Assembly (NCBI GenBank): GCA_013359125.1
Contig: JABWCR010000024.1
Coordinates: forward strand, 1-45,845
DNA: 45,845 nucleotides
Reading direction: 5' to 3'
Source of the DNA: Armatimonadota bacterium
GTDB lineage: Bacteria > Armatimonadota > Fimbriimonadia > Fimbriimonadales > GBS-DC
The notes under the pieces are model-generated. The model was given only the letters and a program-made list of their open reading frames with translations. It had not been told where the DNA came from and made no database searches. The position numbers were made by a program, and so were the translations under genes. This document shows, in pieces, positions 1-45,845 of the stretch (its first letter is position 1; every line of letters starts with the position of its first letter).

Positions 1-2
1 CT

Positions 3-290
3 TCGGCCGGAGACACCGGAACCACCGCCGGCGCGCCCGCGGCGACGAAGGCACTCCCGCGCCGGTTCCATGGCACGGTCCAGCTCGATCCGGCGCGCGT
101 CGGTCGCGACGCCAGCCGCATCGCCGACGAGGTGATCGCGCATCTCGCCGGCCAGGTGGGTGCCGAGGTCACAGTTACCCTCGAGGTCGAAGCGACGTTG
201 CCTGACGGGGCCTCGGATCAGATCGTCCGCACGGTGACCGAAAACAGTCGGACGCTCAAGTTCACGAGTCATGGGTTTGAGCACGAGTAA
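3..290 (+). CDS. DUF499-type (Swt1/anti-phage-associated) ATPase, C-terminal fragment
   Basis: The 95 visible codons (frame starting at base 3, TAA at 288-290) form the end of a protein whose beginning lies outside the window. The end has the pattern [10 protein letters not shown]...[12 protein letters not shown]...VTVTLEV...ARTLKF-like (here [12 protein letters not shown]), which I recognise from the C-terminus of DUF499-type AAA ATPases found in phage-defence loci together with DUF1156 methylases, DUF3780 proteins and helicases. A Pro/Ala/Thr-rich linker (about residues 1-20 of the visible part) precedes the domain. Whether the whole gene is intact cannot be seen. The next sequence is an HsdR fragment rather than an expected partner gene, so the locus has probably been rearranged. 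Recognition is from memory of the family. Confidence 0.7.
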
Positions 291-670
291 GCGCCCCCGA
301 TGAAGCCCACCGCAGTCAGTACGACTTTGTCGACGGCTATGCCCGGCACATGCGCGACGCCCTGCCCAACGCCTCGTTCATTGGCTTTACCGGCACGCCG
401 ATTGAGCGCGCCGACGCCAACACCCGATCCGTATTCGGCGACCACATCAGCATTTACGACATCCGCAGTTCCTCTCGGCTGTTCACTCCCGTGTTCCTGG
501 GAAGGAACTGGTCGGCTGAATTGTCTAGCCCAGAGTATAGATTTCTTGACTCCGACGTAAAAGGCAACGTAACGCAGCTCTCAAAAGGCGAATTGCTCCT
601 ATCTCACGCCGTGTACCACCAACCAATCAAAATCAACTTCCCAATGCCAATATACAAACAATCTCGGTAA
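281..670 (+). pseudogene. hsdR remnant (type I restriction subunit R), decayed
   Basis: The frame open from 281 to 670 reads [10 protein letters not shown] beginning at base 299, then [20 protein letters not shown] and [16 protein letters not shown]. These are the DEAH box and following motif region of type I restriction translocase subunits (HsdR). Similarity stops at about base 463. The remaining roughly 65 codons are unrecognised and less GC-rich. The normal family protein is near 1000 residues; only about 55 are left, with no N-terminal nuclease, no Walker A and no proper start codon (the first ATG, at 350, is inside the motif region). The fragment begins 9 bases after the stop of the DUF499 gene, which suggests a deletion joined two defence genes. 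It should be non-functional. Confidence 0.75.
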
Positions 671-939
671 GTAATTGAGTGTGGCTAGGCACACTCGGCA
701 GAGCAACGAGCGCCCATGCGCACCTAGCAGACCCACTAAACATCGATTGACCAACCTGTTGCTTGTCATGGGCCGGCGCCAGTAGACGTTGACATGTAGC
801 GCTGGAGGTTAAATACAAGAATTGCAACGGCTTACAAGAGGGCTTTAGGGTCGGTTCAACGTCGGTTAAGGGTCGGTGGCGCGTCGGCAGCGACCGATGC
901 GGAGGCGACATCGGTGCCGCGCTGAAACGACGGCGAAAG
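671..939. other. non-coding stretch upstream of the repeat element
   Basis: No convincing gene is seen on either strand. The segment around 850-890 repeats a GGGTCGGTT/CGTCGGTTAAGGGTCGG theme in a loose, irregular way. The overlapping open frames on both strands have repetitive, Arg/Pro-rich translations typical of shadow frames. Confidence 0.5.
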
Positions 940-984
940 GGTTTTGGACGGGTTTTGGACGGCCTTTGGACGGCCTTTGGAACG
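940..984. repeat. 11-bp tandem repeat, four units (left flank)
   Basis: Four units follow each other: GGTTTTGGACG at 940 and 951, GCCTTTGGACG at 962 and GCCTTTGGAACG at 973 (the last one base longer). The array runs directly into the left end of the two-hairpin element at 979-1040, whose outer sequence GGAACGCC overlaps the last unit. Confidence 0.8.
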
Positions 985-1040
985 CCACCTTTCCAGGTGG
1001 CATCCAAAGTCAATAGGGCCAGGCGGAAGCCTGGCGTTCC
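979..1040 (+). repeat. 62-bp two-hairpin repeat element, copy 1
   Basis: The element starts with GGAACGCC and ends with the inverse GGCGTTCC. Inside are two 7-bp stems with 4-nt loops: GCCACCT-ttcc-AGGTGGC (985-1002) and GCCAGGC-ggaa-GCCTGGC (1019-1036), separated by 16 nt. A second copy in the opposite orientation, also exactly 62 bp with the same 16-nt spacer, lies at 15025-15086. The layout resembles REP/BIME-type mobile palindromes or a very small MITE. No transposase gene is nearby. Confidence 0.85.
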
Positions 1041-1076
1041 AACGGCGTTCCAACGGCGTTCCACTGGCGTTCCGAC
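1033..1076. repeat. 11-bp tandem repeat, four units (right flank)
   Basis: Four consecutive 11-bp units: GGCGTTCCAAC at 1033 and 1044, GGCGTTCCACT at 1055 and GGCGTTCCGAC at 1066. The 8-bp core GGCGTTCC is the terminal sequence of the two-hairpin element, here repeated with variable 3-nt spacers. The second copy of the element, near 15014-15086, has only one extra unit, so the unit number varies between copies. Confidence 0.85.
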
Positions 1077-1111
1077 TAAACCACGCGCGCATCCCCGCCG
1101 ATAATGGGAGC

Positions 1112-1774
1112 ATGGCTACTATCGCTTTGGGAGCGCTCGCCCAAGCGCTTAGCGGAAAGGCCGGCAACGCGGTCTTCTATCGCACCAACGACCAGCTCCG
1201 CGTGCGCGATTACGCCATCCCGTTCGACCCCCAAACGCCGCTGCAGCTGGCCTCGCGCGAACGGTTTGCCCAAGCCAACTTCGTGTGGTCTTCCCTGTCG
1301 CCCGATCAGGCCGATGCGTGGCGGCAATATGCGCTCTCGCTGGGCGTGCGTCAGCCGGGTTCCACTGCCGTACGGTCGCCGCGCGCGCAGAACCTGTTCG
1401 TCGGCTTGGCGGCCAAGGTTCTGCAGATCGATCCCGTAGCGCCCGTGCCTGTCGATCCGCCGGACGCGCCCTTTTTTGGCGATGCGCTGTCGGTGTCGGC
1501 TTTGGGCGGCACGGAGATCACATTCGAGGCCAATGCCCCGAACGGCGAAGCCGCGCTGACGGAGCTTCTGATCCAACCGCTGGCTACCGGAGCGCGCGCG
1601 CCCCTCTCCAAAGCCTACCGCACGGCGGCCTTCGTCCGATTCGCACCCGGTTCGTTAGATTACGCGCTCCTGGCGCCGCCCGGCTGGTACGCGACCGCTT
1701 ACCGCTTCGTCTCCCCCGACACGGGCCAACAGACCGCCCTCGCACCGTGCGGGATTGTGAGGGTTGATACGTAA
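1112..1774 (+). CDS. unassigned 220-aa protein with a phage-structural-like N-terminal pattern
   Basis: The start chosen is the ATG at 1112. A GATAAT box ends 6 nt before it, and the frame upstream runs through the repeat element, so the longer open frame is not credible. The N-terminus reads GALAQALSGKAGNAVFYRTN, then DPQTPLQLASRERFAQANFVWSSL, then a Gln-rich SPDQADAWRQYAL segment. This build (GK-x-GN-x-V near the start, then NP/DP-x-TP-x-QLA-x-R and LSP-x-Q-x-AW) resembles small proteins I have seen in phage-like or DUF6266-type contexts, but I cannot assign a function. No signal peptide or membrane segment is visible. The second half is a Pro/Ala-rich beta-type sequence. Confidence 0.6.
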   Translation: MATIALGALAQALSGKAGNAVFYRTNDQLRVRDYAIPFDPQTPLQLASRERFAQANFVWSSLSPDQADAWRQYALSLGVRQPGSTAVRSPRAQNLFVGLAAKVLQIDPVAPVPVDPPDAPFFGDALSVSALGGTEITFEANAPNGEAALTELLIQPLATGARAPLSKAYRTAAFVRFAPGSLDYALLAPPGWYATAYRFVSPDTGQQTALAPCGIVRVDT

Positions 1775-1791
1775 CCTGCTCACGCTACAGG

Positions 1792-1797
1792 TAAAAT
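1792..1797 (+). promoter_or_regulatory. -10 box TAAAAT upstream of the helicase gene
   Basis: GGTAAAAT at 1790-1797 matches the G-TANNNT pattern seen before many genes here. It leaves a leader of about 50 nt before the ATG at 1853, so this transcript would not be leaderless. Confidence 0.4.
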
Positions 1798-1852
1798 AGA
1801 CTCGGACCTAGTTCGTGCGTTTAAGCAATGAACTTAGCAGTCCAACACATAT

Positions 1853-4492
1853 ATGGACGATGCTCTTCAGAACTGTTTAGAAAAGACCGGTTGGAACATC
1901 CGGGACGTGTTATCGCTTCCCGCAAAGCAAGCGTCGTATTTGCCGGTAGAGGGAATGGAGGTTTCTCGCCACACTCGACAACTATTGAATCAACTGCATC
2001 CAGGAGGACTATACAGGCACCAACGAATCGCAATCGAAGCGTTTGCCACTGGGCACAACGTTTGTTTAACTACCGGCACAGCATCCGGGAAGACAACGCT
2101 GTTCCAAGCAGCATTCATCGAGGAGTTGGCGAAATGTCGGGAAGCAAAGGCGCTAGCTATCTACCCGCTGAAAGCACTGGGCAACGAGCAAGAGCAACGA
2201 TGGCACAAAACTCTAAGCGAGTTTTTCCGTAATGGCTCATACGTCGGGCGAATAGACGGAAACGTCAAAGGCATTAAAAGAAGAATTGAAATCCTAAGAA
2301 AGAACGCTGTCGTCGTAGTAACCCCCGACATAATGCATGCATGGTTGCTGCCTAAAGTTAATTTGCCGCCTGTTCAAAGGTTTCTTAAAAAGCTTCGGCT
2401 AGTAGTAATAGACGAGGCTCATGACTATCGCGGCGTGTTTGGTTCGCAGTCTGCATTCTTGTTCCGCCGTTTGCGCCATCTTTGTGATCTGGCTGGGTCT
2501 GCTCCTCGGTTTGTTGCCGCTTCGGCGACTATTGCTGACCCAAAGGCACATCTTGAGCAACTAACGGGGTTAGACTTTGAAATTGTCGGCCAGGAAGTGG
2601 ACGGCGCGCCACAACACGCAAAACACCTTGTCTTTATAGAGAGATCAGATGGAGGCGACCTTCCCACGGTCGTACCGGAACTCTATGCGCGCATGGGCGA
2701 GCTAGGCCAAAGTTTTATTGCGTTTCACAATAGCCGTCGCCAGGTCGAACTGTTCGCCGGTATTGCAATGCGCAACAGACATGATCAAAGTCGGCGCTTT
2801 GACGCTTTGGACGACGAAAAGCCCGAGTGGGAGCATCAGTTCGATCACTTAGAAAACCATGACATATTGCCATATCGTTCAGGATACGAAGACCAAGATC
2901 GATCTCAAATCCAGCGTCGCCTGCAATCCGGAACATTGCGCGGCGTTGTTTCGACGAGCGCATTGGAACTTGGGATCGACATTCCAAGCCTGGCGAGAGG
3001 CGTTTTGTTCGGCGTTCCGAAAACTTCCACCAGTTTTTTGCAACGCATCGGCCGCGTAGGCCGGCACGCGGACAGCGAAATTCTTATTATCAACACCGGA
3101 TCGGCATATGATGAAGAGATTTTTGCAGACCCCAGGTTGTTGCTGGAGCGGCCAGCTGCCCAAGGAGCCATGTATCTTCAGAACCGCCAAATTCAGTACA
3201 TTCACGTTCTTTGCCTGGCGCGGATTGGTGGCGAACACGACACGGTTGTCTCCACGCAGGAAGGCGACTTTTCATCCTATGTGCAGTGGCCTGACGGTTT
3301 CCTAGAATTGGCCAAGGCTGAGCGCACCGGCCAAGTGCCTACCGATCTCCAGCAAATGAGTAGCGAAGCTGGAGCCGAGCCGCACCTTGTCTTTCCTCTT
3401 CGCGCAATTGATGCGCAATTTAGGGTTAAATTGAATCAAGGACCAGAGAACACACCGAAAGGCGAACTCTCGTTCGGTCAACTCATGCGGGAAGCTTATC
3501 CTGGAGCAGTGTATCGCTATACAGGTTCAACCTTCCGTGTCTATAAAGTTAATCGCAGGGAACGAGAGGTATTGGTACGCAAAGAAAGGAGCTATGTAAC
3601 TACAGCCTGTTTCCTACCTACTCTAGTCCTACCCAACCTAAATCCTGACCATGTGTTCTCTCACCGAGTTGCAGGCAAGTTGCAAATAGTCGAATCGGTC
3701 CTCCAGATCAAGGAGTGGATCTGCGGGTTCAAGGAGCAACGCGGGCCGAACTCTCTCGATTTTGTCTACCCTCTAGACGCAACCCTATGCGGCGTACACT
3801 ACGATCAGGATAATTTCCAACGCAACTACTTTACCTCGGGCTTTTGCCTGTTTCATCCTGCACTGGCTATAGACAAAGTTGAACGAGAGGCACTCGCAGA
3901 ACTTCTCTTGCAGTCGCTCCTAATCGAGGTGCCATTTGAACCCAGCGATCTTGATGCCGCCTCGGACAAACTCAGGTTGAATTGGCATGATCTAACCAAA
4001 GATACACCCTTCTTGAGCATTTACGATGCCAACTACGGCAGCCTCCGGCTCTCTTCTGCGCTCTGCGAGCCCGTAGTATTATCAAAGTCCATTCAACGGC
4101 TTCCGAAGTTCGCTGAAGCATTTTGTGAACGGGAGGTAACGGTCAAGGCCGCGAAGGCGCTTGCAAAAGATGCTGCAAACTTTCTCCGGCAGGCTATGAA
4201 TGTTGTTGATGCAACTCTACCAATCACTTCTGACGCGCCTGGAATGGTTCGCAAAGTGATTAAGCCGGGCTCGATTGGGTGTTGGATTGCGCACGACAAT
4301 ATGGACTTCAAAATCGAGCGTGTTTACTGGAACGCAAGCGAAGCAGACATCTACTATGAGACGACTTCTACAGTGACAGGTTCTAACAAGGCTCCCATAC
4401 GGGTAAAGGCTTCCAATGTCGTCGAGATTCCGGGCATCTCTGAGGTGGTCTATTTTGACTGCGATACCGGGCAACTTATCGAAAGCCTATAG
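1853..4492 (+). CDS. SF2 DNA helicase, MrfA/YprA-like with divergent DUF1998-type C-terminus
   Basis: 879 residues. The helicase core has Walker A GTASGKTT (residues 75-82), motif II DEAH (187-190), an ASATI motif near 224 and motif VI QRIGRVGR (397-404). The phrases STSALELGIDIPSLARG and FIAFHNSRRQVE are typical of the YprA/MrfA (Hrq1-like) branch. The C-terminal half contains a segment (YDANYGSLRLSSAL and the preceding FHPALAIDKVEREAL) that may match the DUF1998 region, but I see no four-cysteine zinc cluster as in MrfA. MrfA-type enzymes are 3'-5' helicases in DNA repair; relatives with DUF1998 (DrmA) act in DISARM phage defence. The gene is visibly less GC-rich than neighbouring genes and lies beside DUF499 and HsdR remnants, suggesting horizontal acquisition and a defence role (inference). 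The start at 1853 is uncertain; no clear ribosome-binding site is seen. Confidence 0.85.
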   Translation: MDDALQNCLEKTGWNIRDVLSLPAKQASYLPVEGMEVSRHTRQLLNQLHPGGLYRHQRIAIEAFATGHNVCLTTGTASGKTTLFQAAFIEELAKCREAKALAIYPLKALGNEQEQRWHKTLSEFFRNGSYVGRIDGNVKGIKRRIEILRKNAVVVVTPDIMHAWLLPKVNLPPVQRFLKKLRLVVIDEAHDYRGVFGSQSAFLFRRLRHLCDLAGSAPRFVAASATIADPKAHLEQLTGLDFEIVGQEVDGAPQHAKHLVFIERSDGGDLPTVVPELYARMGELGQSFIAFHNSRRQVELFAGIAMRNRHDQSRRFDALDDEKPEWEHQFDHLENHDILPYRSGYEDQDRSQIQRRLQSGTLRGVVSTSALELGIDIPSLARGVLFGVPKTSTSFLQRIGRVGRHADSEILIINTGSAYDEEIFADPRLLLERPAAQGAMYLQNRQIQYIHVLCLARIGGEHDTVVSTQEGDFSSYVQWPDGFLELAKAERTGQVPTDLQQMSSEAGAEPHLVFPLRAIDAQFRVKLNQGPENTPKGELSFGQLMREAYPGAVYRYTGSTFRVYKVNRREREVLVRKERSYVTTACFLPTLVLPNLNPDHVFSHRVAGKLQIVESVLQIKEWICGFKEQRGPNSLDFVYPLDATLCGVHYDQDNFQRNYFTSGFCLFHPALAIDKVEREALAELLLQSLLIEVPFEPSDLDAASDKLRLNWHDLTKDTPFLSIYDANYGSLRLSSALCEPVVLSKSIQRLPKFAEAFCEREVTVKAAKALAKDAANFLRQAMNVVDATLPITSDAPGMVRKVIKPGSIGCWIAHDNMDFKIERVYWNASEADIYYETTSTVTGSNKAPIRVKASNVVEIPGISEVVYFDCDTGQLIESL

Positions 4493-4516
4493 AATCGTTA
4501 CCCCGAGTGCGGCAGT

Positions 4517-4756
4517 ATGGCAGAATACCGCATGCTCAAGAAGAAATTTGACTGCGTCGAATTCATGCGCCAGGCGAGAGACGAGATCTCCAAAGCAATG
4601 GAGGGCATGACGCGCGAGCAGCAGATCGCGTGGTTGCGGGCTCAACCCATCACCGATCCCTATTTGCGCCGACTGATGGAGAGAGCCTACGCCAAGCAGG
4701 ACAAGGAGACCCAGGAGAAGAATCAACACACCGCCGACAAGCCCGCTAACCCATAG
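4517..4756 (+). CDS. small conserved hypothetical protein with FDCVEF motif
   Basis: 79 residues. The start is the ATG at 4517 or the internal ATG at 4532. It reads KKKFDCVEFMRQARDEISKA then MTREQQIAWLRAQ, and ends in a charged, Lys/Gln/Asn-rich tail. Short proteins with an F-D-C-V-E-(M/F) motif followed by an EE(L/I)AFW-like segment are familiar from many bacteria, sometimes near toxin-antitoxin genes, but no function is established to my knowledge. It follows the helicase by 24 nt in the same direction and could be cotranscribed. Base composition is closer to the host genes than to the helicase. Confidence 0.6.
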   Translation: MAEYRMLKKKFDCVEFMRQARDEISKAMEGMTREQQIAWLRAQPITDPYLRRLMERAYAKQDKETQEKNQHTADKPANP

Positions 4757-4789
4757 AAAAAAGCGGCACGGAGAACGTCCCCATGCCGC
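4757..4789 (-). terminator. intrinsic terminator of the metal-efflux operon
   Basis: On the minus strand the stem GCGGCA...TGCCGC (arms at 4763-4768 and 4784-4789) encloses a further GGA/TCC pairing and is followed by six T residues. It lies about 195 nt beyond the stop of the RND pump gene. On the plus strand the T-run is poor, so it serves mainly the minus-strand operon. Confidence 0.75.
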
Positions 4790-4911
4790 CCCTCCTTTAC
4801 TCAATGCAGACCGACTGCGCTGATCCTTATCTTGCCTGCGCCCATAGTCTAACCCGCGCCAAGTTAAGCCCGCGTTAACGCCAAAGCCTTAACCGAAACC
4901 TAACGCCGGAC

Positions 4912-4958
4912 GATCGGCAACGGCCAATCGGCGCTTCCCAACGGCGCCGCTGCCGATC
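4912..4958. repeat. inverted repeat between convergent genes
   Basis: The arms GATCGGCA (4912-4919) and TGCCGATC (4951-4958) are perfect inverses, with a smaller GGCGC/GCGCC pairing inside. It lies in the 226-nt gap between the 79-aa gene and the end of the pump gene. The rest of the gap (4790-4911) holds only repeated TTAAC/CTAAC-like words and no gene. Confidence 0.5.
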
Positions 4959-4983
4959 CAGCCGGCCGCAACGCGCCGATCGC

Positions 4984-7900
4984 TCACCGACCCCGCCGAA
5001 AACGACGAACCAGATCGTCCGCCAAGGTGTGCATGATCGGGATGTCCACCAGCGTCAGCGCCGTGCCCATAATCAGGCCGCCCACCACAGCCGTCGCCAA
5101 CGGCTGATACGCATCGGTGCCCATCTTAGGAAAAAACGCCACCGGAGCCAGCGCCGCGATCGTAACCGTAACCGTCATCAAAATCGGGCGCAATCGATCT
5201 GTGCAGCCCGCGATCACTGCTTCGTCGCGCGGCATCCCCTTCGCTCGCAATCCCATTATCAGGTCGATCATCAGGATCGCCGCCGTCAGGTCCATCCCCG
5301 TCAGCACAATAATCCCTAACAACGAAACCGTGCTGAACGACTGCGACATCAGATAAAGAAACATAAAAACGCCCGTCAGCTCCAATGGCAGGCTGAACAC
5401 CATCTGAATCGGTTGCAAAAATCCGCCGAACTGCGCCGCCAGCGCCAGGTACATTAGCAGGATCGCGATCAGAAACCCGATCATCATGCGGCGGAACGAA
5501 TCCATCATCTGCGTCATGTCGCCGCGGACTTCCATGCCGTACTCGCGCGGCGGCCAATTGATCTGGCTCATCGCCCGCATCATCACATCCATCGCCACAT
5601 CCATGGAGGGGCGCGGCGGCGCCTCCAGCTCCGCCGAGGGCGGCCGATAGTCGCCCTTTCGGTAGTAGCCCATCAGGCTCACAACGCGCCGAAGCCCGTC
5701 TCGCTCGATCATTGTGGGCGATGACGCCAGTTCGACCTCCGCAATCGATTTTAACGGGATCGAATGCCCCTCGGAGTTCGTCAGCAACAGATGCTCCAAG
5801 TCGTACGGATGCATCCGTTGCGACTCAGCGTAGCGAATCAGGACGGTCGTCTGGCGCCGGTCCGCAATGTCCGGAAAGCGATAAAACTCCATCCCATATC
5901 CGCCCTTGGTCGCATAAAACGCCTGATTCGCGATCTCCTCGGGCGAGAGGCCGAACTGTGCGGCGCGCGCCAGATCGACGTTCAATCGCCAGGTCGGCTT
6001 GCCCATCGTCCACGATGTGCCGGGCTGAAACAGATCGGGAACTTGATCTTTGGCAATGCGCAAACTCTCCTCGGCCAGCATGCTGGTCAATGCAAAGTCC
6101 GGTCCGTAGATCAATATCTGGATGGGTGCGGCGGCCGTCGCCATCACGTCCACGCCCATCTCCTTGATCTGCAATAGCCGGACGCCCGGAATAGTAGCCA
6201 CAGCCTCCTCTTGAATGGCATCGATCACCTGCCAAATGTCCTTTTGCCGTTCGTCCTTCGATGTCAGCGCGATCATCGCCGTGGCGCCGTTCTCGCGCAT
6301 GGCCGCATATCCGGTAAAGTAAGCGCCCTCGTAATAGCCCGGTCCGCCCTCCGCGCCAACCTCCCACGCAACGCTGCGAATCTCCGGGTGCTTCTGCACA
6401 ATCTGCTGAATGCGCCGCGTCGCCTCCTCCGTCGCCGCATAAGACGCGCCCGGCTGCATCTCCAATCGCAGATAGGCCTGGCTGATGTCGCCCAAGGGCA
6501 TCATCTCGCTGCCAATAAAGTAGTAGAAGACCACGCCCACCGCCAGCGTCGCCTGAATGCGCACAAGGTTGGCAAAGCGATGTTTCAGCAACCATCGGAT
6601 CAAACGGCCATAACCGCCTTCCATGCGGTCCAGCAGGCTCTGAAACGGTCCGATAACCCAGCGCTCGAACCGAGCCGGCCCCTCCGAAGCCCCCTCCAAA
6701 TAGCGCGCGGCCAGCGTCGCCGTCAGCGTCATCGACACCAAGAACGACGCCAACAGGCCAAATATTAGCGGCCAAACCAAGCCGATAAACATCTGCTCCA
6801 CAATCCCGCCCGCAAACAGCAACGGCACAAGCGCGATCACGATCATCAGCGTGCTAGCCGCCACCGATCGCCTCACTTCGCTGATGCCCTCTATCGTGGC
6901 CGTCTGGGCATCCTTTCCCATCTTCATGTGCCGCCGCACGGCGTGCAGGTCGATAATGGCGTCGTCCACCAATCGCCCGATGCTGAACAGCAGGCCGATC
7001 AGCGTGCTGGAATTGAGGCTCATTCCCATGGGCACAAGCGCCAGAATCGCCATCGCCATCGAGGTCGGAATCGCGGTCAGCGCGATCAGCGTCATGCGCC
7101 ACTCTGCCAAGAAGAGCCACACGACCAAACCGGCTAAGACGACCGCCAATGCCAGCTCGAACCAGAGATTCTTCAGCAACACGTCCACGAACTCGGCATT
7201 GTTATAGGCCGTGCGAAACTTTAGGCCAGGATAGTCGCCCTCGATCGCCGCCAGTTCCTTCGTTACTGCGGCAATGACCTGGGGCGAACTGGCCGACGGG
7301 TTCTGCAGCACGTTCAGCGCGATCGCCTGGTCGGTCTGCCACTTTCCATCCGCCTGCCATTGGTGAAAAAAAACGCTGCGCCGCTCGTCCACCGTGTCAA
7401 TCACATCGGCTACGTCGCGCAAAAAGACCGTTCGATCGCCGTCCGACCGGATGGGATACGCAGACAGTTCTTCTGCGGATCGCGCCAACAGATCCATCCG
7501 CACGACCTCTTCCCGGTCGCCTGTAGTCAATCGACCTGACGGGTTGGCACGGTTGATCGTGTCGATGGCTTGCTGCACATCGAGTATTGAAAGCCCGCGC
7601 GCCGCCAGCTTGTTGCGATCCACAATCGCCTGCATCTGCCGTCGATAACCGCCAAAAGCCGTTACCGCATGGATCTCCCCGCTCGTTCGCTTCAGTCGAT
7701 CCGCGATCTCGTTCTCGGCGACCTCCCGAATCCGCGCCGGCGTCCAACGCTCGTCGCCAGTTATCGAAAGCGTCAGCACGGGCAAGTTCAGCGGGTCGAT
7801 CTGGATCACCCATGACGGCTGCGCATTGGCCCCCTGCATCGGCAAATCGTCCTGCACAGCGGTCAACAGCGCCTGCACCTCGGTCAGTTTTCGCTGCATG

Positions 7901-8211
7901 TCCGCGCCGTAGGGAAACTCCAGCACAACAATGCTGTAGCCGTCCTGCGTGGTGCTGCGGATGTACCTCGCGCCCGAGATGGTCGTCATCCGCTGCTCGA
8001 TGGGCTTGGTGTAGTAGGTCTCCATCTCCTCCGCGCTCATTCCGGGCGAGCGCGTTACCACGCCAACCTGCGGGCTTTCGATATAAGGCATCATGCGCCG
8101 CGGCATATAGAGCGCGATCGCGACGACCGCCAGCGCAACCATCGCAACGTAGAACGAGAGCACCGCCGACGGATGCCGCACGCTCCACTCGACCAGGTTG
8201 AAGCCTCTCAA
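4984..8211 (-). CDS. RND efflux pump permease (HAE/CusA-like)
   Basis: 1075 residues, normal for the family. It is an inner-membrane proton-driven pump subunit of a tripartite exporter. The layout is typical: TM1 near residues 14-36, a large periplasmic porter domain, TM2-TM6 with the conserved GRLVDDAII containing Asp416-Asp417 (proton relay), a second periplasmic domain, and TM7-TM12 including the RLRPILMT motif. The usual GIVVNNAI segment in the second half is replaced by GMDLTAAIL, which is unusual. The gene overlaps the upstream adaptor gene by 4 nt (ATGA at 8208-8211), so the two are translationally coupled. The metal-related partners suggest copper or another heavy metal as substrate; the protein sequence alone would also fit a multidrug (HAE1) pump. 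No outer-membrane channel gene is in the operon. Confidence 0.9.
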   Translation of the reverse strand: MRGFNLVEWSVRHPSAVLSFYVAMVALAVVAIALYMPRRMMPYIESPQVGVVTRSPGMSAEEMETYYTKPIEQRMTTISGARYIRSTTQDGYSIVVLEFPYGADMQRKLTEVQALLTAVQDDLPMQGANAQPSWVIQIDPLNLPVLTLSITGDERWTPARIREVAENEIADRLKRTSGEIHAVTAFGGYRRQMQAIVDRNKLAARGLSILDVQQAIDTINRANPSGRLTTGDREEVVRMDLLARSAEELSAYPIRSDGDRTVFLRDVADVIDTVDERRSVFFHQWQADGKWQTDQAIALNVLQNPSASSPQVIAAVTKELAAIEGDYPGLKFRTAYNNAEFVDVLLKNLWFELALAVVLAGLVVWLFLAEWRMTLIALTAIPTSMAMAILALVPMGMSLNSSTLIGLLFSIGRLVDDAIIDLHAVRRHMKMGKDAQTATIEGISEVRRSVAASTLMIVIALVPLLFAGGIVEQMFIGLVWPLIFGLLASFLVSMTLTATLAARYLEGASEGPARFERWVIGPFQSLLDRMEGGYGRLIRWLLKHRFANLVRIQATLAVGVVFYYFIGSEMMPLGDISQAYLRLEMQPGASYAATEEATRRIQQIVQKHPEIRSVAWEVGAEGGPGYYEGAYFTGYAAMRENGATAMIALTSKDERQKDIWQVIDAIQEEAVATIPGVRLLQIKEMGVDVMATAAAPIQILIYGPDFALTSMLAEESLRIAKDQVPDLFQPGTSWTMGKPTWRLNVDLARAAQFGLSPEEIANQAFYATKGGYGMEFYRFPDIADRRQTTVLIRYAESQRMHPYDLEHLLLTNSEGHSIPLKSIAEVELASSPTMIERDGLRRVVSLMGYYRKGDYRPPSAELEAPPRPSMDVAMDVMMRAMSQINWPPREYGMEVRGDMTQMMDSFRRMMIGFLIAILLMYLALAAQFGGFLQPIQMVFSLPLELTGVFMFLYLMSQSFSTVSLLGIIVLTGMDLTAAILMIDLIMGLRAKGMPRDEAVIAGCTDRLRPILMTVTVTIAALAPVAFFPKMGTDAYQPLATAVVGGLIMGTALTLVDIPIMHTLADDLVRRFRRGR

Positions 8212-9926
8212 TGCTTGTGCCCTCCCGATTCAGAAGGAGCAAAGGCAGGCGGCGAGATCGATCCAGGACCGTGGGAGCCCCAATCGGTAGGGAATACCGG
8301 ATCGCCCTCCACCAACGACCCGAACCCAAACACGATGACCCGATCCCCCTTGCCAAGACCGGAGATCACGGCGGCCCTATCCCGACTGGCGCCGCCCAGT
8401 ACGATCTTGCGCCTAACCGCCGTAAACTGGGACGGAATCTCCTTAGGCACAAGGTCCATCTTGCAGATCGGACAGATTCCCGGCCCCTTCTGCTCGATTT
8501 CGGGATGCATGGGACAGGTATAAAGAGACGGCGTTTGAGCTTGATCCTTCGGAACCTCTTTCAATACCCATACAAATGGACGGCGGCCCTCGTCGTACTG
8601 AACGCTTCGCGCGGGCACGGTAATCGCCTCTTGAACCGCTCTCTGAAGGCTGATCTCCATCTCGGCATACTCGCCGACCGCAATGCGCCCGTCCCGATTA
8701 TCCAGCCTAGCCTCCACAATCATCGTGCGCGAAGCAGCGTCCGCCTCGCGAAAGACCGTGGAGACCACTGCTCGATAAACCCGCTTCGGCTCGCTTTGCC
8801 GTTTGATGGCGACCGGAAAACCCGCCTGAATGCGCGCAGCGTCCTCCGCTGAGACCTTCGCCTGCGCTCGTACCGTTCGATCTTGCTGAAGCCGAAAGAT
8901 CGGGTCGCCCGCCATCGCCACTGTTCCAGGATCGAGCAAACGCTCCGTGATGACACCTTCGTTCTGCGCGGTTATAGTCGAGTATCCTAAGTAAAGCTCG
9001 GCCACGGAGGCTGCGCCCCGCTGCGCCGCGACGGCCGCCTGCGTCTTGCGCCGTTGCGCCTTGGCCGCCGAAACTCGCGCTCGTGCCGCATCCGCTTCCT
9101 TCTCCGACGCCCTGCTCATGGCTTCAGCGCGCAGCGCTCGCGACTGCATGGCCGCCCGATTGGATAGGCTCTGCTCGATGCGTGCTTCGATCGCGACCCG
9201 CATGGCCCGAAGCGACCGAAGTTGCTCCCTTAGTTGCGCCAGCTTCGTGGACGCCATTTGAGCGTCCCGTTTGGAGACGAATCCCTTCTCCAACAGCGCC
9301 GCCGTTCGCGCCGATTCCGCCTCCCAATACTCGATCTCCGCCGCAATCGCCTGAGATTCAGCCGCGTTTTGCTCCCTCTCGGCTTCGACGGCCTTCTGCT
9401 CGGCTTGGGCCCCGGCCAACAGGCTCTGCGCTTCTTGAACCTCGGCCCTGGCCTGTTCAATCTTTTCCAGCGAAGCGAGCAGGCTCGCGTCGGCCTCCGA
9501 AATCGCCGCCGATGCCTGCTCGCTGTCTGCCTCGGCAGTTCCCACTGCTCCACGGGCTTCCTGAGACCGTGCCGCATACTCGGTCGGCTCGATCAGTGCA
9601 AGCGCCTGGCCCGGCCTGACACGATCTCCCGGATAGACTTTGGTATCGATCAACCGGCCCGTAACCCGCGCACGGACGACCTCCTCGTTTTCGGCGCGTA
9701 TGGTAGCCGGATAGACGACCGTCGGCGCGAAAAGCTCAACCCGCACGGCCTCTGCTCCAACGGGAAAGACGCCGCGAGGAGGCTTCATCACGGACATGTC
9801 CATGCCTTGAGCCTCCAAGGGCGTCATCGCGCCTGCCGGGCGCTTGGTCTTAACGATCCACCAGGCGCCCACGATCAACACGGCCAAAAGCAACAGGCTT
9901 GTCGCAACGGACGCAGCTCTTTTCAT
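8208..9926 (-). CDS. RND periplasmic adaptor (CusB/HlyD family) with heavy-metal-binding domain
   Basis: 572 residues. There is an N-terminal signal-anchor (SLLLLAVLIVGAWWIV), a lipoyl/barrel half-domain near 60-110, a long Ala/Glu/Arg-rich coiled-coil hairpin (about 115-295), the second half of the barrel, and a C-terminal membrane-proximal domain. A heavy-metal-binding domain with CPMHP (Cys471) and CPICKMDL (Cys485, Cys488) is inserted inside the C-terminal region; in many CusB proteins this domain is N-terminal. The protein ends in a His-containing tail (GGHKH). It bridges the inner-membrane pump and an outer-membrane channel. The gene lies 14 nt after the HMA-domain gene and overlaps the pump gene, confirming an operon. 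Confidence 0.9.
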   Translation of the reverse strand: MKRAASVATSLLLLAVLIVGAWWIVKTKRPAGAMTPLEAQGMDMSVMKPPRGVFPVGAEAVRVELFAPTVVYPATIRAENEEVVRARVTGRLIDTKVYPGDRVRPGQALALIEPTEYAARSQEARGAVGTAEADSEQASAAISEADASLLASLEKIEQARAEVQEAQSLLAGAQAEQKAVEAEREQNAAESQAIAAEIEYWEAESARTAALLEKGFVSKRDAQMASTKLAQLREQLRSLRAMRVAIEARIEQSLSNRAAMQSRALRAEAMSRASEKEADAARARVSAAKAQRRKTQAAVAAQRGAASVAELYLGYSTITAQNEGVITERLLDPGTVAMAGDPIFRLQQDRTVRAQAKVSAEDAARIQAGFPVAIKRQSEPKRVYRAVVSTVFREADAASRTMIVEARLDNRDGRIAVGEYAEMEISLQRAVQEAITVPARSVQYDEGRRPFVWVLKEVPKDQAQTPSLYTCPMHPEIEQKGPGICPICKMDLVPKEIPSQFTAVRRKIVLGGASRDRAAVISGLGKGDRVIVFGFGSLVEGDPVFPTDWGSHGPGSISPPAFAPSESGGHKH

Positions 9927-9940
9927 GGCTCTCGCCCCCC

Positions 9941-10411
9941 TTAGCGCTGGCCGCCAGACTTGGCAATCGCCTGGTCGATCTGCGCCATCTTCACTAGGCT
10001 GTTCGGCTTAAACGCAATGTGAAGAGCGCCCTTATCGACGGTCGCCTTCGCCACGCCCGCAACCTTCGAGACCGAAGCAGCCGCCCTCGCCGGATCGCCC
10101 CGCATCAACTTCACCGAAAGCAGACCCGAATACTTGCCGAACTTGGGCCCCATCGCATGGGGGATCGAAGGCAAAGCGTTGACAATCTGAGAAACCGCTG
10201 CCTTGGCCTCGTCAAACCTCACGGTCGCGATGCCCGTTTTGTAGCTCAAATCGGCGGCTTGGACGCCCTTTATCGCCTTGATTCCCTGGACGACCGGAGC
10301 GACGCAACCCTCGCAATGGAGGTTGCCGACTTTGATGGCTACCGTCTGCACCTGGGCGCTGGCCGCGCCCACAACCGCCGCAAGCGCGGCGATGCCTATG
10401 AACTTGTACAT
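9941..10411 (-). CDS. exported heavy-metal-associated (HMA) domain protein
   Basis: 156 residues. A signal peptide (MYKFIGIAALAAVVGAASAQ) is followed by an HMA fold carrying LHCEGC (Cys33, Cys36), the variant of the MxCxxC metal site. A second HMA-like repeat (about residues 92-153, starting LLSVKLMRGD and ending KMAQIDQAI) lacks cysteines. It is probably a periplasmic metal chaperone or sensor feeding the efflux system (inference). The start is set by a strong Shine-Dalgarno AGGAGG eight bases upstream of the ATG at 10411. Confidence 0.85.
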   Translation of the reverse strand: MYKFIGIAALAAVVGAASAQVQTVAIKVGNLHCEGCVAPVVQGIKAIKGVQAADLSYKTGIATVRFDEAKAAVSQIVNALPSIPHAMGPKFGKYSGLLSVKLMRGDPARAAASVSKVAGVAKATVDKGALHIAFKPNSLVKMAQIDQAIAKSGGQR

Positions 10412-10460
10412 GGATTTCCTCCTGTGTTAGCGTATAGCAGTCAAAGACAAGACTATATGC

Positions 10461-10844
10461 TCACACTGGAGGCGCGCGAGAAGGCTGATTGACGACAGGC
10501 GAATACGGTAGAAACTTCGGATGAAAAGCGATGACCGCACAACGGTCGAACGATGGAAGATGAAGGCTTGGCAGCTCGGTCGAAGCCAAAACCGACCACG
10601 ATAAAACGGCATTCTGCGAAGCAACAGATTCGTCTCGCCCATCGGCCGCGCAGAGCGAACAGCCATGGCAAGCGTCCGATTTGGGAAGCTGCAGCGCCTC
10701 GCTCGATTGGCTTGCCGAGCAGCACGAATTGTTCGTTTGAGGCGCATGACAGTCGCATCGCTCCGTCAGCGCCAAACTCAAAGGCGCAAAGGCCAGCCAA
10801 ACGGCGACCGGCGCCAACGTATAAACCGACCTGAACCAGGCCAT
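10461..10844 (-). CDS. small Cys-rich exported or membrane protein, first gene of the metal operon
   Basis: 127 residues when started at the ATG at 10844. A TATACT box ends 7 nt upstream of that ATG, so the longer open frame to 10880 is rejected. The N-terminus (MAWFRSVYTLAPVAVWLAFAPLSLAL) is a signal peptide or membrane helix, followed by a Cys/His cluster: CDCH, SCC and, after a Ser-rich spacer, CHGCSLC. The C-terminal half has no cysteine except one. I do not recognise the family. Position at the head of the copper-type operon and the Cys/His cluster suggest periplasmic metal binding, similar in style to small copper-responsive proteins such as CopL or DUF2946. It is 49 nt upstream of the HMA gene. 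Confidence 0.65.
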   Translation of the reverse strand: MAWFRSVYTLAPVAVWLAFAPLSLALTERCDCHAPQTNNSCCSASQSSEALQLPKSDACHGCSLCAADGRDESVASQNAVLSWSVLASTELPSLHLPSFDRCAVIAFHPKFLPYSPVVNQPSRAPPV

Positions 10845-10851
10845 GAAATCG

Positions 10852-10857
10852 AGTATA
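10852..10857 (-). promoter_or_regulatory. -10 box TATACT of the metal-efflux operon
   Basis: GGGTATACT on the minus strand ends 7 nt before the ATG at 10844, giving a predicted leaderless transcript. It shares the 79-nt divergent gap with the phytase gene. Confidence 0.65.
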
Positions 10858-10923
10858 CCCCTGCGTCTGCGCCGTTGCAAGCCTTAACCGTTCCATAACG
10901 CAAGCCAGAGTAACCTCAACCCC

Positions 10924-11940
10924 ATGATAGCGCGCCTCGCTCTGCTCGTTCTGATGGCCCTCCAGCCCCAAGCCGTCAGCCTTGCCCCGGCGCTCTACAC
11001 CGATCCCGTAACGCACGACGCCGACGACCCCGCTATCTGGATCAATCGGAAAAACGCCAGAGAATCGCGCATCGTCGGTACCGATAAAGATCAGGAAGGG
11101 GCGCTCTACGTCTTCGATATAAAGGGCAAAGTCCGCCAAATCGTCAAAGGTCTCAACCGTCCGAACAATGTGGACGTCGAGCAAAACAGTATCATCGGAG
11201 GGCTTACAAGAGACATCGCCGTAGCCACCGAGCGCGGCGCGCAACGCCTGCGCATTTTTGCCATCGACGCCGAAGGCCAACTGACCGACGTCTCCGGACA
11301 GACGAAACTCTTTGACGGCGAAGCAGGCGACCGAGCTGCCGCCATGGGCGTCGCGCTCTACAAAAGGCCGAAAGACGGCGCCGTCTTCGCCATCGTCTCG
11401 CGCAAATCGGGCCCCGCCGACGGCTACCTATACCAATACCGGCTGACGCCAGAACCGAACAACAAGATCGGCCTCGTCAAAGCTCGAGCGTTCGGCAAGT
11501 TTATAGGCGGTAACGAGATCGAGGCGATTGCCGTGGACGACGCACAGGGGATCGTCTACTACTCAGACGAGGGCTACGGCGTGCACCGCTATCGCGCCGA
11601 CCCCGACGCGCCAAACGCCAGCCAGCCGCTGGGCGTCTTTGCCGCTACCGGCTTTGAGGGCGACCACGAGGGTATCGGCATCTATGCAACCGGGCCGCGC
11701 ACGGGCTACATTGTCGTCTCCGATCAGCGCAAGGGCGAAAGTTGGTACTGGGTTTGGCGGCGCGACGGCGACTTTACAACGCCCCACAAGATCGTCAAGG
11801 GCGCGGACGACACGGACGGCCTCGATTGCGCCTCTGCAAGCCTGGGCGCGGCCTTCCCTCGCGGCCTGGTCGTCGCCATGAACAGCAAAGGCAAGAACTT
11901 CGCCGTCTACGATGCCGCCCGCTTCTTCTCGCTAAAATAG
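10924..11940 (+). CDS. beta-propeller phytase (3-phytase)
   Basis: 338 residues with a signal peptide (IARLALLVLMALQPQAVS). It matches the BPP phytase family: DADDPAIWIN near the start, GLNRPNNVDV, EIEAIAVDDAQGIVYYSDE, FEGDHEGIGIY and VVSDQRKGESWYW are conserved calcium- and phosphate-binding stretches. It should release phosphate from phytate (inositol hexakisphosphate) outside the cytoplasm. The length is normal for the family. A TAACCT box lies about 8 nt before the ATG. The gene is divergent from the metal operon and is followed by an SDR gene and an EEP-fold gene in the same direction. Confidence 0.9.
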   Translation: MIARLALLVLMALQPQAVSLAPALYTDPVTHDADDPAIWINRKNARESRIVGTDKDQEGALYVFDIKGKVRQIVKGLNRPNNVDVEQNSIIGGLTRDIAVATERGAQRLRIFAIDAEGQLTDVSGQTKLFDGEAGDRAAAMGVALYKRPKDGAVFAIVSRKSGPADGYLYQYRLTPEPNNKIGLVKARAFGKFIGGNEIEAIAVDDAQGIVYYSDEGYGVHRYRADPDAPNASQPLGVFAATGFEGDHEGIGIYATGPRTGYIVVSDQRKGESWYWVWRRDGDFTTPHKIVKGADDTDGLDCASASLGAAFPRGLVVAMNSKGKNFAVYDAARFFSLK

Positions 11941-11951
11941 GCGCTATCGGC

Positions 11952-11957
11952 TACAAT
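11952..11957 (+). promoter_or_regulatory. -10 box TACAAT before the SrlD-like gene
   Basis: GGCTACAAT ends 6 nt before the ATG at 11964, in a gap of only 23 nt after the phytase stop. It gives the SDR gene its own leaderless promoter even though it sits directly behind the phytase. Confidence 0.65.
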
Positions 11958-11963
11958 CTACCC

Positions 11964-12737
11964 ATGCGATTGCAAGGCCGCTCCGCCTGGATCACCGGCG
12001 CCGCACAGGGGCTGGGCGCCGCCATCGCCGAGCGATTGGCGCAAGAAGGCTGCGACCGCCTGCTTCTATTCGACCTTCAACCCCTCGACGCAATAGCAGA
12101 GCGACTGAAGAACTACCGCGCCACCGTCCTGACCGTCCAAGGCGATGTCGCCAATGAAGACGACGTAGCCGAAGCCCAAGCCGTCTGCGCAGAAGACTTT
12201 GGCAGCCTCGACATCCTCGTCGCCAATGCCGGAATCTTGATCAGTGGCGAGGCAGTCAGCTTCGACACCGAAGATTGGTGGCGCGTGATCGAGGTCAACC
12301 TCATGGGCTACTTCCTTTGCGCTCGCGCCGCCGCCCAAATAATGATCGAACAAGGCTCCGGCAGCATCGTGCAGATCAACTCCAAATCCGGACTCAAGGG
12401 CAGCTATCGCAACTCGGCCTACAGCGCGTCCAAGTTTGGCGGTATTGGATTGACCCAAAGCCTGGCGCTGGAGCTGGCGCCGCACAACGTCCGCGTCAAC
12501 GCCGTCTGCCCCGGAAACTTGCTGGATTCCCCCCTCTGGCAGCACAGTTTGTTCGACCAATATGCCGAAAAATGGCAACTTCCGGCGGAGTTCGTGCGAA
12601 AATATTACGAGGCGCAAACGCCCTTGGGGCGGAGTTGCCAATACGACGACGTCTGCGCGGCGGTGGTCTACCTCTGCTCGGACGAAGCGTCCTACATAAC
12701 AGGAGAAGCGATGAGCGTTACAGGCGGACAGTTATGA
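11964..12737 (+). CDS. sorbitol-6-phosphate 2-dehydrogenase-like SDR
   Basis: 257 residues, a classical short-chain dehydrogenase: nucleotide site TGAAQGLG, NAG motif (VANAG), catalytic Ser in INSKSG and YSASK. The stretches VNLMGYFLCAR, SKSGLKGSYRNSAYSASKFGGIGLTQ (spread over residues about 140-165), GNLLDSPLWQ, YYEAQTPLGR and ASYITGEAMSVTGGQ match SrlD (sorbitol-6-phosphate to fructose-6-phosphate, NAD-dependent) closely. No sorbitol PTS genes are in the window, so the actual polyol substrate is open. The start is fixed by the TACAAT box 6 nt upstream. The stop overlaps the start of the next gene (ATGA at 12734-12737). Confidence 0.8.
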   Translation: MRLQGRSAWITGAAQGLGAAIAERLAQEGCDRLLLFDLQPLDAIAERLKNYRATVLTVQGDVANEDDVAEAQAVCAEDFGSLDILVANAGILISGEAVSFDTEDWWRVIEVNLMGYFLCARAAAQIMIEQGSGSIVQINSKSGLKGSYRNSAYSASKFGGIGLTQSLALELAPHNVRVNAVCPGNLLDSPLWQHSLFDQYAEKWQLPAEFVRKYYEAQTPLGRSCQYDDVCAAVVYLCSDEASYITGEAMSVTGGQL

Positions 12738-14224
12738 AACTGGGCTTTTGGATCGCGTTGGCTCTGACGGCCGCGACCGGACAGGCGCAACTAAGGGTTG
12801 TAACATGGAACATCTCCAACTACAATGGTTCGAGAATGCCGGCCATCCGCACCGCGGTCTATGGCCAGTTCGAAGGCCGCAGCATGGCGCCCGACATCGT
12901 CATCACGCAGGAGTTCTTGAGCCAAGCGGCTGTGAACGACTTTCGCACCGCCCTCAACACCGCGACCGGCAGCCCGGGCGATTGGCAGGCCGCGCCTTTC
13001 ATTAACGGCCCCGACACCGACAGCGCCTTCTTTTATCGTTCCTCCAAGGTCGCCTTCCTTGGAGTCGAGGTCGTCGCGACCGGCTCCTCAGCGTCCGACA
13101 ATCAGCCCCGCAACACCTATCGATACGACATCCGCCTCATCGACTACGCCTCCGATGGCGCCCGGCTCTACTGCTACGCCACGCATATGAAGGCCGGCAA
13201 CACCACAACCGACCAGCAGCGCCGATTGGTCGAAGCCGAGCGCATCCGAGCCGACGCGCAGACCTTGCCTACCGGCTCGCACTTCCTCTTGGGCGGCGAT
13301 CTCAACGTTCCAAACAGCAATCAGGCCGCCTTTCAAACCCTCATCGCCAACACCGCCAACAATACTGGCCGCTTCTTCGACCCTATCAACACCTTGGGCA
13401 ACTGGAACAATCAGATGGCCATGCGCTTTGTGCACACTCAAGACCCTTGGGCGAACATGGACGACCGCTTCGACTTCATCCTCCTCTCGTCCAACCTGAT
13501 CGACGGCAACGGCTTCGACTACCTGGGCAATCCCGCCTATCCCTACAGCACGACCACATGGAACGATGCCAACCACTCCTACCGCGCATGGGGCAACGAC
13601 GGCGAGAGTTTCGGCGCCGGCATCCGCACCACAGGCAACACAATGGTCGGCCCGGCCATTGCGCAAGCCATCAAGGACGCCGCGACCACCAACGGCCATC
13701 TGCCTGTCTTTCTCGATCTGCGCGTGCCGCCTAAGGTCGATTCCGATGAGGTCTTGGATTTTGGCGTCGTCTTTAAGGGCGCCAATCCCCTTCGTACGCT
13801 GATGGTATGGAACTCCGGCAATGTGGGACTTTGGACGGCTAACGGCATTGCCGCGCTGAACTACGATCTCGTCGCGAGTTCGGGCTTCGTGGCGCCCAGC
13901 GGATCGTTCAGCGATGCCGCGGGCGGAGGCGCGAACAGCCACATCGTGCGAATGCAAACAGGCTCGCTGGGCGTCAAGACAGGTACGGTTACCATTCGAT
14001 CGAATGCGCCGGACGAGCCCGATCGCATAGTAACCGTGATGGGTCGCGTAGACCCGTCGGGCGATGTGGACGGTAACCGATGCGTGGATGACAGCGATCT
14101 CGCCGCAGTTCTAGCCGCTTTTGGCCAAACGGGCCAAGGCATAGACGAGGACGTGAACGAGGACGGCACTGTGGACGATCTCGACCTGGCGATCGTGCTC
14201 ACCAACTTCGGCTGGGGCTGCTAG
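12734..14224 (+). CDS. exported endonuclease/exonuclease/phosphatase-fold protein with dockerin-like tail
   Basis: 496 residues, starting at the ATG that overlaps the previous stop. A signal peptide (FWIALALTAATGQAQ) leads into an EEP domain (RVVTWNISNYNG, PDIVITQEF, the long middle part with HMKAGNT, LLGGDLNVPNS and DDRFDFILLS), covering about residues 20-330. Next comes a beta-sandwich domain of the HYDIN/choice-of-anchor type (about 335-440), then two EF-hand repeats of dockerin type (GDVDGNRCVDDSDLAAVLAAF and EDGTVDDLDLAIVLTNF) ending in GWGC. It is likely a secreted phosphodiesterase or nuclease; the substrate cannot be told. The tail probably serves anchoring or sorting, as in three other proteins here. 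Confidence 0.85.
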   Translation: MKLGFWIALALTAATGQAQLRVVTWNISNYNGSRMPAIRTAVYGQFEGRSMAPDIVITQEFLSQAAVNDFRTALNTATGSPGDWQAAPFINGPDTDSAFFYRSSKVAFLGVEVVATGSSASDNQPRNTYRYDIRLIDYASDGARLYCYATHMKAGNTTTDQQRRLVEAERIRADAQTLPTGSHFLLGGDLNVPNSNQAAFQTLIANTANNTGRFFDPINTLGNWNNQMAMRFVHTQDPWANMDDRFDFILLSSNLIDGNGFDYLGNPAYPYSTTTWNDANHSYRAWGNDGESFGAGIRTTGNTMVGPAIAQAIKDAATTNGHLPVFLDLRVPPKVDSDEVLDFGVVFKGANPLRTLMVWNSGNVGLWTANGIAALNYDLVASSGFVAPSGSFSDAAGGGANSHIVRMQTGSLGVKTGTVTIRSNAPDEPDRIVTVMGRVDPSGDVDGNRCVDDSDLAAVLAAFGQTGQGIDEDVNEDGTVDDLDLAIVLTNFGWGC

Positions 14225-14994
14225 CGCCGCTCCTCTCGATACATCTCCATCAGCTTATCGCCAAACGGCCGCCCGTCCGCCCGCATAAAGCCGCGATTGC
14301 GACGCCCAATGCGATCCCCAACCTGGCTGCGATGCGCGGCCAACGCTTGTTGCTTGATCTCGGCAACCTCCGTTACGTCCACCGCTGTGTTCGGTCGGCG
14401 AGTGTGAAATAGGAACAGCCTGGGGCGCGGTTGGGGCAACGAAAGCCAGTATCGCCGCACGATCTTGCCCGTGCCTTCGTGGTCTAAGTGAAAGTACGGC
14501 GGGCGCGGCCAGACAGGATCGAACGTCAGCACGGCGTCCGGCTTGACATCCCTCCAAACGGCAACAATCTTCTCCAAAACTCGCCGATGATACCGCTGCA
14601 CGCCACGATCGGGCATGTTCAGAAACTCCAATCGTTGGGCGCCGACGACTCTGGCCGCTTCTTCTTGCTCGGCCCTTCGTGTCTTGGCCAGATTCTGGCT
14701 GCCAATTCGATTGGGCCCCTTCTCGCCGTCGGTTACAATCACCATCGTAACCCTTGCGCCCGAATCGGACAGTCGTCTTAGGGTTCCTGCGGCGTACCAA
14801 TCCAAATCGTCCGGATGCGCGCCGATCGCCAGCACGTTGCGTGCGGTCAGCAGCGCTTCGCCGCTTTGTTCGGCTTCTTCGGGCGTCGCGGTCAGTTCGG
14901 ACTTTCCAAATGCGTATAAACCGGCCAATGCGATGCCCACGAACAGCCCTCCGACAGGCCACTTTGTCCAGCCTCTCCGTCGATTCGACTGCAT
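14221..14994 (-). CDS. PIG-L (LmbE) family deacetylase, membrane-anchored
   Basis: 257 residues. An N-terminal Arg-rich segment and one membrane helix (about 14-29) precede the catalytic domain. Zinc motifs are GAHPDDLDWYAAGT (His60, Asp63), TDGEKG and HLDH. The family removes N-acetyl groups from GlcNAc-type substrates. The ATG at 14994 is supported by a TAGAAT box ending 6 nt before it. The stop codons of this gene and of the convergent EEP-fold gene overlap in a 4-bp CTAG. Confidence 0.85.
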   Translation of the reverse strand: MQSNRRRGWTKWPVGGLFVGIALAGLYAFGKSELTATPEEAEQSGEALLTARNVLAIGAHPDDLDWYAAGTLRRLSDSGARVTMVIVTDGEKGPNRIGSQNLAKTRRAEQEEAARVVGAQRLEFLNMPDRGVQRYHRRVLEKIVAVWRDVKPDAVLTFDPVWPRPPYFHLDHEGTGKIVRRYWLSLPQPRPRLFLFHTRRPNTAVDVTEVAEIKQQALAAHRSQVGDRIGRRNRGFMRADGRPFGDKLMEMYREERR

Positions 14995-15000
14995 CGCGTG

Positions 15001-15006
15001 ATTCTA
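15001..15006 (-). promoter_or_regulatory. -10 box TAGAAT of the PIG-L gene
   Basis: AAGTAGAAT on the minus strand ends 6 nt before the ATG at 14994, predicting a leaderless transcript. The two-hairpin repeat element lies just upstream. Confidence 0.6.
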
Positions 15007-15024
15007 CTTGATGGGAACGCCCTC

Positions 15025-15086
15025 GGAACACCAGGCTCCTGCCTGGCCCGACCAGTCTCTTGAGCCACCCAGAAGGGTGGCGTTCC
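15025..15086 (-). repeat. 62-bp two-hairpin repeat element, copy 2 (inverted)
   Basis: Read on the minus strand this is GGAACGCC, stem GCCACCC-ttct-GGGTGGC, 16-nt spacer, stem GCCAGGC-agga-GCCTGGT, then GTTCC. It has the same length and spacing as copy 1 at 979-1040. The closing pair of the first stem is C-G here but T-A in copy 1, a compensatory change. One extra 11-bp unit (GGAACGCCCTC at 15014-15024) adjoins it. It sits between the PIG-L promoter and the regulator promoter. Confidence 0.85.
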
Positions 15087-15097
15087 GATTCAATAGG

Positions 15098-15103
15098 TAT
15101 AAT
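15098..15103 (+). promoter_or_regulatory. -10 box TATAAT of the DtxR/MntR-type regulator
   Basis: AGGTATAAT is followed by a 17-nt leader with GGAG before the ATG at 15121. The expected -35 position falls inside the second hairpin of the repeat element, where no TTGACA-like sequence is seen. Confidence 0.65.
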
Positions 15104-15120
15104 CCGCACGGAGCAGAGCC

Positions 15121-15534
15121 ATGAGCCGAGAGTCCAGCGTATCCATACAAGACTATCTCAAAACCATCTATCACTTAACAGAAGGCGACAAACCCGTCAG
15201 TACCGGCGTTCTAGCGCGCCGACTGAACTGCACGCCCGCAGCCGTCAGCCAGATGCTCCCCTTGCTATCGGAGAAGGGCTGGGTCGTGCACCAACCCTAC
15301 CGAGGCGTGCGACTGACCGAAACCGGCGTCAAGATCGCCGAAGAGATCGTCCGCCATCACCGCCTCTTAGAGCGATACCTCGTCGATCACCTGGGCTACG
15401 ACGCCGACAACGCGCACGACGAGGCCGAGCGATTAGAGCACCACATCTCCGAAGAGTTCGAAGCCAAGATCGCCGAGATCATGAACGACCCCGAAACCTG
15501 CCCGCACGGAAGCCCCATTCCGCCCCGACGCTAA
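15121..15534 (+). CDS. DtxR/MntR-family metal-dependent transcriptional regulator
   Basis: 137 residues. The N-terminal winged helix (IQDYLKTIYHL, LARRLNCTPAAVSQMLPLL) is followed by the dimerisation helix region with the metal ligands in HHRLLERYL and DEAERLEHHIS, and it ends CPHGSPIP, the usual end of the two-domain core. There is no SH3-like third domain, so it is MntR-sized. Such proteins repress metal uptake or activate export genes upon binding Mn(II) or Fe(II). Which metal applies here and the target genes are unknown; the heavy-metal operon at 4984-10844 is one candidate. Its stop overlaps the convergent radA stop by 4 bp. Confidence 0.85.
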   Translation: MSRESSVSIQDYLKTIYHLTEGDKPVSTGVLARRLNCTPAAVSQMLPLLSEKGWVVHQPYRGVRLTETGVKIAEEIVRHHRLLERYLVDHLGYDADNAHDEAERLEHHISEEFEAKIAEIMNDPETCPHGSPIPPRR

Positions 15535-16877
15535 TCCGTCAAAAACGTCTTCACAGCCTCGGCCAGCGTCCGAAACCCCATCAGCTCGATCCCCAACTTC
15601 CCTGCGCGCTGATAGTTGCCCCTGGGCATCGCCGCCTGCTCAAAACCCAAACGCGCCGCCTCCTTCAGCCTCGGCTCCGCGCTATTGATCGACCGAACTT
15701 CGCCCGCCAACCCCAACTCGCCCATGGCAACCAACCCTTGCGGCAACGGCCGGTCCCGCATCGACGATGCTGCCGCCAGCGCGATCGCCAGATCTGCCGC
15801 CGGTTCCTGAATCTTTACGCCGCCCGCCACGTTCACAAACACGTCCTGAGCGCCCATCCTCAACCCCAACCGCTTCTCTAACACGGCCAGCACAAGGCTC
15901 ACTCGATCATAGCTGAGACCCGAAACCACCCTTCGCGGCGAATTGAGAAACGAGGGCGTCGTCAATGCCTGAACCTCCGTCAATAAGCACCGACTGCCCA
16001 CCAAAGTCGGAAAAATAATCGAACCCGGCGCCGACGTCGCCCGCTCCGCCAACAGCGCCGACGATGGATTATCGACCGGCGTCAACCCTTTATCCGACAT
16101 CTCGAACACGCCCAGCTCGTTCGTCGGACCAAAACGATTCTTCACAGCGCGCAAAGCCCGAATCGCGCCCGAGCCCTCGCCCTCAAAATAGAGCACGGTA
16201 TCCACCAGATGCTCCAGCGCCTTCGGTCCCGCCACCAAACCCTCTTTGGTAACATGCCCGACCAAGAACAGCGCGACGCCGTGCTCCTTCGCCGTCTGGT
16301 GGAGCATCGCCGCGCACGCCCGCACCTGCGCGATCGAACCCGGAGCCGAATCGAGCGCCTCCGTATGAACGGTCTGAATCGAATCGACCACGACCATCCT
16401 GGGTGCTCTCCCAGCCATTAGCGAGCAGATCGCCTCAGCGTTCGTCTCGGTCGATAGCAGCAAAGAATCGCATTGCGCCGCGCCGATCCGCTCGGCCCGC
16501 ATTCGCACCTGGCGAGGCGATTCTTCGCCCGATACATAAAGCGTTTCGCCATCTTGCGCCGCTTTGCTCGCAATCTGCAACAGCAGCGTGCTCTTGCCGA
16601 TCCCCGGCTCTCCACCGATCAGCGTAACCGATCCGACCACTATCCCCCCGCCTACGGCCTGATCGAACTCGGCGATACCGCTGCTAAACCGCATGTCCAA
16701 AGTCTCATCGACAGATGTAATCGGAAAGGAAACAGCGGCAGACACAGGCTTGCGATCGACCACAGCGATCTCTTCGGTCAGGGTGTTCCATTCGCCGCAT
16801 CCGGGGCACTTGCCCATCCACTTAGGCTGCGAGTGGCCGCAAGACGAACAGACATAGCGAGAAGACGTTTTGGGCAC
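15531..16877 (-). CDS. radA: DNA repair protein RadA
   Basis: 448 residues. Zinc finger C10-x2-C13...C24-x2-C27, Walker A GGEPGIGKST (Lys95), the RadA-specific KNRFG motif followed by PTNELGVF, and a C-terminal Lon-protease-like domain (about 290-448). It is a hexameric helicase-like ATPase that extends recombination intermediates. The start is the GTG at 16877, because a TATAAT box ends exactly 7 nt upstream. All key motifs are intact. Confidence 0.95.
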   Translation of the reverse strand: MPKTSSRYVCSSCGHSQPKWMGKCPGCGEWNTLTEEIAVVDRKPVSAAVSFPITSVDETLDMRFSSGIAEFDQAVGGGIVVGSVTLIGGEPGIGKSTLLLQIASKAAQDGETLYVSGEESPRQVRMRAERIGAAQCDSLLLSTETNAEAICSLMAGRAPRMVVVDSIQTVHTEALDSAPGSIAQVRACAAMLHQTAKEHGVALFLVGHVTKEGLVAGPKALEHLVDTVLYFEGEGSGAIRALRAVKNRFGPTNELGVFEMSDKGLTPVDNPSSALLAERATSAPGSIIFPTLVGSRCLLTEVQALTTPSFLNSPRRVVSGLSYDRVSLVLAVLEKRLGLRMGAQDVFVNVAGGVKIQEPAADLAIALAAASSMRDRPLPQGLVAMGELGLAGEVRSINSAEPRLKEAARLGFEQAAMPRGNYQRAGKLGIELMGFRTLAEAVKTFLTD

Positions 16878-16884
16878 AGAGGGG

Positions 16885-16890
16885 ATTATA
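16885..16890 (-). promoter_or_regulatory. -10 box TATAAT of radA
   Basis: AGCTATAAT on the minus strand ends 7 nt before the GTG start at 16877, a predicted leaderless promoter. It lies directly behind the terminator of the preceding minus-strand gene. Confidence 0.7.
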
Positions 16891-16894
16891 GCTT

Positions 16895-16925
16895 AAAATT
16901 GGCGGGGCGCTTTAAGCCCCGCCAA
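16895..16925 (-). terminator. intrinsic terminator of the exported-protein gene at 16937-18118
   Basis: A 10-bp stem TTGGCGGGGC/GCCCCGCCAA (arms 16916-16925 and 16899-16908) is followed on the minus strand by TTTT. It ends only a few bases before the radA -10 box. Confidence 0.85.
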
Positions 16926-16936
16926 TGTAACATCAG

Positions 16937-18118
16937 TTACTCGGACGCACCGAAGTTGGTCAGAACGACTGCTAGGTCAATGTCGTCGATAACGCCGTCG
17001 CCGTTCACGTCGCCCCAGATAATCTCAGCGCTGCCGAACAGGAAGTCGCACAGCGTGACGCTGCCCGAAACGGCAAACGAAACGCCCAGACCGTTGTCCA
17101 TGCGCCGAATGTTCAGACCGGTAACGGTCGCCAGGTCGACAGGCAGCGTCATCAGGCCCTGCTCGTCCACATACGAATCGTATCGTGTCGTGAAACCGGC
17201 AGTCACGTACTCGGCCTGCACCATGTTCTTGCGCATGCCTTCCTCAACGCCGTCGTTGTCCTGGTCAAAGCCAGCGATGAACGGATCGATGGGCTGAGCG
17301 CGCTCGGCCAAGGCGGAGTGATCCAACTGAAGGACCACATTGTGCGTGCCGCGCAGCGCGTAGGCAAAGCTACCGACCATCGACGTGGTGAAGGTGAACG
17401 CGCCGGCAGGAGTCTGGCGGCGGAAGGTGCAGCGACCAGGCTCTAAATGGACGTTGCCAGGGGTGCCGTTCGAAATGATCCAGCCTGCGCCAACGATCGA
17501 GTTTAGTTCCATCAGGAAGCCCTTGGTAAGCGGCAAAGGAACGTCGCCATTGGTTGGCGGCACCGGCACTGTAACGTACAGAATGTCGCCGGCAGCGGCA
17601 GGACCAAGGTTCAGAACGCCGCTTTCCCAAAGCACTACGCTGCTGACGAACGGGTCGTCGGCAGAGGTGCCGTTCCAATTGCGCAGTCTCAGATTGATCG
17701 CTACATTGCCGACAGCAACAGGAGCAAACAACAGCACGTCCACTTCGTAAACGCATGCCACGGGCGACGTAACGCTCCAAGGTCCAAAGTACGCGCGACC
17801 GGTGCCGGCCGCGTTCAGACCCCCGGCCAACTGACCATGATCGCCCCAGGCAGTCGTGGCCCAGTTGGTGTCCGCAAAGTAGGTGAACGAATAGGTGCCA
17901 TCGTCCGCCTGCTTCCAGATTGTGCTGTTGCTAAAAAGAACTGGGGGCCGCAGATCGCCCTGAATGCCGGCGTTCGGCGACAGGTTGATGCGACGAATGT
18001 TGATCTGATCCTTGTTCAAGGTAACGACTTCAGGCGCAATCTCCTGGATCTGGCTGAAGGCCGTACCTACGAGACCGACCAAGGCTGCGCTGACCATCAA
18101 GCTAAATCGAGCTTTCAT
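16937..18118 (-). CDS. exported protein with single dockerin-like EF-hand (paralogue A)
   Basis: 393 residues. A signal peptide (MVSAALVGLVGTAFSQ) is followed by a long beta-rich body without known catalytic motifs, containing AYFGPWSV, ACVYEVDVLLFAP, GAGWIISNGTPGNV and RGTHNVVLQLDHS. Then FDQDNDGVEEG, a calcium-loop-like motif, and at the end one EF-hand loop (GDVNGDGVIDDIDLAVVLTNF) with the tail GASE. It is a tandem paralogue of the gene at 18337-19524. The function is unknown; it is probably a secreted or surface structural or binding protein. The start is supported by a strong Shine-Dalgarno AAAGGAGG. Confidence 0.8.
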   Translation of the reverse strand: MKARFSLMVSAALVGLVGTAFSQIQEIAPEVVTLNKDQINIRRINLSPNAGIQGDLRPPVLFSNSTIWKQADDGTYSFTYFADTNWATTAWGDHGQLAGGLNAAGTGRAYFGPWSVTSPVACVYEVDVLLFAPVAVGNVAINLRLRNWNGTSADDPFVSSVVLWESGVLNLGPAAAGDILYVTVPVPPTNGDVPLPLTKGFLMELNSIVGAGWIISNGTPGNVHLEPGRCTFRRQTPAGAFTFTTSMVGSFAYALRGTHNVVLQLDHSALAERAQPIDPFIAGFDQDNDGVEEGMRKNMVQAEYVTAGFTTRYDSYVDEQGLMTLPVDLATVTGLNIRRMDNGLGVSFAVSGSVTLCDFLFGSAEIIWGDVNGDGVIDDIDLAVVLTNFGASE

Positions 18119-18203
18119 TAACGGTTACCCTCCTTTGGGCAATGTTTTTGGTGAGGCAAGCCACCTTACGCTCGGCATGCCCCTACTCTTGCCCCATATT
18201 ATA
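18119..18203 (-). promoter_or_regulatory. promoter (TATAAT) and leader of paralogue A
   Basis: TATAAT on the minus strand at 18198-18203 starts a leader of about 75 nt. It contains GGGGCAAG...CTTGCCTC, which could pair, and ends with CCCAAAGGAGGGTAACCGTT before the ATG. The last 20 or so bases are identical to the leader of paralogue B. Confidence 0.6.
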
Positions 18204-18277
18204 CAACAGATTCCAGCCCCGTGCAAAGTTCCACCGAGAAAAACTCGCTAAATCTGCCAGAAAGCGCCAAGAACCTG

Positions 18278-18312
18278 ACAAAAAGGGCAGAGACCATGCG
18301 GCCCCTGCCCTT
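18278..18312 (-). terminator. intrinsic terminator of paralogue B
   Basis: On the minus strand the stem AAGGGCAG...CTGCCCTT (arms 18305-18312 and 18283-18290) is followed by a T-rich run. It lies 24 nt after the stop of the gene at 18337-19524, so the two paralogues are separate transcription units. Confidence 0.85.
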
Positions 18313-18336
18313 CGCTGAGTTTGATCGAAGAACGAC

Positions 18337-19524
18337 TTACTCGGACGCGCCGAAGTTGGTCAAGACCACAGCAAGGTCGGTGTCGTCAACGATGCCGTCG
18401 CCGTTCACGTCGCCCCAGATAATCTCGGCAGCGCCGAACAGGAAGTCGCACAGCGTGGCGCTGCCCGAAACGGCAAACGAAACGCCCAGACCGTTGTCCA
18501 TGCGTCGCAGCGTCAGGCCGGTAACGGCGGCCGTATTGACAGGCAGCGTTACGACGCCCTGCTGATCCACATACGAATCGTAGCGAGTCGTGAAACCAGC
18601 GGTCGTGTAATCGACGGAGATTGTGTTCTTTCGCCAGCCTTCCTCAACGCCGTCGTTGTCCTGGTCGAAACCAAGCAACATCGGGTCGCCAGGCTGAGAA
18701 CGAGGCGCCAGACCCGAATGATCGAGCTGGATGACCACGTTGTGCGTGCCGCGTACGCCCCAGGCCAGGTTTCCGATCATCGAGGTGCCCCAGACGTAAT
18801 CAAAACCGTCGGCCTGTCGAGTGAAGCCCGACATGCCCGGCTCCGACCAAACGTTGCCAGGAAGCGCGTTGGAAATGATCCAACCGGCGCCGACCAACTG
18901 TCGAACCTCAAGGAAGACGCCCTTGCCCATTACCAATGGGTTGCCAAGGCCGTCCGCATCGACGGGAATCGAAACGTACAGGATATCGCCAGCCGCCACA
19001 GGGCCGAGATTCAGAGAACCGCTCGTCCACAACAACGGCTGGTTGGCAAACGGATTGCTGCCGAAGGTGCCGTTAAAGTTGCGGAGACCCACTTCCAACT
19101 GAGCGTTCGCATTGGCCGCAGGCGCAAACAGCAGGATATCGACCTGATAGACGCAGGCATTCGGATCCACATTGTTGTCGTTCCATGGGCCATAGTAAGC
19201 AGGACCGGTCAAAGCGGCATTGCGACCGCCGGCCATCATGCCCTGGTCGCCCCAGAACGAAGTAACGAAGTTGCCCTCGCCAAAAAACTGGAACGAGTAG
19301 GTGCCGTCGTTGCCGTAGCGCAAAATCTGCGATTGGCCGAACAGCATAGGCGGCTCGATCGTGCCCTGAACACGGGCGTTTGCCGCCAAGTTGATGCGGC
19401 GGAGATTGATTTGATCCTTGGGGAGTACGACGGTGGTCGGCTCGATCGTCTTCATCTGACTGAAAGCCGTACCAATCAGGCCGACAAGCGCGGCGCTGAC
19501 TAAAACGCCAAAACGTGCGTTCAT
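18337..19524 (-). CDS. exported protein with single dockerin-like EF-hand (paralogue B)
   Basis: 395 residues, colinear with the gene at 16937-18118: signal peptide (VSAALVGLIGTAFSQ), then the shared blocks KDQIN-RRINL, AYYGPW, ACVYQVDILLFAP, GAGWIISNALPGNV, RGTHNVVIQLDHS and FDQDNDGVEEG, and the same ending GDVNGDGIVDDTDLAVVLTNF-GASE. The final 190 or so nt of the two genes are nearly identical, with at least one block of about 46 identical bases, while the middle parts have diverged more. The function is unknown. A strong Shine-Dalgarno (AAAGGAGG) precedes the ATG at 19524. Confidence 0.8.
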   Translation of the reverse strand: MNARFGVLVSAALVGLIGTAFSQMKTIEPTTVVLPKDQINLRRINLAANARVQGTIEPPMLFGQSQILRYGNDGTYSFQFFGEGNFVTSFWGDQGMMAGGRNAALTGPAYYGPWNDNNVDPNACVYQVDILLFAPAANANAQLEVGLRNFNGTFGSNPFANQPLLWTSGSLNLGPVAAGDILYVSIPVDADGLGNPLVMGKGVFLEVRQLVGAGWIISNALPGNVWSEPGMSGFTRQADGFDYVWGTSMIGNLAWGVRGTHNVVIQLDHSGLAPRSQPGDPMLLGFDQDNDGVEEGWRKNTISVDYTTAGFTTRYDSYVDQQGVVTLPVNTAAVTGLTLRRMDNGLGVSFAVSGSATLCDFLFGAAEIIWGDVNGDGIVDDTDLAVVLTNFGASE

Positions 19525-19599
19525 AAACGGTTACCCTCCTTTGGGCATTGGGTTTTCCCGTCGACAACCGTTGCCAACGGGTCTTTGACAAACAGTATA
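19525..19599 (-). promoter_or_regulatory. promoter (TATACT) and leader of paralogue B
   Basis: TGTATACT on the minus strand (box at 19594-19599) precedes a leader of about 65 nt with a possible CCCGTTG...ACGGG hairpin and the same CCCAAAGGAGGGTAACCGTT end as paralogue A. Confidence 0.6.
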
Positions 19600-19653
19600 C
19601 ACCAGAATCGCCCGAACCGTACCGCTTCTTCTGTAATTTCGCGGGAATGTGGG

Positions 19654-19659
19654 TAAACT
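19654..19659 (+). promoter_or_regulatory. -10 box TAAACT of folB-ubiX
   Basis: GGGTAAACT ends 6 nt before the ATG at 19666, a predicted leaderless promoter. Confidence 0.65.
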
Positions 19660-19665
19660 CGCACC

Positions 19666-20019
19666 ATGCGCCTTAGCCTCAATGGGCTACATCTCGAAGC
19701 CAACCACGGCGCGTCCGAGGTCGAGAGAGAATCCTCCCGACCGTTTCTGCTCGACATCGAACTCGAACTGCCCGACGATTGCGGCTCGCTCGACAATCTA
19801 AGCAACACGGTCGATTACGCGCAAGTCGCCAGCCTCGCGATAACCGTCTGCTCAAGCCCGGCTCGAAACCTCATCGAAACGGTCGCCAAATCCACCGCTC
19901 GCGCAATTCTCGACCAGTTCGAGCCTGTAGAATCGGTTACAATCCGCCTCAGCAAGCTCAACCCGCCAATGGACGCCCAGTGCGACGCGGCCACTGTCGA
20001 ATACACTCTCAAACGATGA
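19666..20019 (+). CDS. folB: dihydroneopterin aldolase
   Basis: 117 residues, normal for FolB, which makes 6-hydroxymethyl-dihydropterin in folate synthesis. Visible motifs are LNGLHLEANHGAS-x-VE at the N-terminus (active-site Glu and the pterin pocket), FLLDIELEL, DNLSNTVDYAQV, NLIETVAKSTARAIL and VTIRLSKLNPPM, all typical of the family. The Tyr in VDYAQV belongs to the pterin-binding set, and the Lys of RLSKLNPP is the usual catalytic Lys. The gene overlaps ubiX by ATGA at 20016-20019. Confidence 0.9.
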   Translation: MRLSLNGLHLEANHGASEVERESSRPFLLDIELELPDDCGSLDNLSNTVDYAQVASLAITVCSSPARNLIETVAKSTARAILDQFEPVESVTIRLSKLNPPMDAQCDAATVEYTLKR

Positions 20020-20609
20020 AAACTGGCAAAATTGTGGTCGGAATCACAGGAGCGAGCGGCGCGATCTACGCCGTTCGTTTCATAGCGCAAGCGTCGGCCA
20101 TCTACCAGCAAGTCTTCTTAACCTACAGCCCTCAAGCCCTCCAAGCGCTTCAAGTCGAAATGGGTTTCGATGGCAACGAAAGCCATCTTCCGACCTTCCT
20201 CGCGCCAGGAAACGAAGACCGCTTGAAAATCATGGATCGCACCGACTACTTCGTCCCACCCGCCAGCGGCTCCTTCCGCCACGACGGCATGGTGGTCGTG
20301 CCCTGCTCCATGGGCGCGCTCGGCCGCATCGCCAACGGCGTCTCCGACGACCTGATGACCCGCGCCGCCGACGTCTGCCTGAAAGAACGGCGCAAACTGA
20401 TCCTCATCGTGCGCGAAACCCCCTTCAACCTGGTCCATCTGCGCAACATGGTCGCCGCTGCCGAAGCAGGCGCCCAAATCCTCCCCGCCAACCCATCCTT
20501 CTACAATCGCCCCGCCACCATCGAAGAACTGGTCGACACCGTGGTCGCCCGCATCCTCCAAAACTTGGGCCAAGATCAAAACCTGGTGCCTGAATGGGGC
20601 GTTACCTAG
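20016..20609 (+). CDS. ubiX: flavin prenyltransferase UbiX
   Basis: 197 residues. The N-terminus (KIVVGITGASGAIYAVRF) is the FMN-binding UbiX signature; also visible are SGSFRHDGMVVVPCSMGALGRIANG, DLMTRAADVCLKERRKLILIVRETPFN and LRNMVAAAEAGAQILPANPSFY, all diagnostic. It makes prenylated FMN for UbiD-type decarboxylases. No ubiD is in this window. It is translationally coupled to folB through a 4-nt overlap. Its end overlaps the convergent glycosyltransferase gene by 8 nt. Confidence 0.95.
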   Translation: MKTGKIVVGITGASGAIYAVRFIAQASAIYQQVFLTYSPQALQALQVEMGFDGNESHLPTFLAPGNEDRLKIMDRTDYFVPPASGSFRHDGMVVVPCSMGALGRIANGVSDDLMTRAADVCLKERRKLILIVRETPFNLVHLRNMVAAAEAGAQILPANPSFYNRPATIEELVDTVVARILQNLGQDQNLVPEWGVT

Positions 20610-21543
20610 TCGCAACCCGGCGATAGAGTTCCGCCACAATCTTGGCTGCCGCCTCCCACGTGTACCGCTTGGAACGCTCAAGCCCCTTTTTCCTTAACTC
20701 TTCTCTTCTATCTCCAATTCCACAAATAGCGTCCGCCCATGCTTGAGGGTCGTCCGGCGGAAGCAAGATCGCTGCATCGCCCAACACCTCGGGCAGCGAT
20801 GAGGCGTTCGACGCGATCACAGGCGCCCCGCACGCCATCGCCTCCGCCGGCGTCAACCCAAAACCTTCATACAGAGACGGATGCAACACCGCCGTCGCAT
20901 GGCTATAAGCCGCAGGCAAATCCTCGTCCGCGATCTGCATCTCATGCCCAGCCCCGCTCAAGATCAATCGCGGCGCATCGCCCAGCATCGAAACCGCCTC
21001 TCGCGCAAGCCCCCAGTTCTTGCGCAGAATGTTCGATCCGACTCCCAAAAAGTACTCGCCTTCAATAACCCTCTCTCGGCTCGGCGCGAACCGCGCATCG
21101 ATCCCATTGTAAGCGACCGCAACCTTCTCCTCGACAATCCCCATCCGCTGAACGATCTCGCGCCTCGAAAACTCGGAAACCGTCAGCACCATCTCTGCCC
21201 TTTCACAAGACTTCGGCACAAGGCGCGACAGCAAGAACCGATCCTTGGGCGAAAACCAGCCGGGATTCGCCAAAAAACTCACATCGTGCACCGTGGTAAC
21301 CACAGGCGTCCGAAAAAAAGGCGACACCGTGTACTGAACGTGCGCAACGTCCGCCTTCGCCCGCTTGGCCGCCAGCGGCAACCCCAATAAACTCCAAACC
21401 CTGCCCGGCAACCGGCCATTGTCCAACAAAATCAATTCGATTCCCGGCTCTTGTCGCAATGCGCCGACCAACCCGGCCCAATACGAACGATTCGACGACG
21501 CCCGCTCGCGCAATGGCCGCGCATCGATGGCAATCCGAATCAC
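20602..21543 (-). CDS. family 4-type glycosyltransferase
   Basis: 313 residues from the GTG at 21543, which forms GTGA with the upstream rsmG stop; the longer open frame starting at 21579 lies inside rsmG and is less likely. It has a GT-B fold: the N-terminal half contains [20 protein letters not shown] and [13 protein letters not shown]; the C-terminal half has [14 protein letters not shown], the [14 protein letters not shown] motif (E-x7-E) and [17 protein letters not shown]. It transfers a sugar from a nucleotide donor, probably in cell-surface polysaccharide synthesis. The acceptor is unknown. Confidence 0.85.
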
Positions 21544-22139
21544 ACCGCCCCCAACGGCGATCGCTCCATCGCCGCCCATCGCCGCGGATACTTGGAATCG
21601 GTCGCTCCAATCTTCAAAAACCTAACCAGTTCGTCGTCCAACCGCGACAACTCGCCCTTCAGCGGCTCCCTTATTCCTTCGGGCAACCCCCTATCCCGAT
21701 TGTGCAAAATCGCAACCCCGCCGACCTTCAACAATGGCGCCGCCAATTCCAGCGCGATCGGCAAGGGCGCCAATGCCCGCGCAACCGCCAACTCATACCG
21801 CTCGCGATGCGCAACATCGCGCCCCAACTCTTCCGCCCGACCGCATACCGCGCTCGCATTCAAACCCAGCTCATCCACCACCGAGCGAAGAAAATCGCAC
21901 CGCTTCGCCCGACTCTCCAACAAAACCCACTCAATCTCCGGCCGTGCAATGGCCAAGGGAATCCCCGGCAGGCCAGCCCCCGATCCAATGTCGATAGCCA
22001 AGCGCGCCCCTTCGGGAATGTGCGCGACAACCCGCAACGAATCCTCTATGTGCCGCACCAAGGCCTCCTCGCGCGGCACCGCGGTCAGGTTCATCGTCTC
22101 GTTCGCCGCATACAGCATGTCTAAAAATCGCTCGTGCAC
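21540..22139 (-). CDS. rsmG: 16S rRNA m7G527 methyltransferase RsmG
   Basis: 199 residues. The N-terminus (YAANETMNLTAV and REEALVRHIEDSLR) and the SAM site AIDIGSGAGLPGIPLAIARP are diagnostic of GidB/RsmG, as is LLESRAKRCDFLR. The start is the GTG at 22139: a TACTCT box ends 6 nt before it. It methylates the 530 loop region of 16S rRNA. The downstream glycosyltransferase gene overlaps its stop by 4 nt. Confidence 0.93.
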   Translation of the reverse strand: MHERFLDMLYAANETMNLTAVPREEALVRHIEDSLRVVAHIPEGARLAIDIGSGAGLPGIPLAIARPEIEWVLLESRAKRCDFLRSVVDELGLNASAVCGRAEELGRDVAHRERYELAVARALAPLPIALELAAPLLKVGGVAILHNRDRGLPEGIREPLKGELSRLDDELVRFLKIGATDSKYPRRWAAMERSPLGAV

Positions 22140-22145
22140 AACCGT

Positions 22146-22151
22146 AGAGTA
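22146..22151 (-). promoter_or_regulatory. -10 box TACTCT of rsmG
   Basis: CGGTACTCT on the minus strand ends 6 nt before the GTG at 22139, a predicted leaderless promoter in the 50-nt gap to the divergent carbonic anhydrase gene. Confidence 0.55.
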
Positions 22152-22189
22152 CCGCAGGGTAGGACGCCAGTTCGACGAAAAGTAAACCC

Positions 22190-22780
22190 GTGCTCACAGC
22201 CCAACAAGCCTTGGATCGTCTGTTAGAAGGCAACCAGCGATTCGCCCTGAACCTGGGCGCTCGGGCTGGCGCTTTCTGTGCCGCTCGTAGAGAACAGTTG
22301 CTAAACGAACAGAAGCCGTTCGCAATCGTGCTCGGCTGCTCCGATTCCCGCGTGCCGGCCGAAATCGTCTTCGACCAAGGCCTAGGCGATCTCTTCGTCA
22401 TCCGCATCGCCGGCAACATCGTCCAACCCTCTCAAATCGGCAGCGTCGAGTTCGCGGCCCACATGTTCGGCGTCCGCCTGGCCGTCGTCCTGGGGCACAC
22501 TCAATGCGGCGCCGTGCAAGCTGCGCTGGATGCCGCCAAAGACAACGCTCCGGCGCTATCGCCCAACATCGAAACCATCGTTGATCGCATTCGCCCGGCT
22601 ATCCGACACTTAGCGGATGCCGATCTGGACGAAGCCGTCAAAGCCAACGTCCGCCACTCGGTCGATCAACTGCGCAACGGATCTTCAATCCTACTGAACC
22701 TGCAGGAGAACGACGGCCTCTTAATAGTCGGCGCCGTCTACTCGCTCGAAACCGGATACGTCGAAATCATCGACCCTTAA
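22190..22780 (+). CDS. beta-class carbonic anhydrase
   Basis: 196 residues. Zinc ligands Cys50 (GCSDSR, with the Asp52-Arg54 dyad), His103 and Cys106 (GHTQCGAV) are intact, and LLEGNQRFA at the N-terminus is typical. It interconverts CO2 and bicarbonate. The start is taken as the GTG at 22190, where the protein-family N-terminus begins. Unlike many neighbours, no -10 box lies 6-7 nt upstream (an AGTAAACC sequence is too close), so the start is less certain. The stop overlaps the next, convergent gene by 4 bp. Confidence 0.92.
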   Translation: MLTAQQALDRLLEGNQRFALNLGARAGAFCAARREQLLNEQKPFAIVLGCSDSRVPAEIVFDQGLGDLFVIRIAGNIVQPSQIGSVEFAAHMFGVRLAVVLGHTQCGAVQAALDAAKDNAPALSPNIETIVDRIRPAIRHLADADLDEAVKANVRHSVDQLRNGSSILLNLQENDGLLIVGAVYSLETGYVEIIDP

Positions 22781-23550
22781 CCAGCGAAAACCTCGGCCAA
22801 GAATGAGGTCAGATGCTCCCAGGATCGCCGATCAGCCGTCGCATTGTACGCATTGCCGCTCGCAACGTTGTTCCCGGCAAACGGATTGGTAAAACTGTGC
22901 ACCGCGCCGCTGTACGCGATAAACTGGTAATCGACCTTCGCCTCTTTGAACTCCTTGAGCATGGCGTTCAATTGACTGTCCGGCACCAACGGATCGTCCG
23001 CGCCGTGCGAAATCACAACCTTAGCCTTAATCCGTTTCGTGCCTTCCGCGTCCAGCGTCGGGCTGCCGTGAAAGCTGACCGCCCCGCGAATATCCGCGCC
23101 CGTCCTGGCCAGCTCGACCGCCGCCGTGCCGCCAAAACAGTAGCCGATCACGACGATCTTGTTCGCATCCACTTTCGGGTGCTTCTTCAAAGCGTCTAAC
23201 GCGGCCGTCAAACGCTTGCGAAACAGCGGCATATCGCCTCGATACTTGGCCGACTCGCGCATCGACCCGGCCGTGTCGGTCGGGCGCACGCCCTTGCCAT
23301 AAATATCGCCCGCAAGCGCCACATAGCCCATTCCGGCCAGCTGCTTGGCCCGATTGCGCTCGTAATCGTCGATCGAGTTCCAATCGTGAATGATCAGCAC
23401 GCCGGGGCGTTTGCCAAGCGCGTGATCGTCGTAGGCGATGTAGCCCTCCATCGGGCTGTCGCCTTCTTTATACTCGTAGGGCTCGGCCACCACGTGCGCT
23501 GAGGCGACGGTAAACATCGACAGAGCGAGCAACGCAACTAAGGTGTTCAT
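22777..23550 (-). CDS. exported dienelactone hydrolase family protein
   Basis: 257 residues from the ATG at 23550 (TAGAAT box 7 nt upstream; the open frame to 23634 runs across the divergent promoter and is rejected). A signal peptide (VALLALSMFTVASA) precedes an alpha/beta-hydrolase fold. The catalytic triad is visible as Cys138 in GYCFGG, Asp185/186 in HGADDPLVP and His218 in GAVHSF. HDWNSIDDYERNRA is the usual oxyanion region. True dienelactone hydrolases are cytoplasmic; this exported form probably has another ester substrate. Confidence 0.87.
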   Translation of the reverse strand: MNTLVALLALSMFTVASAHVVAEPYEYKEGDSPMEGYIAYDDHALGKRPGVLIIHDWNSIDDYERNRAKQLAGMGYVALAGDIYGKGVRPTDTAGSMRESAKYRGDMPLFRKRLTAALDALKKHPKVDANKIVVIGYCFGGTAAVELARTGADIRGAVSFHGSPTLDAEGTKRIKAKVVISHGADDPLVPDSQLNAMLKEFKEAKVDYQFIAYSGAVHSFTNPFAGNNVASGNAYNATADRRSWEHLTSFLAEVFAG

Positions 23551-23557
23551 GCCCGCA

Positions 23558-23563
23558 ATTCTA
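23558..23563 (-). promoter_or_regulatory. -10 box TAGAAT of the dienelactone-hydrolase gene
   Basis: GGGTAGAAT on the minus strand ends 7 nt before the ATG at 23550. It is only 10 bp from the divergent -10 box at 23574-23579. Confidence 0.65.
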
Positions 23564-23573
23564 CCCGTCCGAG

Positions 23574-23579
23574 TAAAAT
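23574..23579 (+). promoter_or_regulatory. -10 box TAAAAT of the metallo-hydrolase gene
   Basis: GAGTAAAAT ends 7 nt before the ATG at 23587, forming a back-to-back pair with the minus-strand box in a 36-nt gap between start codons. Confidence 0.65.
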
Positions 23580-23586
23580 CATCCCT

Positions 23587-24291
23587 ATGAGCGCGCAGAT
23601 CAAATACCTCGGTCATTCCACCTTTCTCGTACAATCGCCCGACGGCAAAAAGATCCTATTCGAACCCTGGGTGCACAATAACCCTGCCTGCCAAGACAAG
23701 ACCCTGCCTAACCTCGACCTAATCCTCATCTCTCACGGCCACAGCGACCATATGTGGGACGCGGCGAAAATCGCAAGCGAAACAGGACAGCCCCCAACGC
23801 TCTGCATCGTCGAAATCGCCGACTATCTCGAAGATTCGCTTCCCTCGGTCGTCGGAATGAACAAGGGCGGCGCCTATCTTCACGGCTCGCTTAAGGCAAC
23901 GTTCGTCAATGCCCACCACAGCAGCAGCCTGGTCGAAGAAACCCCGTCCGGTTACGTCAATCGCGTCGGCGGCGATCCAGGCGCCTGGGTGCTCAAAATG
24001 GACGGCGGCCCAACTATCTACCACGCGGGCGACACCTGCGCCTTCGGCGATATGAAGATCATCATGGACCTGCACAAGCCGGACGTCGCCATTCTCCCAA
24101 TTGGCGACCACTACACCATGGGGCCCGAAGAAGCCGCCTACGCCGCCAACATGATGGGCGTCCCCAAAGTCATCCCCTGCCACTTTGCGACGTTCCCGAT
24201 CCTAAGAGGGCGCCCCGAAGAGATGGCGCCGCACTTGAAACAAGGAATCGAACTTATCGCGCTACAGCCCGGCGAATCGACCTCGATCTGA
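23587..24291 (+). CDS. metal-dependent hydrolase (UPF0173, metallo-beta-lactamase fold)
   Basis: 234 residues. It opens with IKYLGHSTFLVQ and carries the metal motif SHGHSDH (His50, His52, Asp54, His55), then VNAHHSS, IYHAGDTCAFGDMKII and PCHFATFP, which together define the UPF0173/UlaG-like group. No signal peptide is seen; it is a cytoplasmic hydrolase of unknown substrate. The start is supported by the TAAAAT box 7 nt upstream. Its last 38 nt overlap the convergent VanZ-like gene. Confidence 0.88.
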   Translation: MSAQIKYLGHSTFLVQSPDGKKILFEPWVHNNPACQDKTLPNLDLILISHGHSDHMWDAAKIASETGQPPTLCIVEIADYLEDSLPSVVGMNKGGAYLHGSLKATFVNAHHSSSLVEETPSGYVNRVGGDPGAWVLKMDGGPTIYHAGDTCAFGDMKIIMDLHKPDVAILPIGDHYTMGPEEAAYAANMMGVPKVIPCHFATFPILRGRPEEMAPHLKQGIELIALQPGESTSI

Positions 24292-24703
24292 TCAGCACGC
24301 AGGCAAAAGCCGCGCCGGTCGCGTCCAAAACGATGTCCAGTGGATTGCCGGTCCGATTGGGCACTAGCGCCTGATGAATCTCGTCTGCCGTCGCCACGAC
24401 GACTGCAAGCAAAAATCCGACAATCAGCGCCTTCCCAATCGACCGACCGAACCCGCGCACGACTGCAAGCACAATCAGCGAAGCCAGCACAGCGTACTCG
24501 ACAAAGTGAGCAACTTTACGAACAAGGAAATTGATGGTCTCTAACTGCGAAGCCGACAGACGCTCCAACAACGACGGCCATACGACCCGCAGAATCTGCT
24601 CCACCAACTCGCCGGTCTCATCCCCGCCCCAACTTTTGGTCGAAAACCAAGCGATCAGCCCGATCCACGCCAGCGCGGGCAACGACCAGGCAATCGCGCG
24701 CAT
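24254..24703 (-). CDS. VanZ-like membrane protein
   Basis: 149 residues with four membrane helices (WSLPALAWIGLIAWFS; FVEYAVLASLIVLAVV; ALIVGFLLAVVVATADEI; and a C-terminal LDATGAAFACVLI). The motifs FLVRKVAHFVEYAVL and DEIHQALVPNRTGNPLDIVLDATGA are diagnostic of the VanZ family. The function is uncertain (teicoplanin resistance in one case). Its ATG overlaps the stop of the peroxiredoxin gene (TAATG), so it is the last gene of a lysA-bcp-vanZ-like operon. Confidence 0.88.
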   Translation of the reverse strand: MRAIAWSLPALAWIGLIAWFSTKSWGGDETGELVEQILRVVWPSLLERLSASQLETINFLVRKVAHFVEYAVLASLIVLAVVRGFGRSIGKALIVGFLLAVVVATADEIHQALVPNRTGNPLDIVLDATGAAFACVLIRSRSIRRAVAR

Positions 24704-25158
24704 TACAACTCCTTAATCGCCCGGATGACCTCTTCGGCGTGCCCGTCCGGCTTCACTCTTGGCCATACTCGGCGCACAATGCCCTCTTCGTCGATCAAAA
24801 ACGTCATTCGTGCCACGCCCCAATACTTCTTCCCATAGTTGTTCTTCTCTTGCCAGGCGCCGAAGGCCTCCGCCAACTCATGATTCTCGTCCGCCAACAA
24901 CGGAAAGCCCAGCCCAAACTTCGAATCGAACTTTGTATGAGACTTGACAGAATCGGCGCTGACGCCAATCACCACAGCGTCCAACTCGGCATACGCCTCC
25001 AAACTATCCCGAAATCCGCAAGCCTCAACCGTACATCCAGGCGTATCGTCCTTTGGATAAAAATACAAAACCACCTTCTTGCCCCGATAATCGCTCAATT
25101 TGACCGTGTTTCCATGCTGATCGCTCAACGCGATGTCAGGAACCTGATTGCCTTCCAT
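24703..25158 (-). CDS. bcp: thiol peroxidase of the Bcp (PrxQ) family
   Basis: 151 residues. The peroxidatic Cys42 lies in YPKDDTPGCTVEACGFRD, with a second Cys47 in the alpha-2 position of PrxQ proteins. The remaining sequence (VIGVSADSVKSHTKF, FPLLADEN, RMTFLIDEEGIV) is typical. It reduces hydroperoxides using thioredoxin. The gene starts 3 nt after the lysA stop, so it is cotranscribed with lysA. Confidence 0.93.
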   Translation of the reverse strand: MEGNQVPDIALSDQHGNTVKLSDYRGKKVVLYFYPKDDTPGCTVEACGFRDSLEAYAELDAVVIGVSADSVKSHTKFDSKFGLGFPLLADENHELAEAFGAWQEKNNYGKKYWGVARMTFLIDEEGIVRRVWPRVKPDGHAEEVIRAIKEL

Positions 25159-25161
25159 GCT

Positions 25162-26412
25162 CTACCTCAATGGCTTTTGATTGATGATCAATTGCTCGTG
25201 CGTCTCGCGCTCGACAATGAGCCGAGCCTTGCCCCGATCGACCAGCGCCATCGCCGGGCGCGGGTAGCAGTTATAGTTGCTGCTCATCGAATAGGTATAA
25301 GCCCCAGCCGACAAGGCTACCAATCGGTCGCCGGTCTCCATTGCGGGCAACTCAATCGCATCTTCCAACAGGTCGTTCTCGCAATGCTTGCCGACCAGCC
25401 GATAGCGATGAGTCGCCGCCTGACTGGCCTTCGATGCGGCCAAATAAGTATACCGAGAGCCATAAAGCTGAGGCCGCGGATTGTCCGACACGCCCCCGTC
25501 GACGCTCAAGTAAGTGCGAACGCCCGGGATCTCCTTAATCGCGCCTACTGTATAGACAATGTAGCCCGACTCCCCAACGATCGACCGTCCAGGTTCGACC
25601 TGAAGCTCGATCGAATCGCTGACGACGCCCCTCAGTTCGGAAGTTACAACTTCGGCATACTCGGCAATGGTCGGCAAGTCGTCCGACGGCAAATACCGGA
25701 TACCCAACCCCCCTCCAATATTAAACTTCGAGGATCTAAACTTATACTTTTCTTCGGCAAGAGCCACAAATTCGGCCATCAGTCGGACGGCCTCTCGAAA
25801 CTCTTCCAAGCGTGCGATCTGCGATCCGATATGACAATGAAACCCGGCCAGATTCAGCTTCTTCGCCCGCCGGATCGCCCCGCCCGCATCTGCAAGCTGA
25901 AACCCAAACTTTGTATCCGATTGACCTGTTCGAACAGAAGGATGGGTCGTCGGATCGACCCCGGGCGCCATCCTCAACAAGATTTCTACCTCGACGCCCA
26001 TAGCCTCCAATCGCTCCAACTCCAGAAAGTTGTCTACAATGATCGACCCAATTCCCGATTCCACGGCGAACCGCAACTCTTCCATACTTTTGTTGCTTCC
26101 ATGGAAGTGGATTCGAGAGGCGGGAAAGTCAGCCCTCAATGCGACGAATAGTTCCCCGCCCGAAGCGCAGTCAATGTCCAAACCCTCTTCCTCTATGATC
26201 TGAGCGACCGCGATCGTCAACAGTGCCTTAGCCGCATAATGAACCCCGACCCTTGGCCACCGAGATTCGAACTCGCGCCGATACGACCGGCATTGATCGC
26301 GAATCGCCTGTTCGTCTAAAACATAGAGGGGAGTGCCAAATTCATCGGCCAACTCGTCGATTGAGATTCCGGCGACGCAAACTTGGCCTTTTTCGTCGAT
26401 TACAAAGGGCAT
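25162..26412 (-). CDS. lysA: diaminopimelate decarboxylase
   Basis: 416 residues, a fold-type III PLP enzyme that makes lysine from meso-diaminopimelate. Visible are VHYAAKALLTIAV with the PLP lysine, AGFHCHIGSQI, NIGGGLGIRYL, VEPGRSIVGESGY (phosphate site), HCENDLL (the subunit-donated Cys-Glu region) and SAGAYTYSMSSNYN near the end. The usual CESGD form is CENDL here. It starts at the ATG at 26412; a TAAACT box lies 12 nt upstream. Confidence 0.93.
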   Translation of the reverse strand: MPFVIDEKGQVCVAGISIDELADEFGTPLYVLDEQAIRDQCRSYRREFESRWPRVGVHYAAKALLTIAVAQIIEEEGLDIDCASGGELFVALRADFPASRIHFHGSNKSMEELRFAVESGIGSIIVDNFLELERLEAMGVEVEILLRMAPGVDPTTHPSVRTGQSDTKFGFQLADAGGAIRRAKKLNLAGFHCHIGSQIARLEEFREAVRLMAEFVALAEEKYKFRSSKFNIGGGLGIRYLPSDDLPTIAEYAEVVTSELRGVVSDSIELQVEPGRSIVGESGYIVYTVGAIKEIPGVRTYLSVDGGVSDNPRPQLYGSRYTYLAASKASQAATHRYRLVGKHCENDLLEDAIELPAMETGDRLVALSAGAYTYSMSSNYNCYPRPAMALVDRGKARLIVERETHEQLIINQKPLR

Positions 26413-26424
26413 CGAAGGAACCGA

Positions 26425-26430
26425 AGTTTA
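26425..26430 (-). promoter_or_regulatory. -10 box TAAACT of lysA
   Basis: AGGTAAACT on the minus strand ends 12 nt before the lysA ATG. It is 8 bp from the -10 box of the divergent tRNA-Gly gene. Confidence 0.6.
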
Positions 26431-26438
26431 CCTGAAGG

Positions 26439-26444
26439 TATAAT
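26439..26444 (+). promoter_or_regulatory. -10 box TATAAT of tRNA-Gly
   Basis: AGGTATAAT ends 10 nt before the first base of the tRNA, a normal distance for a stable-RNA promoter with a very short 5' leader. Confidence 0.75.
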
Positions 26445-26454
26445 GGCTGGCGAT

Positions 26455-26528
<74 letters not shown>

Positions 26529-26532
26529 GCGA

Positions 26533-27396
26533 TTAACGTTGCCGGCTCAGTTTCTCGATCACGAGCGCCAGCGCCTGAATCCCAAGCCGCTCCCCTTCTT
26601 CAGTCTCAAGCATCTTGAACAGTTCGCGCACACCTGCAACGCCCGGCAACGCAACGCCCAACCGATCCGCCTGCCTCATCACCAGCCTCAAGTCCTTCTG
26701 AAGCAGTTTGACCATAAAGCCCGGGTTAAAGTCCCGCTTTGCAATCCGCGTCCCCAAGTTCTCCATCGCCCACGACCCAGCCGCGCCCGAAGAGAGCGCC
26801 TCGATCGTCGTATCCAAGTCCAGCCCGGCCGCAGAAGCAAAAGTCAATGCCTCGCACACGGCCAAGATGCCCGTCGCCACCGCAATCTGATTGGTCAACT
26901 TCGTCATCTGGCCCGATCCCGATTCGCCCGTGTGGATGATCTTGCGACCCATCGCCTCGAACGCAGGCCTCGCGCGCTCGAACGCCAACCGATCGCCGCC
27001 CACCATGAATGTCAGCGTCCCGGCCTCCGCGCCCCACTGCCCGCCGGTGATCGGCGCGTCCAAAAACGCGATCTTCCCTGCCTCCGTGGCAATTGCTCGC
27101 GCCGTATCGGGAGATACGGTGCTGCAATCGATCCCGATTGATTCCAGACTCAAGTGGGGCAGCGCTGTCCGCCAAACGGCCAAAACTGTTTCATCTTCGG
27201 GCAAACAGGTGAATAGAATCTCCGCCTGGCGCGCGCAATCTTCCACAGAATCTGCCGCCATCGCGCCTTGCGAGACCAATCGCTCGACCGGGCCAATGCT
27301 GCGATTGAAAACGCGAACGGGAAAACCAGCCTTGACCAAGTGGCCCGCCATCGGGCGCCCCATAATGCCAAGACCAATGAAGCCGATAGGGATCAT
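26533..27396 (-). CDS. beta-hydroxyacid dehydrogenase (3-hydroxyisobutyrate/tartronate semialdehyde reductase family)
   Basis: 287 residues from the ATG at 27396; the longer open frame runs through the tRNA-Glu gene and is not real. The N-terminus IGFIGLGIMGRPMAGHL is the family signature and nucleotide fold, followed by DAPITGGQWGAEAGTLTFMVGG (substrate site), KLTNQ with the catalytic Lys, and the helical C-terminal domain. It oxidises or reduces short beta-hydroxy acids with NAD(P); exact substrate unknown. It begins 8 nt after the 3' end of tRNA-Glu on the same strand. Confidence 0.88.
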   Translation of the reverse strand: MIPIGFIGLGIMGRPMAGHLVKAGFPVRVFNRSIGPVERLVSQGAMAADSVEDCARQAEILFTCLPEDETVLAVWRTALPHLSLESIGIDCSTVSPDTARAIATEAGKIAFLDAPITGGQWGAEAGTLTFMVGGDRLAFERARPAFEAMGRKIIHTGESGSGQMTKLTNQIAVATGILAVCEALTFASAAGLDLDTTIEALSSGAAGSWAMENLGTRIAKRDFNPGFMVKLLQKDLRLVMRQADRLGVALPGVAGVRELFKMLETEEGERLGIQALALVIEKLSRQR

Positions 27397-27404
27397 AAAG
27401 AGAA

Positions 27405-27481
27405 TGGTAGCCCCAGCGGGATTCGAACCCGCGTTCTCCTGGCTGAAAACCAGGCGTCCTAGGCCGCTAGACCATGGGGCC
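27405..27481 (-). tRNA. tRNA-Glu (anticodon TTC)
   Basis: 77 nt including CCA. The minus strand reads GGCCCCA...TGGGGCT acceptor stem (G-U at the first pair), anticodon stem CCTGG/CCAGG with loop TTTTCAG (anticodon TTC), and T-arm GCGGGTTCGAATCCCGC. Its end is only 8 nt before the following coding region. Confidence 0.95.
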
Positions 27482-27509
27482 GACTGCACCCCGATTATAC
27501 CTGAACAAC

Positions 27510-28454
27510 CTATCGCGAGATCGTGTAAGCCAACTGAAACAGCACGTCCTGCTTGCCGCCTGTCGAGGGTATCCAGCTCATCCATCGATTGGGAAAACCA
27601 TTGTGCGACCGAAAGTTCACCGCCGCCATCAGATTCGGCGAAAAAACATACCGAGCCCCTATCGTGGCCATCTTGCCCGGCTCCATGCCGCCGCCAATAT
27701 CAAGATAATCCAATCGACCGACCAGCGTTAGTTTCTCGATGCCAGGCACACGATAATACAGGTCGACATACGCGCCCCTATAAGGATTGAGAAACTTGCC
27801 CGAGACAACCTCGCCGCGCACGAGCAGTTTCGAGTTCGAATATCGAATATCGAGGCCGCTCACCTTCGCCCGAACGTTCTGATTTCCGTTAGGCCATTGC
27901 GCAAACTTGCCTTGCCAGTGGCTGACGCCCACGATCCAATCTCCAGGGTTGATCTGTACCCTCGCGACCTGCGTCTCCATCTTGTGGTCGGTGTTCCAGA
28001 CGCTTGTCGCAAACCCTTCCTGCGCTGCAGCCTCAATCTGAAGCTCGCCGCCGTTCCATCGCGCATAAACCCCAGGCGCAGTCCAATCCAAATTGATGAA
28101 TGCGTAGTCGTTCCGCGCCATCGGATAGTAGATCAGCCCGCTATTATAGGTCTCCTCGTGGTCGTATATGCCAAAAGGCAACCGCACCCTTCCCGCCCGT
28201 GCCGCAAAGCCGTCCTTCTCTCCTTCAATATAGGCCTCGATCACCCGAACCTCGCTCCAGGCTCGAACGCCATGAAGCTTCCCGCTCCACTGGTCGTCAA
28301 CCCGCACTTTGAGGCTGGCAGACGATGAGTAAATCTCGCTGTTCATCGGCGCCGAACTGAATCGAGTGCGAAAATCGTTCACCAAGTCCAAGTGAACCTG
28401 CGGCTGAGCAACGGCCATACCGACCAAAAGCACAAACGTCAAAAGATATCTCAT
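27510..28454 (-). CDS. predicted outer-membrane beta-barrel (porin-like) protein
   Basis: 314 residues from the ATG at 28454, chosen for its signal peptide (MRYLLTFVLLVGMAVAQ) and an AAGGA ribosome-binding site 4-5 nt upstream; the longer open frame lacks both. The body alternates short aromatic-rich strands (VHLDLVNDFRTRFSS, AGRVRLPFGIYDHEETYNSGLIYYP, VGRLDYLDIGGGMEPGKMATIGARYVF) and ends in LFQLAYTISR, close to an outer-membrane C-terminal strand. It looks like proteins of the phosphate-selective-porin style, but the family cannot be named with certainty. It is divergent from the cupredoxin gene and shares a 117-nt gap. Confidence 0.7.
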   Translation of the reverse strand: MRYLLTFVLLVGMAVAQPQVHLDLVNDFRTRFSSAPMNSEIYSSSASLKVRVDDQWSGKLHGVRAWSEVRVIEAYIEGEKDGFAARAGRVRLPFGIYDHEETYNSGLIYYPMARNDYAFINLDWTAPGVYARWNGGELQIEAAAQEGFATSVWNTDHKMETQVARVQINPGDWIVGVSHWQGKFAQWPNGNQNVRAKVSGLDIRYSNSKLLVRGEVVSGKFLNPYRGAYVDLYYRVPGIEKLTLVGRLDYLDIGGGMEPGKMATIGARYVFSPNLMAAVNFRSHNGFPNRWMSWIPSTGGKQDVLFQLAYTISR

Positions 28455-28571
28455 CTTCCTTAGTCCCTCTTTGCATCTATTGTCGGGAAGTTCCACCAAA
28501 ACTTCTCGCTGGCACGAATGCGGTGAATCGGGCAGCCAATGTGGAATATGCAAGGCAGGAGGCACAGAACA
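28455..28571. promoter_or_regulatory. divergent control region between porin-like gene and cupredoxin gene
   Basis: Both genes have Shine-Dalgarno sequences here: AAGGA before the ATG at 28454 (minus) and AGGAGG at 28557-28562 before the ATG at 28572 (plus). No -10 box in the leaderless position is seen. Possible -10-like words (GACAAT on minus, AATATG on plus) are weak. Confidence 0.4.
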
Positions 28572-29153
28572 ATGAAAAGAATTGGCTTCGCCGTGATCGG
28601 CGCATGGGCGATATTGGGCGTAGCGCAAGATTCAAGCCTGACTGTAACGGGACAGGTCAACCTCCCAGACGGATCTCCGGCCAAAGAAGCTGTCGTCTTC
28701 TTGCAAGGCGCAACCAAGGCAAAACCAATGCGCAATGCCGTGATCGACCAGCGGGACAAGCGCTTCGCGCCCCGCGTCCTGGTCGTTACCACCGGCACAA
28801 CGGTCGAGTTTCCGAACAACGACACGGTCTTTCACAACGTCTTTGCCTACTATAACGCTAAGAAGTTCGACCTCGGCATGTATGCCAAAGGCAAAACAAA
28901 GTCTCAAACCTTCGACAAGCCCGGCGTGGTCGCATTGCTCTGCAACGTCCATTCCGGCATGAGCGCATACATCTACATCGTCGATACGCCCTACTTTGCC
29001 GTTACCGATTCCAAAGGCCGTTACGAAATCAAGGGCGTGCCTGCCGGCCAATACAATCTCATCGCCTGGCACGAAGCAGGGCACACCTCCGAGCGTAAGG
29101 TAACGCTCCACAAGGACGGCGACCTGACCTACCCAATAAGACTTAAAAAATAA
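28572..29153 (+). CDS. exported cupredoxin (plastocyanin/azurin-like) with C-terminal carboxypeptidase-regulatory-like domain
   Basis: 193 residues from the ATG at 28572, which has AGGAGG nine bases upstream; the open frame to 28539 adds a non-signal extension. A signal peptide (FAVIGAWAILGVAQ) is followed by a beta-sandwich with copper-ligand candidates His88 (FHNVF), Cys124, His127 and Met130 (CNVHSGM), the type 1 copper pattern. The C-terminal part (YFAVTDSKGRYEIKGVPAGQYNLIAWHEA) is a regulatory-like beta-domain as in methylamine-utilisation-type proteins. It is probably a periplasmic electron carrier or copper sensor. The stop codon TAA directly abuts the ATG of the GGDEF/HD-GYP gene. Confidence 0.83.
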   Translation: MKRIGFAVIGAWAILGVAQDSSLTVTGQVNLPDGSPAKEAVVFLQGATKAKPMRNAVIDQRDKRFAPRVLVVTTGTTVEFPNNDTVFHNVFAYYNAKKFDLGMYAKGKTKSQTFDKPGVVALLCNVHSGMSAYIYIVDTPYFAVTDSKGRYEIKGVPAGQYNLIAWHEAGHTSERKVTLHKDGDLTYPIRLKK

Positions 29154-31262
29154 ATGCGCAATCTCCCGATCCGAACCAGAATCTGGGCGCTCTCGGCGGG
29201 CGGCGCCCTGCTCTTTACCCTGACATTGGTCGTTTGCCTCTGGTTCGTCGCCAACGTCGAGAGTTCGCGAATGCTTCGCCACGACGCGAAAGCAGCACGA
29301 ACAATGTTCTCCTCGATCCTACAGGAGCGAATGGAGCGTCTCTCCGCACAAAGCCAACTTCTGGGCAGTTGGCCGGCCTTTAAGGCGCTGATCCAAACGC
29401 AAGACCGCGCAACCATGTCCGACGTGCTACAGGAGTACCAAGTCAAGATGCAGGCCGAAAGCATGGTTGCCTTTGACCGCGACGGTAAGGAGATAGGCCG
29501 CACGGGCTCGGTCGCATCCGTCAATATCAAACCCAAATCCAATACCGAAACGACCGCCACCATCGAAACGGTCGCCGGAGCCTCGGCCGTCGTGGTCGTC
29601 GCGCCCATTCTCATTCATGGCTATCACTGGGGCTCGCTCGTCGTATTGGACGAAATCGACGATCGCCTCTTACAAAACCTAAGCGCCGCCATCGGCGCCG
29701 AGGTCTCCATCGTTAGCAACGGCAAGACGCTCGCCTCGTCCATCTCGGGCATCGAATCGGCCCCGACCCAGCCAGATCGGCCGACCGAAATCACAATCGG
29801 CGGCCAGGTTTACCTCGGCCTCTATTCATCCGCCGAAAGCATTGGCAACAACTCGAACGTCGGGCTCGTAACTTTACGAAAGAAACACGAGGCGATGGCG
29901 CCCTTCGCACGCATTCGCATCGCTCTTATCGCCCTTTTTGTCGTCGCGCTGATCGCCTCGATAGCCGCCGGCGCCCTTCTCGCCAAAAGCGTTACGAGCC
30001 CGCTCCGAGAAGTCGTGAGCGCCGCGGAAACACTGAGCAAAGGCCAATGGCCCGATGCCCTTCGCACCACGGCCAACGATGAGATCGCTATCCTTAAGCG
30101 CTCCTTTAACGACATGGCTGTCGCGCTAAAACAGGGGCAAGACAAGCTTATCGCCATGCTCGACATCGATCCGCTGACCGATGTGCTCAATCATCGTTCC
30201 TTCCAAGAGCGACTGCGACAGGAAATCACGCGAAGCCAGGCAACCCAATCGCCCCTCTCGCTCGTGCTTTTCGACATCGACGCGCTGCGCAAACTGAACG
30301 AAGAGAAGGGAATGACCCACGGCGACGAACTCCTCAAAAAGACCGCCTGCACGCTTCAAATGCTCCTGCCAGAAGTGGCCATTATCGGACGCCACGGCGG
30401 AGACGAGTTCGCATTGCTCCTTCCGACCTACGACCTGGAGCGATCGGAACAGGTCGCCCAATCCTTGCTGGACAAACTCAACCTGGCATTCGGCGGTTCT
30501 GCGCGCTTTCACGTTGGCTGCGCCTCCATCGATGAGACGCCGGCAGGCCCGACGCAATTAACCCTGGCGGCAGAAATGGCCTCCCAAATGTCAAAAAGCA
30601 TGGGAGGCAAAAAAGTCGCCCGCTTCGAAGCCATTGACGGATTCGGCCCGAACGCCGATCCATACCATCTTCAAGAGTTTCTGCGAGATGGCAGCCTGGC
30701 CACCATCCAAGCCCTAGCCGCCGCAGTCGATGCCAAAGACCCCTATACAGAGGGACATTCGCGCCGAGTGGCCGAACTCAGCGCCCGGCTTGCACAGTTC
30801 GTCGGCCTCCCACAAAGCGAGGTCGAATTGATCCGAATTACCGGCACGCTGCACGACGTGGGCAAGATCGGTATACCCGACTCCATCCTTAAAAAGGACG
30901 GCCCCATGGATCCCGACGAACGCGCCCTGATGGAAACCCACCCCGTCCTCGGCGAAATCATCGTCGGCAAGGTGCCCCAACTCGCCACTACGCTTCCCGG
31001 TGTACGACACCACCACGAAACTTGGAACGGCAAAGGCTATCCCGACGGATTGACTGGCGAAGACATTCCTCTCATGGCCCGAATCCTCGCCCTCTCCGAT
31101 AGCTTCGACGCCATGACTTCAGACCGTCCTTATCGCAAAGGGATGGGTATCGAAAAGGCCCTCGGCATCATTGAGAACGAACTCGGAGAGCAGTTCGATC
31201 CTTTCTTAGGCGCTCGCTTCTTAGAGATGATGGGCGCCGATGCCGCCGAAAAAGCCGCATAG
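29154..31262 (+). CDS. membrane receptor with HAMP, GGDEF and HD-GYP domains (c-di-GMP turnover)
   Basis: 702 residues. TM1 about 13-34, a roughly 220-residue periplasmic sensor, TM2 about 256-276, HAMP about 277-330, GGDEF domain about 335-500 with the intact GGDEF at 415-419 and DPLTDVLNHRSF entry, and HD-GYP about 515-695 with HDVGKIGIPD (His567), HHHETWNGKGYPDGL (619-633). It may both make and hydrolyse c-di-GMP; intact motifs suggest at least the HD-GYP part is active. The sensor resembles an extracytoplasmic Cache-like domain with no obvious ligand residues. It follows the cupredoxin stop with no gap, so the sensor and cupredoxin are likely cotranscribed. Confidence 0.92.
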   Translation: MRNLPIRTRIWALSAGGALLFTLTLVVCLWFVANVESSRMLRHDAKAARTMFSSILQERMERLSAQSQLLGSWPAFKALIQTQDRATMSDVLQEYQVKMQAESMVAFDRDGKEIGRTGSVASVNIKPKSNTETTATIETVAGASAVVVVAPILIHGYHWGSLVVLDEIDDRLLQNLSAAIGAEVSIVSNGKTLASSISGIESAPTQPDRPTEITIGGQVYLGLYSSAESIGNNSNVGLVTLRKKHEAMAPFARIRIALIALFVVALIASIAAGALLAKSVTSPLREVVSAAETLSKGQWPDALRTTANDEIAILKRSFNDMAVALKQGQDKLIAMLDIDPLTDVLNHRSFQERLRQEITRSQATQSPLSLVLFDIDALRKLNEEKGMTHGDELLKKTACTLQMLLPEVAIIGRHGGDEFALLLPTYDLERSEQVAQSLLDKLNLAFGGSARFHVGCASIDETPAGPTQLTLAAEMASQMSKSMGGKKVARFEAIDGFGPNADPYHLQEFLRDGSLATIQALAAAVDAKDPYTEGHSRRVAELSARLAQFVGLPQSEVELIRITGTLHDVGKIGIPDSILKKDGPMDPDERALMETHPVLGEIIVGKVPQLATTLPGVRHHHETWNGKGYPDGLTGEDIPLMARILALSDSFDAMTSDRPYRKGMGIEKALGIIENELGEQFDPFLGARFLEMMGADAAEKAA

Positions 31263-31291
31263 GATTCCATCTATCTCCGTCGAATCCGGGC

Positions 31292-31297
31292 TATACT
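31292..31297 (+). promoter_or_regulatory. -10 box TATACT of the PSD1-DUF1501 operon
   Basis: GGGCTATACT ends 13 nt before the ATG at 31311, with a short leader (GAACAGGTACGCC). The same word GGGCTATAC occurs near the end of the window (45823-45830). Confidence 0.5.
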
Positions 31298-31310
31298 GAA
31301 CAGGTACGCC

Positions 31311-33893
31311 ATGCGGCCGCATCTTTGGTTCTTGCTTAGTCTTGCACCGGTCGGGATCGCCATTGCGGTGGTCGGCTCTCAACCGGCGCCGCGCCGCGTC
31401 AACTTCGCTGCCGATGTGCTGCCCGTCCTCCGACGCGCCTGCTTCGAATGCCATGGCGCAACCCAACAATGGGGCGGCCTTAGGCTCGACAACGAGGCCG
31501 GCGCGCTGAGAGGCGGCATCACCGGGCCGGCCATCGTCAAAAGGAACGCCGCCAATAGCAACATCGTCAAACGCATCCGAGGCTCTGGCCAAAAACGCAT
31601 GCCGCCGATCGGCTACGACAATCTGACGCCCCGCGAGATGAACCTGATCGAACGCTGGATCGATCAAGGCGCAGAGTGGAACGAACCGGAAAAGTTAAAC
31701 TTTGAAAACGAAATCCTACCCATATTCCAAGGTTTCTGTCTAGAGTGCCATGGCTCCGAAAAACAAGGCGGACAACTCCGCTTGGACAACTCCAAGGACT
31801 TCTACAAAGGCGGACAGTCGAAAGCCCCGGTCGCGCCGGGCCGTCCCGAACACAGCGTCTTGATGGATCGCATCCTGGGTAAGAACGGCGAAGAGCGCAT
31901 GCCCTTTGGCCGACCACCCTTGCGCGACGACCAGATCGCCAAAATTAAACGCTGGATCGAAGAAGGCGCTCATTGGCCTCAAGAACTGGACGACAAAAAA
32001 CATTGGGCCTACATCCCGCCCGTCCGTCCAGAACTGCCCAAAGTCGGCAACCCAAAGTGGCCAAAGAACGAAATCGACTACTTCGTGCTCGCCCGCCTGG
32101 ACAAAGAGAAACTCAAACCTTCTCCCGAAGCCGACAAAACGACGCTCATCCGACGCCTCTCCCTAGACCTGACGGGACTGCCTCCCTCGCCAGAAGAAGT
32201 CGACCGGTTTCTCGCCGACAACTCCCCAAACGCCTACGAAAAACTGGCAGACCGACTGCTCGCATCGCCTCACTATGGCGAGCGAATGGCGCAAAAGTGG
32301 CTCGATCTGGCCCGGTACGCCGATACCAATGGGTACGAAAAGGATCTGCGCCGCGAAATTTGGCCTTACCGCGACTGGGTAATTCAAGCCTTCAACCAGG
32401 ACATGCCCTACGACCGCTTCACCATGGCCCAATTGGCAGGAGACCTGATGCCCGAAGCCACGGACGAAGATCGAATCGCAACCGGCTTCTCGCGCAACAC
32501 CATGTTCAACGAAGAAGGCGGCGTCGATGCCGACGAAGCCCGCTGGCTCCGACTGCTCGATCGCGTCAACACCACAGGCACCGTCTGGATGGGCGCGACC
32601 ATCGAATGCGCGCAGTGCCACAACCACAAGTACGACCCCTTTAGCCAGCGCGAGTACTACCAACTGGTCGCTTTTTTCGAACCCAGCGAAGAGATCGCGC
32701 TAGATTTGACCGACGCCGAAAAGAAAAAGCAGCGCGAAGCCCTTCAGAAGGAACTGGAACCCCTGGACGAGCAGGCCAAAAAAGGCGAACCCATGTCCAA
32801 AGAGCTGGCCGACAAGATTCGCAAGCAGATCTCTGCGCTCCAAGGCCCCACCACCCTGATCCTTAAAGAAAACGGCGCCCAACCGCAAACTTACTTCAGA
32901 CATAAAGGCTCTTTTCTTCTAAAGGGCGATCTGCTCCCTGCCGGAACCCCCGCAGCCCTCAACCCTTGGCCGACCAGCGTTCCAACCAACCGCCTCGGCC
33001 TGGCACAGTGGCTCACCGATCCCAAGAATCCGCTGACCGCCCGCGTCCTCGTCAATAGATTGTGGGAGATGTGCTTCGGCACGGGCATTGTCGAAACCAG
33101 CGAGAACTTCGGTTTGCAGGGAGAACCGCCCTCCCATCCCGAACTCCTCGATTGGCTCGCGACCGAAGCCATTGCGCAAAAGTGGAGCATAAAGAAAATG
33201 CTGAAGACGATTGTCATGTCTGCAACCTATCGACAATCCTCCAAAGCGTCCAAAGAGCTCATCGCCCGCGACCCGAACAACAGATTGATCGCCCGAGGCG
33301 CCCGTTTCCGACTCGATGCCGAACTCTTGCGAGACAACGCGCTCGCCGCGTCCGGCCTGCTGTCGCGCAAAATCGGCGGACCGAGCGTCTTTCCCTACCA
33401 GCCCGACGGCATCTGGGACATCCCCTACAACGGCGACCAGTGGAAGCAAAGCGAAGGCGAAGATCGATATCGCCGGGGTCTTTATACATTCTGGCGGCGC
33501 ACATCGCCCTATCCCGCAATGGTCGCTTTCGACGCCACCAGCCGCGAATATTGCACCGTCCGACGCGCCCGCACCAATACGCCGCTCCAAGCCCTCGTTA
33601 CCCTCAACGACCCGGCCTACTTCGAAGCCGCCATCGCCCTCGCCAAACGCGCGATCGCCGACAGCCCGACAGACCCGATAACGCGCGCCTTCCGCCTTTG
33701 CACAGCCCGAAAACCCAAGGCGTCCGAGCTCAAACCGCTCAAAGAATTGTACAACAAAAGCCTTTCAAACTTTAACAAAAACGTCGATTTAGCCCGTAAC
33801 TTGTGCGGCGAGGGCGCCAGCGCAGAATTGGCCGCCATGACCATGGTCGCTAACGTCATCCTCAACCTCGACGAGACCCTCACCAAGGAATGA
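31311..33893 (+). CDS. PSD1-type exported protein (DUF1549, DUF1553, cytochrome c-like PSCyt1)
   Basis: 860 residues with an N-terminal signal segment ([18 protein letters not shown]). Two cytochrome-type modules: CFECH (Cys44-His48) and CLECH (Cys143-His147), each a haem c binding motif. A third CxxCH, CAQCH (433-437), lies in the DUF1549 part, followed by DUF1553 ([23 protein letters not shown]-like region and [18 protein letters not shown]). This architecture is typical of Planctomycetes, Verrucomicrobia and Armatimonadota, where it pairs with a DUF1501 protein. The function is unproven; participation in polysaccharide breakdown or redox is often suggested. It lies 4 nt before the DUF1501 gene. 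Confidence 0.92.
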
Positions 33894-33897
33894 AGCC

Positions 33898-35325
33898 ATG
33901 AGCGACAACGACGCCCTAAGAGAACTCACCAGACGCCACTTTTTCAGAGCCTGCGGATACGGTCTCGGCACGATCGGCCTTAGCGCGATCCTAAACGACA
34001 AACTGTTCGCCGCCGATCCCACATCTGCAAAAAAGCCGCATTTCGCCCCAAAGGCCAAGAGCGTCATCTTCCTCTTCATGGCCGGAGCGCCGTCGCAACT
34101 CGACCTTTTCGACCACAAGCCCAAGCTCCAACAGCACAACATGCAGCCCTGTCCGGAGGAGATTCTTAAGAACGAACGCTTTGCCTTTATCAAAGGCGTG
34201 CCAAAACTCCTCGGTTCCCCTTACAAATTCGCAAAGCACGGCAAATCGGGACAAGAGATCAGCGAACTCCTGCCCTTCCTGCCCGAAATCGCCGACGACA
34301 TCGCAATAGTAAGGTCAATGCAGACCGACCAGTTCAACCATGCGCCCGCACAAATCTTTCTCAATACCGGCCATGGCATCCCGGGCCGACCCAGCATGGG
34401 CTCTTGGCTTACCTATGGCCTTGGCAGGGAGAGCGCCGACCTGCCCGGATTCATCGTGCTCATTTCTGGTCAAAACAGACCTGACGGCGGCCACGCCTGC
34501 TGGAGCTCTGGCTTCCTGCCGACAGTCCATCAAGGCGTCGAATTTCGATCCAAGGGCGATCCTGTGCTATTCGTTTCCAACCCCAATGGCATGAGCGGAG
34601 AGATGCGTCGAGCCTCTCTTGACGCGCTCAACGAGATCAATCGCCAAAAGCATCGCCAAACCCTCGACCCAGAAATCGAAACCCGAATCTCAGCTTACGA
34701 ACTCGCCTACCGAATGCAATCCAGCGTGCCCGAACTGATGGACATCTCCAAAGAGCCTCAGACAATTCTCGAAATGTACGGAGCCGAGCCGGGCAAGGCC
34801 ACCTTCGCCAACAACTGCCTGCTGGCCCGCCGCCTCGTCCAAAAAGGAGTCCGCTGCGTGCAGCTTTACCATCGCGGATGGGATCACCACGGAACCGGCA
34901 CGGGCGACGACATCGTCAATCGTTTGCCGCAACTCTGCCGCGAAACCGACAAAGCCGCCGTCGCCCTGGTCAAGGATCTGAAGGCGCACGGATTGCTGGA
35001 CGAAACCTTGGTCATCTGGGGCGGCGAGTTTGGCCGAACGCCGATGAACGAAGAGAGAGACGGATCGAAATTTCTAGGCCGCGATCATCATCCGAAGGCC
35101 TTTAGCCTTTGGCTGGCGGGAGGCGGCATCAAGCCCGGCATCACGATCGGCGCCACGGACGAACTCGGATACAACGTAACCGAAGACCCGATCCATGTGC
35201 ACGACCTCCACGCCACCATCCTCCATCAATTGGGCCTAGATCATCGCAAGCTGACTTACAAGTTTCAAGGTCGCGAGTTCCGGCTGACCGACGTCCATGG
35301 CCATGTGGTAGAGAAACTGATTTAG
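33898..35325 (+). CDS. DUF1501 (sulfatase-like) exported protein
   Basis: 475 residues with a twin-arginine-like N-terminus ([24 protein letters not shown] at 10-11). The DUF1501 signature motifs are [48 protein letters not shown]-like stretch, [14 protein letters not shown]-type segment (here [15 protein letters not shown]), YHRGWDHHG and [11 protein letters not shown]. The fold is that of an alkaline phosphatase/sulfatase relative. It is the partner of the PSD1 gene immediately upstream and was probably exported folded through the Tat route (inference from the RR motif). Confidence 0.93.
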
Positions 35326-35369
35326 CGATTGGTACGCGCCGTGCTGTAGTCCAAGTAAAGGAGAACCTT

Positions 35370-37055
35370 ATGAAGGCCATTTTGATCGCGCTCTGTTCCG
35401 CCAGCCTTGCCATCGCCCAAACGATCTACGACCCCGACATCACAGTAGAAACCGCGGCGATCGGCGGACTCAACCAACCCATCGCCATGGAGTTCCTGCG
35501 CAACGATAGCCCGATCGATATGTTCATCGCCGAACGAACGACGGGCAAGGTGAAGTTTTTTCGAAACGGCGCCTACGTCCGCGACGTGCTCGATCTTACG
35601 GTCAATTCCACCGGCGAGCGCGGACTATTGGGCATGGCGCGCGCGCCCGATTTCGAGACCACCGGACACCTCTACGTCTACTATTGCTACGCCATCGCCG
35701 ACGGCGCGGCATGGGTCGAAAACCGAGTCGAGCGATATCGATACGACGGTACAAACCTGGTCGAACCGACCATCATCCTCGCCATCCCCAGCGATCCGCT
35801 CCAAACGATCACCGACCGACACCAAAGCGGGCCGATTCTCTTTGGGCCGGACGGCAAACTCTACGGCATGATCGGAGACATGCATCGAGGCCGATTGCAC
35901 AACCCGCGACTGGAGCAGAACACCGACGCCAGCGCCGTTGCCGGCACCGGAGGCATCTATCGCCTCAATCCGGACGGCACAACGCCCAGCGACAACCCGT
36001 TCGTCTTCCACCCCGACCCATGGATAAAAAAACTGATCGCCTATGGGGTCCGAAACACCTTCGGCTTGACCTTCGACCCGCGCACGGGACAATTTTGGAT
36101 GACCGACAACGGCCCCGACAAGTACGACGAGGTCAATCCCGTCAATTTCGGCTTCAACAGCGGCTGGCTCAAGATCATGGGGCCAGACGCCCGCAACGCG
36201 ACCTATATGGAGAACAACAACACCGCCTTCAACGCCTCGGATCTGGTCATGCTGCCCGGAGCCTACTACAGCGACCCAGAGTTCAACTGGCTTTTCCCCA
36301 TCGGCGTAACCAGCATTCTATTTCCCGATTCCGCTCGATACGACGACATCATGCGGAACAGCGTTTTGATCGCCGGTAGCAACGGACCGGGCAGAATCTA
36401 TCGCTTTCCGCTCAATTCGCCCCGGACGGGCTTCGAACTTTTCGGCGCCTTGGCCGACAAGGTAGCCGACAACGACGCCGAACGCTTGGTTCACTTGTAC
36501 GGCGATTTCTTGGGCACGCCGGTCGATTTCGACCTCGGGCCAGACGGCTACTGGTACAAAACCTCGCTGTCTGGCGGGCGCGTCTGGCGCATCCGACCCA
36601 CCGTGCCCCCGACCGTGATCAACGGCGAGACTAATCTGGCCAATTTCCGCGATAATCCTGCCGGAACGCCGCTCAATCTAACTTTGATGGCCGGAACGAC
36701 CACTATTGCGAATCTATCCTGCGATGTGGGCGCGTTTGGCCGATTCTCCGTCCGAGCGCCGCACACCGGATCGTTTACCGTCGTGGCCAAGGCCGACCGT
36801 TGGCTAAGCGTCAAGACCGCTGGCGTAACGCTGACGACAGGCGGATTCGCTTATCTCCGACTCGACTTTCCGTATAACGGCGACGTAAACGGCGACAACG
36901 CGATCGACGACTCTGACCTGAGCGCCGTCTTAACCGAGTTTGGCGCTCCACCTACCGGCACTCTCGGTCTCACCGATCTGGACGGCAACGGCATCGTCGA
37001 CGATGCCGATCTGGCGATAGTATTGGAGAACTTCGGTCGGATAGGCGAAGACTAA
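35370..37055 (+). CDS. exported glucose/sorbosone-dehydrogenase-like propeller with dockerin-like tail
   Basis: 561 residues. AAAGGAG at 35357-35363 and the signal peptide (MKAILIALCSASLAIAQ) select the ATG at 35370. Residues about 25-410 form a soluble-PQQ-dehydrogenase-like propeller: GLNQPIAMEFL, GERGLLGMARAPDF, GPDGKLYGMIGD, YGVRNTFGLTFDP and WMTDNGPDKYDEVN. A beta-domain follows (about 415-500), then two EF-hand repeats (GDVNGDNAIDDSDLSAVLTEF and GNGIVDDADLAIVLENF). It probably oxidises or binds sugars outside the cell; PQQ dependence cannot be shown. The stop overlaps the ribF stop by 4 bp. Confidence 0.88.
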   Translation: MKAILIALCSASLAIAQTIYDPDITVETAAIGGLNQPIAMEFLRNDSPIDMFIAERTTGKVKFFRNGAYVRDVLDLTVNSTGERGLLGMARAPDFETTGHLYVYYCYAIADGAAWVENRVERYRYDGTNLVEPTIILAIPSDPLQTITDRHQSGPILFGPDGKLYGMIGDMHRGRLHNPRLEQNTDASAVAGTGGIYRLNPDGTTPSDNPFVFHPDPWIKKLIAYGVRNTFGLTFDPRTGQFWMTDNGPDKYDEVNPVNFGFNSGWLKIMGPDARNATYMENNNTAFNASDLVMLPGAYYSDPEFNWLFPIGVTSILFPDSARYDDIMRNSVLIAGSNGPGRIYRFPLNSPRTGFELFGALADKVADNDAERLVHLYGDFLGTPVDFDLGPDGYWYKTSLSGGRVWRIRPTVPPTVINGETNLANFRDNPAGTPLNLTLMAGTTTIANLSCDVGAFGRFSVRAPHTGSFTVVAKADRWLSVKTAGVTLTTGGFAYLRLDFPYNGDVNGDNAIDDSDLSAVLTEFGAPPTGTLGLTDLDGNGIVDDADLAIVLENFGRIGED

Positions 37056-37960
37056 AGCGCACGAACGGCATCGACATCGCGACCGATCTGAGCCCTCAAC
37101 TCGTCCAAATCGCCAAACTTCATTTGGTCGCGCAATCGCTCGTAAAAGCGCACGACCATCGCACGTCCATATAAGTTTGCATCATCAAAGTTCAACAAAA
37201 AAGCCTCTACCGTCGGCGGCTGATCAGGAAACATCGGTCGATGCCCCACACTGATGGCGGCCTTATAAAGAACTCCATCCACCATGGCCTCGCCCGCATA
37301 AACTCCATCGCCAGGCGTTTGCAAACGTCCGGCCGCGACCAGATTCGCCGTCGGCCAGCCTAACTTCCGACCATTGCCCGCACCCCGAACTACAGTTCCT
37401 ATCCATTCCACTGGCCAGCCCAATTGCCGCCGCGCCTCATCGACCGATCCCTGCGCTACTAATCGGCGAATGGCGGACGAACTCACTCGCGCGCACTCCG
37501 ATAGCCCCAAATCCTCCACCACATCGACCTCAATTCCAACCTTCTTGATCGTCTCAATGTCCCCAGTTCGCCTTGCGCCAAACCGAAAGTCCGATCCGCA
37601 AACAACGACCTGCGCCGACAATCGGCCTCGCAGACAAGTCTCGACAAACTCCTCCGCCTCAAGCCTCGCAAACGCTTGATCGAACTTCACTACCACCGCA
37701 TGGTCGACCCCTAGCTGCCCGATCCGCTCCAACCGCGCCCCCAACGAGCACAAATACTTCGGCGCCTCTTCGGGGCGCAACACCTCCAACGGATGCGCGT
37801 CAAAAGTGATCACGACCGCCGACAACTCCAATGCCCGCGCCCGCTCGACCGCCCGCCTAATCAATGCTTGATGCCCTAAATGCACTCCATCAAAGACGCC
37901 GATCGCAACCACAGAACCGGGCAAAGACGCTATGCCCTCAAATCCATAAAACACGTTCAT
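37052..37960 (-). CDS. ribF: bifunctional riboflavin kinase/FAD synthetase
   Basis: 302 residues from the ATG at 37960, which overlaps the truB stop (ATGA at 37957-37960); the longer open frame extends into truB. The N-terminal FMN adenylyltransferase part shows AIGVFDGVHLGHQALI, FDAHPLEVLRP and CGSDFRFGARRTGD; the C-terminal riboflavin kinase part shows NGRKLGWPTANL and DGVYAGEAMVDG. It makes FMN and FAD. It belongs to the nrnA-truB-ribF operon common in many bacteria. Confidence 0.95.
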   Translation of the reverse strand: MNVFYGFEGIASLPGSVVAIGVFDGVHLGHQALIRRAVERARALELSAVVITFDAHPLEVLRPEEAPKYLCSLGARLERIGQLGVDHAVVVKFDQAFARLEAEEFVETCLRGRLSAQVVVCGSDFRFGARRTGDIETIKKVGIEVDVVEDLGLSECARVSSSAIRRLVAQGSVDEARRQLGWPVEWIGTVVRGAGNGRKLGWPTANLVAAGRLQTPGDGVYAGEAMVDGVLYKAAISVGHRPMFPDQPPTVEAFLLNFDDANLYGRAMVVRFYERLRDQMKFGDLDELRAQIGRDVDAVRAL

Positions 37961-38796
37961 CCTTCGATCACCCGGACAGGACGCACCAAAGGCGGCAGCC
38001 ACCGCGCGACCAACGCCAACCTGCCCCCTTCGCTCTCGACAGCCACAAACGACCCCGGACGCCACAACGGCTGTTCGACCGTGCAATACTGCCCCTTCAA
38101 TAACCGATTCAAGGTAACCGAATCCGGTTTCCACCGCATCAAATGCCCGACCGCATCCAACGCAGAGACAACAGAACCGTCCGCACAGCAGAACCTGCCG
38201 ATCCGAGTTCTCCGCAAACTGGTCAAATGTCCACCAACGCCCAATGCCGCCCCCAAATCTCTAGCGATAGATCGAATATACACCCCTGTGCCGCATACGA
38301 TCCTAACCCGAACACAAACCCTAGATCCAAGCTCGATATGTATAACTTCAACGGAACGAACCTCTACTTTTCTTGGGGACAGCTCTTCGACTTTCCCTTC
38401 CCGTGCCAGATCGTACATCCGTTTACCGCCCACTTGCACCGCCGAAAACTGCGGCGGCGTCTGATCGATCTTCCCCACAAATCTCGACAAAGCGCAAGCG
38501 ATCTCTTCCTCGGTCAAGCCCGATGCGTCCGATTCCAAAACCACGTCGCCCTCGGCGTCATCGGTCGTCGTCGCCTGCCCCAACAGAATCGTCGCCTCAT
38601 ACTTTTTGTCCAAAAGATGCAAATATGGCGTCAGCCTCGTCGCCTTGCCCAGACAAATCAGCAAGATTCCGGTCGCCATCGGGTCCAAGGTGCCCGCATG
38701 GCCCACTTCCTTCTGACCATACTGCTTCCGCACCTCATCGACTGCATCGTGAGACGTCATGCCGGACGGCTTATCGAAAACTAAGACGCCATCCAT
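37957..38796 (-). CDS. truB: tRNA pseudouridine-55 synthase
   Basis: 279 residues from the ATG at 38796 (start of the family N-terminus DGVLVFDKPSGMTSHDAV). The catalytic Asp38 is in GHAGTLDPMATG; also seen are YEATILLGQATTTDDAEGD, QTPPQFSAVQVGGKRMYDLAREG and VVCGTGVYIRSIARDLG. It modifies U55 in all tRNAs. It overlaps the nrnA stop by 16 nt and the ribF start by 4 nt. Confidence 0.95.
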   Translation of the reverse strand: MDGVLVFDKPSGMTSHDAVDEVRKQYGQKEVGHAGTLDPMATGILLICLGKATRLTPYLHLLDKKYEATILLGQATTTDDAEGDVVLESDASGLTEEEIACALSRFVGKIDQTPPQFSAVQVGGKRMYDLAREGKVEELSPRKVEVRSVEVIHIELGSRVCVRVRIVCGTGVYIRSIARDLGAALGVGGHLTSLRRTRIGRFCCADGSVVSALDAVGHLMRWKPDSVTLNRLLKGQYCTVEQPLWRPGSFVAVESEGGRLALVARWLPPLVRPVRVIEG

Positions 38797-39773
38797 TTCC
38801 GAATCTCGTCGATCAGGGCCGCAATCGCCTCCTCCGGAGCCAAGCCGACCGTGCAACCGGCCGCATTGACATGCCCGCCTCCGCCAAACGTGCCTGCCAC
38901 CTTCGCCATATCTGCCGTATTGCTCCTCAAACTCGCCTTCACCTTATCCGGCGCCACTTGCCTGATCAAAAACGCCGCCTCCACCCCTCTAATCGACCGA
39001 ACGTAGTTGATGATCCCCTCCGTATGCCCATCGTTCGCCCCAAGCGCATGAAATACATCGATCGGTACCACGGCCCACGCGATCTTTCCATCTTCGGTCG
39101 TCTCCACAGTCGATAGCGTCGCGCCCAACAAACGCACCGAAACGTACGACCGCGTCTCAAACACCTCTTCATTGATTAGGCGAATATCGGTGCCCATGTC
39201 AACCAATTCCGCCGCAACCCGCAAAGATTCGGGAGTCGTGTTCGAAAATTTGAACGAGAAGGTGTCCGTTACAATCCCGGTCAGCAAACATTGGCGCGTC
39301 TCGGGCGGCATCGGCATCCCCGTCGCCTTCAACCATCGAAACGCTAGGACCGCAGTCGCCGCTTCGTCCGCGTCCACCAACCGCACATCTCCAAACTCCT
39401 CTCCCGGCACGTGATGGTCGATCAACAGCTTCTTGTTCGCCTTGCGGACAACGTTCTCGTGCGGACCGCACCGATTCAGCTGGCTCATGTCGCAAACAAT
39501 CGCCAAGTCCCAATCCTCCAAGGGCAGCGGCTCCGTCTGCACGAGCTCGGCGCCAGGCAAAAACTGATAAATCTCCGGCGCAGGATCCTGGCACAATACG
39601 GCCGGCGGGCGTTTTCCCATCGCCACCAAAGAATGATAAAGCCCTAGCGCGCTCCCAAGCGCATCGCCGTCAGGGCGAAGGTGAGTTACAATCAGAATCG
39701 TATCGGCTGAATCGACTAACTGCCGAGCCTCTGCAAACGGCAAATCTTTGGGCGAAGAGACCTTCGAAGCCAT
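38781..39773 (-). CDS. nrnA: bifunctional oligoribonuclease/PAP phosphatase NrnA (DHH/DHHA1)
   Basis: 330 residues from the ATG at 39773: a TACAAT box ends 7 nt upstream, so the open frame to 40031 (which would run across the promoter into the helicase gene) is rejected. Metal motifs are THLRPDGDALGSALGL, AIVCDMS and LLIDHHVPG, and the C-terminal DHHA1 domain has GTFGGGGHVNAAGC. It degrades short RNAs and pAp. Head of nrnA-truB-ribF. Confidence 0.93.
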   Translation of the reverse strand: MASKVSSPKDLPFAEARQLVDSADTILIVTHLRPDGDALGSALGLYHSLVAMGKRPPAVLCQDPAPEIYQFLPGAELVQTEPLPLEDWDLAIVCDMSQLNRCGPHENVVRKANKKLLIDHHVPGEEFGDVRLVDADEAATAVLAFRWLKATGMPMPPETRQCLLTGIVTDTFSFKFSNTTPESLRVAAELVDMGTDIRLINEEVFETRSYVSVRLLGATLSTVETTEDGKIAWAVVPIDVFHALGANDGHTEGIINYVRSIRGVEAAFLIRQVAPDKVKASLRSNTADMAKVAGTFGGGGHVNAAGCTVGLAPEEAIAALIDEIRKWMAS

Positions 39774-39780
39774 CTCGGCT

Positions 39781-39786
39781 ATTGTA
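39781..39786 (-). promoter_or_regulatory. -10 box TACAAT of nrnA-truB-ribF
   Basis: AGGTACAAT on the minus strand ends 7 nt before the ATG at 39773, a predicted leaderless promoter back-to-back with the box at 39806-39811. Confidence 0.65.
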
Positions 39787-39805
39787 CCTAAGCCCCCATC
39801 TAGAG

Positions 39806-39811
39806 TAGAAT
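39806..39811 (+). promoter_or_regulatory. -10 box TAGAAT of the AddA-like helicase gene
   Basis: GAGTAGAAT ends 11 nt before the ATG at 39823. The region where its -35 would lie coincides with the nrnA -10 box. Confidence 0.55.
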
Positions 39812-39822
39812 ACATTTGTACC

Positions 39823-42234
39823 ATGCGCCATACCGCCGAACAGAGACGAGTCATAGAAAAGACGGACGGCTCGCTCACCGTCGTCGCCGCTGCCGGCGCA
39901 GGCAAGACCGGCGTGCTCACCGATCGATACGTCCATCTCGTCGCCAACCACGGCCTTTCGCCCGAACAGATCCTCGCCATCACCTTCACGCGCAAGGCGA
40001 CCGCCGAGCTCAAAAGCCGCATCATGGACAAGTTGGAAAAACAGGGCCTTCACCAAGCCAGGCGCGAAGCCGAACGCTCATACATCCACACCATCCAAGG
40101 TCTCTGCCGCCGGATTCTGGCCGAAAACCCATTCGAAGCCGGACTCGACCCGCAATTCACAGTTCTCGAAAAGGGAGTCGTCGAGCGCCTCAAACACCGC
40201 GCAATCGAACGAGCCTTCGAAAACATCCTCCGCCAAGAAAAGCACGAGCATCGCGAAGGCACCCTGCTCCTCGCCCGCTCTTACCTCAATCGCGACCATC
40301 GGAGAAACCGCTCCGACCCGTTCCATTCTCTCAGATCCCTCGTCGAAACCCTTTACGAAAATTGTCTCCAGGACGGATTATCCGCCAACGATCTTTGGCG
40401 CTGGGCGTCTATCCGCCCAGGCAGCGCGCAAGAACGGATCGCCGAGATCGTCAACGCTCGACTGATCGACGCCGGTTGGGAACCCGACGCTCTGCCCGAA
40501 ATCGACGACCCCGATTGGACGGCCAGAGCCATCTCCGCGCTCCGTCAAATGCAGAGCGACCCGTCCGAAGCCAAGCGCCAAGCCGCCATCGACGCTCAGA
40601 GCCTCCTTCTGCAAATCAACCCTGCCGAAGAAGCAAAAGCGGTCAAAATGATCGATGCGCTCCTATCCCTGACAGCCGACTACTCCAAGGTTTTCGAAAC
40701 CCTCAAACAAGAAGCGGGCGGGATCGACCTGCACGATCTTCAGGCGCGAACTCGCGACCTACTGAGAAACTCCGCGACAGTCGCGCATCGCTACCGATCC
40801 ACATTCGCCTGCGCAATGGTCGATGAGTTCCAAGACACAGACCCCGTCCAAGTCGAGATCGTCCGCCTGCTAGTAGACGATGATAAGCTCATGATCGTTG
40901 GCGACAGCCAACAATCGATCTTTAGGTTTCGAGGCGCCGATGCGTCTGTCTTCCAAGCAGAGATCGAGCGCGCGAGCGAAGCCCAGCTCTGCCAACTCCC
41001 CGACAATTTCCGCAGCCATCCAGAAGTCCTCGACTTCGTCGATCACATTTTCGGCCATGCCTGGTCGAATGCCTACCAACTGTCTAAGCCCGCGCGACCG
41101 CGCGACAGCGCCCCCCAACCCGAAACTCGCGTCCAAGTCTGGCACTCCCACCAAGACCCCTATGCAGAACCCAACGCCATCGCCCGAGCCATCCGCCATT
41201 GGGTCGACGACCAGACGTTCCACATCGACGATCGTCCGGTTCGTTTTGGCGATTTCGCCATTCTCATGCCTCGCTTTACTCACGTTGCCCGCCTCGAAAA
41301 CGCGCTCGCATCAGAATCGATACCCTACTTCGTCGTGGGCGGCGGTCGAGGCTACTGGCTTCGCTACGAGGTGCGCGATCTGGCCAATCTGCTCAAATCA
41401 ATGGCCAGCGACGACGACGAAATTGCCTGGATGAGCCTTCTGCGCTCGCCGATGGTCGGACTCAGCCTGGACGCCATCGCCCGCATCGGCGAAACTCGCG
41501 AAAAATCCTCCATCCTCTCCATTCTGCGAGAAAAACCGGAATGGCTTTGGGAGACCGACAAGGAAAAGATAGAAGAGTTCCTAACTTGGTGGGATCGCGT
41601 CGCCGCCCTCAGAGACCGACGGCCCGTTGGCTGGCTTCTGGGCCAAGCGCTCGAAAAAAGCCGCTACGAAGCCAAAATCATAACCGCTCCGGACGGCCCT
41701 CAACAAGTTGCCAACGTCCGCAAACTCTGGGCGATAGCGCTGGCAGAACCCGCGACGACCATCGCCGAGTTCGCCCGCAAACTCGACCTCCTGGTTCGCC
41801 TCAACCAGCGCGAAGGCAACGCCCCCACCTATGACGAGGACGCCGATGTCGTCAAAATCTTCACGATCCACGGCGCCAAAGGGCTCGAGTTCCCCATCGT
41901 CTTTTTGGCCGGTACCGCCTATCGTGGCCGTCCCGAAAGCGATTCGCTCTTGACCGAACCGCGAAAGCGCATGATCGGACTCGCATGGTCAGGCTACGAA
42001 AGCCTGAACCACCGGATAATAGACGATAGCAATCGCAGAGCCGAAGAAGCCGAAGCCAAACGCCTGCTCTATGTCGCCCTCACCCGTGCCCAAGAGCGCC
42101 TCATCGTATGCCTGACCCAAGGCGAAAACCCCATCGCTCGCACCCTCAACGGAGCCCTCAGCCAATACATCAACCGACCGACTGCCGAATTCAACTTGGG
42201 CAAAACCCGCGTCATGTGGAAAAACATGGAGTAG
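39823..42234 (+). CDS. UvrD/REP-family helicase, AddA-like, without nuclease domain
   Basis: 803 residues from the ATG at 39823 (MRHTAEQRRVIE, the normal family start). Walker A AAAGAGKT (22-29), ITFTRKATAELKSRI, IHTIQGLCRRILAENPFEAGLDPQF (an AddA-type segment), motif II VDEFQDTDP (Asp334), SQQSIFRFRGADASVF, TIHGAKGLEFPIVFLA and LLYVALTRAQERL (about 748-760). AddA normally ends with a PD-(D/E)XK nuclease; here the protein ends about 40 residues after motif VI, so no nuclease is present, and no addB is in the window. It is a DNA-repair helicase of the RecB/AddA branch. Confidence 0.9.
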   Translation: MRHTAEQRRVIEKTDGSLTVVAAAGAGKTGVLTDRYVHLVANHGLSPEQILAITFTRKATAELKSRIMDKLEKQGLHQARREAERSYIHTIQGLCRRILAENPFEAGLDPQFTVLEKGVVERLKHRAIERAFENILRQEKHEHREGTLLLARSYLNRDHRRNRSDPFHSLRSLVETLYENCLQDGLSANDLWRWASIRPGSAQERIAEIVNARLIDAGWEPDALPEIDDPDWTARAISALRQMQSDPSEAKRQAAIDAQSLLLQINPAEEAKAVKMIDALLSLTADYSKVFETLKQEAGGIDLHDLQARTRDLLRNSATVAHRYRSTFACAMVDEFQDTDPVQVEIVRLLVDDDKLMIVGDSQQSIFRFRGADASVFQAEIERASEAQLCQLPDNFRSHPEVLDFVDHIFGHAWSNAYQLSKPARPRDSAPQPETRVQVWHSHQDPYAEPNAIARAIRHWVDDQTFHIDDRPVRFGDFAILMPRFTHVARLENALASESIPYFVVGGGRGYWLRYEVRDLANLLKSMASDDDEIAWMSLLRSPMVGLSLDAIARIGETREKSSILSILREKPEWLWETDKEKIEEFLTWWDRVAALRDRRPVGWLLGQALEKSRYEAKIITAPDGPQQVANVRKLWAIALAEPATTIAEFARKLDLLVRLNQREGNAPTYDEDADVVKIFTIHGAKGLEFPIVFLAGTAYRGRPESDSLLTEPRKRMIGLAWSGYESLNHRIIDDSNRRAEEAEAKRLLYVALTRAQERLIVCLTQGENPIARTLNGALSQYINRPTAEFNLGKTRVMWKNME

Positions 42235-42251
42235 GGCGCAAACCCGATTCC

Positions 42252-42710
42252 ATGAACGATGCCATCCTGCAAGAAAAAGTCTGGCTGGGCAACGCAGAGC
42301 CGCCGCCAGAAGACGACCCTTATACGGTCGAAATTTTGCGCCGCCTAAGCGCGGATACGGCATCCTCGTTCACGGCCGAACAAATGGTCGCGCTCCGGTC
42401 GGCCCTCAGTTCGGCCCGTTCCCATCCAAAGCACGCAATCGACATCCGCGGGCTGATTCCGCTCTATTTCGCCCAATACTACTTCGTTTTTCTATTCGGG
42501 CGCGACCGGCGATACCAAACGGAACATGCCATACTCGAAAGGCGAAGCGAAGTAAAGGAAAAGGCTGGCTTAGCCACCCATGCCATCGGCCTCCTTTTTC
42601 TATTCGGCACATTGACCACTGCCTGTCTCACAACCCTCTACATCGTCAAATCGCTGGCCGGCATCGACCTTCTGCCGGGCATTCACCTGCGCAGCCTCCT
42701 GCCCTTTTAG
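42252..42710 (+). CDS. small membrane protein of unknown function
   Basis: 152 residues, ATG at 42252, 17 nt after the helicase stop. The N-terminal half is soluble and contains SFTAEQMVALRSAL, followed by HAIDIRGLIPLYFAQYYFVFLFGRDRRYQ; a membrane helix (about 112-130, ATHAIGLLFLFGTLTTACL) follows with another hydrophobic patch near the end. The pattern FT-x-EQ...HP/A-x-DIR-x-x-(I/L)PL...YY-x-V-x-L-x-GR-(D/E)-RR is one I recognise from many uncharacterised bacterial membrane proteins; no function is known to me. Confidence 0.65.
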   Translation: MNDAILQEKVWLGNAEPPPEDDPYTVEILRRLSADTASSFTAEQMVALRSALSSARSHPKHAIDIRGLIPLYFAQYYFVFLFGRDRRYQTEHAILERRSEVKEKAGLATHAIGLLFLFGTLTTACLTTLYIVKSLAGIDLLPGIHLRSLLPF

Positions 42711-42711
42711 C

Positions 42712-42742
42712 AACAAGGGCCGAGCATTGCCCGACCCTTGTT
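42712..42742. terminator. probable bidirectional terminator between convergent genes
   Basis: The stem AACAAGGG (42712-42719)/CCCTTGTT (42735-42742) lies between the small membrane-protein gene and the convergent PEP-CTERM gene. T-runs on both sides are short, so efficiency is uncertain. Confidence 0.55.
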
Positions 42743-42756
42743 CTTGCATCCGACCG

Positions 42757-43473
42757 CTACTGGCGTCGGCGTCGCACGGCAATCAGACTGCCCACGCCGC
42801 TGATCAGCGCAAACATCGATGCCGGCTCGGGCGTGCCCTGAACCTGCAGGCACCAGCTCTTCAACTTGTGCGTGTCGCCGCTAGCGCGGTCGGCCACAAA
42901 CAACTCCCAGGTGCCGTTCACGTCCAACCCGTCCATCTGATCCAGCCAAGCGTTTCGAGCGCTCGTATCCAGAACCGCAGTCGGATCGGCGTTCCGCGCG
43001 TCCGGCTGCCAAGTGCCGGTCAACTGAGTACCGGAAGGCAAACTCGTCGTATGGCTGTTAAACAGCGCAATCCGGTAAATGTGAACGTCCGAAGTGCCGT
43101 TTCCAACGATCGGCGCCTCGTCGTCCAACATAATGTTCAGGCCGTCGTCGCTATAGCCGACCGTCGAACCAGATCGCTTGCCGACTCGATTCAGCAAGTA
43201 AGTCTCCTTGCCGTCCTTTCTCAAAATAGCGACCAGGTCGCCGTTCCAACCGCCTGTAATTCGCTCAATGTTCAGGCAAACGTTCAGGTCCGTAATGTTG
43301 GTGATCTGAGAACCGTTGATAACTTGCTGATTGGTAACCCCTGCAGCATTGTTGTCCGGAATAGCGACGTTCAGATCGTTGAAGTGCCACTCCTCATCGA
43401 GCGCCATTGCGCCTACTGCCAAAGCGGCGGCGCCCAAAACCATAATGCTCTTCAAGTTTCGTGCAAAGTTCAT
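42757..43473 (-). CDS. PEP-CTERM-anchored exported protein with P-proprotein-like domain
   Basis: 238 residues. An N-terminal signal peptide (MVLGAAALAVGAMAL) is followed by a beta-sandwich domain of the proprotein-convertase P type (NITDLNVCLNIERITGGWNGDLVAILRKDG, LSGTQLTGTWQPDARN-like region, NGTWELFVADRASGDTHKLKSWCLQV). The end is a PEP-CTERM signal: PEPAS, a hydrophobic stretch (MFALISGVGSLIAV) and RRRR. Exosortase would cleave and anchor it, but no exosortase gene is in the window. GGAGG a few bases before the ATG gives a good ribosome-binding site, with GTAACCG as in the tandem paralogues. Confidence 0.88.
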   Translation of the reverse strand: MNFARNLKSIMVLGAAALAVGAMALDEEWHFNDLNVAIPDNNAAGVTNQQVINGSQITNITDLNVCLNIERITGGWNGDLVAILRKDGKETYLLNRVGKRSGSTVGYSDDGLNIMLDDEAPIVGNGTSDVHIYRIALFNSHTTSLPSGTQLTGTWQPDARNADPTAVLDTSARNAWLDQMDGLDVNGTWELFVADRASGDTHKLKSWCLQVQGTPEPASMFALISGVGSLIAVRRRRQ

Positions 43474-43580
43474 CGGTTACGTCCTCCGTTTCGATGCCTA
43501 TCGGCAAAAGATGTTGAAGCAAGTCTCCAAAAGACCAATTTTGGAACCACTTGACCAAAGACTAATGCCGTAATTTCGGG

Positions 43581-43586
43581 TATCCT
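43581..43586 (+). promoter_or_regulatory. -10 box TATCCT of the DUF1080 gene
   Basis: GGGTATCCT ends 9 nt before the ATG at 43596, close to but not exactly in the leaderless position. Confidence 0.45.
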
Positions 43587-43595
43587 GAAGACCAA

Positions 43596-44288
43596 ATGAA
43601 ACACCTCGCTCTCACACTCTCGGCCCTCCTCGCTGCGCTCGCTTTCGCCCAGAATCCAAAGGAGACCCTGGCCACAACCGCCGACAACGCCCTGACCAAT
43701 AGAGAGTCTCAGCAAGGCTGGAAACTCCTGTTCAACGGCTCCGACCTCTCGAACTGGACCGACACCGCCGGTTGGAGCGTCAAAGACGGCGCCCTCCACA
43801 CCTCTGGTCGAGGAAGCGGCCTGATCTACACAGTCGACCAATTTCAAGATTTCGAGCTCAAAGTAGACTTCAAAATGAGCAAGGGCGCCAACAGCGGCGT
43901 CTTCTTGCGTCTATGGGACAAGCCCGACTGGCTCAATACTGGCATCGAAGTACAAATACTCGACACGGCAGACAAACAGACCATGGGAAAGCACGACTGC
44001 GGCGCGATCTACGACATTCAAGCGCCGCTGGCCAACGCCGCTAAACCTGCCGGCGAATGGAACACCTACCACATCATTGCTAAAGGCCAGCGCATTGCGG
44101 TCATCCTAAACGGCCACATGGTCAACCAAATCGATCTGAACAAATGGACCGAACCCGGCAAAAACCCCGACGGAACCGCCAACAAGTTCAAATACGCCTA
44201 CAAAGAGATGACCAAGAAAGGCTGGATCGCGCTCCAAAACCACGGCAACGAAGTCTGGTTCAAAAACATCAAAGTCAAACCGCTCTAA
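43596..44288 (+). CDS. DUF1080 (3-keto-disaccharide hydrolase family) exported protein
   Basis: 230 residues with a signal peptide (LTLSALLAALAFAQ). The domain shows the family's concanavalin-like pattern: GWKLLFNGSDLSNWTD, GSGLIYTVDQFQDFELKVDFKMSKGANSGVFLR, WLNTGIEVQILDT and GEWNTYHIIAKGQRIAVILNGHMVNQID. It probably acts on glucosides or other carbohydrate derivatives outside the cell. It lies 4 nt upstream of the FAD oxidase. Confidence 0.92.
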   Translation: MKHLALTLSALLAALAFAQNPKETLATTADNALTNRESQQGWKLLFNGSDLSNWTDTAGWSVKDGALHTSGRGSGLIYTVDQFQDFELKVDFKMSKGANSGVFLRLWDKPDWLNTGIEVQILDTADKQTMGKHDCGAIYDIQAPLANAAKPAGEWNTYHIIAKGQRIAVILNGHMVNQIDLNKWTEPGKNPDGTANKFKYAYKEMTKKGWIALQNHGNEVWFKNIKVKPL

Positions 44289-44292
44289 ACCT

Positions 44293-45375
44293 ATGCGCGT
44301 CGCCGTTGTCGGCCTGGGCATCGCGGGCGCCTCTGCGCTCTATTGGCTGTCCAAACAAGGCGCTCAAGCCGACGGCTACGACCAGTTCTATCCAGGCTCC
44401 GAGCAAGGCAGCTCGCACGGCTCGGCGCGAATCATCCGATACTCCTACCCCGATCCGCTCTATGCCGGATTAATGAAGGAAGGCTATCGACTGTGGCGCG
44501 AATTAGAAAGCGCGACCGACCGCCAAATGATCATAACCACTGGCGGCATCTACTTCGGACCGGCCGATCATCCTGAGATAATAGCCACCGAATCAGCCCT
44601 GATCGAGTGCGGCGCCGACTACGAGAAACTCTCCCATGCCGCCGACCGCTTCCCCCTGATCAAGTTCTACGATGGCGAGGCGGCCCTCTATCAGCCAGAC
44701 ATGGGCTACATAACAGAACCGGGACGGTGCGCAGAAGAGATCGTAAGACGCTCGCACGCGCGCTTTCAAGGCGACAGAGTTCTGCGCGTTGATCCTGACG
44801 GATCGGTCCATACTCGTTCGTCCGTTACAAAGTACGATGCCGTGATCATTGCGGCAGGCGCCTGGATGAACCAGTTCGCCCCAAACCTTCCGGTCGCGCC
44901 CACAGCCCAACAGATGGTCTACTTTCGCCCTACGCTCCCCATCTCTCAGTTTTCTCCGCCAAACTACCCCGTATGGATCGACGCCGATACCCACTACTAC
45001 GGCCTGCCCTGGAACGGCAAGACCCAGGGCATCCGCGTCTCCGCCCACATCCGCGGCCCACAAATCGACCCCGATGCTGATCGACCGGACCTCAACGAAG
45101 AAACCGACCGCATCCGAGCCTACATCGACCGTCGCCTCTCAGGTCTATCCGACGATGTGGTCTTTTCAAGCCCATGCGTCTATACCAACACGCCCGACGA
45201 GGACTTCGTTCTCGACTTCTCTCCCGAATCCAAAAAGATCGTATACCTGTCCGCTTGCTCGGGCCACGGCTTCAAATTCGGCCCCCTAATGGGCAAATTG
45301 GCTGCGGAGATGGCGCTGAGCGGCGACCGTTCCATACCGCCCGAACGCTTCCGCCTCGACCGCCTGCTTAAGTAA
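44293..45375 (+). CDS. FAD-dependent oxidase (monomeric sarcosine oxidase/N-methyltryptophan oxidase family)
   Basis: 360 residues. The FAD site VVGLGIAGASALYWL, the SSHGSARIIRYSY motif after it and CVYTNTPDEDFVLDF match the MSOX/MTOX family; the Cys of PCVYT corresponds to the covalent-flavin Cys in that family, and SGHGFKFGP is also typical. It oxidises N-methyl amino acids or similar amines with production of H2O2. No signal peptide, so cytoplasmic. The stop codon TAA lies at the first unit of the downstream repeat array. Confidence 0.87.
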   Translation: MRVAVVGLGIAGASALYWLSKQGAQADGYDQFYPGSEQGSSHGSARIIRYSYPDPLYAGLMKEGYRLWRELESATDRQMIITTGGIYFGPADHPEIIATESALIECGADYEKLSHAADRFPLIKFYDGEAALYQPDMGYITEPGRCAEEIVRRSHARFQGDRVLRVDPDGSVHTRSSVTKYDAVIIAAGAWMNQFAPNLPVAPTAQQMVYFRPTLPISQFSPPNYPVWIDADTHYYGLPWNGKTQGIRVSAHIRGPQIDPDADRPDLNEETDRIRAYIDRRLSGLSDDVVFSSPCVYTNTPDEDFVLDFSPESKKIVYLSACSGHGFKFGPLMGKLAAEMALSGDRSIPPERFRLDRLLK

Positions 45376-45578
45376 CGCCGGCTTGCCCAAGTACCGCCGG
45401 CCCCCCAAGTACCGCCGGCGTCCCCGCCGGCCCCCCCAAGTACCGCCGGCGTCCCCAAGTACCGCCGGCGTCCCCAAGTACCGCCGGCGTCCCCGCCTGG
45501 CCCCGTCTCGAAAAGTACCGCCGGCGTCCACGCCGGCCCCGTCTCGAAAAGTACCGCCGGCCTCCCCGCCGGCCCCGT
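45370..45578. repeat. GC-rich tandem array of AAGTACCGCCGGC units
   Basis: Eight units begin with AAGTA(C/A)CGCCGGC at 45370, 45389, 45407, 45438, 45457, 45476, 45513 and 45549. Spacings are 18-19, 31 or 36-37 nt. Most continue as GTCCCC, and longer units add GCCGGCCCCGTCTCGAA, so GCCGGC copies can pair into hairpins. The first unit overlaps the last codons of the FAD oxidase gene: TAC of the consensus is TAA there and forms its stop codon. Confidence 0.85.
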
Positions 45579-45825
45579 TCGCCCGTTCAGGGTTCGATTC
45601 GTACTCAATTTTGTGCTACATTTTCGAAGATTCCCGTTCGCGCACGATGTTCCGATCCCTCCGCGCCCGCAGATGCGGAAGGATTAGATCGCTCTTCCCC
45701 CCAATCGCGCCGCGGTTAAGGAGGGGAACGCTCGCGGCTCAATCCCCTCTTCCCCCTAAAATCGAAGATTTTGGGGGGAAGATACAGAAGGGGGGCTAAA
45801 CCTTGCGCATGAGACCGATTCGGGC
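45579..45825. other. non-coding 3' region with palindrome at 45749-45781
   Basis: No convincing gene is seen; the open frames are Arg/Pro-rich shadow translations. At 45749-45781 a 15-bp stem CTTCCCCCTAAAATC/GATTTTGGGGGGAAG has a 3-nt GAA loop. Similar C-rich/G-rich words (CTTCCCCCC, AAGGAGGGGAA) flank it. Confidence 0.6.
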
Positions 45826-45831
45826 TATACG
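45826..45831 (+). promoter_or_regulatory. possible -10 box (TATACG) for a gene beyond the window
   Basis: CGGGCTATACGGACAG resembles the TATACT promoter sequence before the gene at 31311 (GGGCTATACTGAACAG). No start codon follows before the window ends. Confidence 0.35.
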
Positions 45832-45845
45832 GACAGAACCCAAGC

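Follow-up and report, generated by a model that had tools for sequence, protein, structure and literature searches.

A GGAAC-tagged, REP-like hairpin doublet in a genome of the Armatimonadota, and the association of such doublets with one clade of RAYT genes in other phyla

Features of the locus

The window, by which we mean the whole 45,845-nt stretch of DNA analysed here, carries two related pairs of hairpins, the first of which (element 1) is framed by short tandem arrays, as well as a cluster of a second palindromic family. These features, and the genes flanking the second pair, are as follows.

943-981, + strand: degenerate array of TTTGGACGGCC units with an 11-bp period, lying outward of the left tag and mirroring the array on the right
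979-1040, no strand assigned: REP doublet (REPIN/BIME unit) with tags outward (head-head), from sequence, unit pattern and fold
979-1001, + strand: REP unit of stem type ACCT, GGAAC-GCCACCT-TTCC-AGGTGGC, an exact match to the unit pattern
1018-1040, - strand: REP unit of stem type AGGC (the commonest), GGAAC-GCCAGGC-TTCC-GCCTGGC
1033-1073, - strand: tandem partial units from the tag side (GGAACGCC + 3 nt) in 11-bp steps, 4 in all with the REP's own tag counted
14221-14994, - strand: PIG-L gene, one flank of the second doublet
15025-15086, no strand assigned: second REP doublet, stem types in reversed order, 78% identical to the first
15025-15047, + strand: AGGC-type REP unit, its foot altered at one position (GGAACACC)
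15064-15086, - strand: REP unit of ACCC type
15121-15534, + strand: iron-dependent-repressor-type gene, other flank of the second doublet
45370-45578, + strand: cluster of a second REP family with tag GTACC, AAGTACC-GCCGGCG-TCCY-CGCCGGC

Element 1 reads GGAAC-GCCACCT-TTCC-AGGTGGC, 16 nt, GCCAGGC-GGAA-GCCTGGC-GTTCC (or, written by its arms, GGAACGCCACCTTTCCAGGTGGC-N16-GCCAGGCGGAAGCCTGGCGTTCC), and together with its arrays it makes up the region 940-1076 of a preliminary description of this DNA. The two hairpins with 4-nt loops seen there are indeed both present. As a single strand, element 1 folds at -18.7 kcal/mol (z -5.5), which none of 200 shuffles equals. The window has 11 occurrences of the 8-mer GGCGTTCC (3.4 expected), a number that none of 100 shuffles attains, and 4 of these follow each other in 11-bp steps within 1033-1073. 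The multiplication of the 8-mer with 3-nt spacers had been described for the right side only, where those 4 copies bear it out; the left side has its own array, at 943-981. Similarly, the inverted 8-mer ends are a property of element 1, but the outer end of the second doublet reads GGAACACC instead of GGAACGCC.

The second doublet is inverted relative to element 1, as previously claimed, and is 78% identical to it. Its end at 15086 is followed after ~12 bp by a TATAAT-like box and after 34 bp by the first base of the iron-dependent-repressor-type gene, the promoter of which it may touch (window 15086-15121). The cluster at 45370-45578 contains full GTACC units along with half units from the tag side, repeated in tandem at 17-19 bp, and belongs to the same family that borders one of the RAYT genes of this genome (that on contig C17, see below; the RAYTs of this genome are named after their contigs). 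Elsewhere in the window, the genes at 16937-18118 (without a Pfam match) and 18337-19524 are similar and adjacent to each other (repeat D1, 82% over 300 bp).

The repeated unit and its distribution in the genome

What recurs throughout the genome is a single hairpin plus foot of 23 nt, GGAAC-GCCnnnn-TYCY-n'n'n'n'GGC (i.e., GGAACGCCNNNNTYCYNNNNGGC), of which there are 73 exact copies, almost equally divided between the two orientations (36/37), and 106 copies if one mismatch is allowed, whilst the same pattern read backwards, used as control, gives none and 4, respectively. The preliminary description had proposed such a genome-wide search, with the lack of further copies as the outcome that would speak against it, and its small dispersed palindromic element with inverted ends is well supported by these numbers. 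Given the 73 exact copies, the excess of GGCGTTCC in the window and the low fold z of element 1, it is practically impossible that the two window copies are a chance pair. The basic unit is one hairpin of 23 nt, 5-nt tag included, and the 62-bp object is a doublet of that hairpin.

Searching the stretches from this genome for the hairpin only returned one foot, G, G, A, A, C, conserved at 93-100% per position and preceded on its 5' side by two pyrimidines (T/C in 89% and 95%); at the opposite foot only one position is conserved, and that partly. This one-sided conservation gives the element a polarity and a 5-nt tag. In 372 kb, 88% of which is coding, 41 of 42 units lie between genes, a count resting on a home-made and crude gene caller, and they occupy co-directional, convergent and divergent gaps without strong preference, in roughly the proportions of intergenic DNA itself. 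The majority of copies are solitary hairpins, tagged at one side only. Where two of them are close neighbours (i.e., with starts up to about 50 nt apart, their orientation judged by eye from the copy list), 10 pairs out of 14 are head-head, the remainder being joints of tandem doublets and one direct pair, and in 8 of the 10 head-head pairs an AGGC stem is combined with a non-AGGC one (33% expected, P 0.003). Spacers within doublets vary between about 2 and 16 nt, and the fixed 16-nt spacer previously proposed comes from a chance agreement in length between the two window copies, the spacer sequences of which differ; elsewhere it is ~2 to 13 nt.

The location of these hairpins between genes could also be expected of immobile, host-made RNA signals such as mRNA stabilisers and terminators, and a role of this kind, acquired after spreading, is thought to be common for REPs (PMC3733652). 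Against this interpretation, there is no terminator call around 979-1040 and no Rfam family matches there, the distribution of units over gap types is roughly that of intergenic DNA, the tag is invariant even though it is unpaired, and the same family, whilst absent from near relatives, accompanies RAYT genes in other phyla. We consider it very unlikely as an explanation of the family, although some of the copies may be in secondary use as RNA signals.

The 11-bp arrays are a different matter. Looking up to 40 nt upstream of the tag, an extra GGAACGCC 8-mer is found for 11 of 52 units of this genome, mostly 11-15 nt away, where the window background rate leads to an estimate of ~0.06. In other genomes, such an extra 8-mer is found for 9 of 252 units, only one of them at a spacing below 27 nt and nearly all at 27-33 nt, which fits whole neighbouring REPs. 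The variable-number end repeats of the preliminary description are, then, real in this genome but secondary, lying outside the general element. The GTACC family of the same genome has the same habit, with tag-side half units 17-19 bp apart. The end arrays are probably tag-side partial units that would have arisen by strand slippage or by aborted processing at the foot of the hairpin.

The other 290 genomes of the phylum contain 0-3 occurrences of the unit pattern each, about the frequency of the reversed control, and the free arms of these occurrences are mostly unpaired. By these chance-like counts, the GGAAC family is, among its relatives in the phylum, private to this lineage. Several other short palindromic families (GGGAGGGCGAGCGTCCCCGCGAGCC, CTCCACACC-type, GCTCCCCTCCCTAAACTCGCC...) stand in mosaic with the GGAAC REPs (e.g., at L004, L012 and L026), and a longer element around AATGTAGCACAATTTTGAGTACGAATC is likewise present in the flanks of many REPs of this genome.

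The same doublet in other phyla and its link to RAYT genes

A pattern leaving the stems free (GGAACGCC-N12-GGC-N4..30-GCC-N12-GGCGTTCC) is matched in GTDB genomes by at least 120 stretches from many phyla, where we estimate about one by chance in the whole 257 Gb. Among the matches listed, records with the doublet come from Verrucomicrobia, Lentisphaerae/Victivallales, Kiritimatiellae, Planctomycetes, Acidobacteria, Chlorobiaceae, Chloroflexi, Methylobacter, other Proteobacteria, Sumerlaeota and more, and both free stems are perfectly paired in 66 of the 83 doublets. Of 270 units from the loci among these matches, 225 are perfectly paired, by means of 23 different stems, as compared to a mean of 37 (maximum 53) when the 3' arms of the 270 units are dealt anew. 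The conserved thing is the palindrome and not the sequence of its stem. Outside the genome studied here, a C-Y-G run precedes GGAAC.

Eight doublet loci among the matches listed hold a C17-type RAYT, with GGAAC REPs inside the gene or within 1 kb of it, and in four of these RAYTs a GGAAC REP read in reverse (e.g., AATGCCGAGCTGGGGCTCGGCGTTCC) encodes the peptide NAELGLGVP, which lies between HuH and Tyr motifs. Genes of this type are present in 25 of 31 doublet-bearing genomes, versus 74 of 291 genomes of the phylum of the window. RAYTs of that phylum picked by protein similarity alone are bordered by hairpins with GTGG, GTAG, GTACC, GGAGC or GGACC feet, and no GGAAC foot was found beside them. 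In a tree of 60 RAYTs, the GGAAC label requires 4 changes against a mean of 12.7 after shuffling (none of 500 shuffles as low). Twelve of the 14 GGAAC rows fall, across several phyla, into one clade (support 99/98, in a tree whose bootstrap is not fully settled); 8 of the 14 come from loci chosen for their doublet and 6 were picked by protein similarity within genomes chosen for it. In other genomes with the doublet, we thus see the arrangement that defines a REPtron, i.e., a RAYT bordered by one and the same REP family. At one locus (L277), GGAAC, GGAGC and GGATC hairpins all stand beside one RAYT.

The 8-bp inverted ends of the doublet might still lead one to see it as a MITE of an ordinary DDE transposase, GGAACGCC/GGCGTTCC being its terminal inverted repeats. 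Such a reading is at odds with most copies being single hairpins with a one-sided tag, with stems that covary while the foot stays fixed, and with the linked genes, which are Y1 RAYTs; nor could we see by eye any target duplication in the flanks. A MITE is, in our opinion, extremely improbable.

Nature of the element and its proposed movement

A dispersed, high-copy palindrome of 23 nt on both strands falls within the 20-40 bp of REPs, and the extragenic location, the conserved unpaired motif at one foot and the inverted doublets are all characteristic of them. From the observed structure, copy number, intergenic placement, stem covariation, invariant tag, 5' pyrimidines, outward two-stem pairing and association with RAYTs elsewhere, we conclude with considerable confidence that this is a REP doublet (BIME/REPIN) from a non-autonomous, GGAAC-tagged family, which would have spread as single-stranded DNA hairpins processed by a RAYT of the group 4/subclass 2.4 kind.

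The processing enzyme would be a RAYT, i.e., TnpA-REP, a single-strand transposase of the HuH/Y1 type. Enzymes of this kind bind the REP in its folded single-stranded form, depend on its foot motif and cut at a CT dinucleotide next to the fold (PMC8266576), and cleavage, movement and their chemistry are taken over here from published work on them. The 7-bp hairpins would fold when the DNA becomes single-stranded (e.g., in the lagging-strand template), and the unpaired GGAAC foot would act as the recognition tag, just as GTAG does for E. coli TnpA-REP. The enzyme would then cut beside the foot and join the piece elsewhere in single-stranded intergenic DNA. The pyrimidines 5' of GGAAC, and the C-Y-G run in other genomes, would be compatible with a cleavage site at that place. 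By this analogy, GGAAC REPs would be mobilised by a TnpA-REP.

Relation to known REP systems

Our literature search, which covered work other than the RAYT-group survey of Bertels et al. 2017, found no description of GGAAC feet, and an earlier report may exist. Bertels et al. 2017 are said to have defined the RAYT groups. The build that the preliminary description found unfamiliar is the REP/BIME (REPIN) build known from many bacteria; what is new is the GGAAC variant of the tag, which is unlike both published classes and tracks a RAYT clade, whilst the mechanism is the one we infer above.

Like the GTAG REPs/BIMEs/REPINs that go with TnpA-REP/RAYT in E. coli, Pseudomonas and Stenotrophomonas (PMC2817692, PMC3116915, PMC8266576), the GGAAC elements are short intergenic palindromes with an unpaired foot on one side, they form inverted outward doublets with two stem types each, and their REPs stand beside single-copy RAYTs. 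Related REP types in E. coli are paired in a way similar to the two-stem GGAAC doublets (PMC6006769). The GTAG systems differ in that their foot is GTAG/GTGG, and in that the present assembly has no RAYT of the matching clade. Most REPs have been sorted into GTAG and CGTC classes (PMC3733652). With its GGAAC foot, the family belongs neither to the GTAG super-family (foot GTAG/GTRG) nor to the CGTC one (foot CGTC). The CGTC-tagged REPs resemble it as small tagged palindromes, often dimers, but have another tag and no dedicated transposase reported (PMC3733652).

The RAYTs beside GGAAC doublets have sequences resembling TnpA-Y1 subclass 2.4 (RAYT group 4). Those of the GGAAC clade carry NH[IFV]H, Y---NP and an in-frame REP insert between HuH and Y, a likeness judged from the alignment and the REP-coded stretch. 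A similar protein length, the NHVH motif, the Y---NP signature and a variable insert between HuH and Y are given for subclass 2.4 in PMC6006769, where REPs lying in frame inside the RAYT gene, as in the GGAAC-clade genes, are described as a mark of it. The feet of the subclass are given there as GT[AG]G, with long and double-foot types, and the text consulted contains no mention of GGAAC, GGAGC, GGACC or GTACC feet.

It is tempting to go further, and to regard GGANC REPs (GGAAC together with GGAGC, GGACC and GGATC) as a third large tag class beside GTAG and CGTC, found in some ten phyla with one RAYT branch that carries its own REP as coding sequence. The foot would co-evolve with the RAYT clade, and abortive foot processing would leave tandem partial units (11 bp for GGAAC, 17-19 bp for GTACC) as a record of RAYT activity. 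We offer this as speculation, and think it rather unlikely to hold in full. REPs are usually found by their GTAG foot; with a GGAAC foot occurring in many phyla and linked to a single RAYT clade, any GTAG-based survey will overlook some of them. In addition, the natural series of feet GTAG, GTGG, GTACC, GGAGC, GGACC and GGAAC, matched to their RAYT proteins, makes the reading of the tag by the enzyme testable by swaps of tags and proteins.

RAYT genes of the genome carrying the element

Three RAYTs of this genome match the curated REP-associated transposase model NF047646 above its cut-off (one of them, C28, when read across its frameshift). A profile of the GGAAC-clade RAYTs and C17 run over the genome returned only these three, none of which is of the GGAAC clade, and each has another hairpin family as its recurrent border: GTACC hairpins, and no GGAAC, on both sides of C17, which falls outside the GGAAC clade in the tree; GGAGTGCGCCGGC-type hairpins at C21; and, at C28, CTCCACACC hairpins of the sort that borders its relatives from other genomes too. 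A REPtron with the GGAAC family is, therefore, not seen here.

One GGAAC doublet does lie ~130 bp from the C28 RAYT, upstream, and this gene was considered as the cognate enzyme. It was rejected, its relatives L087, L088 and L091 being bordered, like C28 itself, by CCTC(A/C)AC-type hairpins. The gene (contig C28, 20.5-21.1 kb, locus L041) appears to shift frame near its middle, which makes it either a pseudogene or an assembly error.

In the absence of a GGAAC-clade RAYT from the assembly, the family looks orphaned or moved in trans by C17; it is probably either of these, the orphan being a relic of a RAYT lost or left unassembled. A few hundred bases at most separate the ends of many of the 47 contigs from a GGAAC REP. 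The choice between a resident C17 RAYT (tag GTACC) still moving the GGAAC family and a relic of a lost GGAAC-clade RAYT concerns the mover and not the kind of element. Apart from C17, the assembly has no intact RAYT of the right type; the two families share the G-x-A-x-C frame, the GCC...GGC stem foot and the TYCY loop, and both have tandem tag-side partial units in this genome; moreover, the three tag variants beside one RAYT at L277 suggest that a single enzyme may accept several tags. On the other hand, the hairpins flanking C17 are all of the GTACC kind, the tree puts C17 outside the GGAAC clade, and in published work each TnpA-REP is paired with its own REP family (PMC6006769). Movement in trans by C17 is a fair contender, but one we would not favour over the relic.

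A further gene, on contig C18 at ~22724-23425 (+ strand, locus L042), combines a Y1-transposase-like domain (PF01797) with a sigma-70 region-4-like tail (PF04545, just below cut-off), and has relatives in 16 genomes of the same family. At the HuH motif it has NQVHL or DNQVIV, so the nuclease is probably inactive and domesticated.
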